Shown here one piece after another: positions 1 to 64,000 of a DNA stretch of 64,000 nucleotides. Position 1 is the stretch's first letter. Every line of letters starts with the position of its first letter. Below the pieces are notes generated by a model. The model did no database searches, had not been told where the DNA came from, and worked only from the letters and a program-made list of their open reading frames with translations. Made by a program: the position numbers and the translations under genes. Origin of the DNA: Elusimicrobia bacterium CG_4_9_14_3_um_filter_62_55 (GTDB lineage: Bacteria > Elusimicrobiota > Elusimicrobia > UBA1565); NCBI GenBank assembly GCA_002790095.1, contig PFUL01000194.1, positions 19,116 to 83,115 on the forward strand, in the 5' to 3' direction.

Positions 1-502
1 CTTTAATCTCCGCACGACAAAGAACGCGGATCTGCGCGTCGATCAGATCACGCAAACGACGAATCATAAAGACGCGACGCTGCAGTCGACGTTCGACATC
101 CGCAAATTCCGCTTTACGCCGAAAGTCGACTACACCACGGACGTAACGGAGTCGGGCGCCGGAAAGCGCTCGCAGGACGTGACCGTACTGACTCCGAGCC
201 TCCTTGTGCGCACGGACCTGAACCTTCCGCGCGGACTCTACCTGCCCGGAATCAAGAAGACGCTCGCCTTCACGAACCGCATCATCTGGACGACGACCCT
301 TTCGATGCAAATGCGGTCGTCGCCGGTCACGATCGACGACAACTCTAGAACGCTGAATTTCAACACCAACGCCGACTACGAACTCGCGAAAAATCTCCGC
401 ATGACGCTCAACGGAGCCTTCTCGAGGCTATGGCACAAGCACTTAAAGGAACAGGAGTTCCTCTCCTACCAGTTCGGCACGACCCTCACGTTCCAGTTCT
501 AA
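1..502 (+). CDS. C-terminal fragment of an outer-membrane/cell-surface beta-barrel-type protein (5' truncated by window edge)
   Basis: Frame 2 is open from the window start; alternating hydrophobic beta-strand pattern ending in aromatic ...FGTTLTFQF*. Confidence 0.55.
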   Translation, partial: FNLRTTKNADLRVDQITQTTNHKDATLQSTFDIRKFRFTPKVDYTTDVTESGAGKRSQDVTVLTPSLLVRTDLNLPRGLYLPGIKKTLAFTNRIIWTTTLSMQMRSSPVTIDDNSRTLNFNTNADYELAKNLRMTLNGAFSRLWHKHLKEQEFLSYQFGTTLTFQF

Positions 503-526
503 TCTTTACGGGAACTTTTTCGGGGG

Positions 527-1186
527 GTGGCCCGTAAACAGAGTATGCGCTGGCTCGACTGGTTGATGCCTGAAAGCTGCGCGGCTTGCCGCCGCGACGC
601 GCCGACCCGCGGCGCGCCCATCTGCCTTCCTTGCCGCCGCTCGCTGCAGTCCCGCCTGCCCCCGGCGGAGCCGGCCTGCGCCCCGGCGGGTGTCCGGCTG
701 ACGCGCGCCGCGTTCCCGTATGAGGACCCCATCCCCTCGCTTCTGCGAGCGTTTAAGTACGACGCCCGGCTAAGAGTCGGGCGGACGCTTGCCCGCCGCT
801 TCGCGGCCCGATGGCCCCTCTTCCCTGAACTCGATTTCGCGCACGCCCTCGTCCCTGTCCCGCTCCATCCCCGCAAGCGGCGGCAGAGGGGATTCAACCA
901 GGCCGAAATTTTGGGGGAGGCCGCAGCGCGGACAGCCGGGATTCCGATGCTCTCTCTGCTCTGCCGAAGCACCGACGATCCCGCTCAGGCCGGCCTGGAC
1001 CGGCGAAGGCGCAAGGGGCGGCTCTCCGGAGCATTTCATGTCCGCGACGGAGTGCGCCTGAAGGGCGCCAACCTCGTTCTGATCGACGACGTCGCGACGA
1101 CGGGGGAAACGCTCAGTGCGTGCGCGCGCGCGCTGCGCGACGCGGGAGCGGAGGAAATTCGCGCGTATGTATTGGCGTTCGGGTAG
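527..1186 (+). CDS. comF: ComF family phosphoribosyltransferase-like protein
   Basis: N-terminal CxxC zinc motif (CAACRR...CLPCRR), VPVPLHPRKRRQRGFNQAE and PRPP-binding VLIDDVATTGET motifs. Confidence 0.9.
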   Translation: MARKQSMRWLDWLMPESCAACRRDAPTRGAPICLPCRRSLQSRLPPAEPACAPAGVRLTRAAFPYEDPIPSLLRAFKYDARLRVGRTLARRFAARWPLFPELDFAHALVPVPLHPRKRRQRGFNQAEILGEAAARTAGIPMLSLLCRSTDDPAQAGLDRRRRKGRLSGAFHVRDGVRLKGANLVLIDDVATTGETLSACARALRDAGAEEIRAYVLAFG

Positions 1187-1188
1187 AA

Positions 1189-3006
1189 TTATTGCGCGCC
1201 GAAAAGACGCTTCCACCACGGCACCCGAGTCGGGGGCGGGGCGGCCTTTTTCGCCCGCTCGATCCGGTCCGTACGCGGACCGTCGCTGACCGGCAGAGTG
1301 AACAAAAAAGTCGCGCCTTGCCCGGGGTCGCTCTCAAGCCACATCTTGCCTTTCTGCATGTGGATCAGCGCTTTCGCGATGGCCAGGCCGAGGCCGGTCC
1401 CTCCGACGTGCTTGTCGCCGGATTGGATCTGCTGAAACTTCTCAAAGACACGGGTCTGCTCTTCTTTCGGAATTCCGGGCCCGGTATCCTTCACGCGGAA
1501 AAGCACCGCGTTTTCGCCGGGTGCCGAGAGTTCGACGAAGACCTGAATCCTCCCCTGCTTCGGGGTGAACTTGATGGCGTTCGACAGAAGATTGACGATC
1601 ACCTGAACGGTTCGCTTCCAATCCGCGTAGACTTCCGGGAGATCGACCGCGGACTCGACCGTCAGCGTAACCCCTCTTTTTTGCGCCCAAGGCTGCATAC
1701 TCTCGGTCGCCTCCCGGGCGATGACCTCCGGCCGGGAAACCTTCGGGTGAACCGTCATCTGCCCGGACTCGAGCTTGCCGAAATCGAGGATACTGTTCAC
1801 GAGATCCTCGAGGCGGTCGGTATTGCGCATCGCGTTTGAGAACATCTTCTTGGCGTCGGCGTCGAGCGTCGCGGCCGTCATCTCTTCGACGATCTCGAGC
1901 GCGGCCCGAATCGAACTGAGAGGGGCCCGGAGTTCGTGGGTCACGTGAGCGACAAACTCACGCTCCATTTTCTGGAGTTCGCGGTGCTTGGCCTTGTCGG
2001 AAATAGCCTGCACAACGCCGACGGGTTTTCCAGCCTCGTTTTGAATGACGGCGGTGGAAGCCCGCAGCGTGCGTTTCGCATCGTCCATCGCGAGCGCCTC
2101 GACGCCGGCCTCGATGGCCCGGTCCTTGGGAACTTCCAGGTCGCGCGCCACGGAAAGCATGCGGTCCTCTCCTCCCCCCTCGCGAATCGACGTCCCGGCC
2201 ATCTCGGAAAGCCCCTTTCCGAACAGTTCTTCGGCTTCGGGGTTCATCATCAAAACCTTTCCCTGATCGTCCACGACGACCACGCCGGTGGCCATCGATT
2301 CCATCACGCCCTGCGTCCGCGCCTGCTCGTTCTCAAGGGTCTGCTTCTGCCACACCAATTCGCGGGTCGCCTCGCTTACCTTCTTCTCGAGATCCTCCCG
2401 CACGCGCCGAAGCACGGCCTCCATCAGCAGCGCCTGCTCCTTGGGGTCGGCGACGGCCATCCTCACGAGCTTTTCGATCGCATCCTCGATCGGCTTATCC
2501 TGAGTCTCCTGAAGAAATTGCTCCGCGGTTTTCTGAGGCGCGGGGCCGTCATCGGCTTCCGCGACCTTCGAATAGACCGCCTCATTGACGATAATGCACG
2601 CCACTCCCTTGGACGTCAGGTACGCCCCCGGGTCGAGTCCCTTCGCGTCGTCGGGACGCATCGCGGCCATTTCGGAAAAGGCCGTCAACTCCGCCTCGGT
2701 CAGTCCCGACTTGAACGCAACGCTGTTGAGCTTAAACTTGGCGAAAATCTGCGGAACGGAATTGGGGAGTTCAAAGACCTGGCCGATGATCCTGCCGTTG
2801 GCCACGAGTTTGTCCTGGTCGATGGAGTACGTGATCTCGCCGCCTTCCGCCTCGGTCAACAGCGAGGACAGAGCGGACGCGGTGTCCGAGGTCATCTGCT
2901 TCACCGCGGGGTGATTGGCGTTGTAGAGATTCATCTGGGAAAGCGTTTTCCCGAACGCCTTCAGGACGTCGAGGCAGCGAGCCTCAAAAGATCCGTGGGC
3001 GTTCAC
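1189..3006 (-). CDS. Sensor histidine kinase (PAS + HisKA + HATPase) with an N-terminal uncharacterised sensor-like domain
   Basis: H-box VTHELRAPLSSIRAALE, N-box NLLSNAIKFTP, G boxes DTGPGIP and GGTGLGLAIAK. GTG start at 3006 overlaps the upstream gene's TGA (GTGA); the longer 801-aa ORF reads out of frame through the neighbouring gene. Confidence 0.9.
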   Translation of the reverse strand: MNAHGSFEARCLDVLKAFGKTLSQMNLYNANHPAVKQMTSDTASALSSLLTEAEGGEITYSIDQDKLVANGRIIGQVFELPNSVPQIFAKFKLNSVAFKSGLTEAELTAFSEMAAMRPDDAKGLDPGAYLTSKGVACIIVNEAVYSKVAEADDGPAPQKTAEQFLQETQDKPIEDAIEKLVRMAVADPKEQALLMEAVLRRVREDLEKKVSEATRELVWQKQTLENEQARTQGVMESMATGVVVVDDQGKVLMMNPEAEELFGKGLSEMAGTSIREGGGEDRMLSVARDLEVPKDRAIEAGVEALAMDDAKRTLRASTAVIQNEAGKPVGVVQAISDKAKHRELQKMEREFVAHVTHELRAPLSSIRAALEIVEEMTAATLDADAKKMFSNAMRNTDRLEDLVNSILDFGKLESGQMTVHPKVSRPEVIAREATESMQPWAQKRGVTLTVESAVDLPEVYADWKRTVQVIVNLLSNAIKFTPKQGRIQVFVELSAPGENAVLFRVKDTGPGIPKEEQTRVFEKFQQIQSGDKHVGGTGLGLAIAKALIHMQKGKMWLESDPGQGATFLFTLPVSDGPRTDRIERAKKAAPPPTRVPWWKRLFGAQ

Positions 3007-4307
3007 AGCCGCCTCAGATTCCGGCGGGAAATACCGGCCGCCGCGTTGCGGGTATCGAAAACCATTTTCGCGTGCTTCAAAACACGAGAATAATCGACGG
3101 AGGCATGCGCCGTCAAGATCAGCGCCAAGTCGGAGCGTTTGATCGAGGCCGGCGTCAACGCCGCCGACCGCAGCACGGCGCCCTCGATCGACACGCGGGG
3201 GACGAACGGATCGTGGTAGCTCAGACGGGCGCCTTGGTCGAGAAGCAGCTTCATGACGTCGAGCGCGGGGGATTCGCGGATGTCCTTGACCCCGGGCTTG
3301 TAGGCGACGCCGAGAATGAGAATCCGGCTTGCGCGCACGGCCTTTCCCATCCCGTTTAAGAGTTCCGCGACCCGCCCCGCGACGTAGTCCGGCATCCGGC
3401 TGTTGGTGGCGCTCGCCAAGTCGATGAAGCGCGGCTCGAAATTGAGGGATTTCATCTTCCACGCCAAGTAGTTCGGATCGACCGGAATGCAATGCCCTCC
3501 GAGCCCGGGACCCGGATAGAACGGCATGAATCCGAACGGCTTGGTCTTCGCCGCGTCGATGATCTCCCACACGTCGACCCCGAGGCGGTGGCACATCCGC
3601 GCGATTTCGTTGACCATCGCGATATTGACCGCGCGAAACGTATTTTCGAGAAGCTTGACCATCTCAGCGGAATCCGCGCTGGAAACTTCGATCACACTGT
3701 CGACGATTTCGCCGTAGAGTTCCGCGGCAAGCGCCCCGCAGGCGGGGGTGACGCCCCCGACCACTTTCGGCGTATTCTCGATCCCGTAAGTCTTATTTCC
3801 CGGATCGACCCGCTCCGGAGAAAAGGCCAGATGAAAGTCGCGCCCGGCTTTCAGGCCTGAACCCTCGAAGACGGGCCGGACCATTTCCCGCGTTGTCCCC
3901 GGATAGGTCGTGCTTTCCAAGACGATCAACTGCCCCTTGCGCAGACGGCCCATGATCGCCTCGCAGGCCGCCAGGATAAAGGTTAAATCGGGGTCCTTGG
4001 TTTTGCGAAGAGGGGTTGGAACGCAGATAATGATCGCGTCGCACGCCGACAGCCTCGAAAATTGCGTCGTCGGCGCGAACCGTCCACCCGAAACGATTTC
4101 CCGGATTGTCGGGGAACTCACATCGGCAATGTGGCTGCGGCCGGACGCGAGCGCTTTCACTTTGGCGGCGTCGACATCGAACCCCACGACGCGAAATCCC
4201 TTTTGGGCGAAGGCGGCGGCGAGAGGCAGCCCGACATACCCGAGTCCGACGATACCGACGACGGCCTTCCGGGAGGCGATTTTCGCCGACAAACCCTTTT
4301 TTGACAT
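3003..4307 (-). CDS. Nucleotide-sugar (UDP-GlcNAc-type) 6-dehydrogenase, WecC/WbpA-like
   Basis: GLGYVGLPLAAAFA Rossmann motif, STTYPGTT, FSPERVDPGN, GLGGHCIPVDPNYL active-site segment. Confidence 0.88.
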   Translation of the reverse strand: MSKKGLSAKIASRKAVVGIVGLGYVGLPLAAAFAQKGFRVVGFDVDAAKVKALASGRSHIADVSSPTIREIVSGGRFAPTTQFSRLSACDAIIICVPTPLRKTKDPDLTFILAACEAIMGRLRKGQLIVLESTTYPGTTREMVRPVFEGSGLKAGRDFHLAFSPERVDPGNKTYGIENTPKVVGGVTPACGALAAELYGEIVDSVIEVSSADSAEMVKLLENTFRAVNIAMVNEIARMCHRLGVDVWEIIDAAKTKPFGFMPFYPGPGLGGHCIPVDPNYLAWKMKSLNFEPRFIDLASATNSRMPDYVAGRVAELLNGMGKAVRASRILILGVAYKPGVKDIRESPALDVMKLLLDQGARLSYHDPFVPRVSIEGAVLRSAALTPASIKRSDLALILTAHASVDYSRVLKHAKMVFDTRNAAAGISRRNLRRL

Positions 4308-4353
4308 CCTCGGATTTTAGGTTATTGGACACCCTCCCGCAACGCGCCCGGGG

Positions 4354-4382
4354 TTGAACCGAAGCGGCCTAAATCCTATGAT
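4354..4382 (+). promoter_or_regulatory. Predicted sigma70-like promoter for ugd
   Basis: TTGAAC (4354) - 17 nt - TATGAT (4377), upstream of the ATG at 4411 with a GAGGAG-type RBS. Confidence 0.55.
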
Positions 4383-4410
4383 GGAGCCCGGCGAAACGAG
4401 GAGTTTATTC

Positions 4411-5724
4411 ATGAAAAGTAAGAATATCTGCGTCGTCGGAACCGGGTACGTCGGCCTGGTAACCGGAGCCTGTCTCGCGGAACTCGGCCACCACGTGGTC
4501 TGCGTCGATTCCGACCGCACGAAAATCAAAACTCTAAAATCCGGAAAAATCCCGATCCACGAAAACGGCCTGCTCCCTCTGGTCAAAAAGAACACGAAGG
4601 CCAAGCGCCTGCATTTCGCCACCGCCATCGAGGAAGGCGTCAACTGGAGAGGGCGGCGCTCTGAAGTGGTCTTTATCGCGGTTGGAACCCCGCCGCGTCC
4701 CGACGGTTCCGCGGATCTATCGGCCGTCGAAGCGGTCGCGGCGGAGACGGCCCGAGTCATGAAGGACTACACGGTGATCGTGGACAAAAGCACCGTGCCG
4801 GTCGAAACCGGGGCATGGGTCGAAAAGACGGTCACGCGCGTGAACAAGCGCAAGGTCCCGTTCGACGTCGCTTCGAACCCCGAATTTCTCGCGGAAGGGA
4901 CGGCTGTCGACGATTTCCTCAACCCCGACCGGATCGTGATCGGCGTCTCCTCCCCCCGCGCCGAACGGACGCTGCGGGCGGTGTACGCGCCCATCGGCGC
5001 GCCGATACTCGTGACCGACGTCAAAAGCGCGGAACTCATCAAACACGCGTCGAACTCCTTTCTCGCGACCAAAATCTCCTTTATGAACGGCGTGAGCCGG
5101 ATCTGCGAGGCAGTCGGCGCCGACGTCACTATGGTCGCCAAGGGGATGGGCCTCGATAAGCGCATCGGCGCGAGCTTCCTGCGCGCCGGTCTCGGCTTCG
5201 GCGGGTTTTGCTTTCCCAAGGACCTGGAGGCCTTCTATAAGATCGCCTACGACAAGGGCGTCGAATTCAAACTGCTCAAAGAAGTGACGGAGATCAACCA
5301 AACCCAGCGCGATTGGGTCTTCCGCAAGGTCGAAGAAGAACTCTGGAACCTCAACGGAAAGAAAGTCGCGATCCTCGGCCTCGCCTTCAAACCGAACACG
5401 GACGATCTGCGCTTCGCTCCGAGCCTCAAGATCATCGAAAGACTCCAAAAACATAAGGTGAAAATCAGCGCGCACGACCCGGTCGCGATGCCCAAGGCTA
5501 AGCCCATACTCAAGAATGTCGCGTTCTCCAAAGACGCGTACGCGGCCGCGAAGGACGCGGATTGCGTCGTCCTCGTCACCGAATGGGACGAGTACAAAAA
5601 TCTGGACCTTAAGAAACTCGCCAGCGTCATGAAGAACGCGGTGATGCTCGACGGGAGAAATCTCTACGACCCGGAAACCGTGCGCGCGCTAGGATACACC
5701 TACCATTCGGTCGGCCGACCGTGA
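4411..5724 (+). CDS. ugd: UDP-glucose 6-dehydrogenase
   Basis: [64 protein letters not shown]. Confidence 0.92.
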
Positions 5725-6665
5725 GAAAAAAGAACTCCAGGATTCTGATCACCGGGGCCGCCGGATTCCTCGGCAGCCATCTCGCCGAGCGCTTCCTGGA
5801 ACGAGGCGCGCAGGTCATCGGCATCGACAACTTTATCACCGGCCGGGTCGAAAACATCGACCACCTTTTCAAGAACCCCTCCTTTCGCTTCATCCAAGCG
5901 GACGTCACAAACTTCATTCACGTCCCCGGGAAACTCGACGGCGTCCTGCATTTCGCGAGCCCCGCGAGCCCCATCGACTACGCGACCTATCCGATCCCCA
6001 CGCTGAAGGTCGGGGCCCTCGGAACTCATAAGGCCCTCGGGCTCGCGAAGGACAAGGGCGCTAAATTCATGCTGGCCTCAACGTCCGAATGCTACGGCGA
6101 CCCGCTCGTCAACCCTCAACCCGAAACCTACTGGGGGAACGTCAACCCGATCGGGCCCCGCGGCGTTTATGACGAAGCGAAGCGCTTTGCCGAAGCCCTG
6201 ACGATGGCCTACCACCGGTATCACAAGATGCAGGTCCGGATCGTAAGGATCTTCAATACCTACGGTCCGCGCATGCGCAAAAAAGACGGTCGAGCGGTTC
6301 CGAACTTCATCACGCAAGCCCTTAAAAACCGTCCCCTCACGGTTTACGGAAAGGGCCGTCAAACGCGAAGCCTCTGCTTCGTCTCCGATCTCATCGACGG
6401 CATTCTTCGCCTGTTCGACTCCGATCTCAACACCCCGGTCAACATCGGAAACCCCCGCGAGATGTCGATCCTTCAGATCGCGCGGGCGATCAAAAAGCAA
6501 ACGGGCTCGCGATCGCGCATCGTGCATAAGCCCCTGCCGGCCGACGACCCCCGGGTGCGCCGTCCGGACATCCGGATCGCGCGCACCAAGCTCGGATGGA
6601 CCCCGAAGGTGCCGCTTGAAGAAGGGCTGGCGCGCACCATCGACTACTTCCGGTCCGGGTGCTGA
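5721..6665 (+). CDS. UDP-glucuronate decarboxylase (UDP-xylose synthase) / NAD-dependent epimerase
   Basis: [39 protein letters not shown]...[23 protein letters not shown] overlap with ugd. Confidence 0.9.
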
Positions 6666-6870
6666 AGATGCGGGAGCGTCTTCGTGCCGGGCGCTCAGGC
6701 AGCGCGCAGTGCTGAAGATGCGGGAGCGTCTTCGTGCCGGGCGCTCAGGCAGCGCGCAGTGCTGAAGATGCGGGAGCGTCTTCGTGCCGGGCGCTCAGGC
6801 AGCGCGCAGTGCTGAAGATGCGGGAGCGTCTTCGTGCCGGGCGCTCAGGCAGCGCGCAGTGCTGAAGATG
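6659..6870. repeat. Perfect 50-bp tandem repeat: four units plus a partial fifth
   Basis: Unit gctgaagatgcgggagcgtcttcgtgccgggcgctcaggcagcgcgcagt at 6661-6710, 6711-6760, 6761-6810 and 6811-6860, then gctgaagatg (6861-6870). All four units are identical. Confidence 0.97.
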
Positions 6871-6872
6871 CA

Positions 6873-7565
6873 GTGCTGACCGCCCTCGTTCCCTGCCTCG
6901 ACGAAGCCGCGGGGCTTCCCCGGATCGAGCGGGAGCTTTTCCCGGCGCTCGACGCGCTCGACTGCGACTACGAAGTCCTGTTGATCGATGACGGATCCTC
7001 AGACGCGACGCCGTCGCTCCTGAAAGAGATGCGATCCCGCCGGCCCAATCTTCGATCGATCCGCCACGAGAAAACCCTCGGAATCGGCGGGTCTCTGAAA
7101 ACCGGCATCCGCGAGGCCCGGGGAGAATGGCTGGTCTTTCTGGACGCCGATCTCACCTTTTCCCCCCGCGACATCAAAACCCTGCTGCTCCGGCAATTGG
7201 AGACCGGCGCCGACTGTGTTTCGGGGTCTCCGATGCTCGGCGGGATGCCGGGAGTCCCTTTCGCCCGCCGCCTGCCGAGCCTGCTGCTCAACACCCTCTA
7301 CCGCGGCCTGCTGGACCGCCGCTTTACCGCGTTCACGCCGATGTTCCGGCTCTACCGGGTCTCGGACCTGCGCGACCTGCGCATTCGCAGCGACGGCTTC
7401 GAAGTCTCGGTCGAGATTCTCGCTCGCCTCCTGCGCGCGGGAAAAGCCGTCGTGGAAGCTCCGACCCCCTTAAGCGTCCGGGAAACAGGCTCCTCAAAGC
7501 TCCGACGGGGACGGGAACTCCTCGCTCACGCCCGCCTGGCGTGGTTCCTTCTGGTAAACCGCTGA
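6873..7565 (+). CDS. Family 2 glycosyltransferase (dolichol-phosphate mannosyltransferase-like)
   Basis: LTALVPCLDEAAGLPRIERELFP, LLIDDGSSDATPSLL, GEWLVFLDADLTF. GTG at 6873 taken as start; the ORF-track start at 6834 lies inside the repeat. Confidence 0.85.
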   Translation: MLTALVPCLDEAAGLPRIERELFPALDALDCDYEVLLIDDGSSDATPSLLKEMRSRRPNLRSIRHEKTLGIGGSLKTGIREARGEWLVFLDADLTFSPRDIKTLLLRQLETGADCVSGSPMLGGMPGVPFARRLPSLLLNTLYRGLLDRRFTAFTPMFRLYRVSDLRDLRIRSDGFEVSVEILARLLRAGKAVVEAPTPLSVRETGSSKLRRGRELLAHARLAWFLLVNR

Positions 7566-7591
7566 TTTTTAGGTATCCTGTTAGGAGTGCT

Positions 7592-8431
7592 ATGACGGTA
7601 CAAAGCCCTCCTCCTTCCGATCCGAAATTTGATTTTCTCGACCGCGAAATCGCGCGGCTTGAGGCGAAATTCCGTGAAACGACCCAGGACCTTCAGAAAA
7701 TCCGCCTGCACCTGAGACTCGCCGAACGCGCCAAAGCGGAAGTAAAAGCCGAGATCGCGGAGATCCAGGAAAGCTGGGACAACGTTCACTACAAGTGGTG
7801 GGCGCTTACCTTGTTCGGCCTCCTGACCTTTTTCCTGTTCTCGTACTTTTTCTACACCAATCTGGGATGGTACGCCGATCAACGTTCTTTGCCCCCCGGC
7901 TCCGACTGGCTCCTGGAGCGCCTTCCGATCGTAAACCTTCTCCCCGTGCTCTCTTGGGGATGGCTCGGGCTGCACCTCTACGCCGGCGCGCTCGCCATCC
8001 TTTACTACCCCCGCAGAATGCCCTTCTTGCTCTTTGTCCTCGGGTCATTTATCGCCATCCGAAGCGTCTTCGTCTTCCTTTCTCCCATCGGCGCACCCGC
8101 GAATATGCTCGATATGAGCCGCCTCGACTATCTTTTTTCCCGCATCATGGGGACCTATACCTTCACGAACGAATTTGTCTTTTCCGGGCACACGGGAATT
8201 CCCTTTCTTTTCGCGCTCTTTTTTAAAACGCGCCTCCAAAAGGCCGTTTTTCTGGCAGGGTCCTTGGTCATGGCCGTCTCGGTTCTGCTGACCCACAACC
8301 ACTACACGGTGGATGTTCTGGGCGCGTATTTCATGGGCTTCGCGATCTTCACGCTCAGCGACCGGGTCTATCACCGCTTTCTTCAACCCCTCTTCCTGCT
8401 CCGTCCGAAACTCCCGGACTTTAAAATTTAA
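7592..8431 (+). CDS. Membrane protein with PAP2/sphingomyelin-synthase-like C-terminal domain and N-terminal coiled coil
   Basis: Multiple TM segments with SGHT (FVFSGHTGIPFLFALF) and HNHYTVDVLGAYF catalytic motifs. Confidence 0.75.
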   Translation: MTVQSPPPSDPKFDFLDREIARLEAKFRETTQDLQKIRLHLRLAERAKAEVKAEIAEIQESWDNVHYKWWALTLFGLLTFFLFSYFFYTNLGWYADQRSLPPGSDWLLERLPIVNLLPVLSWGWLGLHLYAGALAILYYPRRMPFLLFVLGSFIAIRSVFVFLSPIGAPANMLDMSRLDYLFSRIMGTYTFTNEFVFSGHTGIPFLFALFFKTRLQKAVFLAGSLVMAVSVLLTHNHYTVDVLGAYFMGFAIFTLSDRVYHRFLQPLFLLRPKLPDFKI

Positions 8432-8513
8432 CATCGTTCCCGTATATATAAAAGGGAAGGACGCCGAGCCGCCCCGCGAAACGGGACGGCTCCGCGTTTG
8501 AGCAACCGAACGC

Positions 8514-11500
8514 ATGGACCAGGAAAACCTCGATCCCAATCAGGTCAACGACGTGGATACCGCGCGGCTGGCGCTGCGCTGGTCGCTGGAAAAAATCCAC
8601 GGCCTGCAAGACCAACTGAATAAGGCGAAAGAAACCGCCGCGGACGCCGTCGACAAGCTCCGGCGCACGACCGAGCAGATCACTCAGAAGGACGCCGCCA
8701 TCCTCCGCTGGCAAAGCACGATCAAAACCTGGGAGGCGAACTGGAAGGACCAGCGCAAACTTGAAGAGGAGATCCGCGTCCGGGTCCGCGGAGAGCTTTC
8801 AAAGGAAGAGGACGAACGGCATAAGGAAGCCCGCCGGCAGCTCGAACTGCACATCGAGTCGCTGAAGAAGGAAATCACCGAGAAAGAATCACTCGCCGGA
8901 GAGCTGCGCCGCGACCTGATCGACGCCGTTAAAAACGCCCGCGTCGAGAAGGAAAAGGAGATGGAGGAAATCCTCGCGCACCAGGAACGCGCGCTCGAGG
9001 AAACGAAGCTTTCTCTAGTAGAACGCCTCCGAATCCAGCAGGACACGATCCGGAACAAGGAACGCGACCTTGAAGAACAGCAGCGCCTCATCGACGAGAA
9101 AATCAAGTCAAAGGAAATCGAGTTCCGCGCAAAGTACGAACGCTTCGAAGCGCAGCTTCTGAAGCACAATCGCGAACTTCTCGAGCGCGAGGAAATCGAA
9201 CTGCAGCAGCGCTTTGAGAGCAAACTCTCTCACCACGAGTCGATGCTCCGGCAGAAGGAAGGGCAGTTCGAGGGGCGGCGGCGCCAACTCGACGAACAGC
9301 ATGCCAAGCGCATGGAAGAACTCGAAGCCGCCTACCACCACAAGTACGAAAAGGAGTGGGGCCGCCTGCAGGAGCGCCTGGAAGTGGAGCGGAGGCTCCT
9401 CGAGGACCACTACCGCGAGAAAGAGAGCAAGCTCGATGACGACATTCTTCGCCGAAACCAAGAGGTTCAGCTCCATTACCAGAGAACCGAAGAGGAACTG
9501 ATCGCCAAGTATCAAACGATCCAAAAGCAGCTGATCGAGAAGGAAAAGAAGATTTGGGCCACCCATCAGAAGCAGCTCGACGATTCACTCACAAAAAATC
9601 GCGCCGAACTCGACGCCCAGCGCGCAGAACTCGAGCAAGCCTTCGAACAGAAGGAAGCGAAACTGTTCGAGAAGCAAACCGAGCTCGAAACCGCCCACGA
9701 GGCGAAGGAAAGCGCGCTCTTCCTCAAACAGCAATCGCTTAGCGAAGAACACCGAAAAAAGGACGAAGCGCTCGCCGAACGCCATCGCAAACTTCAGACC
9801 GAGCTCAGCGAGAAAGCGAAGGCGGATTGGGCGGACCGCTCCCGCAAGTTCGAAGAAACGATGGCGGAGGCCCGGCAAGCGATCGACGCCGAGCGCCGCG
9901 CTCTCGAGGACCGACATCGCGAAAAGTCCGAAGAACTGTTCCGTCAGCGCCGGGGGCTCGAAGCGGAGCGGGCGGCGCTCAAATCCCAATTTGAAAAGCG
10001 GGGTGAGGAAATCGCGAAATCCTTCGAGGATAAAGCCCGCGCGAGCGAAGAGGAGTGGCGGGAACGCTACCGCAAGCTGGAGCAGGCCTCGGTCGCCCAT
10101 TGGGCGCAACGGGAGCGGGAACTGCAAAGCGACCACCAACAAGCTCTCGAAAAGGCTCGCGAAAAATTCTCCGCGCAACTCAACGACGAACGGGCGAAAC
10201 TCGATGCGCTCGCCGCGAAGCGGGCCGAAGACCTTGCGCACCAGTTCTTGGCCAAAGAAACCGAATTGCGCCGGGAAATTCAGAATGAACAAACGGACTG
10301 GTTGCGCAAACAGGATACGGCTTTCGAGCAACTGCGAAAGGAACTGATTCAAAAAGGGATGACCGAAGCCGCGGAACTCCGCTCTCAGTACGAGGCGAAG
10401 ATACAGGCGCTCGAAACACAGAAGGCGAAAGCCCTGCTCGAGGAGCGCAAGGCCCTCAACGCGGAATTCAAACGCCTGCAGGGCGAACTTGAGGAAGCCG
10501 TCCGCACCAAGGAATCGCAAGTGGTCGAAGAAGCCCGCCGGGCGTTCGACGAGGAACGTGCCGGCGTCAAAGCGGCCGAAGCGGAGCGCCTCAAGGCTCT
10601 CGATGCGGAAAAACGCAAGCTCGAAGCGGACCGCACCGCGAACGAAGCCCATTACAAGTCGCTTCAGGAACGGCTCCAAGCGGCGTTCGACGCGAAGGAA
10701 ACCAAAATGAGGGAGGCGTTCTTCTCCCGGGAATCCGCGCTCAAAATCGATATCGCTGGGAAAGAAGAGGAGTACCGCAAGACCTACGAAGCGGCGCTCG
10801 CCCGCGAGCGGAAGGCGCTCGAAGAGCGCACGCAGGCGGTTGAAAAGCAGCTCCGCGAAAAATTCGACGCGAAGGAGCTCGAATCGGCGGAGAACTGGAA
10901 CCGGCGGGAAAAGGATTTCCTCGAGCAGCGCGAGACCCAACTGCGCGCCGAGCGCGAGAAGATGGAAGAAGCCTACACCCAGAAAGAGGCGATGCTCGAC
11001 AATCTCCGCCGCAGCCTCGAAGAGCGCCACCACGCGCGGGCGAAGGAACTGGAAGCCTCCATGCAGGCGAAGACGCAGCGCCTGGAAGAGGCCGTTCAGC
11101 GCCAGCACGAAGAACTCGAAGCGACGCGCATCCAGATGACCATTGAAGCGCGCAACCGGGAATCCGCGCTCCAGGATCAATTCCGACAGAAAGAAGAGCA
11201 GCTCAAGCGGGTGCTCGACGAGCGCAAAGGCGAACTCTCGCGGCTTGAGGCGGAGTATCAAACGCGCGCGGTGCAGCGCGAAGCGCAGCTTCAAGAAGAG
11301 CTGTCGCGGCGCGAAACCGCGTGGCTCAAGAAAGAGCGGGTGGAACTCGACAAGGAGCGCGCCGAACGCGACGCCGCGAAGGAAATCGAATGGGAAGAGC
11401 GGCGGCGGGAGCTCGAGCTTTCCTACCAGCAAAAGCTCAAGATGCTCGAGGAGGGATTGCATAAGCGGCAGCAGGCCGTTGAAACCGCGCTGGCCCAAAA

Positions 11501-12170
11501 GGAAAAAGATCTGATCCTCGCCTACGAAGACCGGCTTTTCAAAGCCCGCACCGAGATGGACACGGCGTACCGCGCCCGCGAAGAAGCTCTCGAGATGAAG
11601 TACCTCGACCTGGAAAAGCGCCTGACCGGCGAGCGCGTCTCCAAGGAAAACGCCTGGAACATGCGCAAGGCCGAGATGATCGAACGCGAGGTCGGATCCC
11701 TGCGCAAGGATTTCGAAGAGAAGCAGAAGGGCTTCGAGATCCATGCGGCCGAAATGGAGGCCGCGATCGACGAACGCAAAAAGGAGCTGGAGGCGGCGCA
11801 CGACCGCCGCCGCAAGGAAGTCGAGGAATCGCTCGCGCGCGAACGCGACGAAATCCGCGCGTTTTTGGACAAGCGCTCAAAGGAACTCGAAGAGGCGTAC
11901 CGGGAGAAGTTTCAGGAACTGGAAAAGGAAAAGGGGCGCACGGCGCAGTGGATGCAGCAGAAGGAAGAAGAGCTGCTCGAAAACCACCAGCGCCGCGAAA
12001 GCGAAGCGCGAAAGGCGTGGGAGCTTAAGCAACTCGAGATGACTCGTCAGTACGAAGACAAACTCCGCAAGCTTGCCGAAGAACGCGACCGCCTGCACAA
12101 GGACTACGAGCGCCGCCTGCGCGAACTCGAACTCCGCGGCGACGGCGGAAAAACCACCGACGATAAGTAA
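8514..12170 (+). CDS. Very long (1218 aa) coiled-coil protein
   Basis: Continuous E/K/R/Q/A/L-rich heptad-like sequence, almost no Pro/Gly; no catalytic domain recognised. Confidence 0.85.
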   Translation: MDQENLDPNQVNDVDTARLALRWSLEKIHGLQDQLNKAKETAADAVDKLRRTTEQITQKDAAILRWQSTIKTWEANWKDQRKLEEEIRVRVRGELSKEEDERHKEARRQLELHIESLKKEITEKESLAGELRRDLIDAVKNARVEKEKEMEEILAHQERALEETKLSLVERLRIQQDTIRNKERDLEEQQRLIDEKIKSKEIEFRAKYERFEAQLLKHNRELLEREEIELQQRFESKLSHHESMLRQKEGQFEGRRRQLDEQHAKRMEELEAAYHHKYEKEWGRLQERLEVERRLLEDHYREKESKLDDDILRRNQEVQLHYQRTEEELIAKYQTIQKQLIEKEKKIWATHQKQLDDSLTKNRAELDAQRAELEQAFEQKEAKLFEKQTELETAHEAKESALFLKQQSLSEEHRKKDEALAERHRKLQTELSEKAKADWADRSRKFEETMAEARQAIDAERRALEDRHREKSEELFRQRRGLEAERAALKSQFEKRGEEIAKSFEDKARASEEEWRERYRKLEQASVAHWAQRERELQSDHQQALEKAREKFSAQLNDERAKLDALAAKRAEDLAHQFLAKETELRREIQNEQTDWLRKQDTAFEQLRKELIQKGMTEAAELRSQYEAKIQALETQKAKALLEERKALNAEFKRLQGELEEAVRTKESQVVEEARRAFDEERAGVKAAEAERLKALDAEKRKLEADRTANEAHYKSLQERLQAAFDAKETKMREAFFSRESALKIDIAGKEEEYRKTYEAALARERKALEERTQAVEKQLREKFDAKELESAENWNRREKDFLEQRETQLRAEREKMEEAYTQKEAMLDNLRRSLEERHHARAKELEASMQAKTQRLEEAVQRQHEELEATRIQMTIEARNRESALQDQFRQKEEQLKRVLDERKGELSRLEAEYQTRAVQREAQLQEELSRRETAWLKKERVELDKERAERDAAKEIEWEERRRELELSYQQKLKMLEEGLHKRQQAVETALAQKEKDLILAYEDRLFKARTEMDTAYRAREEALEMKYLDLEKRLTGERVSKENAWNMRKAEMIEREVGSLRKDFEEKQKGFEIHAAEMEAAIDERKKELEAAHDRRRKEVEESLARERDEIRAFLDKRSKELEEAYREKFQELEKEKGRTAQWMQQKEEELLENHQRRESEARKAWELKQLEMTRQYEDKLRKLAEERDRLHKDYERRLRELELRGDGGKTTDDK

Positions 12171-12191
12171 ATAGGGACCTGGTCCCTATTT
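12169..12191. terminator. Bidirectional terminator-like hairpin between convergent genes
   Basis: aaatagggacc-t-ggtccctattt, 11-bp perfect stem flanked by A/T runs; both flanking stop codons lie at or inside it. Confidence 0.7.
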
Positions 12192-14507
12192 CGTCGTCGC
12201 GACGAAAACGCCGTTCCAGCCGTCCGGCGGCGGCTCGACGCGAAACGCGTCGATGCGGGACTGATACAAATCGTAGAACTTCCCGAGCGGGAAGTCGGAC
12301 TTCCGGCACTCGGCGATCAACCCCTCGGCTTCGCCGAATCGCCCGGAGCGGTATGCGTCGATCATCGCTGCGTTGTTTTTGGCCAGCGTTTTGAACTCGG
12401 GCGACGCGGCGACATCGGGATCCCCCAACAGGCAGTAGATGCGGACGGGAACCGTTTTTCCCTTCACCTGAATCAGATCCAACTCGATCGCGGCGAAATC
12501 AGGGATCAACGCGCGCGTGTTCGGGCCGATCACGATGTCGACGCCGTAGCCTTTGGACTGCCCCTCGAGACGCGAGGCCAGGTTGACCTCGTCGCCGAGA
12601 ACCGAGTAGTCGAAGCGTTGATCCGCTCCCATGTTGCCGACGCAGCAATCCCCCGAATTGAGACCGATACCGGCGCGGATCGGGATGTATTTTCTCCCCT
12701 CCGCCTTCGCCTCCGCCTCCCACTGCACGTTGAGTTCGTTGAGGCGCGTTCGCATCACCAAGGCGGCCTCGGCGGCGTGCCGCGCGTGCTGGGGATCATC
12801 GAGCGGCGCGTTCCAAAAGGCCATGATGCAGTCGCCCATGTACTTATCGATCGTACCCTTCTTCTCCAGAACGATGGTCGTCATCGGCGTCAAATAGGCG
12901 TTGATGAAGCCGGTCAAACCCGCCGCGTCGAACTGCTCGGAGATGGTCGTGAATCCGCGGATATCCGAGAACATCAGCGTCAAAGGACGCATTTGACCGC
13001 CGAGCGTCAACTTCGAGGGGTCGTCGGCCAATTGCTCGACCAACGCCGGGGACAGGTAGCGTCCGAACGCTCCGCGCACCTGCCGCTTTTCCGCCTCCGA
13101 CACCAAGAATCGCAGCAGAGAAGAGGAAAAATACACCAAGACAACGACGATCGACGGATAGAGCGGATCGATCAGCATCCTCTGTCCGTTAAAAGCGCCC
13201 CCGAACGCCTTCCACGAGGCGTAGAACAATCCCACCACGGTTCCGGCCGTAAGGAAAGCGCAGAACATGGCTCCGAATCTTCGCATCAGGAAAATAAGGA
13301 GCAACCCCAGAACGACGAAAAAGACCATTTCGGCCCCAATGGCCCAATCGGGACGATAGAGGTAGTGTCCGAGCAGGATCTGCTCCGCGACTTGAGCGTG
13401 AAGCGTCACGCCGGGCGTGCCGGGATTCAGAGGAGTCGCGCGCTGATCCTTCAATCCGGCGGCGCTGGTCCCGATAAAAACGATGCCGCCGCCCAAACGC
13501 GCCGGATCGAACCCCTCCGAGAACACCTCCCAGGCGGGAATTGTCCGTCCGGGCGCCTCATCGGTGAAATGAATCAGGACCTGTCCCTTAAAGTCGGTCG
13601 GAACCGTAATCCTGCCGACCCGAACCGCCGAAATTCCGGTCCCCTCTCCGTATCCCTCCTTTTCCGTGACCCCTTTGATCCCGAGCACGGAGGCGGGACC
13701 CTGCGCGAGTCGAAGCGCCTCCAACGCCAAAGACGGATAAAGCCTTCCCTGGAGGCGATACACCAACGGAACCCGCCGAATCACGCCGTCATGATCGGGA
13801 AACGGCGTAATCGCCCCAAGCCCGTCGGCCGCCGCGGAAAGAATATCGAGCGGGACTACCGCGCCCTTAAAATCGGGCAGCCCCGAGTCACCGCCCTTGA
13901 CCAGAAACGGCTTCTTCATCGGCGGGACGCTGCCGGTCTTATCCCCCTTCAACGAGTATCCGAGAACGACATGAACCGGCTCGCAATCCTCCGCCGCACG
14001 GCGGCTGCCGTCGCCTTTAAGGCACTGCACCGCGCGGATCGTATCGGCGAAAACGGAATCGTAAGAGGGAAGCGTTTCCAGGATGCCCCGCGCGACGCCG
14101 AGCCGCCCCTCGACGGGAAGATCCGCGGCGAGTATCGACGGGGATTTTCCGTCCGGCTCGGCAAAGACGACGTCGAACGCGATGACCGAAGCCCCCTGAG
14201 CCAGCCGCAGCAGCAATTCGGAGACCTTGTTCCGAGGCCACGGGAATTGACCCAGGCGCTTCAGCGATTCATCATCTAGGTCGATGATGCGGACCGGAAT
14301 CTGAGGATCGTAGGGGCGCGGGGAGCGCTGCTGAAAGGAATCGAAAACCTTGTACTGAAAATCGTTGACGATTTTAAGATCGGCGGCGCGAATGAGAACC
14401 GCGACCAAGATCATCAGCGCCGGAATCGCGACATGCGCGGTCGCGTGCAAGCGCTTCACATGCCGCCCCAGATAGGCGCTCATGTCCTTCTTCAAGAAAT
14501 CGAGCAT
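12186..14507 (-). CDS. CHASE2 domain-containing adenylate/guanylate cyclase
   Basis: N-terminal CHASE2-type extracellular region, TM helices, cyclase domain TLMFSDIRGFTTISE, KYMGDCIMAFWNAPLDDPQHA, GIGLNSGDCCVGNMG. Confidence 0.92.
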   Translation of the reverse strand: MLDFLKKDMSAYLGRHVKRLHATAHVAIPALMILVAVLIRAADLKIVNDFQYKVFDSFQQRSPRPYDPQIPVRIIDLDDESLKRLGQFPWPRNKVSELLLRLAQGASVIAFDVVFAEPDGKSPSILAADLPVEGRLGVARGILETLPSYDSVFADTIRAVQCLKGDGSRRAAEDCEPVHVVLGYSLKGDKTGSVPPMKKPFLVKGGDSGLPDFKGAVVPLDILSAAADGLGAITPFPDHDGVIRRVPLVYRLQGRLYPSLALEALRLAQGPASVLGIKGVTEKEGYGEGTGISAVRVGRITVPTDFKGQVLIHFTDEAPGRTIPAWEVFSEGFDPARLGGGIVFIGTSAAGLKDQRATPLNPGTPGVTLHAQVAEQILLGHYLYRPDWAIGAEMVFFVVLGLLLIFLMRRFGAMFCAFLTAGTVVGLFYASWKAFGGAFNGQRMLIDPLYPSIVVVLVYFSSSLLRFLVSEAEKRQVRGAFGRYLSPALVEQLADDPSKLTLGGQMRPLTLMFSDIRGFTTISEQFDAAGLTGFINAYLTPMTTIVLEKKGTIDKYMGDCIMAFWNAPLDDPQHARHAAEAALVMRTRLNELNVQWEAEAKAEGRKYIPIRAGIGLNSGDCCVGNMGADQRFDYSVLGDEVNLASRLEGQSKGYGVDIVIGPNTRALIPDFAAIELDLIQVKGKTVPVRIYCLLGDPDVAASPEFKTLAKNNAAMIDAYRSGRFGEAEGLIAECRKSDFPLGKFYDLYQSRIDAFRVEPPPDGWNGVFVATTK

Positions 14508-14625
14508 CTCGTCCTCGTTGCAAAATTAGCATATCTGCCGCCTACCGGCATGTGACTTGACCCTTTTACCTTAGATGTGCGAATATCCCATCAATTCCGA
14601 CAACCAGAACGAACAGGAGACCGGC

Positions 14626-16032
14626 GTGAACTCGATTTCCACTCAGTTTTCAGCATTTACCTTAAGCGCGATTCTCTGTCTCGCAGGCCCGACGGCGGCG
14701 GTCGCGCAAAACCTCGATGAGGAGATTCAGCGCCCCGCCACCGCGACCGACCGTCAGCAAAGCGCCCTGGAAACCGCGGATCGCGCGGAGGCCAAGCGGG
14801 TCGTCGAGGGAGAAACCGGCGTCACCTACGCGGACGTCCTCAAGGATCCCGACAACATCGGACTCAACTATAAGTTCGCCAAGACTCAGGTCGCCGATGG
14901 TGATTTGAAAGGCGCCGCCGCGACGCTCGAGCGCATTTTGATGATCGACCCGGCGCTCCCGAAGATTCGACTTTTCTACGGAATCGTGCTTTACCGGCTC
15001 GGAAACCTCCACGAAGCCCTGCGGGAGCTTGAGTCGATCCGCAAGCTTCCGATGGACGGCGGGCTCAAGGGCGAAATCGAGGCCTACATCTCCCGGATTC
15101 AAAAGCAGATGCGCCGCACGAACTGGCGGGGCATGGCCGGCGTCGGCTTCCAATTCGACGACAACCGCAACGCTTCCCCCTCGACCGGTAAGAAACTTTT
15201 CCTCGACACGCCGCTGACGCTGACGACCGGCCTGCGCCGCTCTGATTTCAGCGCCCTCTTCCTGTTGGGCGCCGGGATGGAACACGACCTAGGCCTCCAA
15301 GGCGGACACAAACTCTTCGCGAATCTGACCTACTACCGCTCCGAGCAGACGCTCGTGGACTCGCTCGACCTTCAGGTGTACAACTGGGATTTCGGAACGA
15401 AATTGAACGGCGGGCGCTGGGGAGAATGGTCGGTCGCCCTCCCCTTCGACCACATGCGGCTCTCGGAGGAAACCTATCTGCGCACCTACGGACTGCGCGT
15501 CGACTGGAACAAAAGGCTCAACAACAAACTCGGCCTTTACACCCAAGTCCAAGGCTCGAAGCACGACTACGTCAAAACCGCGGATGTGCCGACCGCGCGC
15601 GAACGCACCGGCAACCACTTCCACATCGACTGGGGGGCGCAGTACGCGCCGGCGCCGGCGCATCAACTGACCGGGGGGCTCGGCTACACGCGCCAGCAGG
15701 CCAGCCGGGATTACTTCGCCTACGACCGCTGGAAAATAGAAGGGAAGCACGCCTGGCTGCTCGGCAAGGGCCGCTTCCTGCTCTCGGGCGTGACCGTGCA
15801 GGTGGACGGTTATGATGAAAAGGAAGCCGCGATCTCGGCCAAGGTCCGCCACGACGAGACCGTCCGCCTCGCCTCCACCTTCGGCTACCCGATGGGGAAC
15901 CTCTGGAGTCCGCTCAAGAACGTTTTGTGGACCTTCACGTACGAATATTACCACGCCAATTCCAACATCATGAACTACGCGTACACGAACAACAAGGTCG
16001 CGACGATGTTCACCTATCGCTGGGATCGCTAA
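14626..16032 (+). CDS. Secreted TPR + outer-membrane beta-barrel protein (DUF560/Slam-like architecture)
   Basis: GTG start with AGGAGA RBS and signal peptide; TPR-like region (ATLERILMIDPALPKIRLFYGIVLYRLGNLHEALREL) then a barrel of alternating aromatics ending MFTYRWDR. Confidence 0.7.
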   Translation: MNSISTQFSAFTLSAILCLAGPTAAVAQNLDEEIQRPATATDRQQSALETADRAEAKRVVEGETGVTYADVLKDPDNIGLNYKFAKTQVADGDLKGAAATLERILMIDPALPKIRLFYGIVLYRLGNLHEALRELESIRKLPMDGGLKGEIEAYISRIQKQMRRTNWRGMAGVGFQFDDNRNASPSTGKKLFLDTPLTLTTGLRRSDFSALFLLGAGMEHDLGLQGGHKLFANLTYYRSEQTLVDSLDLQVYNWDFGTKLNGGRWGEWSVALPFDHMRLSEETYLRTYGLRVDWNKRLNNKLGLYTQVQGSKHDYVKTADVPTARERTGNHFHIDWGAQYAPAPAHQLTGGLGYTRQQASRDYFAYDRWKIEGKHAWLLGKGRFLLSGVTVQVDGYDEKEAAISAKVRHDETVRLASTFGYPMGNLWSPLKNVLWTFTYEYYHANSNIMNYAYTNNKVATMFTYRWDR

Positions 16033-16044
16033 CGAGGATACGCC

Positions 16045-17352
16045 ATGATCAAAAAAATCTTCTCGACCGCCGCAGCCATCGCTCTTTTCTCGACCCAAAA
16101 CGCGTTCGCCCAAGGCGCCGCTCAGCAGTTGACCTCGATCGGCGCGGCGGGCGCCGTCGCCGGCCGCGTCACCGCGCTTGCGCCGACCGAGGGAGCGATC
16201 GGCCGCGTCCTCTCTTCGGGCAAGGAGGTCTACTTCAAGGACACGATCGCGACCGGGGCTCGAGGACGGCTTCAGATCATGCTCGCCGATCAGACGGTGT
16301 TCACCATCGGACCGGATTCGGAAATGCTGATCGATGAGTTCGTCTACGACCCCTTCACGGATACCGGCAAGGTCGCCGCGCAGGTCACCAAAGGCGTCTT
16401 CCGCTTCGTCACCGGGAAGATCGCCCGCAAGAAGCCCTCGGCGATGAACGTCAAGCTCCCGAACGGGACGATCGGAATCCGCGGCACGCTGGCCGCCGGG
16501 AAAATCAACGCGGACGGGTCCAGCATCGTCGCGCTGCTGGGGCCCGGAACCGGCAACACCGCCGGTGAGCGGCCGGGGTCCGTGGATATCACCAACGCCG
16601 GAGAAACGGTAACCTTGCTGCGGCCGGGATTCGCCACGATCATCCGGCCCGGGGCGCCTCCCACGCCTCCGTTTCAACTCTCCCCCGATCAAATGGCGCA
16701 GCTGGAACTTAAGCCGGCGGCGGAGGCCGGCGGCGGAGATCCGGACAAATCCCAAGACGACGCGAAGCGCGTCGGTCAGCTCGGCGAGACGAAGAAAGTC
16801 TCGACTATCGTCGGCGGCGAAGGAGAGGAAACCCGCAAACAAAACGATATTATCGGGTTCGCCATCCAAGAGGTCGACTTCGACGATCCCAACATCATCA
16901 ACTGGGACGCCTTCCGGGCGGCCGCGCCGACCTCCAGCAACGCGACCTATTCCGGAAACGGGACCTACACCTGCACCGGCGGCGTCTGCGGGGCGAGCGG
17001 CAGCGGCGACTGGACCGCGCACTTCGAAGTCGACTGGGTCAACAAGACGGTCGGCGGCGGCGGGACGAATTCCCATGTCGCCTTCCAGGTCAGCACGGGC
17101 GGCCCCCTCTGCCCGAGCGGCTGTTCGTCCGAATACGGCTCCAACATCGACCTCACCAACTTCTCCCAGTTGGGAGGGGACGCCCAGCTGATCCAAGGCC
17201 AGCATTACGCCGGGACGAACTCGGAATTCAACGGCTCGGGGCTGCAGTTCAACAACCAGCCGAATACCTTCACCGGAATTCTGAAATACGTCGGCCAAGG
17301 ATCGAGCGCGGATTCGACGTTGACCGGCAGCTGCTCCGGCACCTGTCCGTAA
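16045..17352 (+). CDS. Secreted FecR-domain protein (copy 1)
   Basis: Signal peptide; FecR core GRLQIMLADQTVFTIGPDSEMLIDEFVYDP...VRFVTGK-type segment...GTIGIRGT. Confidence 0.85.
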   Translation: MIKKIFSTAAAIALFSTQNAFAQGAAQQLTSIGAAGAVAGRVTALAPTEGAIGRVLSSGKEVYFKDTIATGARGRLQIMLADQTVFTIGPDSEMLIDEFVYDPFTDTGKVAAQVTKGVFRFVTGKIARKKPSAMNVKLPNGTIGIRGTLAAGKINADGSSIVALLGPGTGNTAGERPGSVDITNAGETVTLLRPGFATIIRPGAPPTPPFQLSPDQMAQLELKPAAEAGGGDPDKSQDDAKRVGQLGETKKVSTIVGGEGEETRKQNDIIGFAIQEVDFDDPNIINWDAFRAAAPTSSNATYSGNGTYTCTGGVCGASGSGDWTAHFEVDWVNKTVGGGGTNSHVAFQVSTGGPLCPSGCSSEYGSNIDLTNFSQLGGDAQLIQGQHYAGTNSEFNGSGLQFNNQPNTFTGILKYVGQGSSADSTLTGSCSGTCP

Positions 17353-17373
17353 TCTGTCCCCTGCCTCTATGAT

Positions 17374-17406
17374 AGAATGGGACCCATATGGGTCCCATTC
17401 TTTTTT
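17374..17406 (+). terminator. 28-bp perfect palindrome followed by T-run (intrinsic-terminator-like)
   Basis: agaatgggacccatatgggtcccattct + ttttt. Confidence 0.75.
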
Positions 17407-18692
17407 CTCTTCTCATCAGCGTTTTCCCCCGCGCCGAGGCGGCTCTCACTCAGATCGGAGCCGCCGCAGCCGTCCATGGAACCGTCTCGGCCTTGGCGCC
17501 CGAAGCCGGGCAGAAGAAGCGCGCGCTGCTCAGCGGCAAGACCGTCTACTTCAAGGACTCGGTCACGACGGGCCCGGGGGCGAAGCTGCAGATCATGCTG
17601 CTGGACCAAACGGTGTTCACGCTCGGTCCCGATTCCGAGATGAGCCTGGACGAGTTCGTCTACGACCCCTTCACCGATACCGGCAAGGTCGCCGCGCAGG
17701 TCACCAAGGGCGTCTTCCGCTTCGTGACCGGGAAGATCGCGCGCAAGAAGCCCTCGGCGATGAAGGTCAAACTTCCATCGGGAACCATGGGAATCCGCGG
17801 AACCATCGCCGGAGGATCGATTCTTCCCGACGGCTCCGTGCTCTTGGCGCTGCTCGGCCCCGGCGCCGACAACAACGCGGGCGAACGTCCCGGCGCCATC
17901 GACGTCACCAACGCCGGAGTCACCGTCTCGGTCAACCGCCCCGGCTTCGCGGTCATCGTCCGGCCGGGGCAGCCGCCCAGCCCCCCGTTTCAGATGACGC
18001 CGGAACAGCTCGCCCAGCTCGATACGAAGCCGAAGGCCGAGGCCGGCGCCGGCGCCGGCGAGCCCAAGGGCGCGCAGCAAGACGCCAAACAGACTGGAGA
18101 TCTCGGCAACGCGAAAACGATCGCCGCCGCCGTCGGCGCGACCGTCGAGGAAAGCAACAACACCTCCGAGAACGCCGCGCAGGCGGCTCAAGACTTCGAC
18201 GGGATCGTCGATGGCCAGGCCACTTGGGGCAACGCGCGGGCCGTGGACCTGACTCCGATTCCCGACGGAAAAGCCCACTACTTTTACAACGGTCCGGGCT
18301 TCAACCTGACCCTCTGCGGCGGTGCCCAGTGCGCCGGGGACGGAAGCGCCGGAAACGCCAACTTCACGATGAACATCGATTTCAAAAACTACACCTTCGG
18401 AGGCGGAAACTCGTTTTTCTCGGTTTCAGACGACGACACGATCAATTCGACTTCGATCAGCGATACGCTCACGATCTCACAAGGAAGTTTCGCGTCCTTA
18501 AGCGGACCGGCGACGATATCCGCGACGGGAACGAACTCCACCGCTCAAATCGCCCTGCAGAACTCGGGCGGAAATCCCGCGACCTCCGCGCGGGTCAGCA
18601 TCAGCTTCAGCCAAGGATCCGCGCCGAGCCAGACGACGGGTTCGGGAACCATCACCGCCCCCAGATTCAACGGGGCGGCGCTCGGGCAGTAA
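17388..18692 (+). CDS. Secreted FecR-domain protein (copy 2)
   Basis: FecR core nearly identical to copy 1 (DEFVYDPFTDTGKVAAQVTKGVFRFVTGKIARKKPSAMKVKLPSGTMGIRGT). Confidence 0.83.
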   Translation: MGPILFSLLISVFPRAEAALTQIGAAAAVHGTVSALAPEAGQKKRALLSGKTVYFKDSVTTGPGAKLQIMLLDQTVFTLGPDSEMSLDEFVYDPFTDTGKVAAQVTKGVFRFVTGKIARKKPSAMKVKLPSGTMGIRGTIAGGSILPDGSVLLALLGPGADNNAGERPGAIDVTNAGVTVSVNRPGFAVIVRPGQPPSPPFQMTPEQLAQLDTKPKAEAGAGAGEPKGAQQDAKQTGDLGNAKTIAAAVGATVEESNNTSENAAQAAQDFDGIVDGQATWGNARAVDLTPIPDGKAHYFYNGPGFNLTLCGGAQCAGDGSAGNANFTMNIDFKNYTFGGGNSFFSVSDDDTINSTSISDTLTISQGSFASLSGPATISATGTNSTAQIALQNSGGNPATSARVSISFSQGSAPSQTTGSGTITAPRFNGAALGQ

Positions 18693-19034
18693 ATGGAATT
18701 CGACGACCGCCCCTGGGGACGCTGGGAACTCCTCCATGAGGACGCCGACTGCAAGGTCAAGCGCATCGTCGTGAAGCCGGGCAAGCGCCTGAGCTATCAA
18801 ACGCACGCCAAGCGCGAAGAGCATTGGACCGTCGTAAAAGGCCGCGCGCTCGTCACCCTCGACGGCGCCGACCGCGAATTTTCTCCCGGCGAGATCGTCG
18901 ATATTCCGACGGGAACCGCTCACCGCGTCGCCAACCCGGGGAGCGAGGACCTAGTCTTCGTCGAGGTGCAGCTCGGGTCGTATTTCGGCGAGGACGATAT
19001 CGTGAGGCTCGAAGATGACCACGGCCGGGTCTGA
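18693..19034 (+). CDS. Cupin-domain protein (mannose-6-phosphate isomerase type II-like)
   Basis: RPWGRWELL...VKPGKRLSYQTHAKREEHWTVVKGRALVTLDG...IPTGTAHRVANPG. Confidence 0.85.
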   Translation: MEFDDRPWGRWELLHEDADCKVKRIVVKPGKRLSYQTHAKREEHWTVVKGRALVTLDGADREFSPGEIVDIPTGTAHRVANPGSEDLVFVEVQLGSYFGEDDIVRLEDDHGRV

Positions 19035-20103
19035 ACCCACGCTCAAATCCCGCCGCGAACGCCGCTGGCGGGAGTTCTACGAACGCCCGCTCGACGGAAA
19101 ACTTCCGATTTTTTTCCGCGACGGCCGCCTTTACGACTGCCTCTACGCGCAGCAATTCAACCGCGAAACCCTCGACCGCCTCTGCGCGCTCGCCGACCAT
19201 ATGCGGACGATCACGAAGGAGAAAGGCGGCGACGATTTTCTTCAATCTTTGCTTTCCCACAAGCGCGCGATGCTGTATTTTTCGCAGCCCTCGACGAGAA
19301 CCTTCCTCTCGTTCGCGAGCGCCTGCCACATCCTCGGCATCCGCGTCCTTGAGATCCGGGACCTAAAGACCTCTTCGGTCGTAAAAGGGGAATCCCTCGA
19401 CGACACCATCCGAACCTTTTCGAGCTATGTCGACCTGGTGATTATGCGCCACCATGAAGCGGGAGTCGTCGAACGCGCCTCCTGGGGTCTCAACGGGACT
19501 CCCCGGCCTCTTCCCGTCATCAACGCCGGCTCCGGCGCCGACCAGCACCCAACGCAAGCCCTTCTCGACATCTACACGCTCAACCGCTACCTCCCCGGAG
19601 GGCTCGACGGAAAGCGCGTGGTCATGGTCGGAGACCTTAAGCGGGGACGCACGGTCCGCTCGCTTTCGTACCTCATGAAGAACTACTCGGGAGTTCACCT
19701 GAGCTTCGTCGCCCCGAAAGCCTTCCGGATGCAGCCCGACATCCTCGATTTCCTGGACCGGCACGCAATCGCGCATGACGAGACCGAGGACCTGCTCGCG
19801 GCGGTGGAGAAGGCCGACGCGGTCTACATGACCCGAATTCAGGATGAATACGATCAGACTGCGGGCGAGTCGAAAAGGATCGACTACTCCCCCTACCACT
19901 TCACTGAAAAACACCTGGAAAAGCTTCCGAAAAAGGGAATCATCCTCCACCCGCTCCCCCGCCGGGAGGAGATCGCTCCCGAAATCGACGAGGATCCCCG
20001 CGCCGTCTACTGGCGCCAGGAACGCAACGGGATGTGGATTCGCGCCGCCCTCATCGCGACCGTTTTCGGTCTCGAGGATCAAATTCTTTCGCGCTCCGCT
20101 TGA
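19015..20103 (+). CDS. pyrB: Aspartate carbamoyltransferase
   Basis: PSTRTFLSFASACHILG, SVVKGESLDDTIRTFSSY, ILHPLPRREEIAPEID. Confidence 0.88.
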   Translation: MTTAGSEPTLKSRRERRWREFYERPLDGKLPIFFRDGRLYDCLYAQQFNRETLDRLCALADHMRTITKEKGGDDFLQSLLSHKRAMLYFSQPSTRTFLSFASACHILGIRVLEIRDLKTSSVVKGESLDDTIRTFSSYVDLVIMRHHEAGVVERASWGLNGTPRPLPVINAGSGADQHPTQALLDIYTLNRYLPGGLDGKRVVMVGDLKRGRTVRSLSYLMKNYSGVHLSFVAPKAFRMQPDILDFLDRHAIAHDETEDLLAAVEKADAVYMTRIQDEYDQTAGESKRIDYSPYHFTEKHLEKLPKKGIILHPLPRREEIAPEIDEDPRAVYWRQERNGMWIRAALIATVFGLEDQILSRSA

Positions 20104-20193
20104 TTTTGCCTCTCTCTCTTGCCGCCCCCCCGCCGGATTTGGGATACTCGATTGTCTTCCCTAATGGGATTTCAACTTAGCGGGATTTCCGCC

Positions 20194-21312
20194 ATGAGGT
20201 TCGCCATTCAACACAATTCCATCCGGGTGAAGGCTCGCGTGATTTGCGCCGCGGCCGCGATCTGCACGGCGTCCCCCTTTCCCGCCGGGGCCATCCGCCC
20301 GATTCGCCCGCCCGCGCCCGAATTCCCGCGCGGATCGGCCTGGATTAATTCCACGGCCTTCACGATGAGCCGACTTCGCGATCGCCGCGTCGTTTTGATC
20401 GCGTTCATCAACAGCTACTCGCTTAACTCCGTGAGGACCCTCTCCCACTTGAACCGCTGGTGGAATCTTTACGGAATGGAAGGGCTGATGGTGATCGGAA
20501 TCCACAGCCCGGACTTCGACTTCGACCGCGATCCCCTCCAGGCGACCAAGGCCATCCAAAGCGCCGGGATCAAGTTCCCCGTTCTCATCGACAACCGCAA
20601 GCTTGCGTGGAATGCCTACAGGAACGAAGGGTGGCCCGCGTATTACCTCGTCGACCACGAGGGCCGAGTCGTTCACGACCAACTGGGAGAGGGCCGCTTC
20701 GCCGAATTCGAAGAGGAAATCCTTCGCGCGCTGAACGCGTTCAACGGCTACAAGCCCCCGGAGAACTACCGGATACCGCGCGAGGCCGCGCGCGATCAAT
20801 GCGCCGAAGCGACCCCGTCCTTGTTCCTCGGCGGACGGCGCGGCAAGGACGTGATGAAAATCGAGAAGAGAAGGCTTCAGGCCATTACAAAAACCCGCGA
20901 CGGAGAACTCGCCGTCATGGGCCGGTGGGTCAAAGACGCCGACGCGCTGCGCTACGCCGGAACCCAAAAGGGCTTTACCGACATGATCCGCCTGATCTAC
21001 CAGGGAGCCGAATCAGCCGCCGTGATCTCCCACTTCGGGGATAAGCCGGCGCGCGTATTCGTGAAACAAGACAATCTGTGGCTGCACGGCGCCAACGCGA
21101 ACGTCGACATTCAGTGGGATGAAGAAGACAGGAGTTTTGTTCTCATCGACAGACCCAAGCTCTTCTTTTTAACGAAGAACAAGCAGAAGGACCGGATGCA
21201 CGAACTCTTTCTCTACCCGAGCGACGAGGGCGTGGCCGTTTCCGCGTTCGAATTCTCGGATCACTGCGAAATCAACTACGAAAAGCCGGGACAGGAGAAG
21301 AAGACTCCGTGA
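20194..21312 (+). CDS. Secreted thioredoxin-fold (DipZ/TlpA-like) protein lacking the CxxC cysteines
   Basis: VVLIAFINSYSLNSVRTLSHLNRWWNLYGMEGLMVIGIHSPDFDFDRD resembles DipZ-type FWTYSCINCLRTLPYL...VIGVHSPEF, with Ser replacing both Cys. Confidence 0.75.
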   Translation: MRFAIQHNSIRVKARVICAAAAICTASPFPAGAIRPIRPPAPEFPRGSAWINSTAFTMSRLRDRRVVLIAFINSYSLNSVRTLSHLNRWWNLYGMEGLMVIGIHSPDFDFDRDPLQATKAIQSAGIKFPVLIDNRKLAWNAYRNEGWPAYYLVDHEGRVVHDQLGEGRFAEFEEEILRALNAFNGYKPPENYRIPREAARDQCAEATPSLFLGGRRGKDVMKIEKRRLQAITKTRDGELAVMGRWVKDADALRYAGTQKGFTDMIRLIYQGAESAAVISHFGDKPARVFVKQDNLWLHGANANVDIQWDEEDRSFVLIDRPKLFFLTKNKQKDRMHELFLYPSDEGVAVSAFEFSDHCEINYEKPGQEKKTP

Positions 21313-22433
21313 CCGACCGCTCCCGCCCGGCCCTTCTCGACGCCTTCAGCCGCCAAAGGTTTGTCCAGTATTTTTTCTTCGCGGTTTTCCTGCTGCTGCT
21401 CTGGCAGGTACTGAAGATTCTCTCCCCGTTCTACGTCTCTTTGGTGGGTTCGGCGATCCTGGCGCTTTTGATCTACCCCGCGCATGACTGGCTGGCCAAG
21501 CGCATGAAGGGCTACCCCAGCGCGGCGGCCGGAATCAGCACCGCCGCGGTCGTCATTGTCGTCGTTCTTCCGACCTTGCTGTTGGGCTGGATGGCGGTTC
21601 GCGAAACGGCGCGCGTCTACCCGGTGGTCCAGCGCTGGCTACAGCAATCGCCGTATCTCGCTGCGGGCCCCGATCTCTCCTTGCTTCCCACGACCTTCGT
21701 CTCCCTCTGGGAACGCGGTAGGCAGTTCATCCTCGATTGGCGCATCGACCCCCAGGGCATCTTGCTGCGCAGCCTGAGCGATTTATCCGGTGAAATGACC
21801 GGCTTGGCGGCCGAGGCGATCAAGAATACGCTGTTTATGTTCTTCAATCTGATGGTTCTCACCTTCACGCTGTTCTTCTTCCTGCGAGACGGCGCGTTTC
21901 TCATACGGCGAGGAATCGAACTCGTCCCGATGGCGCCCGCGAACAAGAAGGCCGTGATCAACAGCCTGCAGACGACCCTCTACGCCGTCATCCGCGGAGT
22001 TCTCGTCGTTGCCTTGCTTCAAGGCGTGCTGGCCGGGGGAGGCTTCGCGCTCATCGGCGTCCCGTTCCCGGTGCTTCTGGGTCTTCTGATCATGATTCTC
22101 GCGGTGATCCCGTTCTTTGGGCCGGCCACCATCTGGGGACCGGTCTCGATCGGACTCGCCCTCAACGGCGACATGACCAAATCCCTTCTGGTTCTGGCCT
22201 GGGGGGCCCTGGTCATCAGCGTAATCGACAATTTCCTGCGTCCCTTGCTGATCAGCAAGGACGCGAAACTTCCGGTGCTTCTTCTGTTCTTCGGAATCTT
22301 CGGGGGACTTAAAGCATACGGAGCCGTGGGACTGCTGATCGGTCCCGTGATGATCGCGCTGCTGCTCGCGTTCATCAACATCTACCGCCGGGAATACGAC
22401 TGGCTGCTGAACCCGGCCCACAAGGGACAATAA
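21309..22433 (+). CDS. AI-2E family transporter
   Basis: Multi-TM protein with the family pattern LLIYPAHDWLAKRMKG...VVALLQGVLAGGGFALIGVPFPVLLGLL...DNFLRPLLISKD. Confidence 0.88.
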   Translation: MTDRSRPALLDAFSRQRFVQYFFFAVFLLLLWQVLKILSPFYVSLVGSAILALLIYPAHDWLAKRMKGYPSAAAGISTAAVVIVVVLPTLLLGWMAVRETARVYPVVQRWLQQSPYLAAGPDLSLLPTTFVSLWERGRQFILDWRIDPQGILLRSLSDLSGEMTGLAAEAIKNTLFMFFNLMVLTFTLFFFLRDGAFLIRRGIELVPMAPANKKAVINSLQTTLYAVIRGVLVVALLQGVLAGGGFALIGVPFPVLLGLLIMILAVIPFFGPATIWGPVSIGLALNGDMTKSLLVLAWGALVISVIDNFLRPLLISKDAKLPVLLLFFGIFGGLKAYGAVGLLIGPVMIALLLAFINIYRREYDWLLNPAHKGQ

Positions 22434-22437
22434 CCTT

Positions 22438-23673
22438 ATGCCGTTTTCAGGATTCGCTCTGCATCCGGACCTCCTCAAAGGAATCGCCGAAATGGGGTTT
22501 GAAAAACCGACCCCGATCCAAGCCAAGGCCGTCCCTCTGGCGCTCGAAGGACGGGACATCCTAGGATCCGCGCAAACCGGAAGCGGGAAAACCGTCGCGT
22601 TCGCGCTTCCGACGCTGAACCGCATTCTCTCCGGAGAACGCAAGGAGCGCGGCGTTCGCGCGCTGATTCTCACGCCCACGCGCGAACTCGCCGCGCAAAT
22701 CGAGGACACCTTCAAGATGTGCGCGAGCTTCACGAAACTGAACTGCTTACTGGTGATCGGCGGAGAATCGATGGGCAACCAGATCTCGGCGATGCGCTCG
22801 GCAAAAGGCATCGACGTCCTCATCGCGACCCCGGGCCGCCTGCTCGACCACCTGCGCAATACGAAGGGATTCGATCTTCGCGGCGTCGAAACCGTCGTCC
22901 TCGACGAAGCCGACCGAATGCTCGACATGGGATTTCTTCCCGACGTCAGCCGCATCCTCGAGCGTATTCCGAAGGAACGTCAGACCTTGATGTTCTCCGC
23001 GACCGTGCAGCCTGAGATTGAGAATCTGGTCTCGCAGTTCCTGCGCAATCCCGAGCGGATTCAAATCGATCCTCCCCGAAAGCCCGCGGAGGGCGTGATC
23101 CAGAAGATTTATCCGGTGAGCCAATCGCAGAAATACGCCCTTTTGCAGGCACTGCTCGACCGCGCGGAAGTGCGCGCCTCTTTGGTATTCACCGGAACCA
23201 AGAAACGCGCGGACATCGTCGCCGGGTCCCTGCGGACGAAGGAGATCCCCGTCGCCGTCATTCACTCCGACTTGACCCAAGCGAAGCGAAAAGCCTCGCT
23301 CGGTTCCTTCCGGGATCAGAAAGTCGAAATTCTCGTCGCGACCGACATCGCCGCGCGCGGCCTCGACATCCGCCACGTCAGCCACGTGTTCAACTTCGAC
23401 GTCCCGCTCTACGCCGAAGACTATCTCCACCGGATCGGACGGACCGCCCGCGCCTTCACGGTCGGAGACGCGATCACGTTGATGGCGTCAGACGAGAGGG
23501 CCCCGATGGAATCGATCGAGCGCTACCTGGACATGACCATCGAGCGATGCGCGCTCGAAGGATTTCCTTACGACGTCCCTCCGCGACTGACCGCGAGCAA
23601 GCGATCTTCGGCCGTTTCGCGCTTCCGCCTGCCCCGTCGTTCTTCCCGCCGCGGGAAGAAGGGATTCTTTTGA
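22438..23673 (+). CDS. DEAD-box RNA helicase (RhlE-like)
   Basis: AQTGSGKT, PTRELAAQ, DEAD (VVLDEADRMLDMGF), SAT, ATDIAARGLDI, HRIGRTAR. Confidence 0.95.
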   Translation: MPFSGFALHPDLLKGIAEMGFEKPTPIQAKAVPLALEGRDILGSAQTGSGKTVAFALPTLNRILSGERKERGVRALILTPTRELAAQIEDTFKMCASFTKLNCLLVIGGESMGNQISAMRSAKGIDVLIATPGRLLDHLRNTKGFDLRGVETVVLDEADRMLDMGFLPDVSRILERIPKERQTLMFSATVQPEIENLVSQFLRNPERIQIDPPRKPAEGVIQKIYPVSQSQKYALLQALLDRAEVRASLVFTGTKKRADIVAGSLRTKEIPVAVIHSDLTQAKRKASLGSFRDQKVEILVATDIAARGLDIRHVSHVFNFDVPLYAEDYLHRIGRTARAFTVGDAITLMASDERAPMESIERYLDMTIERCALEGFPYDVPPRLTASKRSSAVSRFRLPRRSSRRGKKGFF

Positions 23674-23677
23674 GGCG

Positions 23678-24304
23678 ATGCGCGCGCTGCCGCTGATCGC
23701 CGCCGCCGCGTGCGCGCTCTCCTGCGCGTCCGCTTCCTCCGCCCCGCGAGAAGCGGATCCCCTGGTCGACGTCTCCGAAACGGTTCCCGGCGCCGTCTTG
23801 GATATCCGCTACGCGACGAAGGACAACTTCGCCGGACAAGTCCTCTATCCCGCTGCGCGCTGCCTGCTAAGGCGCTCGACCGCCCGTCGACTGAAACTGG
23901 TCCAGCAGGACCTCGCGGCGATCGGACTCGGACTGAAACTTTGGGACTGCTACCGCCCTCTCCACATTCAGCACAAGCTGTGGGCCATCGTTCCCGACCC
24001 GCGTTATGTCGCGGACCCCGAAAAGGGATCCCGCCACAACCGGGGCGCCGCGGTCGACGCGACCTTGGTGGACGCCTCAGGGCAGGAACTCGAGATGCCC
24101 ACCGGATACGACGATTTTTCCCCCCGCGCCCACCGGGACGCGACGGATGCCGTCGCCCTCGCTCTACGCAACCGCGAGACTCTCGAAAAAGCGATGAGCG
24201 CTCAGGGCTTTATCGGTCTGCGCACCGAATGGTGGCATTTCGACGCCCCCGACTGGGCGCGCCATCCGCTGCTCGACCAGCCGCTCGACGCCCCCGTTGA
24301 ATGA
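23678..24304 (+). CDS. D-alanyl-D-alanine dipeptidase (VanX/DdpX, M15 family)
   Basis: VPGAVLDIRYATKDNFAG, DCYRPLHIQHKLW, GSRHNRGAAVDATL, TEWWHFD. Confidence 0.9.
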   Translation: MRALPLIAAAACALSCASASSAPREADPLVDVSETVPGAVLDIRYATKDNFAGQVLYPAARCLLRRSTARRLKLVQQDLAAIGLGLKLWDCYRPLHIQHKLWAIVPDPRYVADPEKGSRHNRGAAVDATLVDASGQELEMPTGYDDFSPRAHRDATDAVALALRNRETLEKAMSAQGFIGLRTEWWHFDAPDWARHPLLDQPLDAPVE

Positions 24305-25371
24305 TCCTCTCCCGCCTCGTCGCCCGCCGTCTCGATGTCCCGATGCGGGAAGCGTTCACGATCGCCGGCGGCGCGCATACGCGCGTTCGCAACGTTCTCG
24401 TCGAAGCGCGGCTCTCCGACGGCACGCGCGGATGGGGAGAAGCCGCTCCGATGCCCGCGTTTAACGGCGAGACGCAGGGGGATGCTCTTTGCGCGATCCG
24501 CCTTGCTCAACCCCTGCTCGAGGGTATGCGCGCGGATCGCCCTCGCGCCTGGGGGAGCAAACTCGATCGAGGCGGCATCGGGGGCTCCAGCGCCAGGGCC
24601 GCGATTGAAATCGCCATCTTCGACGCCTGGGCGCGCGCCGCGAAAATCCCGTTGTTTCGCTTATTCGGCCCGGGAAGGGGCCCCGTCGTCTCGGACGTCA
24701 CGATCCCGATCCAGTCCCCCGAAAGCGCCGGTCGGGCCGCCGCCCGCCTCTGGAAGCGCGGCATTCGAACCCTAAAAGTAAAAGTGGGAACCGACCCGGA
24801 TGCCGACGCCGATCGCATGGCGGCCGTCGCCGCCGCCGCCCCTCGAGCGAGGCTGATCGCCGACGCCAACGCGGCCTACGATAAAGTCCAGGCTCTTCGA
24901 TTCCTCCGCCTGCTTCGGGAACGCCGGGCGACCCCGGCGCTTTTCGAGCAGCCCTTAGGCGCCCGAGCGCTCAAAGGCATGCGCGCCGTGCAAAGCGAAG
25001 GAGGCGTCCCGGTCGCGGCCGACGAATCGGCGACGACCGCCCGCGACGTCGTTCGCGTCGCGCGCGCGGGAGCCGCGCGCGTCATCAACATAAAACTCAT
25101 GAAATCGGGCATTCTCGAAAGCCTCCACATGGCCCGGACGGCGAAAGCCTGCGGCCTCGACCTTATGATCGGCGGACTCGTGGAAAGCCGCCTCTCCATG
25201 ACCGCCGCCGCCCATTTGGCCCGCGGGCTGGGAGGGTTTCGCTTCATCGATCTCGACACCCCGTTCTTTCTCGCGCGCGACCCGATGACGGGAGGGCGGC
25301 TGAACCCGGATGGGGAATACCGGTTCGCCTCCGAGGACCGGGGCGTCGGCGTTCGTCCCCGCAGCGCTTGA
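24301..25371 (+). CDS. Dipeptide (L-Ala-D/L-Glu-type) epimerase, enolase superfamily
   Basis: RTLKVKVGTDPDADADRM, LIADANAAY, VPVAADESATTARD, INIKLMKSGI, MIGGLVESRLSMTAAAHLA. Confidence 0.88.
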   Translation: MILSRLVARRLDVPMREAFTIAGGAHTRVRNVLVEARLSDGTRGWGEAAPMPAFNGETQGDALCAIRLAQPLLEGMRADRPRAWGSKLDRGGIGGSSARAAIEIAIFDAWARAAKIPLFRLFGPGRGPVVSDVTIPIQSPESAGRAAARLWKRGIRTLKVKVGTDPDADADRMAAVAAAAPRARLIADANAAYDKVQALRFLRLLRERRATPALFEQPLGARALKGMRAVQSEGGVPVAADESATTARDVVRVARAGAARVINIKLMKSGILESLHMARTAKACGLDLMIGGLVESRLSMTAAAHLARGLGGFRFIDLDTPFFLARDPMTGGRLNPDGEYRFASEDRGVGVRPRSA

Positions 25372-25416
25372 CACGGGGACCCGGGCGTGCTATAATTAAC
25401 TTACTGGTAAGTTAAT
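25368..25416 (+). promoter_or_regulatory. Consensus sigma70 promoter with overlapping palindromic operator for the TetR gene
   Basis: TTGACA (25368-25373) - 17 nt - TATAAT (25391-25396); palindrome attaacttac-tg-gtaagttaat at 25395-25416, immediately before ATG 25417. Confidence 0.88.
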
Positions 25417-26049
25417 ATGGCACGCCCCCCCGATCCCCGCATCCGCAGCCGCATCCTCGAAGAGGCCGAGCATTTGATGCACCTGCGCGGCTTCAACAAT
25501 ACCACGCTCGACGAGATCGCCGGGGCCTGTTCGATGACCAAGGCGAACCTCTTTCACCATTTCAATTCCAAGGAGGAGCTCGGACTGGCGGTGCTCGACT
25601 ACAAGATGGAAGCCTATCGCTGCGCCTGCCTCACGCCTCTTTCCCGCTGCGAAGATCCGATCGGCGCCGTTCGCAAACTCTTTTCCGACGCGGCCTGTTT
25701 TTTTCGGGGAAACGGCTGCAAAGCGGGGTGCTTCGTCGGCAACATCGCTCTCGAAATGAGCGACTGCAACGAACGCTTCCGCGTGAAAGCCGAGTCCTTT
25801 TTCGAAGAGTGGGCCTTTGGGCTTGAAACCGCTCTTAAACGCGCGCGCGCAGCGGGACGATTCACCCCGGCGCTGAAGCCGAAATCGGTCTCCGAGGCCG
25901 TACTGGCCCTTTACGAAGGCGCGATGATGCTCGCGCGAACCCGCCGCGACCCGGCCGTCTTCACCCGGGTCGGCCGTGAAGCGGTCCGCCTGCTTGAATG
26001 CCGACTTTTTCCACACCGCACTAAGGAGGTATCGCACAATGGGTCCTAA
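25417..26049 (+). CDS. TetR/AcrR family regulator, Cys-rich C-terminal domain
   Basis: HTH segment GFNNTTLDEIAGACSMTKANLFHHFNSKEELGLAVLDY; Cys-rich RCACL...CFFRGNGCKAGCFVGN. Confidence 0.92.
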   Translation: MARPPDPRIRSRILEEAEHLMHLRGFNNTTLDEIAGACSMTKANLFHHFNSKEELGLAVLDYKMEAYRCACLTPLSRCEDPIGAVRKLFSDAACFFRGNGCKAGCFVGNIALEMSDCNERFRVKAESFFEEWAFGLETALKRARAAGRFTPALKPKSVSEAVLALYEGAMMLARTRRDPAVFTRVGREAVRLLECRLFPHRTKEVSHNGS

Positions 26050-26068
26050 GACGCCTTGCGGCTGCTAA
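26039..26068 (+). CDS. Candidate 9-aa peptide MGPKTPCGC
   Basis: ATG GGT CCT AAG ACG CCT TGC GGC TGC TAA preceded by taaggaggt, a 9-nt perfect anti-SD complement, 8 nt before the ATG. Confidence 0.55.
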   Translation: MGPKTPCGC

Positions 26069-26084
26069 GCCGCCCGACCGACGC

Positions 26085-26112
26085 GGGGAGCCGTTCTCCG
26101 GAACGGCTCCCC
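26085..26112 (+). terminator. Strong 12-bp hairpin downstream of the candidate peptide (no clear T-run)
   Basis: ggggagccgttc-tccg-gaacggctcccc. Confidence 0.6.
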
Positions 26113-26138
26113 GGTCAATCCCCATTGCGCGCATTGCC

Positions 26139-26666
26139 ATGAAATCCCCTCAAATCCCGTTGGCCGCTCCGCTCGCCGGGGTCGTCGGAGTCGCCGCCGT
26201 TTTCTTTTTCTTCTCCCCTTCCGCGACGAGCGGACCTAAAACCGGAGCCCTTGCCCCGGACTTCACGCTGACTGATTTGGGCGGGCGCACCACCACGCTT
26301 TCGCAGCACAAAGGGCGAGTCGTTTTGCTCGACTTTTGGGCGACCTGGTGCACTTCCTGCGAACGCGAAGTCCCCGAGCTTAAATCGCTCTACGAGGAAT
26401 TTCCGCGCGACCGCTTCGAACTCCTGGCCGTGGCTTGCGACGAGGGCGGGCCCGAATTGGTCGCCAATTTCGCGGCAAAATATCAGTTGCCCTACCCCGT
26501 CCTCTTCGGTGACGAGGCCGTCCAACGGGGCTACCGCATTTTCGGATTGCCCACGAAATACCTGATCGACGCGCAGGGCCTTGTTTTTAGAAAATATCTT
26601 GCGAATACGACGCGCGAGGAAATCGCCGCGGACATTCGAAGCCTATTGGAAAGGAGCTCTTCATGA
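26139..26666 (+). CDS. TlpA/ResA-type thioredoxin family protein
   Basis: PDFTLTDLGGRTTTLSQHKGRVVLLDFWATWCTSCEREVPEL...FGLPTKYLID. Confidence 0.92.
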   Translation: MKSPQIPLAAPLAGVVGVAAVFFFFSPSATSGPKTGALAPDFTLTDLGGRTTTLSQHKGRVVLLDFWATWCTSCEREVPELKSLYEEFPRDRFELLAVACDEGGPELVANFAAKYQLPYPVLFGDEAVQRGYRIFGLPTKYLIDAQGLVFRKYLANTTREEIAADIRSLLERSSS

Positions 26667-27667
26667 ATCGCCGCCTCGCCGTCGCGCTCGTCTCGCTTGC
26701 CGCCGCTTTTCTCACGACGGAAGCGACCCCCGCGCGGGCGTCCTCCCCGACCCCCGACGCGATCGTACGGCACGTTCGCAAGGCGTTCAGTCTTTCCCCT
26801 CTATGGGAGGTCAAGGTCTCCAATCTCAAACCGGCCGCCATGCCGGGTTTTTTGGCGGGGACGCTGACGATCCAAGCCCCGCAGGGCAGCCAGGCCCAAC
26901 CCCTGCTCGCCTCCGCGGACGGCAAGTGGTACTTCGTCGGGGCCGCCTACGCGCTGGAACCCTCTCCGATCTCCGGTTTTAAGACGTTGAAAGCCAATAC
27001 CGATTCCCCGCCGCCGCCCGATTTAAGCGTCTCCAGCGACGGCCGCTTCGCGATCCTAGGCACGCCGCAGAATCTCGACATCGACCCGGATGCCGACCGG
27101 GTCTCCAAAATGAAGCTCACCGGCGTTCCCTTCGCCGGCCCCGCCGACGCCCCATTGACCTTGGTCGAATACTCCGACATGCAGTGCCCGCACTGCAAAC
27201 GCGCGCACGACATCCTTAAAGAGAATCTCGGCGCCTACAAAGGGAAAGTGCGGCGCATTTTCAAAAACTATCCGCTCACAAATCTCCATCCTTGGGCCTA
27301 CCGCGCGGCGCTTGGACTTGCGTGCGCCGGAAAGCTATCCCCCGCTTCGGTCCCTGCCTTCGAATCCGGAGTGTTCGACCGCCAAGAGGACATCAGCGCC
27401 GCGACCGCGAATAAGCCGCCCACCATCGTCGCCGCGGAAGCCGACAAGGCCCTCAAGGCCATCGCCGCCAAGACCGGCCTCGCCGCGGAGAAATTCGCCC
27501 GCTGCCTGGAGGGCCCCGAAGCGAAAAGTCTCGTTGAAGCCGATATCGCCGAGGGAGACCGCGTCGGCGTCAGCGGAACCCCCTCGATCTTCATCAACGG
27601 CCGCAAAACGCGGGGCTACGAGTGGCCCGAGGTTAAGGCGGTGCTTGACGCGATGTCGCTCCGCTAA
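26663..27667 (+). CDS. DsbA-family thioredoxin-domain protein (secreted)
   Basis: Signal peptide; LTLVEYSDMQCPHCKRAHDILKENL, GTPSIFINGRKTRG. Confidence 0.88.
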   Translation: MNRRLAVALVSLAAAFLTTEATPARASSPTPDAIVRHVRKAFSLSPLWEVKVSNLKPAAMPGFLAGTLTIQAPQGSQAQPLLASADGKWYFVGAAYALEPSPISGFKTLKANTDSPPPPDLSVSSDGRFAILGTPQNLDIDPDADRVSKMKLTGVPFAGPADAPLTLVEYSDMQCPHCKRAHDILKENLGAYKGKVRRIFKNYPLTNLHPWAYRAALGLACAGKLSPASVPAFESGVFDRQEDISAATANKPPTIVAAEADKALKAIAAKTGLAAEKFARCLEGPEAKSLVEADIAEGDRVGVSGTPSIFINGRKTRGYEWPEVKAVLDAMSLR

Positions 27668-27677
27668 ACAGAAAGGA

Positions 27678-27725
27678 TTGACACAGTCCCGGTCGGGGTG
27701 CTACTATTGAAACACGGTTTCAATA
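27678..27725 (+). promoter_or_regulatory. Promoter plus palindromic operator for the Fur-family gene
   Basis: TTGACA (27678-27683), -10-like TACTAT (27702-27707, 18-nt spacer), perfect palindrome tattgaaac-acg-gtttcaata (27705-27725), ATG at 27729. Confidence 0.8.
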
Positions 27726-27728
27726 AAA

Positions 27729-28223
27729 ATGCCTCGACCGATCCCTCAAACCCAACACGCGAAGCCCGCGGGCGATCCCGGCGGATACGCCGATCGCGTC
27801 CGCCGAGTCTTCTCCGATCATCTGGCCTCTCACGGACTGCGCCTGACCGCGCAACGCACCGCGATCGTCGATCATCTGCTGCGCAGCGGCCGACATGAAA
27901 GCCTTGAGGAAGTCTACGCGGCCGTCAAACGCAGCGGAATCGGCCGGGCGACGGTGTTCCGGACGCTTCGCATGCTCGAGGAGTGCTCGTTGGTCAGTGC
28001 GATCGCCGACCCGAAAGGAACGAAGCGCTTCGAACTCGATCTCGAGCGGCCTCACCACGATCATTTAATCTGCGTCCGATGCGGCCGCATCCAAGAGGTG
28101 CATTGGCCCAAGCTCGAAAAGATCCAACAGACGGTATGCCGGGAAATGGAGTTTACCCCGCAATGGCATCGGCACGAGATTTTCGGACTTTGCGCGGCGT
28201 GCGAGGAAGGGAAGCCGCGATGA
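27729..28223 (+). CDS. Fur family transcriptional regulator
   Basis: LTAQRTAIVDHLLRSGRHESLEEVYAAVKRSGIGRATVFRTL, HHDHLICVRCGRIQEV, CAACEEG. Confidence 0.92.
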   Translation: MPRPIPQTQHAKPAGDPGGYADRVRRVFSDHLASHGLRLTAQRTAIVDHLLRSGRHESLEEVYAAVKRSGIGRATVFRTLRMLEECSLVSAIADPKGTKRFELDLERPHHDHLICVRCGRIQEVHWPKLEKIQQTVCREMEFTPQWHRHEIFGLCAACEEGKPR

Positions 28224-29167
28224 TTTTTTTTGGCCGGGTGTTGAAACTAGGTTTCATTAACATCCCAATCGCGCTGCTTGCCGCGCTCGTTTTGCTCGCC
28301 GCGCCGCCCCACGCGGAGCGCTCCCGTCTCCTGATGGGAACCTTGCTCATCATCGAAGCACCGGGCGCTGACCGGGCGTCCGTCGACCGGGCGTTTGAAA
28401 CGGTCGCCGAGATCGAGTCCTGGATGAGCAACTACAAACCCGAGAGCGAGTTGTCGCTCTTGAACGCCCGTGCCGGCCTCGGTCCGGTTCCGGTTTCCCA
28501 AGCGCTCTGGGACGCCCTCATCGCCGCACGACGCGCTTGGAAGGATTCCGCCGGCGCGTTCGACCCCACGTTCTCTTCCCCCGGAGAGGCCCGCGGATTC
28601 GGAAAGGTCGCGTTTTTCCCCCGAAAACGCAGCGTTGCGCTGCCCGAAGGCGCGCGCCTGGATCTCGGCGGGATCGGAAAGGGCTGGGCGCTCGACCGAG
28701 CCGCCGAGCGGCTTCGGCGCGACGGCGTCGAAGCCGCCCGTCTCGACTTCGGCGGACAGATTCTCGTTTTTTCGCCTCCCTCAGGGCGAATCATCAGGCT
28801 CGTGGAGATCGTCGATCCGGCGTGCCGACGGATGCCGGTCTCCACGGGCCGCAGTTTTCAATGCGCGAGCGCCGCTTCGCTGCGGCTGCAGGGCGGGTCG
28901 GTCGCCACTTCAAGCAACGCCGAACGGCCCGGCCACATCGTCGACCCCCTCTCGGGAAACTCCATGGCTGACTCCCGCCGCAGCCTCACCGTCGCCGCGC
29001 CGACCGCAACCGAGGCCGACGCGTGGTCCACCGCCCTTTTCATCGCGGGTCCCGAAAAACTCCCCGCGCACCGAGGAATTTGCGCGCTCGAAACCGGGCG
29101 CGATGTCGTTCGCTGGCACGGCGATTGCGACGAATATCGACACCCAGGAGAACCCAAAAAATTATGA
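28220..29167 (+). CDS. apbE: FAD:protein FMN transferase
   Basis: MGTLLIIEAPGAD, EIESWMSNYKPESELSLLNA, LDLGGIGKGWALDRA...LDFGGQILVF, SVATSSNAERPGHIVDPLSG; ATGA overlap with fur. Confidence 0.9.
   Translation: MIFFGRVLKLGFINIPIALLAALVLLAAPPHAERSRLLMGTLLIIEAPGADRASVDRAFETVAEIESWMSNYKPESELSLLNARAGLGPVPVSQALWDALIAARRAWKDSAGAFDPTFSSPGEARGFGKVAFFPRKRSVALPEGARLDLGGIGKGWALDRAAERLRRDGVEAARLDFGGQILVFSPPSGRIIRLVEIVDPACRRMPVSTGRSFQCASAASLRLQGGSVATSSNAERPGHIVDPLSGNSMADSRRSLTVAAPTATEADAWSTALFIAGPEKLPAHRGICALETGRDVVRWHGDCDEYRHPGEPKKL
28241..28257. promoter_or_regulatory. Second TTGAAAC-N3-GTTTCAT operator-like site inside the 5' end of apbE
   Basis: ttgaaac-tag-gtttcat, matching the fur operator half-sites except one base. 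Confidence 0.55.
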
Positions 29168-30450
29168 CACGCAACATCACGCTGTTGGCGACGCTGCTCG
29201 CCGCCGGCCTCGCCTCAACGGCAAGCGCCGCGGACATCGAAACGCTGGAACGGAAGGTGGAAATTCTGACCGAGGAAGTCCAGCGCCTCAAGCTCGGCTC
29301 GGACACCGAACCGGAAACGCTGCAGGGGAAATTCGGGTTTGCGCCCGCGGCTGCCAAGGTTTATCAGAAAGGCGCGAAGAAGGTCTCCGTCGGAGGTTAC
29401 GGGGAAATGGTGTATAAGAACTTTGAGCCCAAGAAGCAAAACGGCTCCGGCGCGGGAACGCGCGACCGGCTGGACTTCCTCCGCGCGGTGCTCTACGTCG
29501 GCTACAAGTTCAACGACTGGATCACCTTCAACTCGGAGATCGAATTCGAGCACGCCACCGAGGGCAAACGCGGAGAGGTCGGCGTCGAGGTGGCGCAACT
29601 GGACTTCACCCCTTGGGGCGAGGTGCTCGGATTGCGCGCCGGTCTGATGCTCACGCCGATGGGCTTAATCAACGAGGTGCACGAACCCACGACCTTCCAC
29701 GGCGTCGAGCGACCGGGCACGGAGTCGAACATCATCCCCTCCACCTGGCGCGAAAACGGCGTTGGGCTGTTCGGCCGCTACAAGTGGTTCGAGTACCGCT
29801 CCTACCTGATGAACGGCTTGCAGGCCGTCAAGGACGGCGGAGCGAGCCCCGCGGTGACGGGCTTCAGCGCGACCGGCGGACTGCGCAACGGCCGCCAGAA
29901 AGGCTCGAACGCCTACGCCGAGGATTTTGCGTGGGTCAGCCGGGTAGATGTCAGTCCGATCGACGACGCCGTCTTCGGCGCGTCTTTCTATATCGGCGAG
30001 GCGGACCAGAGCGCATTGGCCGCCCCGTCGATCCCCGTGACGCTCTGGGACCTGCATTTCAAGGGGCAATACGCGGGCGCCGAACTGCGCGCGCTGTACA
30101 CCGAAGGCAGGATCGGAAACGCCGACGAGCTCAGCGCGCTGCAAGGCGCGACCATCGGCTCCAAACTCTTCGGCGGCTACCTGGAAGCGGCCTACGATGT
30201 CGGTCGCTTCATTCCGGCCGATCGGAAGCACTATTTGGCGCCGTTTATCCGCTACGAGCGCTACGACACCCAGGCGAAAACCCCGAAGGGCTTCGCGGGC
30301 AGCGCCGCCACGAGCCGCCTCGAGTATACCGTGGGTCTGACCTACAAACCAATCCCGCAGGTGGCGGTCAAATTCGACCACATGTTCAACCGCAATCAGG
30401 GGAATACCGGTGTCGGACAAACGAACCTCGGCGTGGGATACATCTTCTAG
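29164..30450 (+). CDS. Outer-membrane porin (phosphate-selective OprO/P-like)
   Basis: Signal peptide, short coiled-coil N-terminus (IETLERKVEILTEEVQRLK), beta-barrel ending in ...NLGVGYIF*. Confidence 0.78.
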   Translation: MTRNITLLATLLAAGLASTASAADIETLERKVEILTEEVQRLKLGSDTEPETLQGKFGFAPAAAKVYQKGAKKVSVGGYGEMVYKNFEPKKQNGSGAGTRDRLDFLRAVLYVGYKFNDWITFNSEIEFEHATEGKRGEVGVEVAQLDFTPWGEVLGLRAGLMLTPMGLINEVHEPTTFHGVERPGTESNIIPSTWRENGVGLFGRYKWFEYRSYLMNGLQAVKDGGASPAVTGFSATGGLRNGRQKGSNAYAEDFAWVSRVDVSPIDDAVFGASFYIGEADQSALAAPSIPVTLWDLHFKGQYAGAELRALYTEGRIGNADELSALQGATIGSKLFGGYLEAAYDVGRFIPADRKHYLAPFIRYERYDTQAKTPKGFAGSAATSRLEYTVGLTYKPIPQVAVKFDHMFNRNQGNTGVGQTNLGVGYIF

Positions 30451-31008
30451 ATGATCCGCTTCAGCCGAATCCTGGCGATGTCGGTTCTCGTCTTGTCGGC
30501 GACCTCCGGACAAGGCCAGGCCCGCCTCCTTCTTTCACGGAAGGAGGCGTTAGGCCTGGCCTTTCCGGCGGACGCCGTCGTCGAGAAGAAAAACGCGTTT
30601 CTTTCCAAAGAGGATCTCACGGCCGTACAACGCGAGGCGCGCGCGCCCGTCGACTCCCGCCTGTGGACCTACTTCGTCGCCGAAAGCAGCGGCCGCGTCG
30701 TCGGCTACGCCTATTTCGACCGCGTCGTGATCCGCACGATGCCCGCGACGGTCATGGCCGCGATTTCTCCGGAAGGCTCCCTTCGCTTTCTGGAAGTGCT
30801 ATCCTTCGACGAGCCGGAGGATTATCTGCCGCTGAAGCGCTGGTTGAAGCTGTTCGAGGGGAAAGCGGATCCGCAGCGGGTCCGAGTGGGCGACGCGATC
30901 CGAAACGTAACGGGCGCCACGCTGACCTCCCACGCCTTAACCGACGCCGCGCGGCGCTTGCTCGGGCTGCACCGAACTTTACACCCGACCAGCGACAACG
31001 AACGATGA
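30451..31008 (+). CDS. FMN-binding domain protein (predicted ApbE substrate)
   Basis: Signal peptide; D-A-I-R-N-V-TGAT-LTS matches the (S/T)GAT flavinylation motif. Confidence 0.82.
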   Translation: MIRFSRILAMSVLVLSATSGQGQARLLLSRKEALGLAFPADAVVEKKNAFLSKEDLTAVQREARAPVDSRLWTYFVAESSGRVVGYAYFDRVVIRTMPATVMAAISPEGSLRFLEVLSFDEPEDYLPLKRWLKLFEGKADPQRVRVGDAIRNVTGATLTSHALTDAARRLLGLHRTLHPTSDNER

Positions 31009-31511
31009 AATACATGGAACAAGGCGGCTTCCAGCACAAGCCGTTCATGCGCTTAACCCTGCTGTGGACGCTCGTCTTCTTGACCGGCCTCTGGATCACG
31101 AATTTCGCGATGTACTTCTCGCGCATGGGCTTGGACCCGGCGAGCGTCGTCTCCTATTACTGCGGCTCGGAGGCGGAGTTTCGCGCGCCGCGCAGCATGG
31201 CGTCGATGCTGGAGGTAAGCCACGTCCATTTGCCGATCATGGGCATAGTCGTGCTGATGCTGACCCATCTGCTGATCTTCGCGCCGTTTAAGGACAAGAC
31301 CAAGTTTTCGTTTATCTGCACGGCCTTCCTCGCGGCCTTGCTCAACGAGGGCGGGGGCTGGCTGGTGCGCTTCGTCGATCCTGGCTTCGCGGTCGTAAAG
31401 GTCGCGGCCTTCCTCGTCTTTCAGGCGACGCTCGCCTTTCTACTGGGCGCGCTGGGAATCTTCCTGCTTAACGGGATGAAGGAACAGCGCAAGCGTAAAA
31501 AAACCGGTTAA
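31005..31511 (+). CDS. Conserved 4-TM membrane protein with His in TM2
   Basis: Four hydrophobic helices; [25 protein letters not shown] overlap with the FMN-binding gene. Confidence 0.7.
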
Positions 31512-31532
31512 TAGGCTTCGGGGACCGGGAGG

Positions 31533-31655
31533 AATGCGGGCGGCGGGGTAGGCCATAAGAATAGGGGAATGCGTGGCGATAAGAAATTGGGAATCGTCGT
31601 CAACGAGATCGTGGATCCTGCGCAGAAGGGCAAGCTGGCGCGACGGGCCGCGTAA
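31533..31655 (-). pseudogene. Relic of an AAA/ABC-type ATPase C-terminus
   Basis: Minus-strand [42 protein letters not shown] resembles the signature+H-loop end of AAA ATPases (ALSPxRQLALLxRIHDLV...[21 protein letters not shown]); no N-terminal domain or intact continuation. Confidence 0.7.
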
Positions 31656-31712
31656 CGCATCGCCGCCGTCCGGCACAAACATATAGAATGGCGCGTCCCA
31701 GGGAGTGATAAA

Positions 31713-31994
31713 ATGCCTAAAGCGATTTGGAACGGAGCCGTCGTCGCGCAGTCCGAAGACACCGTCGTCGTCGAAGGTAATCACTATTTCCCGGAAAGCG
31801 CGTTGCGCAAGGAATATTTCGTGAGCAGCCCCACGACCACCGTCTGCGGCTGGAAGGGAACTGCCGGCTACTATTCCCTCGTCGTCGCAGGGAAGACGAA
31901 TTCGGACGCCGCGTGGTACTACGCGCAGCCCAAGGAGGCCGCCGAGCAGATCAAGGGCCGCGTCGCCTTCTGGAAAGGCGTCGAAGTCGCATAA
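31713..31994 (+). CDS. DUF427 domain protein
   Basis: [58 protein letters not shown]...[27 protein letters not shown]. Confidence 0.9.
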
Positions 31995-32001
31995 AGCTTC
32001 G

Positions 32002-32268
32002 TCAAGGCGCGTCGACGACCCTTAACGATTCAATGACGGAGGGATTTCTCGTCGGAAGGCAGACAACCCGGTCCGTTCCGTATTCGGCGCGAAGCGAGGC
32101 GAGGACTTCATCGAGCCAAGAGGGACCGACCGACAACACGCCGTCGAAATCCAGTTCTATCGTTTCGTCGTCGGCAGGCTTGACGGTCGCTTTCATGGCC
32201 AACGCAGCCTCGCGGCCGGCGGGCCGAGAGGTCAGAATCTGACCGTATTTCTTCAACTCAACTCTCAT
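32002..32268 (-). CDS. STAS-like domain protein (DUF4325)
   Basis: [31 protein letters not shown] pattern; ATGA overlap with the upstream gene. Confidence 0.75.
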
Positions 32269-33032
32269 TTCAAACTCCATACGATCAAGGTGACGGTGCC
32301 CTCGGACTCGGGAAAGCGCGCAAGTTCCGACCTGCACTCCATGCCGAATTCCCCGTAGTCCACCAGGCCGGAACCGGAACGACAAGCCAGTCCGCGATGA
32401 TGGCTTCCCGTTATAATGTTCCTGACGTATTTTAGACCGTTGCCGCGTCTTTCCGGAGCTCGACCCGACAAGATTTTCTCGAAGGCGACGGTCAGCGCCG
32501 ACTGAGCCTCTATAATCGTCGGATCGACTCGGGCCAGCGACTTCAGGATGCCTTGGCCGCGATCGGCAATGCAAATCCACAGGCGGCGGCCCGTGACCTG
32601 GATTTGATACCAGCACCCGGGGGCATCCTTCCAACTGCCGAGATTATGGTCAAAGCTGTTGTTTCCGATCTCACCGACCGCGGCGATCACCAGCGACTGG
32701 TCATCCTCGCTCAAGCCGGTCTTAGTCAGCCGCGGCAGCCTGCCCGCGAACGAGTCGCGCGTTTCGCAAATGAGATCGGGAGGGCTCTCCGAAGGAGCTG
32801 CGCGCGCGCCGTACCATCCCGCGACTTGCTGCAACTGCGGTTTTCCGGCTATGAAATATCGGACCCTGGGACCCGCTCCTCGACGCTCAAGCAGACCTTT
32901 CCCCAACAGGCTCTTTAGATGGCGATGAATCGCCTGAGGGGTCAGTGCTAAAGCCTGGATCAAATCAGAGGGACGAGTTCCACTTTGCTTCTCTATGATC
33001 TCCATGATGCGTGCGCGAGTAGCAGTCTTCAT
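32265..33032 (-). CDS. Winged-HTH + GHKL/HATPase domain protein
   Basis: ArsR/MarR-like wHTH (RPSDLIQALALTPQAIHRHLKSLLGKGLLERRG) followed by an ATPase N-box EIGNNSFDHN and DRGQGI. Confidence 0.82.
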   Translation of the reverse strand: MKTATRARIMEIIEKQSGTRPSDLIQALALTPQAIHRHLKSLLGKGLLERRGAGPRVRYFIAGKPQLQQVAGWYGARAAPSESPPDLICETRDSFAGRLPRLTKTGLSEDDQSLVIAAVGEIGNNSFDHNLGSWKDAPGCWYQIQVTGRRLWICIADRGQGILKSLARVDPTIIEAQSALTVAFEKILSGRAPERRGNGLKYVRNIITGSHHRGLACRSGSGLVDYGEFGMECRSELARFPESEGTVTLIVWSLK

Positions 33033-33036
33033 AGAT

Positions 33037-33073
33037 TATAGTTTAGTATAAACTATAACTATAAACATGTCCA
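33037..33073 (-). promoter_or_regulatory. Promoter/operator of the HTH-GHKL gene
   Basis: Minus-strand TGGACA (33068-33073) - 17 nt - TATACT (33045-33050); perfect palindrome tatagttta-gta-taaactata (33037-33057). Confidence 0.78.
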
Positions 33074-33088
33074 CTCCCCCCATGAGAT

Positions 33089-33120
33089 GACGGCGACGGG
33101 CCCAAGAGCCCGTTGCCGTC
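33089..33120. terminator. Hairpin between the two minus-strand transcription units
   Basis: gacggcgacgggc-ccaaga-gcccgttgccgtc, 13-bp stem with one G-T. Confidence 0.6.
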
Positions 33121-33139
33121 TCTTTGAGCGCGCGTAATT

Positions 33140-33694
33140 TTAGTGAGGATGTTCCGGGTGTTCTTTGCCGCCCGCTTTCGGGTGCTCGGCGCTCTTCTTT
33201 TCAGATTCTACCGGAACGCGCTGATTCGCCGCGTTGTAGGTGTAGCGGGGCTTCCCCTCGAGCTTGTGCACGGGAATCTCATCGACGACGAATTCTCCCG
33301 CGGCGTTTCGCGACACGAAGAAATCGAGATCGAGCCTCTTTTTCTTTCCCTTTCCGACCGTCTCGAAGTCGGCGCAGGCGAAGAACTCGTTCTCGCCCAA
33401 CCGGGCGATGCGCTTCTTGTGGATTTTGACGAGCTTCAAATCCCAGGTCTTGTCGAGCTCCGCGTCATGAACTCGAAAGGCGCCCTCTTCCTTGCGCTTC
33501 GCCTCGACATAGTCCTCGACCGCCGTCACGAACGCCCCCATCGTTTTCTTGTCCTTCACCCATTGCTTGGCCGACGCCTTCGATTTCTTCGGATGCTCCT
33601 TCTTCCCCGTCGGGTGCTCCTTCGGATGCTCGCCCGCCCACGCCGTTCCCGTCAAGGCCAAGGCTGCGGCAAGCGCCGCTATCTTCATGCTCAT
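33140..33694 (-). CDS. Small secreted protein with EHP-rich termini
   Basis: Signal peptide; GEHPKEHPTGKKEHPKK at the N-terminus and AEHPKAGGKEHPEHPH at the C-terminus. Confidence 0.7.
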   Translation of the reverse strand: MSMKIAALAAALALTGTAWAGEHPKEHPTGKKEHPKKSKASAKQWVKDKKTMGAFVTAVEDYVEAKRKEEGAFRVHDAELDKTWDLKLVKIHKKRIARLGENEFFACADFETVGKGKKKRLDLDFFVSRNAAGEFVVDEIPVHKLEGKPRYTYNAANQRVPVESEKKSAEHPKAGGKEHPEHPH

Positions 33695-34680
33695 GTGCGT
33701 CCTCCATCATCAATAGCGCGGAATGTACGGACAAAATCGAAACGCCGCAGCGGAAGACCGTCCGCCTCGATATAGGGCCTGTCGAAATAGTTAAGGGGCT
33801 TGCCCGTCATGCCGGGAAGGCGAAGCTCCCGCCCGGTTGCGACGAGAACCCGGTTCGCGTCGAGACGCCCGAAATAATAGTCGCTCCGTTCGGGGTGCTT
33901 CCAGGCTTCCGAGATGTCCACCGGGATCCAGCCGCGCCCCTCGGCGTAGAATTCGGCCCAACAGTGATAACCCTTGATATCCCCCGAACTCGCCGCGGGA
34001 AGGGAGTAGCCCATTTTAAAGCGCGCGGGGATGCGTTCCGCGCGCGCCAGCGCGATAAACAGGGAATGAAAATCCGTGCAATTTCCCTTGCCGACCCGGC
34101 ACGCTCGGAGAACGTCCCCGCGCCCCCAACCCGCTTCACGCTTGTCGTACTCCATGCGCGCGAGTACCCGGCGATAGAGGCGGCGCGCTTTCTCCACGGG
34201 ATCGCCCGCTTCCCCGACGGCTTCCCGGGCGATCGCGCGCACCTCGTCGTTGATCACGACGAGCCCGCGCGCCGAGGCGTCAAGCGCCGCATCGGGTTTA
34301 GGCAAAGGCGCCGCCCTGTCCTGCTCGCGGCGCGTGATGCGGTAGCGCAGCGTCACTTCCAAAGGCCCGGCGCCCCCCGGCTGCGCCGCGAAATACAAAA
34401 CCGGGTTTCCGAAATCGGGCTCCCGCCGAGAGATCGCGCGGATCTCCGAATCGACGGAAAGCAGCAAGACTTGCTGGAATTCATCGGCCTGCGGTTGCGG
34501 CAGCCAAACACGGAGCGAGCGCCCCTCGGGAGAGGCCGGGACGCGTAGAATTTCGGTCACCTCAATGTCGCGCACAGGCGGGGGACTCGGAGATAGCGCA
34601 AAACGCCACGCCGCCGCCGCCGCGACGCAAGCGATGGCAAAGCCGACCACCCGGAAGCTGCTTCGCCCGTAGTTCGGCAT
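33691..34680 (-). CDS. Transglutaminase-like domain protein, membrane/signal-anchored
   Basis: GKGNCTDFHSLFIALARAERIPARFKMGY...GYHCWAEFYAEGRGWIPVDISEA Cys-His-Asp triad. Confidence 0.9.
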   Translation of the reverse strand: MPNYGRSSFRVVGFAIACVAAAAAWRFALSPSPPPVRDIEVTEILRVPASPEGRSLRVWLPQPQADEFQQVLLLSVDSEIRAISRREPDFGNPVLYFAAQPGGAGPLEVTLRYRITRREQDRAAPLPKPDAALDASARGLVVINDEVRAIAREAVGEAGDPVEKARRLYRRVLARMEYDKREAGWGRGDVLRACRVGKGNCTDFHSLFIALARAERIPARFKMGYSLPAASSGDIKGYHCWAEFYAEGRGWIPVDISEAWKHPERSDYYFGRLDANRVLVATGRELRLPGMTGKPLNYFDRPYIEADGLPLRRFDFVRTFRAIDDGGRT

Positions 34681-34904
34681 CAGTCCCTGATTCTGCGCCG
34701 AAGCGCCTCAACCCGTGCCGGGTCGGGCGCCATGCCCCAGCGCCTGCGGGCCGCCTTGCCCAACAACTCCATCTGACGGGCGAAGAGGCCGCAAGGCCAG
34801 CACATCGCGAAATGGACGCGAAGACCGACGCGCTTCCACAAGGGCGCGTTGTCGTACTCCCCTTCCGCCAAACGGCGGACGATGTCCCGACAGGGGACGA
34901 TCAT
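34680..34904 (-). CDS. zf-HC2-type anti-sigma factor-like protein
   Basis: HFAMCWPCGLFARQM (HxxxCxxC) directly downstream of and overlapping an ECF sigma gene. Confidence 0.72.
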   Translation of the reverse strand: MIVPCRDIVRRLAEGEYDNAPLWKRVGLRVHFAMCWPCGLFARQMELLGKAARRRWGMAPDPARVEALRRRIRD

Positions 34905-35488
34905 GACGGACGGTCCTCCCACTTGCGTTCCAGGCAGTCGCGCAGTCCGGCGCGGGCACGAAACAGCAAGACTCGCAAGTGAGTGGGTTTAATCTCCAAG
35001 GCGTTACAGATTTCCTCGGAGGACATACGCTCGACCTCTTTGAGGAAAAACGCCGCTTTTTGCTGCTGCACGAGATCGTCGAGACAGCCGGCGATCAGCG
35101 ACTCCGTTTCCACGGACAGAACCTCTTCATCGGGGCCCCGCGGAGGACTTTGCCACATTCCCCGCCGCGAGAACCGCTCGGCGAACGCTCCTTCGATGGG
35201 ATCGACCGCCGTTTCGCGAGCGGATTTCCGGGAACGCTCCAGGTTCTTTTTGTAGAGGATGCCGTATAGAAAAGTGCGAACGGAGGAACGCCCCTCGAAG
35301 CGGCCGCGAACTTCCAGGAAGGTCTTAAAAGTCTCCTGAACCAGATCTTCCGCGTCGCCCCCGGAAAGGCCGAACCCGATCGCCGCCCGGAGCAAGTATC
35401 CGGCGTGCTCCTCGATGATGCGAGTTGTTTCCTGGGTCACAGCCGATTCTAGCACTTCGCCCCGTAACGCCGGAGGCCGGGCGAACAC
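34901..35488 (-). CDS. ECF RNA polymerase sigma factor (true start may be ~35440)
   Basis: GLSGGDAEDLVQETFKTFLEVRGRFEGRSSVRTFLYGILYKKNLERSR; region 4 MSSEEICNALEIKPTHLRVLLFRARAGLRDCLE. Confidence 0.9.
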   Translation of the reverse strand: MFARPPALRGEVLESAVTQETTRIIEEHAGYLLRAAIGFGLSGGDAEDLVQETFKTFLEVRGRFEGRSSVRTFLYGILYKKNLERSRKSARETAVDPIEGAFAERFSRRGMWQSPPRGPDEEVLSVETESLIAGCLDDLVQQQKAAFFLKEVERMSSEEICNALEIKPTHLRVLLFRARAGLRDCLERKWEDRPS

Positions 35489-35501
35489 TCATGGAGGCCC
35501 T

Positions 35502-36215
35502 ATGCTATCCTCACAGACGATGCGCCCAGCCCTCTGGAAACCCGCCGCCGCGATCTTCGGCGTAGTCGTCCTGTTCATCACGCTGCGGGCGGCAAACGCC
35601 CCCGCGCTTCTGACGCGCGCGCTTGACGCAATCGCCGGGCTCGGACCGCTCGGACCGCTCCTGTTTATTCTCCTTTACATCGCCGCGACGGTCGCATTTT
35701 TGCCGGGTTCAATTCTCACGTTGGGCGCAGGCGCGGTGTTCGGGGTATTATGGGGCACGGTCTTCGTGTCGGTCGCCTCGACGACCGGGGCGACCGCGGC
35801 GTTTCTGGCAGGGCGCTATCTGGCCCGAGACTGGGTCGCGAAAAAATTGGAGGCCTTTCCGAAATTCAAGGCCGTTGACGAGGCGGTCGCCGAAGGGGGC
35901 GGAAAAGTCGTCTTCCTAGTGCGCCTCTCCCCGGCGTTCCCCTTTAATCTGCTCAACTACGCCTTCGGCCTGACGAAGGTCCGACTGCGAGACTACATCT
36001 TGCCCTCCTGGGCCGGCATGCTGCCCGGAACGGTGCTCTACGTCTATCTCGGTTCGCTCGCCGGGGATTTGGCGACGCTCGGTGCGGGCGGACGCGCGAA
36101 GACGCCCGCCGAATGGGCGCTGTACGCGGTGGGGCTTCTCGCCACCGTCGGGGTCACCGTTTACGTGACCAAGCTCGCCCGCAAGGCCCTTAAGGAGAAA
36201 ATCGATGAGTCCTGA
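35502..36215 (+). CDS. TVP38/TMEM64 family membrane protein
   Basis: FLPGSILTLGAGAVFGVLWGTVFVSVASTTGATAAFLAGRYLARDWV...RLSPAFPFNLLNYAFGLTKV. Confidence 0.9.
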   Translation: MLSSQTMRPALWKPAAAIFGVVVLFITLRAANAPALLTRALDAIAGLGPLGPLLFILLYIAATVAFLPGSILTLGAGAVFGVLWGTVFVSVASTTGATAAFLAGRYLARDWVAKKLEAFPKFKAVDEAVAEGGGKVVFLVRLSPAFPFNLLNYAFGLTKVRLRDYILPSWAGMLPGTVLYVYLGSLAGDLATLGAGGRAKTPAEWALYAVGLLATVGVTVYVTKLARKALKEKIDES

Positions 36216-37749
36216 AACCCTCGAAGGAAGCGAGCCGCTGCTTTTGCCCGACGACAAGCACAACCGGAAGACGGTCTCGAATGTCCACCCGAGCGATTGG
36301 ATGAATCCGGAGCCCTCCGGAACCTATCACCTGGTCGTGCTGGGCGCCGGCACGGCCGGGCTCATTTCGGCGATCGGCTCGGCGGGGTTGGGCGCGAAGG
36401 TCGCCCTCGTCGAGAAGCACTTGATGGGCGGCGACTGCCTCAATGTCGGCTGCGTGCCGTCCAAGGGTCTGCTCCGCGCCGCGCGGGCGTACGCCGAGGT
36501 CCGCGACGCCGACGGGTTCGGGGTCCGCGTCCCCGATGGGACGCGCGTCGACTTTCCCGCCGTCATGGAGCGCATGCGCCGCCTGCGCGCCCGCATCTCC
36601 GACAATGACGGCGCGAGACGCTACCGCGACGCCGGCGTCGATGTATTCCTGGGGCACGGAAAATTCACCGGACCGGATTCTCTTGTGGTGGACGGAAAAA
36701 CGCTCCGCTTCAAAAAGGCCGTGATCGCGACCGGCGCGCGCGCCGCGGCGCCGCCGATTCCGGGACTCGCGGAGGCCGGCTACCTCACCAACGAGACCGT
36801 TTTCTCTCTCACCGAACTTCCGAAACGGCTCGCGATCATCGGGGCCGGGCCGATCGGCTGCGAATTGGCACAGGCCTTCGCGCGCTTCGGGTCTCAGGTG
36901 CACCTGATCGAGTCCGCCGACCATATTCTGATTCGCGAGGATCCGGACGCCGCGGCCGTCGTCGAGAAATCGCTCATCCGCGACGGGGTAGACCTCGTTT
37001 GCTGCGGCGCCCTTCGTTCCGTTTCCAAACGGGGAGCGGACAAGGTCCTGTCTCTGGAAGCCCACGGGGACAAGCGCGAACTCGTCGTCGACGAGATCCT
37101 CGTCGGCGTCGGCCGGGCGCCGAACGTGGAGAGCATCGGCTTGGAAGCGGCGGGAGTCGCGTTCGATCCCCGCGTCGGCATCACCGTGGACGAAACGCTG
37201 CGCACCGCCAATCCGGCGATCTTCGCCGCCGGCGATGTTTGCTTCCCCTATAAGTTCACGCACACCGCCGAGGCGCTGGCGAAGATCGTCATACAGAACG
37301 CACTGTTCGCCCCGCTCCCGTTTCTTTGCAAGAAGACGAGCGCTCTCACGATCCCGTGGACGACCTACACGGACCCGGAAATCGCGCATGTCGGGATGTA
37401 TGAGAAAGACGCCCGGGATCGCGGTATTGCGGTCAAGACGATCGTCGAACCTCTTAAAGACGTGGACCGCGCGATCCTCGACGGAGAAGACGACGGCTTC
37501 GTAAAGATCCATTACGAGGACGGCACCGACCGCATTTTAGGCGCGACCCTCGTCGCCAAGCACGCCGGGGAAATGATCTCGGAACTCACGCTGGCGATGA
37601 CCGCCGGAGTCGGGCTGGGGACGCTCGCCGATACGATACACCCCTATCCCACCCAGGCCGAGGCGATCAAGCGCGCCGCCGGGCAATGGAAGCGAACGAA
37701 GCTGACTCCCTTCGTTAAATCGTTGTTTAAATGGTGGCTGGGCGACTAA
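36205..37749 (+). CDS. Pyridine nucleotide-disulfide oxidoreductase, mercuric reductase/lipoamide dehydrogenase-like
   Basis: GAGTAGLISAIGSAGLG, GGDCLNVGCVPSKGLL, redox CxxxxC, IFAAGDV, dimerisation domain HPYPTQAEAI. Confidence 0.9.
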   Translation: MSPETLEGSEPLLLPDDKHNRKTVSNVHPSDWMNPEPSGTYHLVVLGAGTAGLISAIGSAGLGAKVALVEKHLMGGDCLNVGCVPSKGLLRAARAYAEVRDADGFGVRVPDGTRVDFPAVMERMRRLRARISDNDGARRYRDAGVDVFLGHGKFTGPDSLVVDGKTLRFKKAVIATGARAAAPPIPGLAEAGYLTNETVFSLTELPKRLAIIGAGPIGCELAQAFARFGSQVHLIESADHILIREDPDAAAVVEKSLIRDGVDLVCCGALRSVSKRGADKVLSLEAHGDKRELVVDEILVGVGRAPNVESIGLEAAGVAFDPRVGITVDETLRTANPAIFAAGDVCFPYKFTHTAEALAKIVIQNALFAPLPFLCKKTSALTIPWTTYTDPEIAHVGMYEKDARDRGIAVKTIVEPLKDVDRAILDGEDDGFVKIHYEDGTDRILGATLVAKHAGEMISELTLAMTAGVGLGTLADTIHPYPTQAEAIKRAAGQWKRTKLTPFVKSLFKWWLGD

Positions 37750-38592
37750 TCACTCAAAATCGAAACTGACGCCCAAATTCCAGTAGGCCTCGCGTTCGAG
37801 GTGGAACTGGCCGAACTCGGACCACCCGTCGAAATGTCCGAGGTGAACCCGGAACGCGCGAATCACCTTCGGGGCCCCGATCCGCAGGCCGATCTCGCTG
37901 TTGGAACTGATGTTCCACTGATTGCGGCCCCGCGACTTGAAATCCTGCGCGAGGTAAACCCAGCATTGATGATCCGGAATCCAACCCAGATCCTGCGAGC
38001 GGATCTCAGCCCCCCACTGCAGGTCCCCCTGCTGAGCCTTCGGAATCGAATGCATCAGCAGCATCCCGCCGCCGTAAACACGCGCGTTTAACGGCAGGTC
38101 CCACGCGGCCATCACCCGCACGCCCTCGGTCGAGAAGCGAAAGCCGGTGCTTCCCGTGCGGCGGATGTAGTCGTCGCCGAGATGGGAGCTTTCGTGAAAG
38201 ATCATCACGCGACCGGAGAATCGCCCGTTGCGGACGACCAACGGCGCGTTAATGAAAAAATCGATGGTTTGAAATTCGTTGACGCTCCCGGAAAGCTTGA
38301 ACCGGGAGTACCCCATCCCTTCCAGGTTGATCTGCCACACCCAATCCCCGCGGCTCCAGCGCGCCAAGCCCCAGGTACTGCCCAACGCCGCGTCGCTCAG
38401 ATTCAGGCCGCCGTTGCGGTAGTAGCGCGCGGTCGTCTGCGCCTGCCGCGGATCGGCGAGGACGCGCGTAAAGAGCTGATCGGTTTCCGGGACGACGCCG
38501 TACATAAAGGAAGCGTCGCCGGCCCGCGCGCCGCCGACGGGGAGCAACAGAGACAGTAAAATAAACGCAGTCGAGCATCTCACGAACGGCAT
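37750..38592 (-). CDS. DUF1207 family secreted/outer-membrane protein
   Basis: LFTRVLADPRQAQTTARYY...FHESSHLGDDY...barrel ending GVSFDFE. Confidence 0.75.
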   Translation of the reverse strand: MPFVRCSTAFILLSLLLPVGGARAGDASFMYGVVPETDQLFTRVLADPRQAQTTARYYRNGGLNLSDAALGSTWGLARWSRGDWVWQINLEGMGYSRFKLSGSVNEFQTIDFFINAPLVVRNGRFSGRVMIFHESSHLGDDYIRRTGSTGFRFSTEGVRVMAAWDLPLNARVYGGGMLLMHSIPKAQQGDLQWGAEIRSQDLGWIPDHQCWVYLAQDFKSRGRNQWNISSNSEIGLRIGAPKVIRAFRVHLGHFDGWSEFGQFHLEREAYWNLGVSFDFE

Positions 38593-38593
38593 C

Positions 38594-40807
38594 CTATTCT
38601 CCTCGGTTCGGTACTTTTGAATCCTGCGCCAGCATCTCGGCGACCTTCGCGACGTCCGTCGTGGGAAGCGCGCAGGCGAAATTGACGCACAGATAGGCCG
38701 TGGGCTTGCCGCCGATAGGCCCCATCCCCTTAAGCTGCGGAAGCCGCTTTTCCAACTCGCCGCGCCCCTTGGGAGTAAGCACCATCAAGGCGCGGGCCGG
38801 CATCGGCCGACGGTTGACCAGACGAAGCATCTCGATCGTCTCCGGCTCCTCAAGCCCGCCGACGATGACGATCTGTCGGGGCTTTCCCGCCGCATCCGCG
38901 ACCGCGGAGAGCATCCCCGGCAGAGACCGGGGAGCGCGCTCCATCTGCCCCCCGAAACGCGTCAGCGTCTTTTCCGCGGCCTTGCGTAAATCATCCCGCC
39001 CCGCCATATGGGCGAGCCGGAGCAGGACCGACGCCGCGACCGAACTTGCCGCGGGCTCGACGTTGTCGGAATCCTCCATCACGCGAACGAGAAGATGTTC
39101 ACCCTCGCCCGCTGCGGTCATGTAGTAGCCGCCGCCCTCGTCGAAAAAATCACTCTGAAGCCGATCCGCCAAGGATTCGGCCCAAAACAGCCAGCGCGGA
39201 TCGAAATCCGCCTCGTAGAGATCGAGAAGCCCCTGGATAACGAAGGCGTAGTCGTCCGCCATCCCCGCGATCTTCCGTTCTCCGTCCCGCCACCGGTGAT
39301 AAAGGAGATTCTTCTTCGCGTCGTATAGCCGGGACTCGAGAAAGCGCGCCGTCTTTTGCGCGACGGCGAGATAGCGCGGCTCTTCTAGAATCTGATAGGC
39401 CTTCGCAAATCCCGAAAGCATCAGACCGTTCCACGACGCCAAAATCTTATCGTCAAGAGAGGGCCGCGGACGCTTCGCGCGGGCCTCGAGCAGTTTCCCG
39501 CGGGACACGCGAAGCAGACGCTTGATCTCCCCTTCGGTGCGGCCGAATTTTTTCGCGGTTTCGGGGAGACTGTACGCCTCATAGAGAATGTTTTTTTCCG
39601 TGAATTCGCCGTGCGGATCTTCGGGCGCGTTGCCGCCCTCCTCGACTCCGTAGCGGTACCGGAACACCTCTCCGGCGGTACTTCCCAATACCGCGTCGAT
39701 TTCGTCGGCGGTCCACAGGTAAAACGCCCCTTCCGATTTATGGGCGTCCGCGGCGGCGTCCGGGGGAAGGCTGTCGGCGTCCTCGGCCGAATAGAAGCCG
39801 CCCTCCGGATGCGTCATGTCGCGCATCACGTACTCCAACGTCTCCTTCGCCGTCCGCGAGAAGCGCGGGGCGCCGGTCGCCCGATACGCCTCCAGATAAT
39901 TGACCGACAGCTGAGCGTTGTCGTAAAGCATTTTCTCGAAATGGGGGATTCGCCACTCGTCATCGACGGAATAGCGCGCGAATCCTCCTCCGATATGATC
40001 GTAAATGCCCCCCTTCGACATTTGCTCAAGCGTCGTGACGGCCATGGCGAGCGCCTTCGCCTCCCCGGTGCGGGCGTAATAGCGAAGCAGGAAATCCTGA
40101 TTCACCGGCATCGGAAACTTAGGACGGCCTCCGAAGCCTCCCCGCTCGGAATCAAAAGAGCCGGAAAATTCCTTAAAGAGCCCATCGAGCCACTCCAGTT
40201 TCGGCTCGGCCTCCCGCCCTTCGATCACGGCATTCTGCCGCAGCGCGTCGGCGAGTCTGGCGGCGTCTTGACGAAGCGCGTCTCCGTCCTTTTCCCAGAG
40301 CCCGCCGATTCGTTCGAGCACTTCGATGAAGCCCGGGCGCCCCCAGCGGGAGTCCGGCGGAAAATAAGTCCCGCCGTAAAACGGCTGCCGCTCCGGCGTC
40401 ATCCAAATCGACAGAGGCCAACCTCCGCCCCAACCGGCCGCGTTGGCGGCCGTCATATAGACCTTGTCGATATCCGGGCGCTCCTCACGATCGACCTTGA
40501 TCGAGACGAAGCGTTCGTTGAGAACCTTGGCGACGGCCTCACTCGTGAAGGACTCCCGCTCCATCACGTGACACCAGTGACAGGTCGAATACCCGATCGA
40601 CAGGAAAATGGGCTTGTTCTCGCGCCGCGCCTTCGCGAACGCCTCCTCGCCCCACGGATACCAATCCACGGGGTTGGAGACATGCTGAAGCAAATACGGA
40701 CTCTTCTCGCCTTTAAGGTGATTCATCGGATCGCGTCCGGCCGCGGCGGCGCCGATGCCCGCCGCAAGCAGTACGAGCGCCGACAGCGATATTCGGGCCG
40801 ACCGCAC
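38594..40807 (-). CDS. Thioredoxin-domain protein of the DUF255/YyaL (SSP411) family
   Basis: [59 protein letters not shown]. Confidence 0.94.
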
Positions 40808-40809
40808 GG

Positions 40810-41700
40810 CTACTTCTTCTCCGGAATATCTCCGCCCGTTTTCTTGAGCTCGGATTCGATCGCGGCCTTCAAGCCGTCCAAATCGGCTCCGGAAACCAAG
40901 CGCCCATTCACAAGAAAGGCGGGCGTGGACTCGATCTTCAATAGATCGGCCTCAGCCATATCGGAATCCACGGTCGCTTCCGTCTTCTTTCCGTTGACGC
41001 AGGCCTGGAAATCCTTCATCTTTAAAGAGGAGCCCTTGGCGAATCCATCGAGCTTCTCTTCGAAGTTGGAGACGTTGATCTCACGCTGCGCCTCAAACAT
41101 CTTGTCGTGCAGGGACCAGAACTGATCCGAACCTTGCTTCCCGGCGCACATCGCCGCGATCGCGGCGGGCTTCGCCCACGGGTGGATGCGGACCAGCGGC
41201 AGCGATTTGTAGTACCAGCGCACCTTCCCGTCGAACTCCTTCATGATGCTCTGGGCCATGATGCTGTAGCCGCGCTGACAGAAAGGACACTGGAAATCGG
41301 TGAACTGCACGACGTCGATCGAGGCGGACTTCGGACCCCGCACCGGAGCCTCTTTCAGCTGCATCTTCGAAAGCCGGTCCGCGACCGCGTCGAACTGAAG
41401 ATCCTTGAACTCGCCGAGAAAGTAATGGCGCCCGTTTTCGGAAACCTGAAGCGTTTGCGTTTGAGTCCCCATCCCCGCCTGAAAGACGACCGTGTAGGCG
41501 ACCATGCCGGGGATTCCCGAATCTCGGGGCTCGGTCACGTCGATTTTAACGAAGGGAGGGATGCTGTAGCTTTCGCGAATGTGTTCGGCGAGCTTCGCTA
41601 TATCGAGATTCTTCACGCCCGGTCCGTCGGCCGCCGAACGCCCGGCGCCGCAGGCTATGAGCAACGGAAAAAGCAGTGAAACAAAGCTAATTTTTCTCAT
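40810..41700 (-). CDS. DsbA-family thioredoxin-domain protein
   Basis: Signal peptide; [31 protein letters not shown]. Confidence 0.9.
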
Positions 41701-41730
41701 CGGGACCTCTCCTCGTCGTACGGCAAGACT

Positions 41731-41771
41731 ACTATATCTCGCTTTACCGGTCCAGGTAAATCCGCTATAAT
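41731..41771. promoter_or_regulatory. Interlocked divergent promoters for tRNA-Arg (+) and the dsbA-like gene (-)
   Basis: +: TTTACC (41743) N17 TATAAT (41766). -: TTTACC (41760-41755) N18 TATAGT (41736-41731). Confidence 0.6.
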
Positions 41772-41793
41772 GGCGGTCCCGTTGTTGAATTTC

Positions 41794-41868
41794 GCGCCCA
41801 TAGCTCAATGGATAGAGCGATAGCCTGCGGAGCTATAGATCCAAGTTCGATTCCTGGTGGGCGCACCA
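41794..41868 (+). tRNA. tRNA-Arg (anticodon GCG), CCA encoded
   Basis: GCGCCCA/TGGGCGC acceptor, GCTC/GAGC D stem, ATAGC-CTGCGGA-GCTAT anticodon arm, GTTCGATTC T loop, ACCA end. Confidence 0.93.
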
Positions 41869-42039
41869 CTTGACTTATGGAACCGACCACCGCGCCTTGC
41901 CCATCCATAAAGGCAAACGCTATTTGCTGATCGGAGAATTTTTCCAGCGCTCCGTCTCCGACGGGACGCTTCCGGAACTTTAAGCCGCCGCCTCGCGACG
42001 GTTCCCCCCCCGAATAAAGATGGTGTACACTTGAAACCG

Positions 42040-43122
42040 ATGAAGCTGCTCTGCCTTTTTCTTTCGATTCTGGCAGGCGCCTCGCGCGCCGCGGTCCTTC
42101 CCTCCGCGGACGAGGCGTTCACGCTCCAACCGCGGGGCGCGCGGCTCGAAACCCCCCGCGCTCCGACGACGCTCGCCTGGACTCAAGCGGGCGGAGTTCG
42201 GGTCTCGATCGAACGCCTCCCCGAATCGATCCCTTCATCGGGCCTGCTCACGCGTGCGCGCAAGGACTCCGAAACTTTATCCGCCAAGGGCCGCCGGGTC
42301 GACCCGCCGCGCCTGCTGTCGGCGGGGGTTCCCTTCTCGCTCTGCGGATTCGGCATGACGAGTTTCGGCTATTTCAACGCCGGCGGAAACAGCTACTCCT
42401 ACCTCGTCAAAGGACTCAAGCGATCGCAAGCGGCGGAAATTTTCAAGACGCTGAAGGAAGTCCCGAAGCCCGATCCCGCGGCCGCCGCCCCCGCGGAGAT
42501 TCAGGAACCTCCGGCCTCGGTGCTTCCCGAATCACTGCCGCCCGCCGACGGAGACATCGCGCTTGTCGAAGGCCGCTACTCCTTTCCCAAAACGCAGGGA
42601 TGGCGCTTCGTTCAGCAAGACGACGGCTGGTCCTTGCTCGAAGGCCCGGATTGGAGCTTCGCGCTAAGCCAACGCGTCATCGCACAACTCCCCGGCAGCG
42701 CCGAGGGCACCGTTCAAGAAGTCGCCGCGGGCTATTTCGCCCGATTCGAGCTGGACTTCGTCGGAAGCCGCGGCTGCGCGACCTCGCCCATCGACGCCGC
42801 GGAGCTCGAAAACGGCTGGAAAATCCTTTTCAAGAAATACGCCTGCCCCGAGATGGGGGCCTCCCGCCGCCAACTGGTCGGCGTGCTTCTCCCTCACGGG
42901 GAGCCTCTGATCGGTTGGACCGGGGACTACGACCGGCCGGAACACCTGGCGGCCTTTCACCGCTGGCTCGGGCAAGGAAGGGCCATGCCCGCCTCCTCCT
43001 CGGGCCGAAAGACCCCGGCGCTCTTGCCGGCGGCTATCGGCGGCGCGCTCGGCTTCGCGGTCATGATCCTGTTTATGATTTGGCGCCGACGCAAAGCCCG
43101 CGCGGCCGGGGAGAACCCGTAG
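42040..43122 (+). CDS. Secreted/membrane protein of unknown function with C-terminal TM
   Basis: Signal peptide MKLLCLFLSILAGASRA and TM near the C-terminus (LLPAAIGGALGFAVMILFMIWRRRK). Confidence 0.7.
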   Translation: MKLLCLFLSILAGASRAAVLPSADEAFTLQPRGARLETPRAPTTLAWTQAGGVRVSIERLPESIPSSGLLTRARKDSETLSAKGRRVDPPRLLSAGVPFSLCGFGMTSFGYFNAGGNSYSYLVKGLKRSQAAEIFKTLKEVPKPDPAAAAPAEIQEPPASVLPESLPPADGDIALVEGRYSFPKTQGWRFVQQDDGWSLLEGPDWSFALSQRVIAQLPGSAEGTVQEVAAGYFARFELDFVGSRGCATSPIDAAELENGWKILFKKYACPEMGASRRQLVGVLLPHGEPLIGWTGDYDRPEHLAAFHRWLGQGRAMPASSSGRKTPALLPAAIGGALGFAVMILFMIWRRRKARAAGENP

Positions 43123-43126
43123 TCGA

Positions 43127-44494
43127 ATGAATATTCCGCAGCTCATCTCGAAAATCGACGGCATCATCTGGGGCGGGCCGTTGATGGTTTTCTTGGTCGG
43201 TACGGGCCTCTATCTGACCGTCCGGACGGGGTTCGTTCAAGGCCGCGGATTCGTTCACGCCCTCAAAGCCCTCGGCGGGCGCTTCGACAGCGACGAGGAC
43301 CCCGGGGAGGTCTCCCACTTCGGCGCCCTCGCGACGGCTTTGTCCGCGACGATCGGCACGGGCAACATCGTCGGCGTCGCCGCGGCGATCATCGCCGGCG
43401 GACCGGGCGCGGTTTTTTGGATGTGGGTGACCGCGGCGGTCGGCATGGCCACGAAATTCGCCTCCTGTACGCTCGCGGTACGGTTTCGCCGCGTCGATGA
43501 AAACGGGGAGATTCACGGCGGACCGATGCACTTCATCGAACTCGGACTCGGGCCGCGCTTTAAGTGGCTCGCCTGGCTGTTCGCATTCTTTACCGTCACC
43601 GCAAGCTTCGGCATCGGCAATATGTTCCAGGCGAACAACGTCGCCGCGGCGACGAACTCGCTGGTCTACGGCATGGAGGCCGCTTCCTCCGGGACGGTCA
43701 ACGCCGTCGTCGGAGCGGTCTGCGCGGCGCTGGTCGCGGCCGTGATCCTCGGAGGCATCAAGCGCATCGCGAAATTCGCGGGGACGGTCGTCCCGTTCAT
43801 GTGCGCGTTCTACGTGATCGTCGGAGTCGCGATCCTCGTTAAATTCGCGGACCGGATTCCCGCCGGCATCGGAACCATCCTTTATCACGCCTTCCACGCC
43901 CCGGAATCGGTCGCGGGAGGACTGCTCGGCGGCGTAATCCGCTCCGGAGTGGCGCGGGGACTGTTCTCCAACGAGGCGGGTCTGGGCTCGGCGCCGATCG
44001 CGCATGCCGCGGCTCGAACCGACGAACCGATCCGCGAGGGTCTCGTCGCTTTGCTCGAGCCCTTTATCGATACCTTGGTCATCTGCTCGATCACGGCCTT
44101 GGTCATCGTCTGCACGGGCGCTTACGAAATGGGCTTCGAGAAAGGGAAGTTGACCAGCGCCGCGTTCGATCTCGCGTTTCCCGGCGCCGGCCGGGCGGTC
44201 GCCGTCGCGACGATTTTCTTCGCGTTCTCGACCTTGGTTTCCTGGTCCTATTACGGCGACCGCGCCGTCGACTACCTATTCGGCAAGAAAGCCGTCGTCC
44301 CCTATCGGCTGGTCTACGTCGGGTTCGTCTTTCTCGGATCGGTGATCAAGCTGGGCTGGGTCATCGATTTCTGCGACGCGATGAACGGATTGATGGCGAT
44401 TCCGAACCTGATCGCGCTGATCGCTCTTTCTCCCCTGGTGGTCTCGATGCTCAACGATTATATGGCGCGCATGCGAGCCGAGGGGACGCTATGA
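43127..44494 (+). CDS. Alanine/glycine:cation symporter family protein (AGCS)
   Basis: GTGLYLTVRTGFVQ, ALSATIGTGNIVGVAAAI, GPGAVFWMWVTAAVGMATKF, FSNEAGLGSAPIAHAAA. Confidence 0.93.
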   Translation: MNIPQLISKIDGIIWGGPLMVFLVGTGLYLTVRTGFVQGRGFVHALKALGGRFDSDEDPGEVSHFGALATALSATIGTGNIVGVAAAIIAGGPGAVFWMWVTAAVGMATKFASCTLAVRFRRVDENGEIHGGPMHFIELGLGPRFKWLAWLFAFFTVTASFGIGNMFQANNVAAATNSLVYGMEAASSGTVNAVVGAVCAALVAAVILGGIKRIAKFAGTVVPFMCAFYVIVGVAILVKFADRIPAGIGTILYHAFHAPESVAGGLLGGVIRSGVARGLFSNEAGLGSAPIAHAAARTDEPIREGLVALLEPFIDTLVICSITALVIVCTGAYEMGFEKGKLTSAAFDLAFPGAGRAVAVATIFFAFSTLVSWSYYGDRAVDYLFGKKAVVPYRLVYVGFVFLGSVIKLGWVIDFCDAMNGLMAIPNLIALIALSPLVVSMLNDYMARMRAEGTL

Positions 44495-44928
44495 AACGGG
44501 ATCCGTTCCTTGCGGCCGCGATCGAAGAAGCGCGGAAGGGGCTCTCTGAGGGCGGCATTCCGATCGGATCGGTGCTCGTGAAGGACGGGATAATCCTCGG
44601 GCGCGGGCACAACCGGCGCGTCCAGGACGACGACCCCATCACGCACGCGGAAATCGACTGTCTTCGAAACGCCGGCCGGGTGGGAACCTACGCGGGAACC
44701 GTCCTTTACTCGACGCTCAGCCCGTGCTATCTCTGCTCCGGCGCCGTAGTGCAGTTCGCAATCAAAAAGGTCGTTCTGGGCGAATCGAGAACCTTTCCGG
44801 GAGCTCCTGAATTCCTTCAATCTCACAGCGTCGAGCTCGTCGACGCCGACGACGAGGAGTGCGTCGCGCTGATGACCCGATTCATCGAGGACCATCCGAC
44901 GCTCTGGAACGAGGACATCGGGAAATGA
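44491..44928 (+). CDS. Nucleoside/cytosine deaminase
   Basis: HAE (THAEIDCLRNA) and PCxxC (SPCYLCSGAV) zinc motifs. Confidence 0.9.
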   Translation: MKRDPFLAAAIEEARKGLSEGGIPIGSVLVKDGIILGRGHNRRVQDDDPITHAEIDCLRNAGRVGTYAGTVLYSTLSPCYLCSGAVVQFAIKKVVLGESRTFPGAPEFLQSHSVELVDADDEECVALMTRFIEDHPTLWNEDIGK

Positions 44929-45452
44929 TTCTCAAGGCGGCTCGCATCGGACACCCGATACTCCGGACGAAGGCTTCGCCGGTAGACCCGGCGGAAATCA
45001 AGACGGCGGAGTTCCGGCGCCTGCTCGACGACATGATCGAAACCATGCGGGAATACGACGGGGTGGGAATCGCCGCGACCCAGGTGCATGTCGCCAAACG
45101 CGCCGCCGTACTCGAGGTGTCCGGAGAGCACCCACGCTATCCTGACGCGCCGAACATTCCCCTTCAGATCCTCATCAACCCGGAAATCCTCGAATGTTCA
45201 AACGCGATCGAAGAGGATTGGGAAGGATGCCTGAGCGTTCCGGGGCTGCGCGGCCGCGTTCCCCGCGCGAAGGAGATTCGAGTCCGCGCCCTCGATGAGA
45301 ACGGGGGGGAACTCGAGTTCACCGCCGCGGATTTTCACGCACGGATCATCCAGCACGAATGCGACCATCTCGAGGGCCTCGTCTACCTGGACCGGATGAC
45401 GGACTTAAAGTCCTTATCCTTCCTCGAAGAATTCCGCCGCTTCAACCCGTAG
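44925..45452 (+). CDS. def: Peptide deformylase
   Basis: GVGIAATQV, EGCLSVPG, QHECDHLEG. Confidence 0.95.
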   Translation: MILKAARIGHPILRTKASPVDPAEIKTAEFRRLLDDMIETMREYDGVGIAATQVHVAKRAAVLEVSGEHPRYPDAPNIPLQILINPEILECSNAIEEDWEGCLSVPGLRGRVPRAKEIRVRALDENGGELEFTAADFHARIIQHECDHLEGLVYLDRMTDLKSLSFLEEFRRFNP

Positions 45453-45464
45453 GGCTCGAACCGC

Positions 45465-46868
45465 TCACCCGGTCCGCAGCATCGTCCAACTCGCGATCAC
45501 CGCGATCGAAATCAAATTGAGCCAAAAGCCGGCGCGAAACATCTGCCGCATCGTCACGAGTCCCGAAGCGAAGACGATCGCGTTCGGAGGCGTAGCGACG
45601 GGCATCATGAACGCGCAACTCGCCCCGAGCGCGGTCGGCAGCAGAAGCGACATCGGCGCCACCCCCGCGCCGTCCGCGACGGCCGCGAACACGGGGAGAA
45701 ACGCCGCCGTCACCGCAGTGTTGCTCGTCACCTCCGTCAAAAATACGACCATCCAGGTAACGAGCAGGACCAGGATCGCGGGGTGCGTCCCTCGAAGGCC
45801 CGAAAACAGCGCTCCCACGAATTCCGAGACTCCGGTCTGGGAGACGGCGGCGGCCAAACTCAATCCCCCGCCGAAAAGGATCAACACCCCCCACGGGATG
45901 CTCTCGGCGCTTTTCCAATCGAGGACGGCGCCTCCCGACTTCTCCCCCGAGGGGAGGGCGAACAACGCAAGAGCCCCCGCGATCGCGATCACCGAATCGT
46001 CGAGTCCGCCGAGCCCCGCGGGCCACGCGCGCTGCAGCAAGGGCCGGAAACACCACGCGGCGGCGACGGTTGAAAAAACCGCGAGCACGCGCCGTTCGGC
46101 CGGCCCCAAGGGACCCAGCGCCCGTCGCTCGCTCTCGAACAGTTCCCGGCCTCCCGATAAAGGAGCGCCGTCCAACGGAAAGACCCAGCGCGTCAACAGC
46201 CACCAACAGGTCGGCAGCAGGACGACCGCGACAGGAAGACCAAAAGACAGCCACGCGCTGAAGGAAACGGCGTCTGTGCCCCGTTGTTCGACAAACGCGG
46301 CCAGAAGGGCGTTCGGCGGCGTTCCCACGAGGGACCCCATCCCGCCGATAGAAGCCGCGTAGGCGATGCCGAGAACGAGGCAGACGCCGAAATTCTCCCG
46401 CTCGCCGGCGACCGCGACGACGCTCGTCGCGATGGACAGCATCATCAATGCCGTCGCCGTGTTGGAAACCCACAGGCTCAAGAAAGCCGTGACCCCCATA
46501 AACGCCGCGACGATTCTCGCGGGGCGGTCCCCGACGCGCGCGAGCGTCTCCAGCGCGAGCCGACGGTGCAGATTCCAGCGCTCCATCGCCGCGGCGATCA
46601 AAAAACCGCCGAGGAACAAAAAGATCAACTTGTGCGCGTACGGAGCGGCCGCCTTCGACGCGGGAAGAATTCCAAATAAAGGAAAGGCGGCAAGCGGAAC
46701 CAACGCCGTCGCGGCCAGCGGCAGCGCTTCCCCGAGCCACCACCCAGCCATCACCAGGGCGACAGACAAAGTCGCGCGCCCGTCGGATCCCAACGCTATA
46801 TTCGACGACAGAAGATAGAACGCCAGCGCGGCCGCGGGAGGCAGCCAAAAATTAAGACGGCGGCTCAT
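45465..46868 (-). CDS. SLC13/DASS family anion:sodium symporter
   Basis: Multi-TM; GGFLIAAAMERWNLHRRLAL, SNTATALMML, GTPPNALLAAF, TEVTSNTAVTAAFLP, MMPVATPPNAIVF. Confidence 0.92.
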   Translation of the reverse strand: MSRRLNFWLPPAAALAFYLLSSNIALGSDGRATLSVALVMAGWWLGEALPLAATALVPLAAFPLFGILPASKAAAPYAHKLIFLFLGGFLIAAAMERWNLHRRLALETLARVGDRPARIVAAFMGVTAFLSLWVSNTATALMMLSIATSVVAVAGERENFGVCLVLGIAYAASIGGMGSLVGTPPNALLAAFVEQRGTDAVSFSAWLSFGLPVAVVLLPTCWWLLTRWVFPLDGAPLSGGRELFESERRALGPLGPAERRVLAVFSTVAAAWCFRPLLQRAWPAGLGGLDDSVIAIAGALALFALPSGEKSGGAVLDWKSAESIPWGVLILFGGGLSLAAAVSQTGVSEFVGALFSGLRGTHPAILVLLVTWMVVFLTEVTSNTAVTAAFLPVFAAVADGAGVAPMSLLLPTALGASCAFMMPVATPPNAIVFASGLVTMRQMFRAGFWLNLISIAVIASWTMLRTG

Positions 46869-47580
46869 CGGGAGTCCACCGCATCACAAACAGCGACGCC
46901 TCAAAGAGAAGCACGATCGGAAAGCCCAGAGCCAACTGGGAGATCACGTCAGGCGGCGTGAGCAGCGCCGCAGCGATGAACGAAACGAAGTAGATGTAGC
47001 GCCGCTTCGAGGCGAGCACGGTTCGCTTGACCAGACCCGCGCGCTGCAGGAAGATCAGCAGGATCGGCAGCTGGAAGACGGTTCCGAAGGCCAAAGCGAG
47101 ACTCGTGACGAACTCCACGTAATTTCCGACCGTCAGCATCGGAGCGACCTCGCTCGAACCGTAGGCGATCAGAAAGTGAATCGCGGAAGGAGTCACCATG
47201 AAAATGGAAAGCGCCGCCCCCGCGAGGAAGAACACGTAGGAAAACGGAACGATCAAAGCGGCGGCGCGGCGCAGGGAGTCCGACATCGCGCAGGCCGTAA
47301 ACGCCCAGACCTGGTAGAGCACGATCGGCAGCGCCAGCATCGCGCCGCCGAAGACGGCGACCTTCACGCGAGTGAAAAACGCCTCCGTCGGCGCGACGAA
47401 CACCAAATTGCCGACCGGGCGGGCCAAGAACGAGAGCATCTCGGCGGACCATCCCCAAACCGCGATCGTCCCGAACATAACGGCGACGATGCTTTTGAGC
47501 ATCCGCCACCGCAACTCCTCGAGATGCTCGGTAATGGTCATTTCTTTGTCGGAAAATTTTTCCACAGGAGACTCGCTCAT
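46852..47580 (-). CDS. tatC: Sec-independent protein translocase TatC
   Basis: MTITEHLEELRWRMLKS, PTEAFFTRVKVAVFGG, YQVWAFTACAMSDSLRR, VFQLPILLIFLQRAG. Confidence 0.94.
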   Translation of the reverse strand: MSESPVEKFSDKEMTITEHLEELRWRMLKSIVAVMFGTIAVWGWSAEMLSFLARPVGNLVFVAPTEAFFTRVKVAVFGGAMLALPIVLYQVWAFTACAMSDSLRRAAALIVPFSYVFFLAGAALSIFMVTPSAIHFLIAYGSSEVAPMLTVGNYVEFVTSLALAFGTVFQLPILLIFLQRAGLVKRTVLASKRRYIYFVSFIAAALLTPPDVISQLALGFPIVLLFEASLFVMRWTPDEPPS

Positions 47581-48797
47581 AGACGTTTGAACCGCACCTC
47601 CATTCCCGGTTCCAACCGGGCCGCTCCGATCGGCCCGACGGCGAGCGCGTCGGCCTTCGCGCCCATCGTCAGCATCGCGGACCCCTGCGGCTGCAAAACC
47701 CGCAGACGCGCGACCCCGTCCTCATCGGAACGCATCGAGCAAAACAAGAAGTGACGCAGCGCCCGGGGCTTGTCAAACGCCTCTTCGATCACTCCGACGC
47801 GGTCGAACGCGTCCACTCCGCCGCGCAAGCCCGCCATTTTCTCAAGCGCGGGGCGAACGAAGACCTCCGCGGTCACCAACGTGGAAATGGGATTTCCCGG
47901 AAGGCCGAACACCGGCTTGCCGCCCAGCGTCCCAAAAAGCAACGGTTTTCCGGGACGAATCGCCACGCGCCAAAATGATTCTTCAAACCCAAGCGAGATC
48001 AACGCCGCCCGGGTGTGATCAAAATCTCCTACGGACACCCCGCCGCACAGAAGCAGCGCATCCGCCCCCTCGAGGGCCCGGTCGATCGCGGTTTTAATCG
48101 CCTCTTCGCGATCCGGCGCGATCGGACACCCGACGGGCTCCATCCCCCACGAGGCGACCATAGCGCTTAAGGCCGGAGCGCTGGAGTTGCGGATGCGTCC
48201 CGCCCCGACCGGCTCCCGGAAGGGAACGAGTTCGTCCCCAGAACTTAAAATCGCCGCGCGCGGCTTTCGGTGCACGCGCAGTTCTCCGAACCCCTGCCCC
48301 GCCAACAGACCGATTTCATACGCCCGCAGCCGCCGTCCGCCTTCCATCAGAGGAGCTCCGGCTCGGATATCGTCTCCCCGGCGCCGGACATGATCTCCCA
48401 CGTCGGGCGCTTCCAAAAGGAGAACCCGGCCCTCCTCCTCTCGCGTATATTCCTTAGGGAGCACCGCGTCCGCGCCCGCCGGCATCGGAGCGCCCGTCAT
48501 GATCTTCGCGGCCGTGCCTGCCGCCAACGCGCCGGGAACCGTTCCGGCGGCGATCACCTGGGATATCGGCAATTGCACCGGGGATTTACTCGTCGCGCCG
48601 CGGGCGTCTTCTTCGCGAACGGCGTATCCGTCCATCGCGGAATTGTCGAACGACGGGAGATCGCAAGCCGCCGCGATCTCCTCTGCGAGAGCGTAGCCCG
48701 CGCAGGTTTCCAGGGGCCGCTCTTCGACCGGAAGCGGGCGCACGGCGTCGAGCACCAAGCGCAACGCCTTATCCGGATCGAGCAGCGGCTTATCCAT
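47577..48797 (-). CDS. moeA: Molybdopterin molybdotransferase MoeA
   Basis: FDNSAMDGYAVR, GAPMPAGADAVLPKE, SSGDELV, GGVSVGDFDHT, FGLPGNPIS. Confidence 0.94.
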   Translation of the reverse strand: MDKPLLDPDKALRLVLDAVRPLPVEERPLETCAGYALAEEIAAACDLPSFDNSAMDGYAVREEDARGATSKSPVQLPISQVIAAGTVPGALAAGTAAKIMTGAPMPAGADAVLPKEYTREEEGRVLLLEAPDVGDHVRRRGDDIRAGAPLMEGGRRLRAYEIGLLAGQGFGELRVHRKPRAAILSSGDELVPFREPVGAGRIRNSSAPALSAMVASWGMEPVGCPIAPDREEAIKTAIDRALEGADALLLCGGVSVGDFDHTRAALISLGFEESFWRVAIRPGKPLLFGTLGGKPVFGLPGNPISTLVTAEVFVRPALEKMAGLRGGVDAFDRVGVIEEAFDKPRALRHFLFCSMRSDEDGVARLRVLQPQGSAMLTMGAKADALAVGPIGAARLEPGMEVRFKRL

Positions 48798-49269
48798 GAT
48801 TTCCGCCGTTGAGAATCCTCGAGGCGTGTTCGATCAAGGCGCGAACGGCCTGGAAGGATTCGACCGCCCCTTTTGGGCTTCCCGGGAGATTGACGATCAA
48901 GGTCTTTCCCGACGAACCGCTGACGGCCCGCGACAGCGCGGCCAACGGCGTGTGCGCCTCTCCCTCGCGTCTCATCCGCTCCGAGAAACCCGGCAACTCC
49001 TTTTCCAAAACATCGCGCGTCGCTTCGGGCGTGACGTCGCGCGGACCGAGACCGGTGCCGCCCGTCGTCAAAATGAGCTGCGGCGCTTGGGCCGAGGAAC
49101 ACAAAGCCCGAAGACGCTCGGCGAGAGGAAAACGGTCGTCGGGAAGCGTCTCGAAACCCGCAACGGTCCACCCCGCCCGCTGGACGGCCTCACGGACAGC
49201 GGGACCCCCGCGGTCTTCGGCTTCGCCGCGGGAACAGCGGTCGCTGACGGTGAGAACGAAAACCCTCAT
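48790..49269 (-). CDS. MoaB/MogA-type molybdenum cofactor protein
   Basis: VLTVSDRCSRGEAEDRGGP, LILTTGGTGLGPRDVTPEAT, NLPGSPKGA. Confidence 0.93.
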   Translation of the reverse strand: MRVFVLTVSDRCSRGEAEDRGGPAVREAVQRAGWTVAGFETLPDDRFPLAERLRALCSSAQAPQLILTTGGTGLGPRDVTPEATRDVLEKELPGFSERMRREGEAHTPLAALSRAVSGSSGKTLIVNLPGSPKGAVESFQAVRALIEHASRILNGGNHG

Positions 49270-49667
49270 CGCGGCGACCGCACCGGCGCGGTAAACGACG
49301 CTTTCCAAATGGGAACATCGGCCTTCAGACGGTCGATGGCCAAGCGGCAGGCCGAGAACGCCTCCGGCCGGTGTCCGGAAGCCGCGCACACGATGACGCT
49401 CGCCTCTCCCACGGGGACCTCTCCGACCCGGTGATGGACGGCGACGACCGCGCCCGTCTCTTTCTCTACCGAAGCCGCGATCCGCTCCAATTCTTTTTTC
49501 GCCATCGAGTCGTAGGCTTCGTAGACGATCGCGGAGATCGCCGATCCGTTTTCACGGTCGCGCACGACCCCGGAAAAGGTGACGACGGCGCCGCGCTCCT
49601 TGGAGGAGACGAGGCGCTCGATCGCCGCGGGATCGAGCGGCGCCTGGGTGAGAAGAATCCTATCCAC
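49266..49667 (-). CDS. moaE: Molybdopterin synthase catalytic subunit MoaE
   Basis: GAVVTFSGVVRD, IVYEAYDSMAKKEL, VHHRVGEVPVGEASVIVCA. Confidence 0.92.
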   Translation of the reverse strand: MDRILLTQAPLDPAAIERLVSSKERGAVVTFSGVVRDRENGSAISAIVYEAYDSMAKKELERIAASVEKETGAVVAVHHRVGEVPVGEASVIVCAASGHRPEAFSACRLAIDRLKADVPIWKASFTAPVRSPR

Positions 49668-49899
49668 CGCTCACCGGGGGAATCACGGCAACCGTATCCC
49701 CGTCGGAAAGAACGGCGTCGGCCGGCGCGAAGGCTTCGTTAAGAGCGAAACGGATCGAGGGAAGATGCTCCTTGAGCGGGGCGAACTCGGGAAGCGCCGC
49801 AAGGGATTCGATCGCCGCGCCTTCCGCCAATTCGACCGAAAATTCTGAACGCCCGATCGCGACCCGAGCGCTCGCGAACAGCAAAATCCGGACCCTCAC
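49660..49899 (-). CDS. moaD: Molybdopterin synthase sulfur carrier subunit MoaD
   Basis: Beta-grasp pattern ending ...DTVAVIPPVSGG* (GG tail); GTGA overlap with moaC. Confidence 0.9.
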   Translation of the reverse strand: MRVRILLFASARVAIGRSEFSVELAEGAAIESLAALPEFAPLKEHLPSIRFALNEAFAPADAVLSDGDTVAVIPPVSGG

Positions 49900-50363
49900 T
49901 TCCGTCTCCGGTAATCGCCGGAACGGCCCCCGGTTTTCCGTTCGAGCCGGACGGGGCCGATCGTCATGGAGCGGTCTTCGGATTTGAGCATGTCGTAAAT
50001 CGTGAGACACGCCGCCGAGACGGCGGTCAACGCCTCCATCTCGACTCCGGTGCGGCCCGTTGTTCGCACCGTCGCCTCGACCGCGACCCCGTCGGACAGA
50101 ATCTTGAGCCGCAACTCCGCGTACTCAAGCGCCAGCGGGTGGCACAACGGAATCCATTCCCCGGTGCGTTTCGCCGCCTGAATGCCGGCGATCCGGGCGG
50201 CAGCCAGGGCGTCCCCCTTTTTCAGTTTTCCGCTTCGCAGCGCCCGAACCGCGGCGCGCGACATCAAGACGCGTCCGGAGGCGACGGCCTCGCGTCGGGT
50301 CGCGGACTTTCCTCCGACGTCGACCATCCAAGCCTCGCCGCGGCGGTTAACGTGAACGGCCAT
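49896..50363 (-). CDS. moaC: Cyclic pyranopterin monophosphate synthase MoaC
   Basis: MVDVGGKSATRREA, AGIQAAKRTGEWIPLCHPL, GVEMEALTAVSAACLTIYDM. Confidence 0.95.
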   Translation of the reverse strand: MAVHVNRRGEAWMVDVGGKSATRREAVASGRVLMSRAAVRALRSGKLKKGDALAAARIAGIQAAKRTGEWIPLCHPLALEYAELRLKILSDGVAVEATVRTTGRTGVEMEALTAVSAACLTIYDMLKSEDRSMTIGPVRLERKTGGRSGDYRRRK

Positions 50364-50368
50364 CAGTC

Positions 50369-50563
50369 TTAAGAGTCCGAATCGTCTTTCTTGCCCGACT
50401 CGGGCTTCTTGGACTCTTCAATCGGTTCTTTCATCCCCGCCTTGAAGGAGTTAATGGCCTTTCCGAACGCGCGCGCAATTTCAGGGACCTGTTTGGCGCC
50501 GAAAATAAGCAGTCCGAGCGCCAAAATTATCAGCAGTTCGCCGGTTCCGATATTAGGAAGCAT
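50369..50563 (-). CDS. tatA: Twin-arginine translocase TatA/TatE subunit
   Basis: IGTGELLIILALGLLIFGAKQVPEIARAFGKAINSFKAG. Confidence 0.92.
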   Translation of the reverse strand: MLPNIGTGELLIILALGLLIFGAKQVPEIARAFGKAINSFKAGMKEPIEESKKPESGKKDDSDS

Positions 50564-50576
50564 AGGCTCCGATTAT

Positions 50577-50631
50577 AGCACTGCGCGCTGACCGAGCGCC
50601 CAGCACAGCGGCGCTTCCGCGCCGCTAGCAC
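50577..50631. repeat. Single diverged copy (inverse orientation) of the 55-nt two-hairpin element amplified at 6.66 kb
   Basis: agcac-tgcgcgctgaccgagcgcc-cagcac-agcggcgcttccgcgccgct-agcac aligns without gaps to the reverse complement of the 6.66-kb unit (42/55 identical by hand count). Confidence 0.85.
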
Positions 50632-50663
50632 CCCCCTCGTGGGCTATGATATCCTGCCAGCGC

Positions 50664-51509
50664 ATGCGCCGCTCGACTCCCGTTTTCACCGCTCTCCTGC
50701 TCGCCGTGAATGCCGGAGCGTTCGAAATCACGCTGACGCCTCCACAGCCGCTCCCTGGAGACGTTTTGGCGGTGGAAGTGGTGGGGATCGACAATCCCCG
50801 CCGCGCGGAGCTCGTATTCCGCAATGAAACCTACCCTTTCTACGCGATCGCGCCGGGCCGCATGCGCGCCCTGATCGGTCTCACGGCGCGGGACAAGATC
50901 CGCTGGGAGGGCCTGCGCGTCGTCCGGAAACGATTCCTGCTCCCCGACGAGGTCAAAACGGTCGGAATCGAGCTGCAAAAACGGACCTTTTCCCACCAAA
51001 GCCTTCGCATGCCGGCGTCGAAGGCCGCGTTGCCCCAGAAACCCGAAGCCCGCACGGCCATCAACCACATCCGCGAAGCCCTCAGCAAGGACTCCCCCCG
51101 CCAGCGCTGGGAAGGGGCCTTCCTGCGTCCGGCAAAAGGGCGGCGCAGTTCCAAGTACGGCCACACTCGCACCATCAACGGGGCGATGGCCTGGGATTGG
51201 CACAAGGGCATCGACATCGCCGCCGGGGACGGGCAGCCTGTCCTTTCTCCCAACAGCGGACGCGTCGTCCTGACGGGCCGCTTTCCCGTGCAGGGCGGGA
51301 CCGTCATCGTCGACCACGGACAGGGACTGATGAGCGCGTTTTTACACCTGCAGTCGTTCGAGGTGAAAATCGGAGACGAAGTCTCCAAAGGCCAACGCAT
51401 CGCCGCCGTCGGAGGCGGCGGATTCTCCACCGGGTCCCATTTGCATTGGGGCGTCTACGTGCACGGCGCGGCCGTCGACCCGGAACCGCTGCTCGACCGG
51501 CCCCTCTGA
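50664..51509 (+). CDS. M23 family metallopeptidase (LytM-type)
   Basis: WHKGIDIAAGDGQPVLSPNSGRVV, VIVDHGQGLMSAFLHL, GSHLHWGVYVHG. Confidence 0.92.
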   Translation: MRRSTPVFTALLLAVNAGAFEITLTPPQPLPGDVLAVEVVGIDNPRRAELVFRNETYPFYAIAPGRMRALIGLTARDKIRWEGLRVVRKRFLLPDEVKTVGIELQKRTFSHQSLRMPASKAALPQKPEARTAINHIREALSKDSPRQRWEGAFLRPAKGRRSSKYGHTRTINGAMAWDWHKGIDIAAGDGQPVLSPNSGRVVLTGRFPVQGGTVIVDHGQGLMSAFLHLQSFEVKIGDEVSKGQRIAAVGGGGFSTGSHLHWGVYVHGAAVDPEPLLDRPL

Positions 51510-51531
51510 CGGGGCGGCGGCCCCGGCCGGC

Positions 51532-52458
51532 CTAGTACTCGCTAAGCCGGCAACACAAGATACGTCCGGACGTCGGAAGAACTTGCACCTCGCATGATGG
51601 GTTAGCCTGGCCGGGAAGATAACAGTTAATCCCTGCGCTATTAACCACTTTGACATTATTCTGAATGTTCCCGGCGTAAGTCGACGCGGCGAATACCCCC
51701 CATTTCACAGGGCAGAAGCGCTGAGTTCCCACCGAGTACGGATACCAGCGGCAGGCGTTGGAGATCGTCCGCCCCAAGAGGATATAGCTGTCGTCCTGAA
51801 TGCGGATATGCTCCCGGGCGTTGTTGCGCACGATCATCGCGTAGCGGCCGGCGCTGTCCCCACCCCCGGTGTGGATGTAGGCGCCGTATCCACCACCGTG
51901 AGCGAAATACACATTGGCGCTTCCCTTCTGAATCCGCATCGCCCAGTTCGCGCCTCCCTTATTCACATGGATGTCGTGCGAGGGGTTCGTCATGCCGATC
52001 CCCAGAGCGCCGCCGGTCGTGTAGATATTCCCGATCGCCCGAACATAGGAACCGGACTGCACGTAGGTTCCGGCGGTGACCGCCTGCCCGGCCGTTACAT
52101 TCGTTCCCGCGGAGACCGCTTGGGCGGCCGATACGTTCGTCCCGGCGGCGACGGCTTGAGCTGCGGTGAGATTGGTCGCGTAGGCGTTTCCGTTTACCTG
52201 GAGTTTATTACTGCAGCTCGTTGAACCGATGCAGGTGTTGCCCCCCGTGTAGGAGAGGTAGGTGTTCTGCGTCGATCGGAGTTCCTCGTAGACGCCGTAG
52301 GGGGAAGGGTAGTAGGTCGTCAGCGTCAACTGCTCGGTAACCAGGTCGCCGGGCGTGAAGCAGATCAAGCCGAGCGTCAGAAGCGCGACGAACTGCCGCC
52401 GCCCGAACTCCAAACGGATCGTCACCGTTCTGCCTCCGTTTTTCTCGTCTACGCTCAT
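51532..52458 (-). CDS. Secreted protein with 12-aa repeats, associated with prepilins
   Basis: Signal/anchor, LTLTTYYPSPYGVYEELRSTQN, repeats AAQAVAAGTNVS/AAQAVSAGTNVT/AGQAVTAGTYVQ. Confidence 0.7.
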   Translation of the reverse strand: MSVDEKNGGRTVTIRLEFGRRQFVALLTLGLICFTPGDLVTEQLTLTTYYPSPYGVYEELRSTQNTYLSYTGGNTCIGSTSCSNKLQVNGNAYATNLTAAQAVAAGTNVSAAQAVSAGTNVTAGQAVTAGTYVQSGSYVRAIGNIYTTGGALGIGMTNPSHDIHVNKGGANWAMRIQKGSANVYFAHGGGYGAYIHTGGGDSAGRYAMIVRNNAREHIRIQDDSYILLGRTISNACRWYPYSVGTQRFCPVKWGVFAASTYAGNIQNNVKVVNSAGINCYLPGQANPSCEVQVLPTSGRILCCRLSEY

Positions 52459-52480
52459 AAACGCCTCCCCCCGCGTCCCG

Positions 52481-52786
52481 TCAATTATCGACCGTGAAAT
52501 CGGCCCGCCCCGAAGGACAGGATACCGTCACCGTCGGATTGCCCGCCCCGAACGAACAACTCCCCGACACGCAGGCCCCGCCCGTCTGAGCCCACTCCGC
52601 GATCTTGCGCGCCATGCAGGCCTCGACCCACTGCTTGCGGATGTCCGTGTGCCGGACCTTCGACACCATCACATGCGTTCCGAACGTCATCTTCAGAAGC
52701 CCCGTCGCTAAAATCGTCAACAGCACGGACATGATCAGCACCTGCACCAAGGCGACCCCTCGCTGATCGCCCGCTCGCGCCCTCAT
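52481..52786 (-). CDS. Small PilX-like prepilin-type protein
   Basis: N-terminal QRGVALVQVLIMSVLLTILATGLLKM helix. Confidence 0.6.
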   Translation of the reverse strand: MRARAGDQRGVALVQVLIMSVLLTILATGLLKMTFGTHVMVSKVRHTDIRKQWVEACMARKIAEWAQTGGACVSGSCSFGAGNPTVTVSCPSGRADFTVDN

Positions 52787-53451
52787 GGCCGCACCCCGAA
52801 TTGGGAACTCGCGCTCGTGTCGACCTGAAAATAGAGCTTCGGCGAGTTGGGACCCGGCGGACGAGTCACGTTATAGGCAATGCGAACCGCGTTGTCCTCT
52901 TGCGCGAAGTCCCCGTCGCGTCGAGAAAAATAGCCGTCGGAGGGCATCGTCGAGAGCTCCTCAAGCCCCGAGGCCAGCAGTTGCGGCGTCCCCATGGTCC
53001 CCGTTGTGTTTCCGCAATTGCTCACGGTAACATCGGAAGCCGGGCAGTTTCCGGACACGCTTCGCGTGTAATAAAACAAACATGGCGCCGCGTCCGGGTC
53101 CCCGTCGCACAACCCTGATCCCAAATTCGAGTTGCGCACGCAAAAATGAAAGCGCGTCGACTGCTGGGCTGTGGTGATGCGGGTTGAGTCGGACTTCGCG
53201 TTGCTGCACCCGCTCAACTCCCGGCCGTAGGAATCTTGCGCCGGAAGATCGATGCGGGTCGCCTGGGCGGTCTCGCGCATGAGCGCGCGCATCGACATCG
53301 TCGCCATCAATTTCGTACGGCTCTCCCGAAAGGTCCGCCCGCTTTGGCCGAACGCGGTCGCGTAGATCGCCGACAACGCGGCGATGACCATGCTGAAAAG
53401 AAGCGAGGCGATGATCAACTCAACGATGGTAAAACCGTCGCTCTTCTTCAT
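52783..53451 (-). CDS. Type IV prepilin-like protein (PilW-like)
   Basis: MKKSDGFTIVELIIASLLFSMVIAALSAIY prepilin motif. Confidence 0.82.
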   Translation of the reverse strand: MKKSDGFTIVELIIASLLFSMVIAALSAIYATAFGQSGRTFRESRTKLMATMSMRALMRETAQATRIDLPAQDSYGRELSGCSNAKSDSTRITTAQQSTRFHFCVRNSNLGSGLCDGDPDAAPCLFYYTRSVSGNCPASDVTVSNCGNTTGTMGTPQLLASGLEELSTMPSDGYFSRRDGDFAQEDNAVRIAYNVTRPPGPNSPKLYFQVDTSASSQFGVRP

Positions 53452-53882
53452 CACGGACCCGGCCATGCGACGTCGATTTTCGTCTCCTTGCACACCTTCG
53501 TCCCGCAGACGGTATCGGTCACCGTATAACTCATCGTCCAGCCCAACGAGCGCAGCGACGCCGGCAGATTGCTCGTCACGTCGTGATTTCCCGCGGCCAA
53601 CGCGTAGTTGCCGGAGCTGTCCCCGGGGTAGAGCCAATTATTGGGGGCGGTCGTGACGATCGCGCCCCGCGGGCCCGGCGCCGTCAAATCGGCGCTGACA
53701 TAGGATTTCAATTTTTCCATCTGCTGGCGAGCGTAGAAATGGGCTTTCGCCTGCGATTCGGACTTCTTCGCCCCCGTCTTCGCGGTCAGGACCATCCCAA
53801 AAATGGACGTGACGATCATCGCGACCAACAGCATCGCGATCATCGTTTCAACGAGAGTGTATCCTCGTTCGTCCTTCATCAA
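53451..53882 (-). CDS. Type IV prepilin-like protein (PilV-like)
   Basis: MMKDERGYTLVETMIAMLLVAMIVTSIFGM prepilin motif. Confidence 0.82.
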   Translation of the reverse strand: MMKDERGYTLVETMIAMLLVAMIVTSIFGMVLTAKTGAKKSESQAKAHFYARQQMEKLKSYVSADLTAPGPRGAIVTTAPNNWLYPGDSSGNYALAAGNHDVTSNLPASLRSLGWTMSYTVTDTVCGTKVCKETKIDVAWPGP

Positions 53883-53900
53883 AAAAACCCCGTCCTTTCG

Positions 53901-53929
53901 AGTGTAACAGCGGCACTCCGGCGCGTCAA
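53901..53929 (-). promoter_or_regulatory. Predicted promoter of the prepilin operon
   Basis: Minus-strand TTGACG - 17 nt - TACACT with an AT-rich upstream segment. Confidence 0.6.
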
Positions 53930-54012
53930 TGAGAAAATACGCTTTTATTTAAATCACATTTCAAACACACCCCACCCTCATTTCGGCCAAATATGGTATT
54001 ATCAAAATCGAC

Positions 54013-54086
54013 GGTGCGGTACCCAAGTGGTTTAAGGGGCGAGTCTGCAAAACTCGTATTCATGGGTTCGAATCCCATCCGCACCT
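54013..54086 (+). tRNA. tRNA-Cys (anticodon GCA), CCA not encoded
   Basis: GGTGCGG/CCGCACC acceptor, CGAGT-CTGCAAA-ACTCG anticodon arm, ATGGG-TTCGAAT-CCCAT T arm. Confidence 0.95.
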
Positions 54087-54093
54087 CCCTTTT

Positions 54094-54119
54094 AAAGAGC
54101 GGGTTCCAGCCCGCTCTTT
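54094..54119 (+). terminator. Hairpin downstream of tRNA-Cys
   Basis: aaagagcggg-ttccag-cccgctcttt followed by T/C-rich sequence. Confidence 0.75.
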
Positions 54120-54245
54120 CCTTTCATATTAGACCTCCGGCGTATCCCTTCCGTTACAGGAAGGTAAAGAAACGGTAAAGTTGTTCCCCTTCTTTCCCTT
54201 TTGCTATCCTATTTATGTCGCTAATGCCGATTTGGAATACAAATA

Positions 54246-54290
54246 CCGCCAAGGCGTCCCATCCGATAGAGGACACCTTGCGGCTTTTTT
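54246..54290 (+). terminator. Intrinsic terminator/attenuator in the guaB leader
   Basis: ccgccaaggcgtcc...ggacaccttgcgg then cTTTTTT, ending 15 nt before the ATG at 54306. Confidence 0.75.
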
Positions 54291-54305
54291 ATTGGGGGAT
54301 GGATA

Positions 54306-55469
54306 ATGCCTACGTACATCGGTCGTGACCGCGAAGTTCGCCGCTGCTACGGATTCGACGAAATCGCCATCGTTCCCGGCAACGTCACCGTCAATCCGGA
54401 AGAGGTCGACACCACCGTGAAAATCGGGAACGTCGAACTCAAAATCCCATTCCTCGCTTCGGCGATGGACGGAGTGGTCGACACCCGTTTCGCGACCGCG
54501 ATGGGCAAGGCCGGGGGTCTGGGCGTTCTCAACCTAGACGGCATCAACACCCGCTACGAAAAACCCCGCGAAATCGTCAGCCGCATCGCGTCGGCCACGC
54601 CCGACGAGGCCACCCAACTCGTTCAGGAACTCTACAAGGTAGAACCCAAAGAAGAGTTGATCGGAAAGCGCGTCGCCGAGATCAAGGAAAGCGGCGTGCC
54701 CTGCGCGGTTTCGACGATCCCCCAAAACGCCGCGAAATACGGACCGCTCGCCGCCGCGGCCGGGGCCGACCTGTTCTTCGTCCAGTCCACGGTGACGACG
54801 GTCCGCCACAAGACGACGCGCTACGAGGCGTTCGACATCGTGAAGTTCTGCAAGGAAATGAAGATCCCCATCGTGGTCGGCAACACCGTCGGCTACGACG
54901 TCTCGGTCGAACTAATGGAAGCCGGCATCGCCGGCCTGCTCGTCGGGGTCGGACCCGGCGCGGCCTGCACCACCCGCGGCGTCCTCGGACTCGGCGTTCC
55001 GCAGGTCACCGCGACCATCGACTGCGCGGCGGCCCGCGATTTCTACTTCAAGAAGATCGGCCGCTACGTTCCGATCATCACCGACGGCGGCATGTCCACC
55101 GGCGGCGACATCTGCAAGGCGTTCGCCTGCGGGGCCGACGCGGTCATGGTCGGCTCCGCGTTCGCCCGGACGAAGGAAGCTCCCGGGCAGGGCTACCATT
55201 GGGGCATGGCGACGCCGCACTCCAACCTTCCCCGCGGCACCCGCGTCCGCGTCGGAGTGACCGGCACGCTGGATGAAATCCTGTTCGGCCCCTCGCGCCT
55301 CGACGACGGCAGTCAGAACCTCGTCGGCGCTCTGAAGACCTGCATGGGCGCGGTGGGCGCGATGAACATCAAGGAGATGCAGCTCACCGAGATCATCATC
55401 GCTCCGTCGATCAAGACCGAAGGGAAGCTCTTCCAAAGAGCGCAGCAGATCGGGATGGGAAAGTTCTAA
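54306..55469 (+). CDS. GuaB3-type IMP dehydrogenase family protein (no CBS domains)
   Basis: 387 aa; DEIAIVPGNVTVNPEEVDT, GVGPGAACTTRGVLGLGVPQ, ITDGGMSTGGDICKAFACGADAVM. Confidence 0.9.
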   Translation: MPTYIGRDREVRRCYGFDEIAIVPGNVTVNPEEVDTTVKIGNVELKIPFLASAMDGVVDTRFATAMGKAGGLGVLNLDGINTRYEKPREIVSRIASATPDEATQLVQELYKVEPKEELIGKRVAEIKESGVPCAVSTIPQNAAKYGPLAAAAGADLFFVQSTVTTVRHKTTRYEAFDIVKFCKEMKIPIVVGNTVGYDVSVELMEAGIAGLLVGVGPGAACTTRGVLGLGVPQVTATIDCAAARDFYFKKIGRYVPIITDGGMSTGGDICKAFACGADAVMVGSAFARTKEAPGQGYHWGMATPHSNLPRGTRVRVGVTGTLDEILFGPSRLDDGSQNLVGALKTCMGAVGAMNIKEMQLTEIIIAPSIKTEGKLFQRAQQIGMGKF

Positions 55470-56996
55470 GTGATCGTCATTCTCGACTTCGGATCGCAGT
55501 ACACGCAGTTGATCGCACGCCGCCTGCGCGAGCTCGAGGTGTTCTGCGAAATCCTTCCCTTCTCGACCCCGCTCGCGGAGATCCGCCGGCGAAATCCGAC
55601 CGGGCTCATCCTCTCGGGCGGCCCGTCGAGCGTGCACGCGGCCAAGTCTCCGCGCCCGCACGGGGAAATTCTGGAATCGGGACTGCCGATCCTCGGCATC
55701 TGCTACGGCATGCAGCTGCTCGTGCAGATGCACGGCGGGAAGGTCGCCGCGTCGAAGAAGCGGGAATTCGGCCACGCCCGCGCGCGGCTCCAAGGCAAGG
55801 ACCCCTTGTTCGCCGGCCTCTCCAGGACTCTCGATGTGTGGATGAGCCACGGCGACAAGGCCCTTCGCCTCGGCAACGGATTCAAGGTGCTCGCGAAAAC
55901 CCCCTCGGCCCCCTACGCTGCAATCGGCGACTCGAAGCGCAAATGGTACGGCGTCCAGTTTCACCCGGAAGTCGCGCACACCCCGCAGGGAGACAAGATC
56001 CTCCGGAACTTCGCTCGGCGCATCTGCGGCGACAAGCGCCGATGGAACATGAAGGGCTTTCTCGATGAAGCCGTCCGGGATATCCGCCGCCAAGTCGGCG
56101 ACAAGAAGGTTCTCTGCGCCCTCTCCGGCGGGGTCGACTCTTCGGTCGCCGCGGCATTGATCCACAAGGCCATCGGCAAGAAGCTTCACTGCATCTTCGT
56201 CGATCACGGTCTTCTTCGCCGCGGCGACAAAGAGCGGATGAATCGGATCTTCAAGAAAGGCCTCGGCCTGAACCTGAAGATCGATGACGCCTCTAGGATT
56301 TTCCTAACGCGCCTTAAGAGCGTCGCCGACCCTGAACGCAAGCGCAAGATCATCGGCCGCACCTTTATCGAGGTTTTCGAAAAGGACGCGAAGCGTCTCG
56401 GCAAAATCGACTTCCTCGCCCAGGGGACTCTGTACCCCGATGTCATCGAGTCGGTCTCGGTCCATGGCCCTTCGGTCGTGATCAAGAGCCACCACAACGT
56501 CGGCGGACTCCCGAAGCGGATGCGGATGAAGCTCGTCGAGCCGCTGCGGATGCTGTTTAAGGACGAGGTCCGCGAACTCGGCCGCGAACTCGGACTCCCC
56601 GAGGAAGTTATCGGCCAGCACCCCTTTCCCGGTCCCGGCTTGGCGATCCGCGTCCTCGGCTCCGTCACGCCCGAAGCGGTGAAAACACTGCAGCAGGCCG
56701 ATTGGATCATGCAGGAAGAACTGCGAAACGCAGGCTGGTACGACAAGATTTGGCAGGCGTTCGCGGTGCTGCTGCCGATCAAATCGGTCGGAGTGATGGG
56801 CGACGCTCGAACCTACGAGAACGCGATCGCGCTGCGCATGGTCGGAAGCCGCGACGGAATGACCGCGCATTGGATCCACCTGCCCTACAACCTGCTGGGA
56901 CGCATTTCCAGCCGGATCGTCAACGAAGTCCGAGGCGTCAACCGCGTCGTTTACGATGTTAATTCCAAGCCCCCGGCGACCATCGAATGGGAGTGA
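55470..56996 (+). CDS. guaA: GMP synthase (glutamine-hydrolysing)
   Basis: ILDFGSQYTQLIARRLREL, GICYGMQLL, LSGGVDSSVAAALIHKAIG, HPFPGPGLAIRVLG. Confidence 0.97.
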   Translation: MIVILDFGSQYTQLIARRLRELEVFCEILPFSTPLAEIRRRNPTGLILSGGPSSVHAAKSPRPHGEILESGLPILGICYGMQLLVQMHGGKVAASKKREFGHARARLQGKDPLFAGLSRTLDVWMSHGDKALRLGNGFKVLAKTPSAPYAAIGDSKRKWYGVQFHPEVAHTPQGDKILRNFARRICGDKRRWNMKGFLDEAVRDIRRQVGDKKVLCALSGGVDSSVAAALIHKAIGKKLHCIFVDHGLLRRGDKERMNRIFKKGLGLNLKIDDASRIFLTRLKSVADPERKRKIIGRTFIEVFEKDAKRLGKIDFLAQGTLYPDVIESVSVHGPSVVIKSHHNVGGLPKRMRMKLVEPLRMLFKDEVRELGRELGLPEEVIGQHPFPGPGLAIRVLGSVTPEAVKTLQQADWIMQEELRNAGWYDKIWQAFAVLLPIKSVGVMGDARTYENAIALRMVGSRDGMTAHWIHLPYNLLGRISSRIVNEVRGVNRVVYDVNSKPPATIEWE

Positions 56997-56998
56997 TT

Positions 56999-57895
56999 AT
57001 GGCCAAAACCCTCGCCCGATCAAAACAACGCGACATCGGCCTCGAACGCGTCTATAGCGGGAAAGTCCGCGATATCTACGCGGTCGGAACCGATAGATTC
57101 CTCATGATCGCGACCGACCGCATTTCCGCGTTCGATGTGGTGCTCTCTCCCGCGGTAGGCGGCAAGGGAGCCCTCCTGACTCAAATCTCCCGATTCTGGT
57201 TCGACAAGACGAAGGACATCGTCTGCAACCACATGATCTCGGCCGATCTCGCCGAGATAAAGACCCTCGTCCCCGAGGCCAAGCTCGACGACGAGGCCTT
57301 CGAAGGGCGAACGATGCTCGTGCGCAGGGCCGAACGCGTCGACGCGGAATGCGTCGTTCGCGGCTACATCGTCGGCTCCGGCTGGAAGGAATATCAGAAG
57401 ACCGGAAAGGTCTGCGGACACGCGCTGCCGGCCGGGCTCGCGCTCGCCCAAAAACTTCCGGAGCCGATCTTCACGCCGTCGACGAAAGCCGACGCGGGTC
57501 ACGATGAGAACATCAGCCGGGAAACACTCGCTAAGATGATCGGCGCGGACCTCGCCGCGAAACTGGAGCGCCTCAGCCTCGAACTTTACGCGTTCGCCTC
57601 TAGATGGATGGAGCCGCGCGGGCTCATTCTCGCCGACACCAAGTTCGAGTTCGGAGTGATCGACGGGGAGCTCTCTTTGATCGACGAGGCCCTCACCCCG
57701 GATTCTTCCCGGTTCTGGGAATCGTCCGCGTACGAGATCGGGAAATCGCCCGAAAGCTTCGACAAGCAGTTCGTCCGCGATTACCTGGAAAAAACCGCGT
57801 GGGACAAGACGCCTCCCGCGCCGACGCTCCCCGAAGACGTCATCGCGGGGACGATCTCCCGCTACCGCGAGGCGCTGGAGAGGCTGACCCGATGA
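56999..57895 (+). CDS. purC: SAICAR synthase
   Basis: YSGKVRDIYAVGTDRFLMIATDRISAFD, VRRAERVDAECVVRGYIVGSGWKEY, ADTKFEFGVIDGELSLIDEALTPDSSRFW. Confidence 0.96.
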   Translation: MAKTLARSKQRDIGLERVYSGKVRDIYAVGTDRFLMIATDRISAFDVVLSPAVGGKGALLTQISRFWFDKTKDIVCNHMISADLAEIKTLVPEAKLDDEAFEGRTMLVRRAERVDAECVVRGYIVGSGWKEYQKTGKVCGHALPAGLALAQKLPEPIFTPSTKADAGHDENISRETLAKMIGADLAAKLERLSLELYAFASRWMEPRGLILADTKFEFGVIDGELSLIDEALTPDSSRFWESSAYEIGKSPESFDKQFVRDYLEKTAWDKTPPAPTLPEDVIAGTISRYREALERLTR

Positions 57896-58434
57896 CCGCC
57901 GCCGCCAAGCCCGCCCGTCCTCAGAAAGCCGCCGCGGCCGGACGCTCCACCGCGGCGGTCCCGACGACGATCATCGAGGTGGCTTCCCGGCACGGATCGA
58001 CCGACGCCGCCGGAGAGGCGACGCTTCGCCAACTCCCGATGCTGGGCATCACCGGGGTCCGCGAGGTTCGAGTCTCGGCCGTCTACGAAATCGCGGGCAA
58101 ATACGGCGCCTCCCAAATCAATCAAATCGCCCGGGAACTGCTCGCGGACCCGATCACGCAGGAATATCGCGTGGAGAAATCGACCCCCTCTCCGGCCTTT
58201 TTGATCGGGCCGCATCACCGCATCGAGGTCTGGCTCAAATCGACGGTCTCCGATCCCGTCGGGGAAAGCACGCAGAACGCGATCACCGCGCTCGGGCTCT
58301 CCGAACCCGTACGCGTGCGTACGGGACGCGCCTATCACTTGATCGGCCGCCTCACGAAAGGACAGGTCGAAACCGTTCTAAACAAACTCGTATCCAATCC
58401 CGTCATCCATACGACGAAGGTGACGCAGCGCTAG
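57892..58434 (+). CDS. purS: PurS-like protein with two tandem PurS domains
   Basis: Two PurS-like halves, ending ...LLADPITQEYRVEK and ...LVSNPVIHTTKVTQR; located between purC and purL. Confidence 0.82.
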   Translation: MTAAAKPARPQKAAAAGRSTAAVPTTIIEVASRHGSTDAAGEATLRQLPMLGITGVREVRVSAVYEIAGKYGASQINQIARELLADPITQEYRVEKSTPSPAFLIGPHHRIEVWLKSTVSDPVGESTQNAITALGLSEPVRVRTGRAYHLIGRLTKGQVETVLNKLVSNPVIHTTKVTQR

Positions 58435-58444
58435 AAGGGGAACC

Positions 58445-60955
58445 ATGACGACCGCAACCAAGAGCAGTCCCGCCGTCAACGGCTCCGCCAACGGCTCTCA
58501 CGATCCCGCTGAGCCGGTTTGGGCGGCCTGGTCGACGCTGAGCGCGAAAGCGCTCGCGGACCTCGACGCCGCGCACGGCTGGTCCCTCAACGCCGAAGAA
58601 CTCGCGGCGATCCAGGCCTTTTTCAAGAAACTTAAGCGCGAACCGTCCCATGCCGAGATAGAAACCTTGGCCCAAACCTGGTCCGAGCACTGCAAGCACA
58701 AGACCTTCACCAGCGCGATCCTCTACAAAGAAGGCCGGGTCACGAAGCGCTTCAAGAACCTGTTGAAGGAGACGATCAAGGAACCGACCCGGAAGCTGAA
58801 AAAGACTTGGTGCCTCTCCGTTTTCGAGGACAACGCCGGGATCATCGCGCTGGACAAGAAATGGGCCCTCGCCTTCAAAGTCGAAACGCATAATCACCCT
58901 TGCGCGGTGGAACCCTACGGCGGAGCAGAAACCGGAGTCGGCGGCGTCATCCGGGACGTGCTCGGCGCCGGTCTGGGCGCGAAGCCCGTGATGAACACCG
59001 ACGTATTCTGCTTCTGCCCCCCCGACTACGAGGGAGAGCTTCCGGAAGGGACGCTGCATCCGCGGCGCACCATGATGAGCGTCGTCGACGGCGTCCGCGA
59101 CTACGGAAACCGGATGGGCATCCCGACCGCGGCGGGCGCGATTTGGTTCGACGAGGCCTATAAAACCAACCCGCTCGTCTTCGTCGGGACGGTCGGACTG
59201 ATGCCGAAATCGGCCGTCAAGAAAAGCGTCCAGCCCGGCGATCTAATCGTCGCGGTCGGAGGACGCACCGGCCGCGACGGCCTGCACGGCGCGACCTTTT
59301 CCTCCGCTTCGATCGACGACAACACGTCGACGAGCGCCGTCCAAGTCGGTCACGCCATCGTGGAAAAACGGCTTCTCGATGCGCTTCTCAATGCCCGCGA
59401 CAAGGGACTCTACCGCGGCCTGACCGACTGCGGCGCGGGCGGATTTTCTTCGGCGATCGGAGAAATGGCGGCGCTCTCGGGGCGCAGCGGAGGCGCCCGC
59501 GTCCGGCTGGAATCCGCGCGCCTCAAGACGACGGACCTCTCCCCCTGGGAGATCTGGGTTTCGGAATCGCAGGAACGCATGGTGCTCGCCGTTCCACCGA
59601 AGAATCTGAAAGCGCTCGAAGCCGTGTTTGAGCTTGAAGGCTCCGGCGTGCGCGTGCTCGGGGAATTCACGAACACCGGCCGCCTCGAAGTCTCCTTTGA
59701 GGAGGAGACGCTCGTCGACCTCGAACTGAAGTTTCTTCACGACGGTCTCCCTACGCGGGAACGGACGGCCCGATTCGACCTCCCGTCCAAGTCCTCCCCG
59801 AAACGGGTCAAACGCAGCTCGGACCGGATGAAGGTCGCTGAAATTTTGCATTGGTCCCTGGGAAACCTGAATGTCTGCAGCCGGGAATGGGTCATCCGGC
59901 AATACGACCACGAAGTTCTCGGGGGAACCGTCATCAAGCCCCTTCACGGACTGCATCACGATGCCCCCGGCGACGCCCCCGTCTGGTGGCCCGGGGCGGT
60001 GACCGGGGAAGTCGACAACTTCCGCGGATTCAGCGTGGGACACGGACTCAATCCCGAATACGGGAAACTCGACCCTTACGCGATGGCGCTCTGCGCGGTG
60101 GACGAAGCCCTTGGAAACCTCGCCTGTGTGGGCGCGGATCCGACCAAGGCGGCGCTGCTCGACAACTTCTGCTGGGGGGACGTCGACGATCCCGCCCAAC
60201 TAGGGGGTCTCGTTCGCGCGGCGCTCGGCTGCCGGGACGCGGCGCTGGGATTCCAGACTCCCTTCATTTCCGGAAAGGACAGCCTGTACAACGTCTTCAC
60301 GGACGCGAAGGGCCGCAAGCATTCAATCCCCGGAACGCTGCTCATTTCCGCGATCGCCCCGGTGCATGACATCCGCAAGGCGGTCACGATGGACTTCAAG
60401 GCCCCCAACAACCCGATCTTCCTCGTCGGCGCCACCGGGGAGGATTTCGGCGGGTCCCTCTACGAGCAGTGGAAACGGACCCCGCAGGGTTCGGTCCCCC
60501 TTCCGGATCTCAAGAAAGCGAAGAAGACGCTTTGGACGCTGAGCGCCGCGATTCAAAAAGGGCTCGCGCTTTCCGCGCACAACCTCTCGGAAGGCGGACT
60601 CGCCGTCGCGGCGGCCGAAATGTCCTTCGCCGGCGAGGTCAGCGCGCATCTCGACCTGGACGGCGTCCAACGATCGAACGACGTCCTCGATAACGTTTCG
60701 ATCCTCTTCAGCGAGAGCCCCAGCCGATTCCTCGTCGAAGTCTCCGCGGAGAACGAGAAAGCATTCGTGAAAGCCATGCGGGGAGTCTCCAACTGCCGGA
60801 TCGGATCGACGATCGCCAACCCCGTCTTGCGCGTCACGGCCCTCGATGGGCGGCGCCTGATCGAGGAAAGCCTTCACGCGCTGAAGCGCTCGTGGCAGGC
60901 GCCTCTGCCGCGCATGCTCGACGGCGATACCGCCGCCGATGGGAGAAACGCGTGA
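58445..60955 (+). CDS. purL: Phosphoribosylformylglycinamidine synthase subunit PurL
   Basis: TWSEHCKHKTF, VETHNHPCAVEPYGGAETGVGGVIRD, GGRTGRDGLHGATFSS, DCGAGGFSSAIGEMA. Confidence 0.96.
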   Translation: MTTATKSSPAVNGSANGSHDPAEPVWAAWSTLSAKALADLDAAHGWSLNAEELAAIQAFFKKLKREPSHAEIETLAQTWSEHCKHKTFTSAILYKEGRVTKRFKNLLKETIKEPTRKLKKTWCLSVFEDNAGIIALDKKWALAFKVETHNHPCAVEPYGGAETGVGGVIRDVLGAGLGAKPVMNTDVFCFCPPDYEGELPEGTLHPRRTMMSVVDGVRDYGNRMGIPTAAGAIWFDEAYKTNPLVFVGTVGLMPKSAVKKSVQPGDLIVAVGGRTGRDGLHGATFSSASIDDNTSTSAVQVGHAIVEKRLLDALLNARDKGLYRGLTDCGAGGFSSAIGEMAALSGRSGGARVRLESARLKTTDLSPWEIWVSESQERMVLAVPPKNLKALEAVFELEGSGVRVLGEFTNTGRLEVSFEEETLVDLELKFLHDGLPTRERTARFDLPSKSSPKRVKRSSDRMKVAEILHWSLGNLNVCSREWVIRQYDHEVLGGTVIKPLHGLHHDAPGDAPVWWPGAVTGEVDNFRGFSVGHGLNPEYGKLDPYAMALCAVDEALGNLACVGADPTKAALLDNFCWGDVDDPAQLGGLVRAALGCRDAALGFQTPFISGKDSLYNVFTDAKGRKHSIPGTLLISAIAPVHDIRKAVTMDFKAPNNPIFLVGATGEDFGGSLYEQWKRTPQGSVPLPDLKKAKKTLWTLSAAIQKGLALSAHNLSEGGLAVAAAEMSFAGEVSAHLDLDGVQRSNDVLDNVSILFSESPSRFLVEVSAENEKAFVKAMRGVSNCRIGSTIANPVLRVTALDGRRLIEESLHALKRSWQAPLPRMLDGDTAADGRNA

Positions 60956-61728
60956 AAAAACCCAAGGTTCTCATTCTTCGGACCGCCGGAACGAACTGCG
61001 ACATCGAAACGGCGACCGCATTTCGAATGGCCGGCGCCGCTCCCGAACTGGTGCACGTCGGCGAACTCGCGGGGAAAAAGAAGAGCGTCTTCGACTACGC
61101 GATTCTCGCGATTCCCGGCGGGTTTTCCTACGGCGACGACGTTGCGGCCGGCCGCATCCTGGCCAACGAAATCAAATCCCGGGTCAAGGATTTACGCGGC
61201 TTCGTGCGCAGCGGCCGCCCGGTGATCGGCATCTGCAACGGCTTTCAGGTGCTGGTGAAAGCGGGACTCCTCCCCCAAACGCCCTCGGGGGAACAGACGG
61301 CGTCGTTGACGTTCAACGATTCCAACCGCTTCGAAACTCGCTGGGTCCGCCTGCGCATCAATCTTCAGAGCCAATCGCTTTTCACAAAGGACCTCCCGGA
61401 AATGATCGAACTCCCGGTGGCCCACGGCGAGGGGAAGTTCGTCGTTAAATCGCCGAAAGTCCTCGAAGCGCTTAAGAAATCACGCTCAATTTTGATGCAG
61501 TACGTGAACGAGGAAGGAAAATTTTCGAGTTACCCGTATAATCCGAACGGGTCGCTTTTCAACATCGCGGCGATCACGAACCCCGTCGGCAACTGCCTCG
61601 GCATGATGCCCCATCCGGAACGCTACGTCACGCGCTACCACCATCCGAATTGGACGCGTCAAACGTTCTGCAAAGAGGGAGTCGGGCTCGAGATTTTCCG
61701 CAACGCCGTAAAGTACGTATTAAACTGA
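60952..61728 (+). CDS. purQ: Phosphoribosylformylglycinamidine synthase subunit PurQ
   Basis: ILRTAGTNCDIETATAF, IPGGFSYGDDVAAGRI, GICNGFQVLVKAGLLP, GMMPHPER; GTGA overlap with purL. Confidence 0.96.
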   Translation: MKKPKVLILRTAGTNCDIETATAFRMAGAAPELVHVGELAGKKKSVFDYAILAIPGGFSYGDDVAAGRILANEIKSRVKDLRGFVRSGRPVIGICNGFQVLVKAGLLPQTPSGEQTASLTFNDSNRFETRWVRLRINLQSQSLFTKDLPEMIELPVAHGEGKFVVKSPKVLEALKKSRSILMQYVNEEGKFSSYPYNPNGSLFNIAAITNPVGNCLGMMPHPERYVTRYHHPNWTRQTFCKEGVGLEIFRNAVKYVLN

Positions 61729-61752
61729 TCGCGGCCGGGGGGGTAACCGCCT

Positions 61753-63204
61753 ATGTGCGGGATCGTGGGAGTGTCGGACAATCGCAACGCGGCGCAGCTC
61801 GCCTACCTCGGCCTGTTCGCGCTCCAGCATCGCGGCCAAGAAGCGGCGGGCATCGTCACCGCGGACGGCAAGCGCGTCACGGGCCGCACGGCCCTCGGAC
61901 TGGTGGCGGAAGCCTTTCCCGAATTGACGCTGAAGACGCTAAAGGGACGCACCGCCGTCGGCCATGTGCGCTACGCCACGTCCGGAGACGGGGATCTGAA
62001 GAACGCCCAACCGCTCATCTTCGACAACGTTCACGGGCCCATCGCGATCGCCCATAACGGAACTCTGACCAACGCGTTTTCCCTTCGCCGGAAGCTTGAA
62101 AAGCGAGGAGCCATCTTCCGCACTTCGACGGACAGCGAGGTCATCGTCCACCTGATCGCCCGCCATCCGGGACCTGTCGAGGACGCCGTGATCGAGGCGC
62201 TTCGCCAGGTCGAAGGAGCCTATTCGATTCTCTTTGTCACGCCCACCAAACTCATCGCCGCCCGCGACCCTCGAGGATTTCGCCCCTTGGTGCTCGGTCG
62301 GCTCAACCGCTCCTATGTTTTCGCTTCGGAAACGACGGCCCTCCATCAACTCGGCGCCCGCTGCGTGCGCGAGATCGAAGAGGGGGAAATCGCGATCGTA
62401 GAAGACGGACACCTAAAAACGCTCAAGCCCTTTAAACAGGAAAAAAAGGCGCACTGCGTCTTCGAGCAGGTCTATTTCGCCCGTCCCGATTCCGTTCAAT
62501 TCGGGAAAGGGATCCAAGAAACGCGACGCGCGCTCGGCCGCGAACTCGCCAAGGAGATGTCCGGAACCGTGGCCGCCGACATCGTCGTTCCGGTCCCCGA
62601 CTCCGGAGTCCCCGCCGCGCTCGGCTATGCCCAGGAATCCGGCCTCCATCTCGAATTGGGATTCGTCCGAAGCCACTATATCGGAAGAACCTTCATCCAG
62701 CCGGCCCAGGTTCTGCGCGACAACGCCGTCGCCCTGAAACTCTCGCCGGTGCGGGAACTCTTGAAGGGCAAGCGCATCGTGCTCATCGACGATTCGATCG
62801 TCCGCGGAACGACCTCTCGCCGCATCTGTTCGATGCTTCGCGCGGTCGGAGTCAAAGAGATCCACATGGCCGTCTCCTCACCGGCCATCGTTTCCCCCTG
62901 CTACTACGGGATCGACACGCCGAGCAAGTCCGAACTGATCGCCGCGACGAAATCCACGGACGGCATCCGGCGTTTTCTTGGAGTCGACTCCCTGCATTAC
63001 CTCAGCGTGGAAGGACTGCTGCGCGCCGTCGGCGGCGAAACTCCGGAGAATACCTCCTTCTGCACGGCTTGCTTCACGGGAAAATACCCGACGCCCATCG
63101 TCGACTTCACCATCGGCCAATCCTCGCGCAAAGGGGATTTCCGACCGGCCCTCAACGGAATCGAAGAGCCTGCCTCCGAACCCGTTAAGGAAGGAAAACA
63201 ATGA
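61753..63204 (+). CDS. purF: Amidophosphoribosyltransferase
   Basis: MCGIVGVSDN, LFALQHRGQEAAGIVTADG, VGHVRYATSG, VLIDDSIVRGTTSRRI. Confidence 0.97.
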   Translation: MCGIVGVSDNRNAAQLAYLGLFALQHRGQEAAGIVTADGKRVTGRTALGLVAEAFPELTLKTLKGRTAVGHVRYATSGDGDLKNAQPLIFDNVHGPIAIAHNGTLTNAFSLRRKLEKRGAIFRTSTDSEVIVHLIARHPGPVEDAVIEALRQVEGAYSILFVTPTKLIAARDPRGFRPLVLGRLNRSYVFASETTALHQLGARCVREIEEGEIAIVEDGHLKTLKPFKQEKKAHCVFEQVYFARPDSVQFGKGIQETRRALGRELAKEMSGTVAADIVVPVPDSGVPAALGYAQESGLHLELGFVRSHYIGRTFIQPAQVLRDNAVALKLSPVRELLKGKRIVLIDDSIVRGTTSRRICSMLRAVGVKEIHMAVSSPAIVSPCYYGIDTPSKSELIAATKSTDGIRRFLGVDSLHYLSVEGLLRAVGGETPENTSFCTACFTGKYPTPIVDFTIGQSSRKGDFRPALNGIEEPASEPVKEGKQ

Positions 63205-64000
63205 AGGTGCTTTTGGTCGGCTCGGGAGGACGCGAACACGCTTTAGCCTGGGCGATCGCCAAGAGCCCGTTGCTTGAAAAGCTTTATGCCGTCCCCGGAT
63301 CGGATTCCATCTCGGATTTCGCGGAAACATCCGAACTCGATGTGCTGGCCGCCGCGCGTGCGTTTGGAATCGATCTGGTCGTCATCGGACCCGAAGCGCC
63401 TCTCGCTCGCGGGCTCGCCGACGAGCTCCGCAAGCACGGATTCCCGACATTCGGACCGGGGAAAGAGGCCGCGCGGCTGGAGGCATCCAAATCCTTCGCG
63501 AAGTCCTTCATGGAGCGGCACGCGATCCCCACCGCCCGCTCCCGTACCGTCGCGTCATTCCAAGAGGGCATCACGGCGCTCGCGGATTTTGCAGACGGGG
63601 CGGCGATCAAACTCGACGGTCTCGCCGGCGGAAAGGGGGTCGTCGTCTGCGAAACTCCCGCCGAGGGGGAGAGAACGCTGGAGCGCTTCTTCACGGAGGA
63701 TCGCAAAGCGACGGTTCTCATCGAAGAACGTCTCAGCGGCCCCGAAGTATCTTTACTCGGACTCTGCGACGGAAAACGCTTTCTCGCACTCCCTCCGAGT
63801 TCCGATCACAAACGCCTGCTCAACGGGGACGTCGGTCCGAACACGGGCGGCATGGGGGTGATCGCCCCCGCCCCCGCGATGCCTCCCGAGGAGTTCGAGC
63901 GCGCGACCCGCACGATCATCGAGCCGACCCTTCTCGGCCTGGCCGCAGACGGTCTGGATTTCCGCGGACTCCTCTACATCGGATTGATGATGACCGCCGA
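63201..64000 (+). CDS. purD: Phosphoribosylamine-glycine ligase (3' truncated by window edge)
   Basis: MKVLLVGSGGREHALAWAIAKSPLLEKLYAVPGSDSI..., VVIGPEAPLARGLADEL, KLDGLAGGKGVVVC; open frame to window end; ATGA overlap with purF. Confidence 0.95.
   Translation, partial: MKVLLVGSGGREHALAWAIAKSPLLEKLYAVPGSDSISDFAETSELDVLAAARAFGIDLVVIGPEAPLARGLADELRKHGFPTFGPGKEAARLEASKSFAKSFMERHAIPTARSRTVASFQEGITALADFADGAAIKLDGLAGGKGVVVCETPAEGERTLERFFTEDRKATVLIEERLSGPEVSLLGLCDGKRFLALPPSSDHKRLLNGDVGPNTGGMGVIAPAPAMPPEEFERATRTIIEPTLLGLAADGLDFRGLLYIGLMMTA

Follow-up and report, generated by a model that had tools for sequence, protein, structure and literature searches.

Mobile, REP-like double-hairpin elements at gene ends in Elusimicrobia

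What is the short double hairpin at positions 50577-50631 of the window, the 64-kb stretch analyzed here, and why does it recur in inverted orientation as a tandem array? The window belongs to a 4.31-Mb assembly that we label G000, its relatives being labeled G001 and so on. The gap-free alignment described by the first-pass annotation is confirmed: the single copy matches, in reverse complement, each of the array units (6659-6713, 6709-6763, 6759-6813, and 6809-6863) at 76-77% identity, and no inverted repeats of the window rank higher. Other parts of that description need adjustment. Hairpin 1 is present and is longer than had been drawn (table 1), and hairpin 2 of the array, presented as an 8-bp stem, comprises seven Watson-Crick pairs and an eighth position that is A.C on the minus strand and a G.U/G.T wobble when read on the plus strand. 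The repetition of AGCAC at the borders arises partly at the junctions: the insert itself, 50 nt long, reads CAC-H1-GCAC-H2-CTAG, and the target flanks supply the other AG and CAC. The AG of AGCAC is thus part of the insertion-site motif, and GCAC (GTGC on the folded strand) is the hairpin foot. At the gathering threshold, Rfam matched two tRNAs only in the window and gave no match for the element, and a known RNA family was rejected on these grounds.

Table 1. Positions of the two F1 occurrences in the window, their parts, and the genes beside them
Feature	Position	Strand	Evidence
F1 element, single copy, 50 nt	50579..50628	minus (putative functional strand, 5'-CTAG-H2-GTGC-H1-GTG-3')	CM match 84 bits; site empty in G001, reading TATAGCACCCC
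Hairpin H1: 8 pair positions, 5-nt loop, one C.C mismatch	50582..50602	-	Fold; covariation across loci
GCAC (GTGC on folded strand) between H1 and H2	50603..50606	-	Invariant in F1 alignment A2 and F2 seed alignment A4
Hairpin H2: 8 bp, 4-nt loop GGAA on minus strand	50607..50626	-	Fold; both-side changes at 7/8 pairs across loci; G-N(-N)-A loops
Insertion-site sequence ATTATAG	50572..50578		Identical at empty site of G001
tatA-like gene left of single element	50369..50563	-	Pfam PF02416
M23 peptidase gene right of single element	50664..51509	+	Pfam PF01551
F1 array, 4.3 units of 50 nt	6659..6871	+ (folded strand)	TRF (period 50, 100% identical); CM matches 74.3 bits
NAD-dependent epimerase/dehydratase gene, ending within first array unit	5721..6665	+	Pfam PF01370/PF16363
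Glycosyltransferase family 2 gene 3' of array	6873..7565	+	Pfam PF00535 on longer reading 6834-7565; start 6873 from codon-usage calling
Second copy of GTGCTGA after array	6873..6879	+	G001: the two genes overlap at a single GTGTTAA, no insert

On the minus strand, the insertion-site sequence of the single copy becomes CTATAAT and adjoins the tatA start, from which we infer that it may act as a TATAAT-like -10 box of a promoter. The window also holds a 36-nt tandem repeat (52067-52152, 2.4 copies) that encodes a 12-residue repeat (AAQAVAAGTNVS-like) within a gene for a predicted secreted protein without a Pfam match (51532-52458). Two 277-nt stretches in consecutive genes (16219-16495 and 17535-17811) are 81% identical and lie 1316 nt apart; they are probably parts of paralogous genes.

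The first-pass annotation had staked its reading on further copies in the genome, and these were found. A covariance model (CM) built from six loci defines a family, F1, with 22 strong matches in G000 (E 2.5e-17 to 1.1e-7), four in G005 (a sister genus), and one in G001 (the same genus). Weaker matches of this model led to a second family, F2, of 57-59 nt. The module GCAC-H2-YYAG is common to both families, and the left hairpin of F2 (H1') is different, with a stem of about 7 bp (GCCGGxx) and a loop of about 20 nt containing ATARCCCC. With the best 100-150 candidates scored per genome, so that match counts for the families are lower bounds, F2 has at least 50 matches in G000, 29 in G015, 22 in G005, 10 in G009, five in G002, and three in G011, and none among the candidates from 14 other genomes, including G001, G003, G004, G006, and G007. 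When 84,980 species, each represented by one genome, were searched for the exact F2 pattern, Elusimicrobia records alone matched, and no match was found in viral contigs. A pattern for the hairpin-2 module of F2 gave 40 matches against 0 for its reversed control, which together with the genome-wide matches rules out chance similarity. The copies are dispersed, hairpin-forming, and mainly non-coding (61 of 94 loci lie outside called genes), and members of both families also form head-to-tail arrays without spacers.

One F1 array (G000:C12:33572-33711; L033, L045) contains a run of N, that is, a scaffold gap; short-read assembly therefore probably collapses or breaks such arrays, and their lengths are uncertain. 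Another (G000:C185:56138-56292; L040, L043) carries F2-type H2 arms (AGCGGGGC...GCCCCGCT), which suggests module exchange between the families or shared selection on H2. At L069 (G000:C121:59900-63000), one long ORF of tandem carrier-protein-like repeats contains, in frame, three tandem 57-nt F2 units plus a fourth that stands alone, each unit adding about 19 residues (ERLIAPMKPGTAGLPPRQ-like); in-frame inserts of this kind occur at about 30 F2 loci.

Sibling genomes preserve the alleles without the insert. At the site of the single copy, G001 carries TATAGCACCCCAGACATGGGCTATGATATCC between the same two genes, and the window is longer by exactly 50 nt (50579-50628). At the array site, the same epimerase and glycosyltransferase genes of G001 overlap stop to start at GTGTTAA, whereas in the window an insertion of 214 nt separates two GTGCTGA copies, the first of which (6659-6665) contains the TGA stop of the epimerase; the glycosyltransferase probably starts at the GTG at 6873. 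Orthologs of 18 further loci were sought in sibling genomes, and 17 have at least one element-free sibling, the eighteenth (L067) running into a contig end. In these siblings, the neighboring gene terminates at an identical or almost identical codon position, with a native TAG, TGA, or TAA stop, usually preceded by C, and at the occupied loci the stop is formed by the end of the element. The cleanest case is L157, where siblings read GGCTACTGA and the occupied locus reads GGCTA[CTAG...GGCC]TGA; comparison with L188 and L193 places the insertion 3' of a tetranucleotide, without target duplication and with the end motif in the element. Given filled and empty alleles at both window sites and at 17 of the 18 further loci, we conclude from sequence comparison that the elements of F1 and F2 are mobile. 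The stop codon of an acyl-CoA dehydrogenase gene is occupied in both G001 and G005 and empty in G000, G002, G003, G007, and G009. Two independent insertions at this codon would take fewer steps than an ancestral gain followed by repeated losses, which may nevertheless have occurred.

The proposal that structure rather than sequence is kept holds strongly for both families. Among the F1 loci, 91% of cells are paired and 45 are changed on both sides, against 24-48% paired in slid controls; for F2 the corresponding values are 97%, 103, and 32-49%. Both alignments were fitted to the models and hence lean towards them, and MAFFT seed alignments, for which the structure was specified manually, agree with them. 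Read forward, the two families together show 33 A.C and 7 G.T mismatches, counted over rows that are related by descent and are not independent events, an excess of A.C that places the wobbles on the opposite strand. There, the H2 loops of 94 of 104 rows, again related by descent, open with G and close with A, the commonest being GGA, GGAA, and GGCA. G-N-A loops are known from very stable DNA mini-hairpins, according to Yoshizawa 1997 as cited in PMC6479982. From the G.T wobbles and the G-N(-N)-A loops together, the folded strand is probably 5'-CT^AG-H2-GTGC-H1-^CT, the reverse complement of the orientation first proposed. In F2, the loop motif ATARCCCC of H1' (e.g., L107, L149) is complementary to the GGGGC arm of H2 and might form an alternative fold or pseudoknot; variant L091, whose H2 arm is GGGAC, retains CCCC and hence shows no covariation with this loop.

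The junctions point to a preferred target. Read on the folded strand, 85 of 93 loci have CT at their 5' junction and 56 of 93 have it at their 3' junction, each against a background of 5.4%. The junction sequences carrying CT are CTAG or CTRR, and the 4-mer flanking F2 on the left is CTAG at 23 of 74 loci, against 0.065% in the background. In F2, the bases of the right end pair within H2 and covary with it and the left flank varies independently, so the repeated junction motif appears to be no target duplication longer than the shared AG. According to gene calls from a codon-usage caller, 41 of 94 loci coincide exactly with a stop codon and preserve it, and at 35 of these 41 H2 directly follows the stop in the mRNA. 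Among YYAG sites that are non-coding or stops, stop codons are enriched (odds ratio 6.2, p 9e-11); some of this excess can come from selection against insertions elsewhere. Taken alone, ends that supply stops are not a new trait, since GTAG REP ends often supply TAG stops to neighboring genes (PMC3733652). Element orientation did not correlate with GC skew (49 of 94 loci), and no replication-strand bias was seen.

The RAYT/TnpA-REP-like Y1 gene whose presence had been anticipated does occur in the genome, but no such gene is flanked by elements. Six Y1 genes are the only HUH-type genes found in G000; the three of them that were compared with the REP-associated tyrosine transposase model NF047646 score 44-76 bits, just under or below its cut-off of 80, and the Y1 proteins that were read have the length of RAYTs (about 270-325 aa) and not that of the short IS200 TnpA. 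None of about 54 Y1/RAYT-class genes, six in G000 and 48 in 11 relatives, is flanked by an element (36 loci scanned with the F1 and F2 models, the remainder by contig coordinates), and a RAYT acting in cis was rejected on this basis across the 12 genomes. In G005, where an element comes closest to a Y1 gene, the two are 1.5 kb apart and separated by another gene. Y1 genes occur in every genome tested for them, those without elements included, and a quick RAYT tree, indicative only as several proteins were read on the wrong strand, places one clade in element-positive and element-negative genomes. A TnpB domain was found in none of seven genomes, an IS91-type Y2 transposase is absent from G000, G002, and G005, all of which bear elements, and none of the Y2 loci of G009 and G015 has an F2 copy; both enzymes were rejected as mobilizers because they are missing where needed. 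An all-against-all comparison of 714 flanking ORFs revealed no shared gene family beside the elements, and a common adjoining transposase was rejected accordingly; G000 likewise yielded no solitary H2 ends that would mark an autonomous parent. Near one Y1 gene (L064, G000:C156:1200-5907), an A+T-rich imperfect inverted repeat of 31 nt at 3186-3254 is unlike F1 and F2 and is possibly the end of that transposase's own element.

TnpA(REP) recognizes a foot tetranucleotide and hairpin and cuts C^T on either side (PMC8266576). Read as above, the folded strand has the parts of such a substrate, namely a foot tetranucleotide, a hairpin, and C^T on both sides. With confidence and doubt evenly balanced, we favor the hypothesis that F1 and F2 are REP-like miniature non-autonomous elements that are moved in trans as folded single-stranded DNA, and we infer that the mobilizer is an HUH/Y1 enzyme, most likely a RAYT-class Y1 protein, which would cut and rejoin the strand at CT. 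As the element carries CTAG, its own target motif, at one end, insertion would make a new target at its edge, and tandem arrays could start from this target; that the units of an array are identical suggests that slippage or unequal recombination followed. C followed by TAG, TGA, or TAA matches the target motif, and because the CTAG of the element restores the stop, the protein would stay intact and the insert would survive. Against this hypothesis, the foot is GTGC and not GT[AG]G; no correlation with GC skew was seen, though a lagging-strand mechanism would tend to give one; and the Y1 genes are unflanked and also occur in element-free genomes.

A tentative and somewhat unlikely reading of the same loci is that of lineage-specific single-stranded DNA elements of about 50 nt that colonize gene ends and leave the protein unchanged, the target being C before any stop and the CTAG being self-supplied; they would be moved by an unrecognized enzyme or by a RAYT-class protein wholly in trans.

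We consider it unlikely that the elements are terminal-only derivatives of IS200/IS605 (PATE-like), in which left-end and right-end hairpins are fused. The active strand would then be that of the first-pass annotation, YYAG^CAC-H1-GCAC-H2-CTAG, with GCAC as the guide at each hairpin foot, YYAG as the target, and the last four bases as the right-end cleavage site. F1 does have the same tetranucleotide at both feet and YYAG at both cleavage positions, insertion is 3' of a tetranucleotide without target duplication, the hairpins are direct and not inverted, and terminal-only PATEs of 52 bp exist in Haloquadratum (PMC3119063). However, the wobbles and the loop type indicate the other strand, F2 lacks GCAC at its left foot, the seven genomes have no TnpB domain, and the Y1 proteins are not of the short IS200 type.

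An enzyme unrelated to HUH/Y1, such as one of IS110 type or another site-specific recombinase, might instead carry out strand exchange at a CT/AG core of two bases, and the hairpins would then have some other role. CT at both junctions without a longer target duplication fits any such mechanism, as does the lack of a cis link between elements and Y1 genes, but no gene family recurs beside the elements, and conserved hairpins with a foot tetranucleotide are a hallmark of HUH substrates and not of core-exchange enzymes. We regard the proposal as improbable.

It is also quite improbable that the elements are primarily functional RNAs of mRNA 3' ends, that is, stabilizing or terminating hairpins selected at stop codons, with mobility secondary. 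The 41 loci on stop codons, 35 of them with H2 next to the stop, are in keeping with such a role, the wobbles and loops lie on that same strand, and in E. coli both translation and mRNA stability are influenced by REPs close to stop codons (PMC12306157). Yet the elements are patchy, being absent from orthologous sites of siblings and from whole genomes, many copies sit within reading frames or in the opposite orientation, and the loops are the triloop GGA in 38 of 83 F2 cases and of GNRA type in only 33 of 104 rows. Nor do the elements fit a MITE of a DDE transposon, as the termini GGCCGG...CTAG are not inverted repeats and the 4-mers on the two sides vary independently of each other.

It is rare to catch REP-like repeats in the act of moving. 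Here, the empty and filled alleles of siblings delimit the insert to the single base and hint at the strand that folds, and one stop codon is occupied in two genera with empty siblings. Such alleles exemplify how hairpins can accumulate at gene ends without damage, and a concrete cleavage test is now possible for RAYT-class proteins without known substrate. In the literature searched, we found no earlier report of such repeats in Elusimicrobiota.

How, then, do F1 and F2 compare with known systems? IS91 and Helitrons are HUH rolling-circle elements with a hairpin near a CTRR terminus and no target duplication, but an IS91-type Y2 transposase is missing from three element-bearing genomes, as noted above. 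The likeness to REP/BIME elements suggested at first applies to REPs and does not extend to the inverted doublets of BIMEs or REPINs, since the units here are direct and head-to-tail. REPINs and BIMEs are likewise mobile units of two hairpins, sometimes iterated, yet they are inverted copies of one REP, whereas H1 and H2 differ, are direct, and in F1 are each preceded by GCAC. The terminal-only PATEs of IS605-type transposons in Haloquadratum resemble our elements in their length of about 50 bp, their two near-terminal palindromes, and the absence of inverted termini and of target duplication (PMC3119063), but their genomes also contain the IS605-type parents to which they are linked, and no parent or TnpB was found here. 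CGTC REPs, which include RPE-4 and RPE-6 of Rickettsia, are also REP-like, sometimes inside reading frames, and without a dedicated adjoining transposase (PMC3733652); they differ in being mostly head-to-head dimers and in their terminal CGTC, the ends here being CTAG or CTRR and GTG or GGC. Most REP families have few or no head-to-tail dimers (PMC3733652). With GTAG REPs and REPtrons (RAYT, TnpA-REP), F1 and F2 share short hairpins, a foot tetranucleotide, C^T junctions, dispersed intergenic copies, and TAG-supplying ends (PMC3733652; PMC8266576), although both families have GTGC/GCAC at the foot in place of GT[AG]G, their two hairpins are unlike and in direct order, and no RAYT gene is flanked by copies. 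Failing the defining tests of GTAG REP, CGTC REP, REPIN/BIME, and PATE, they are best filed as a new variant among REP-like miniature mobile elements.
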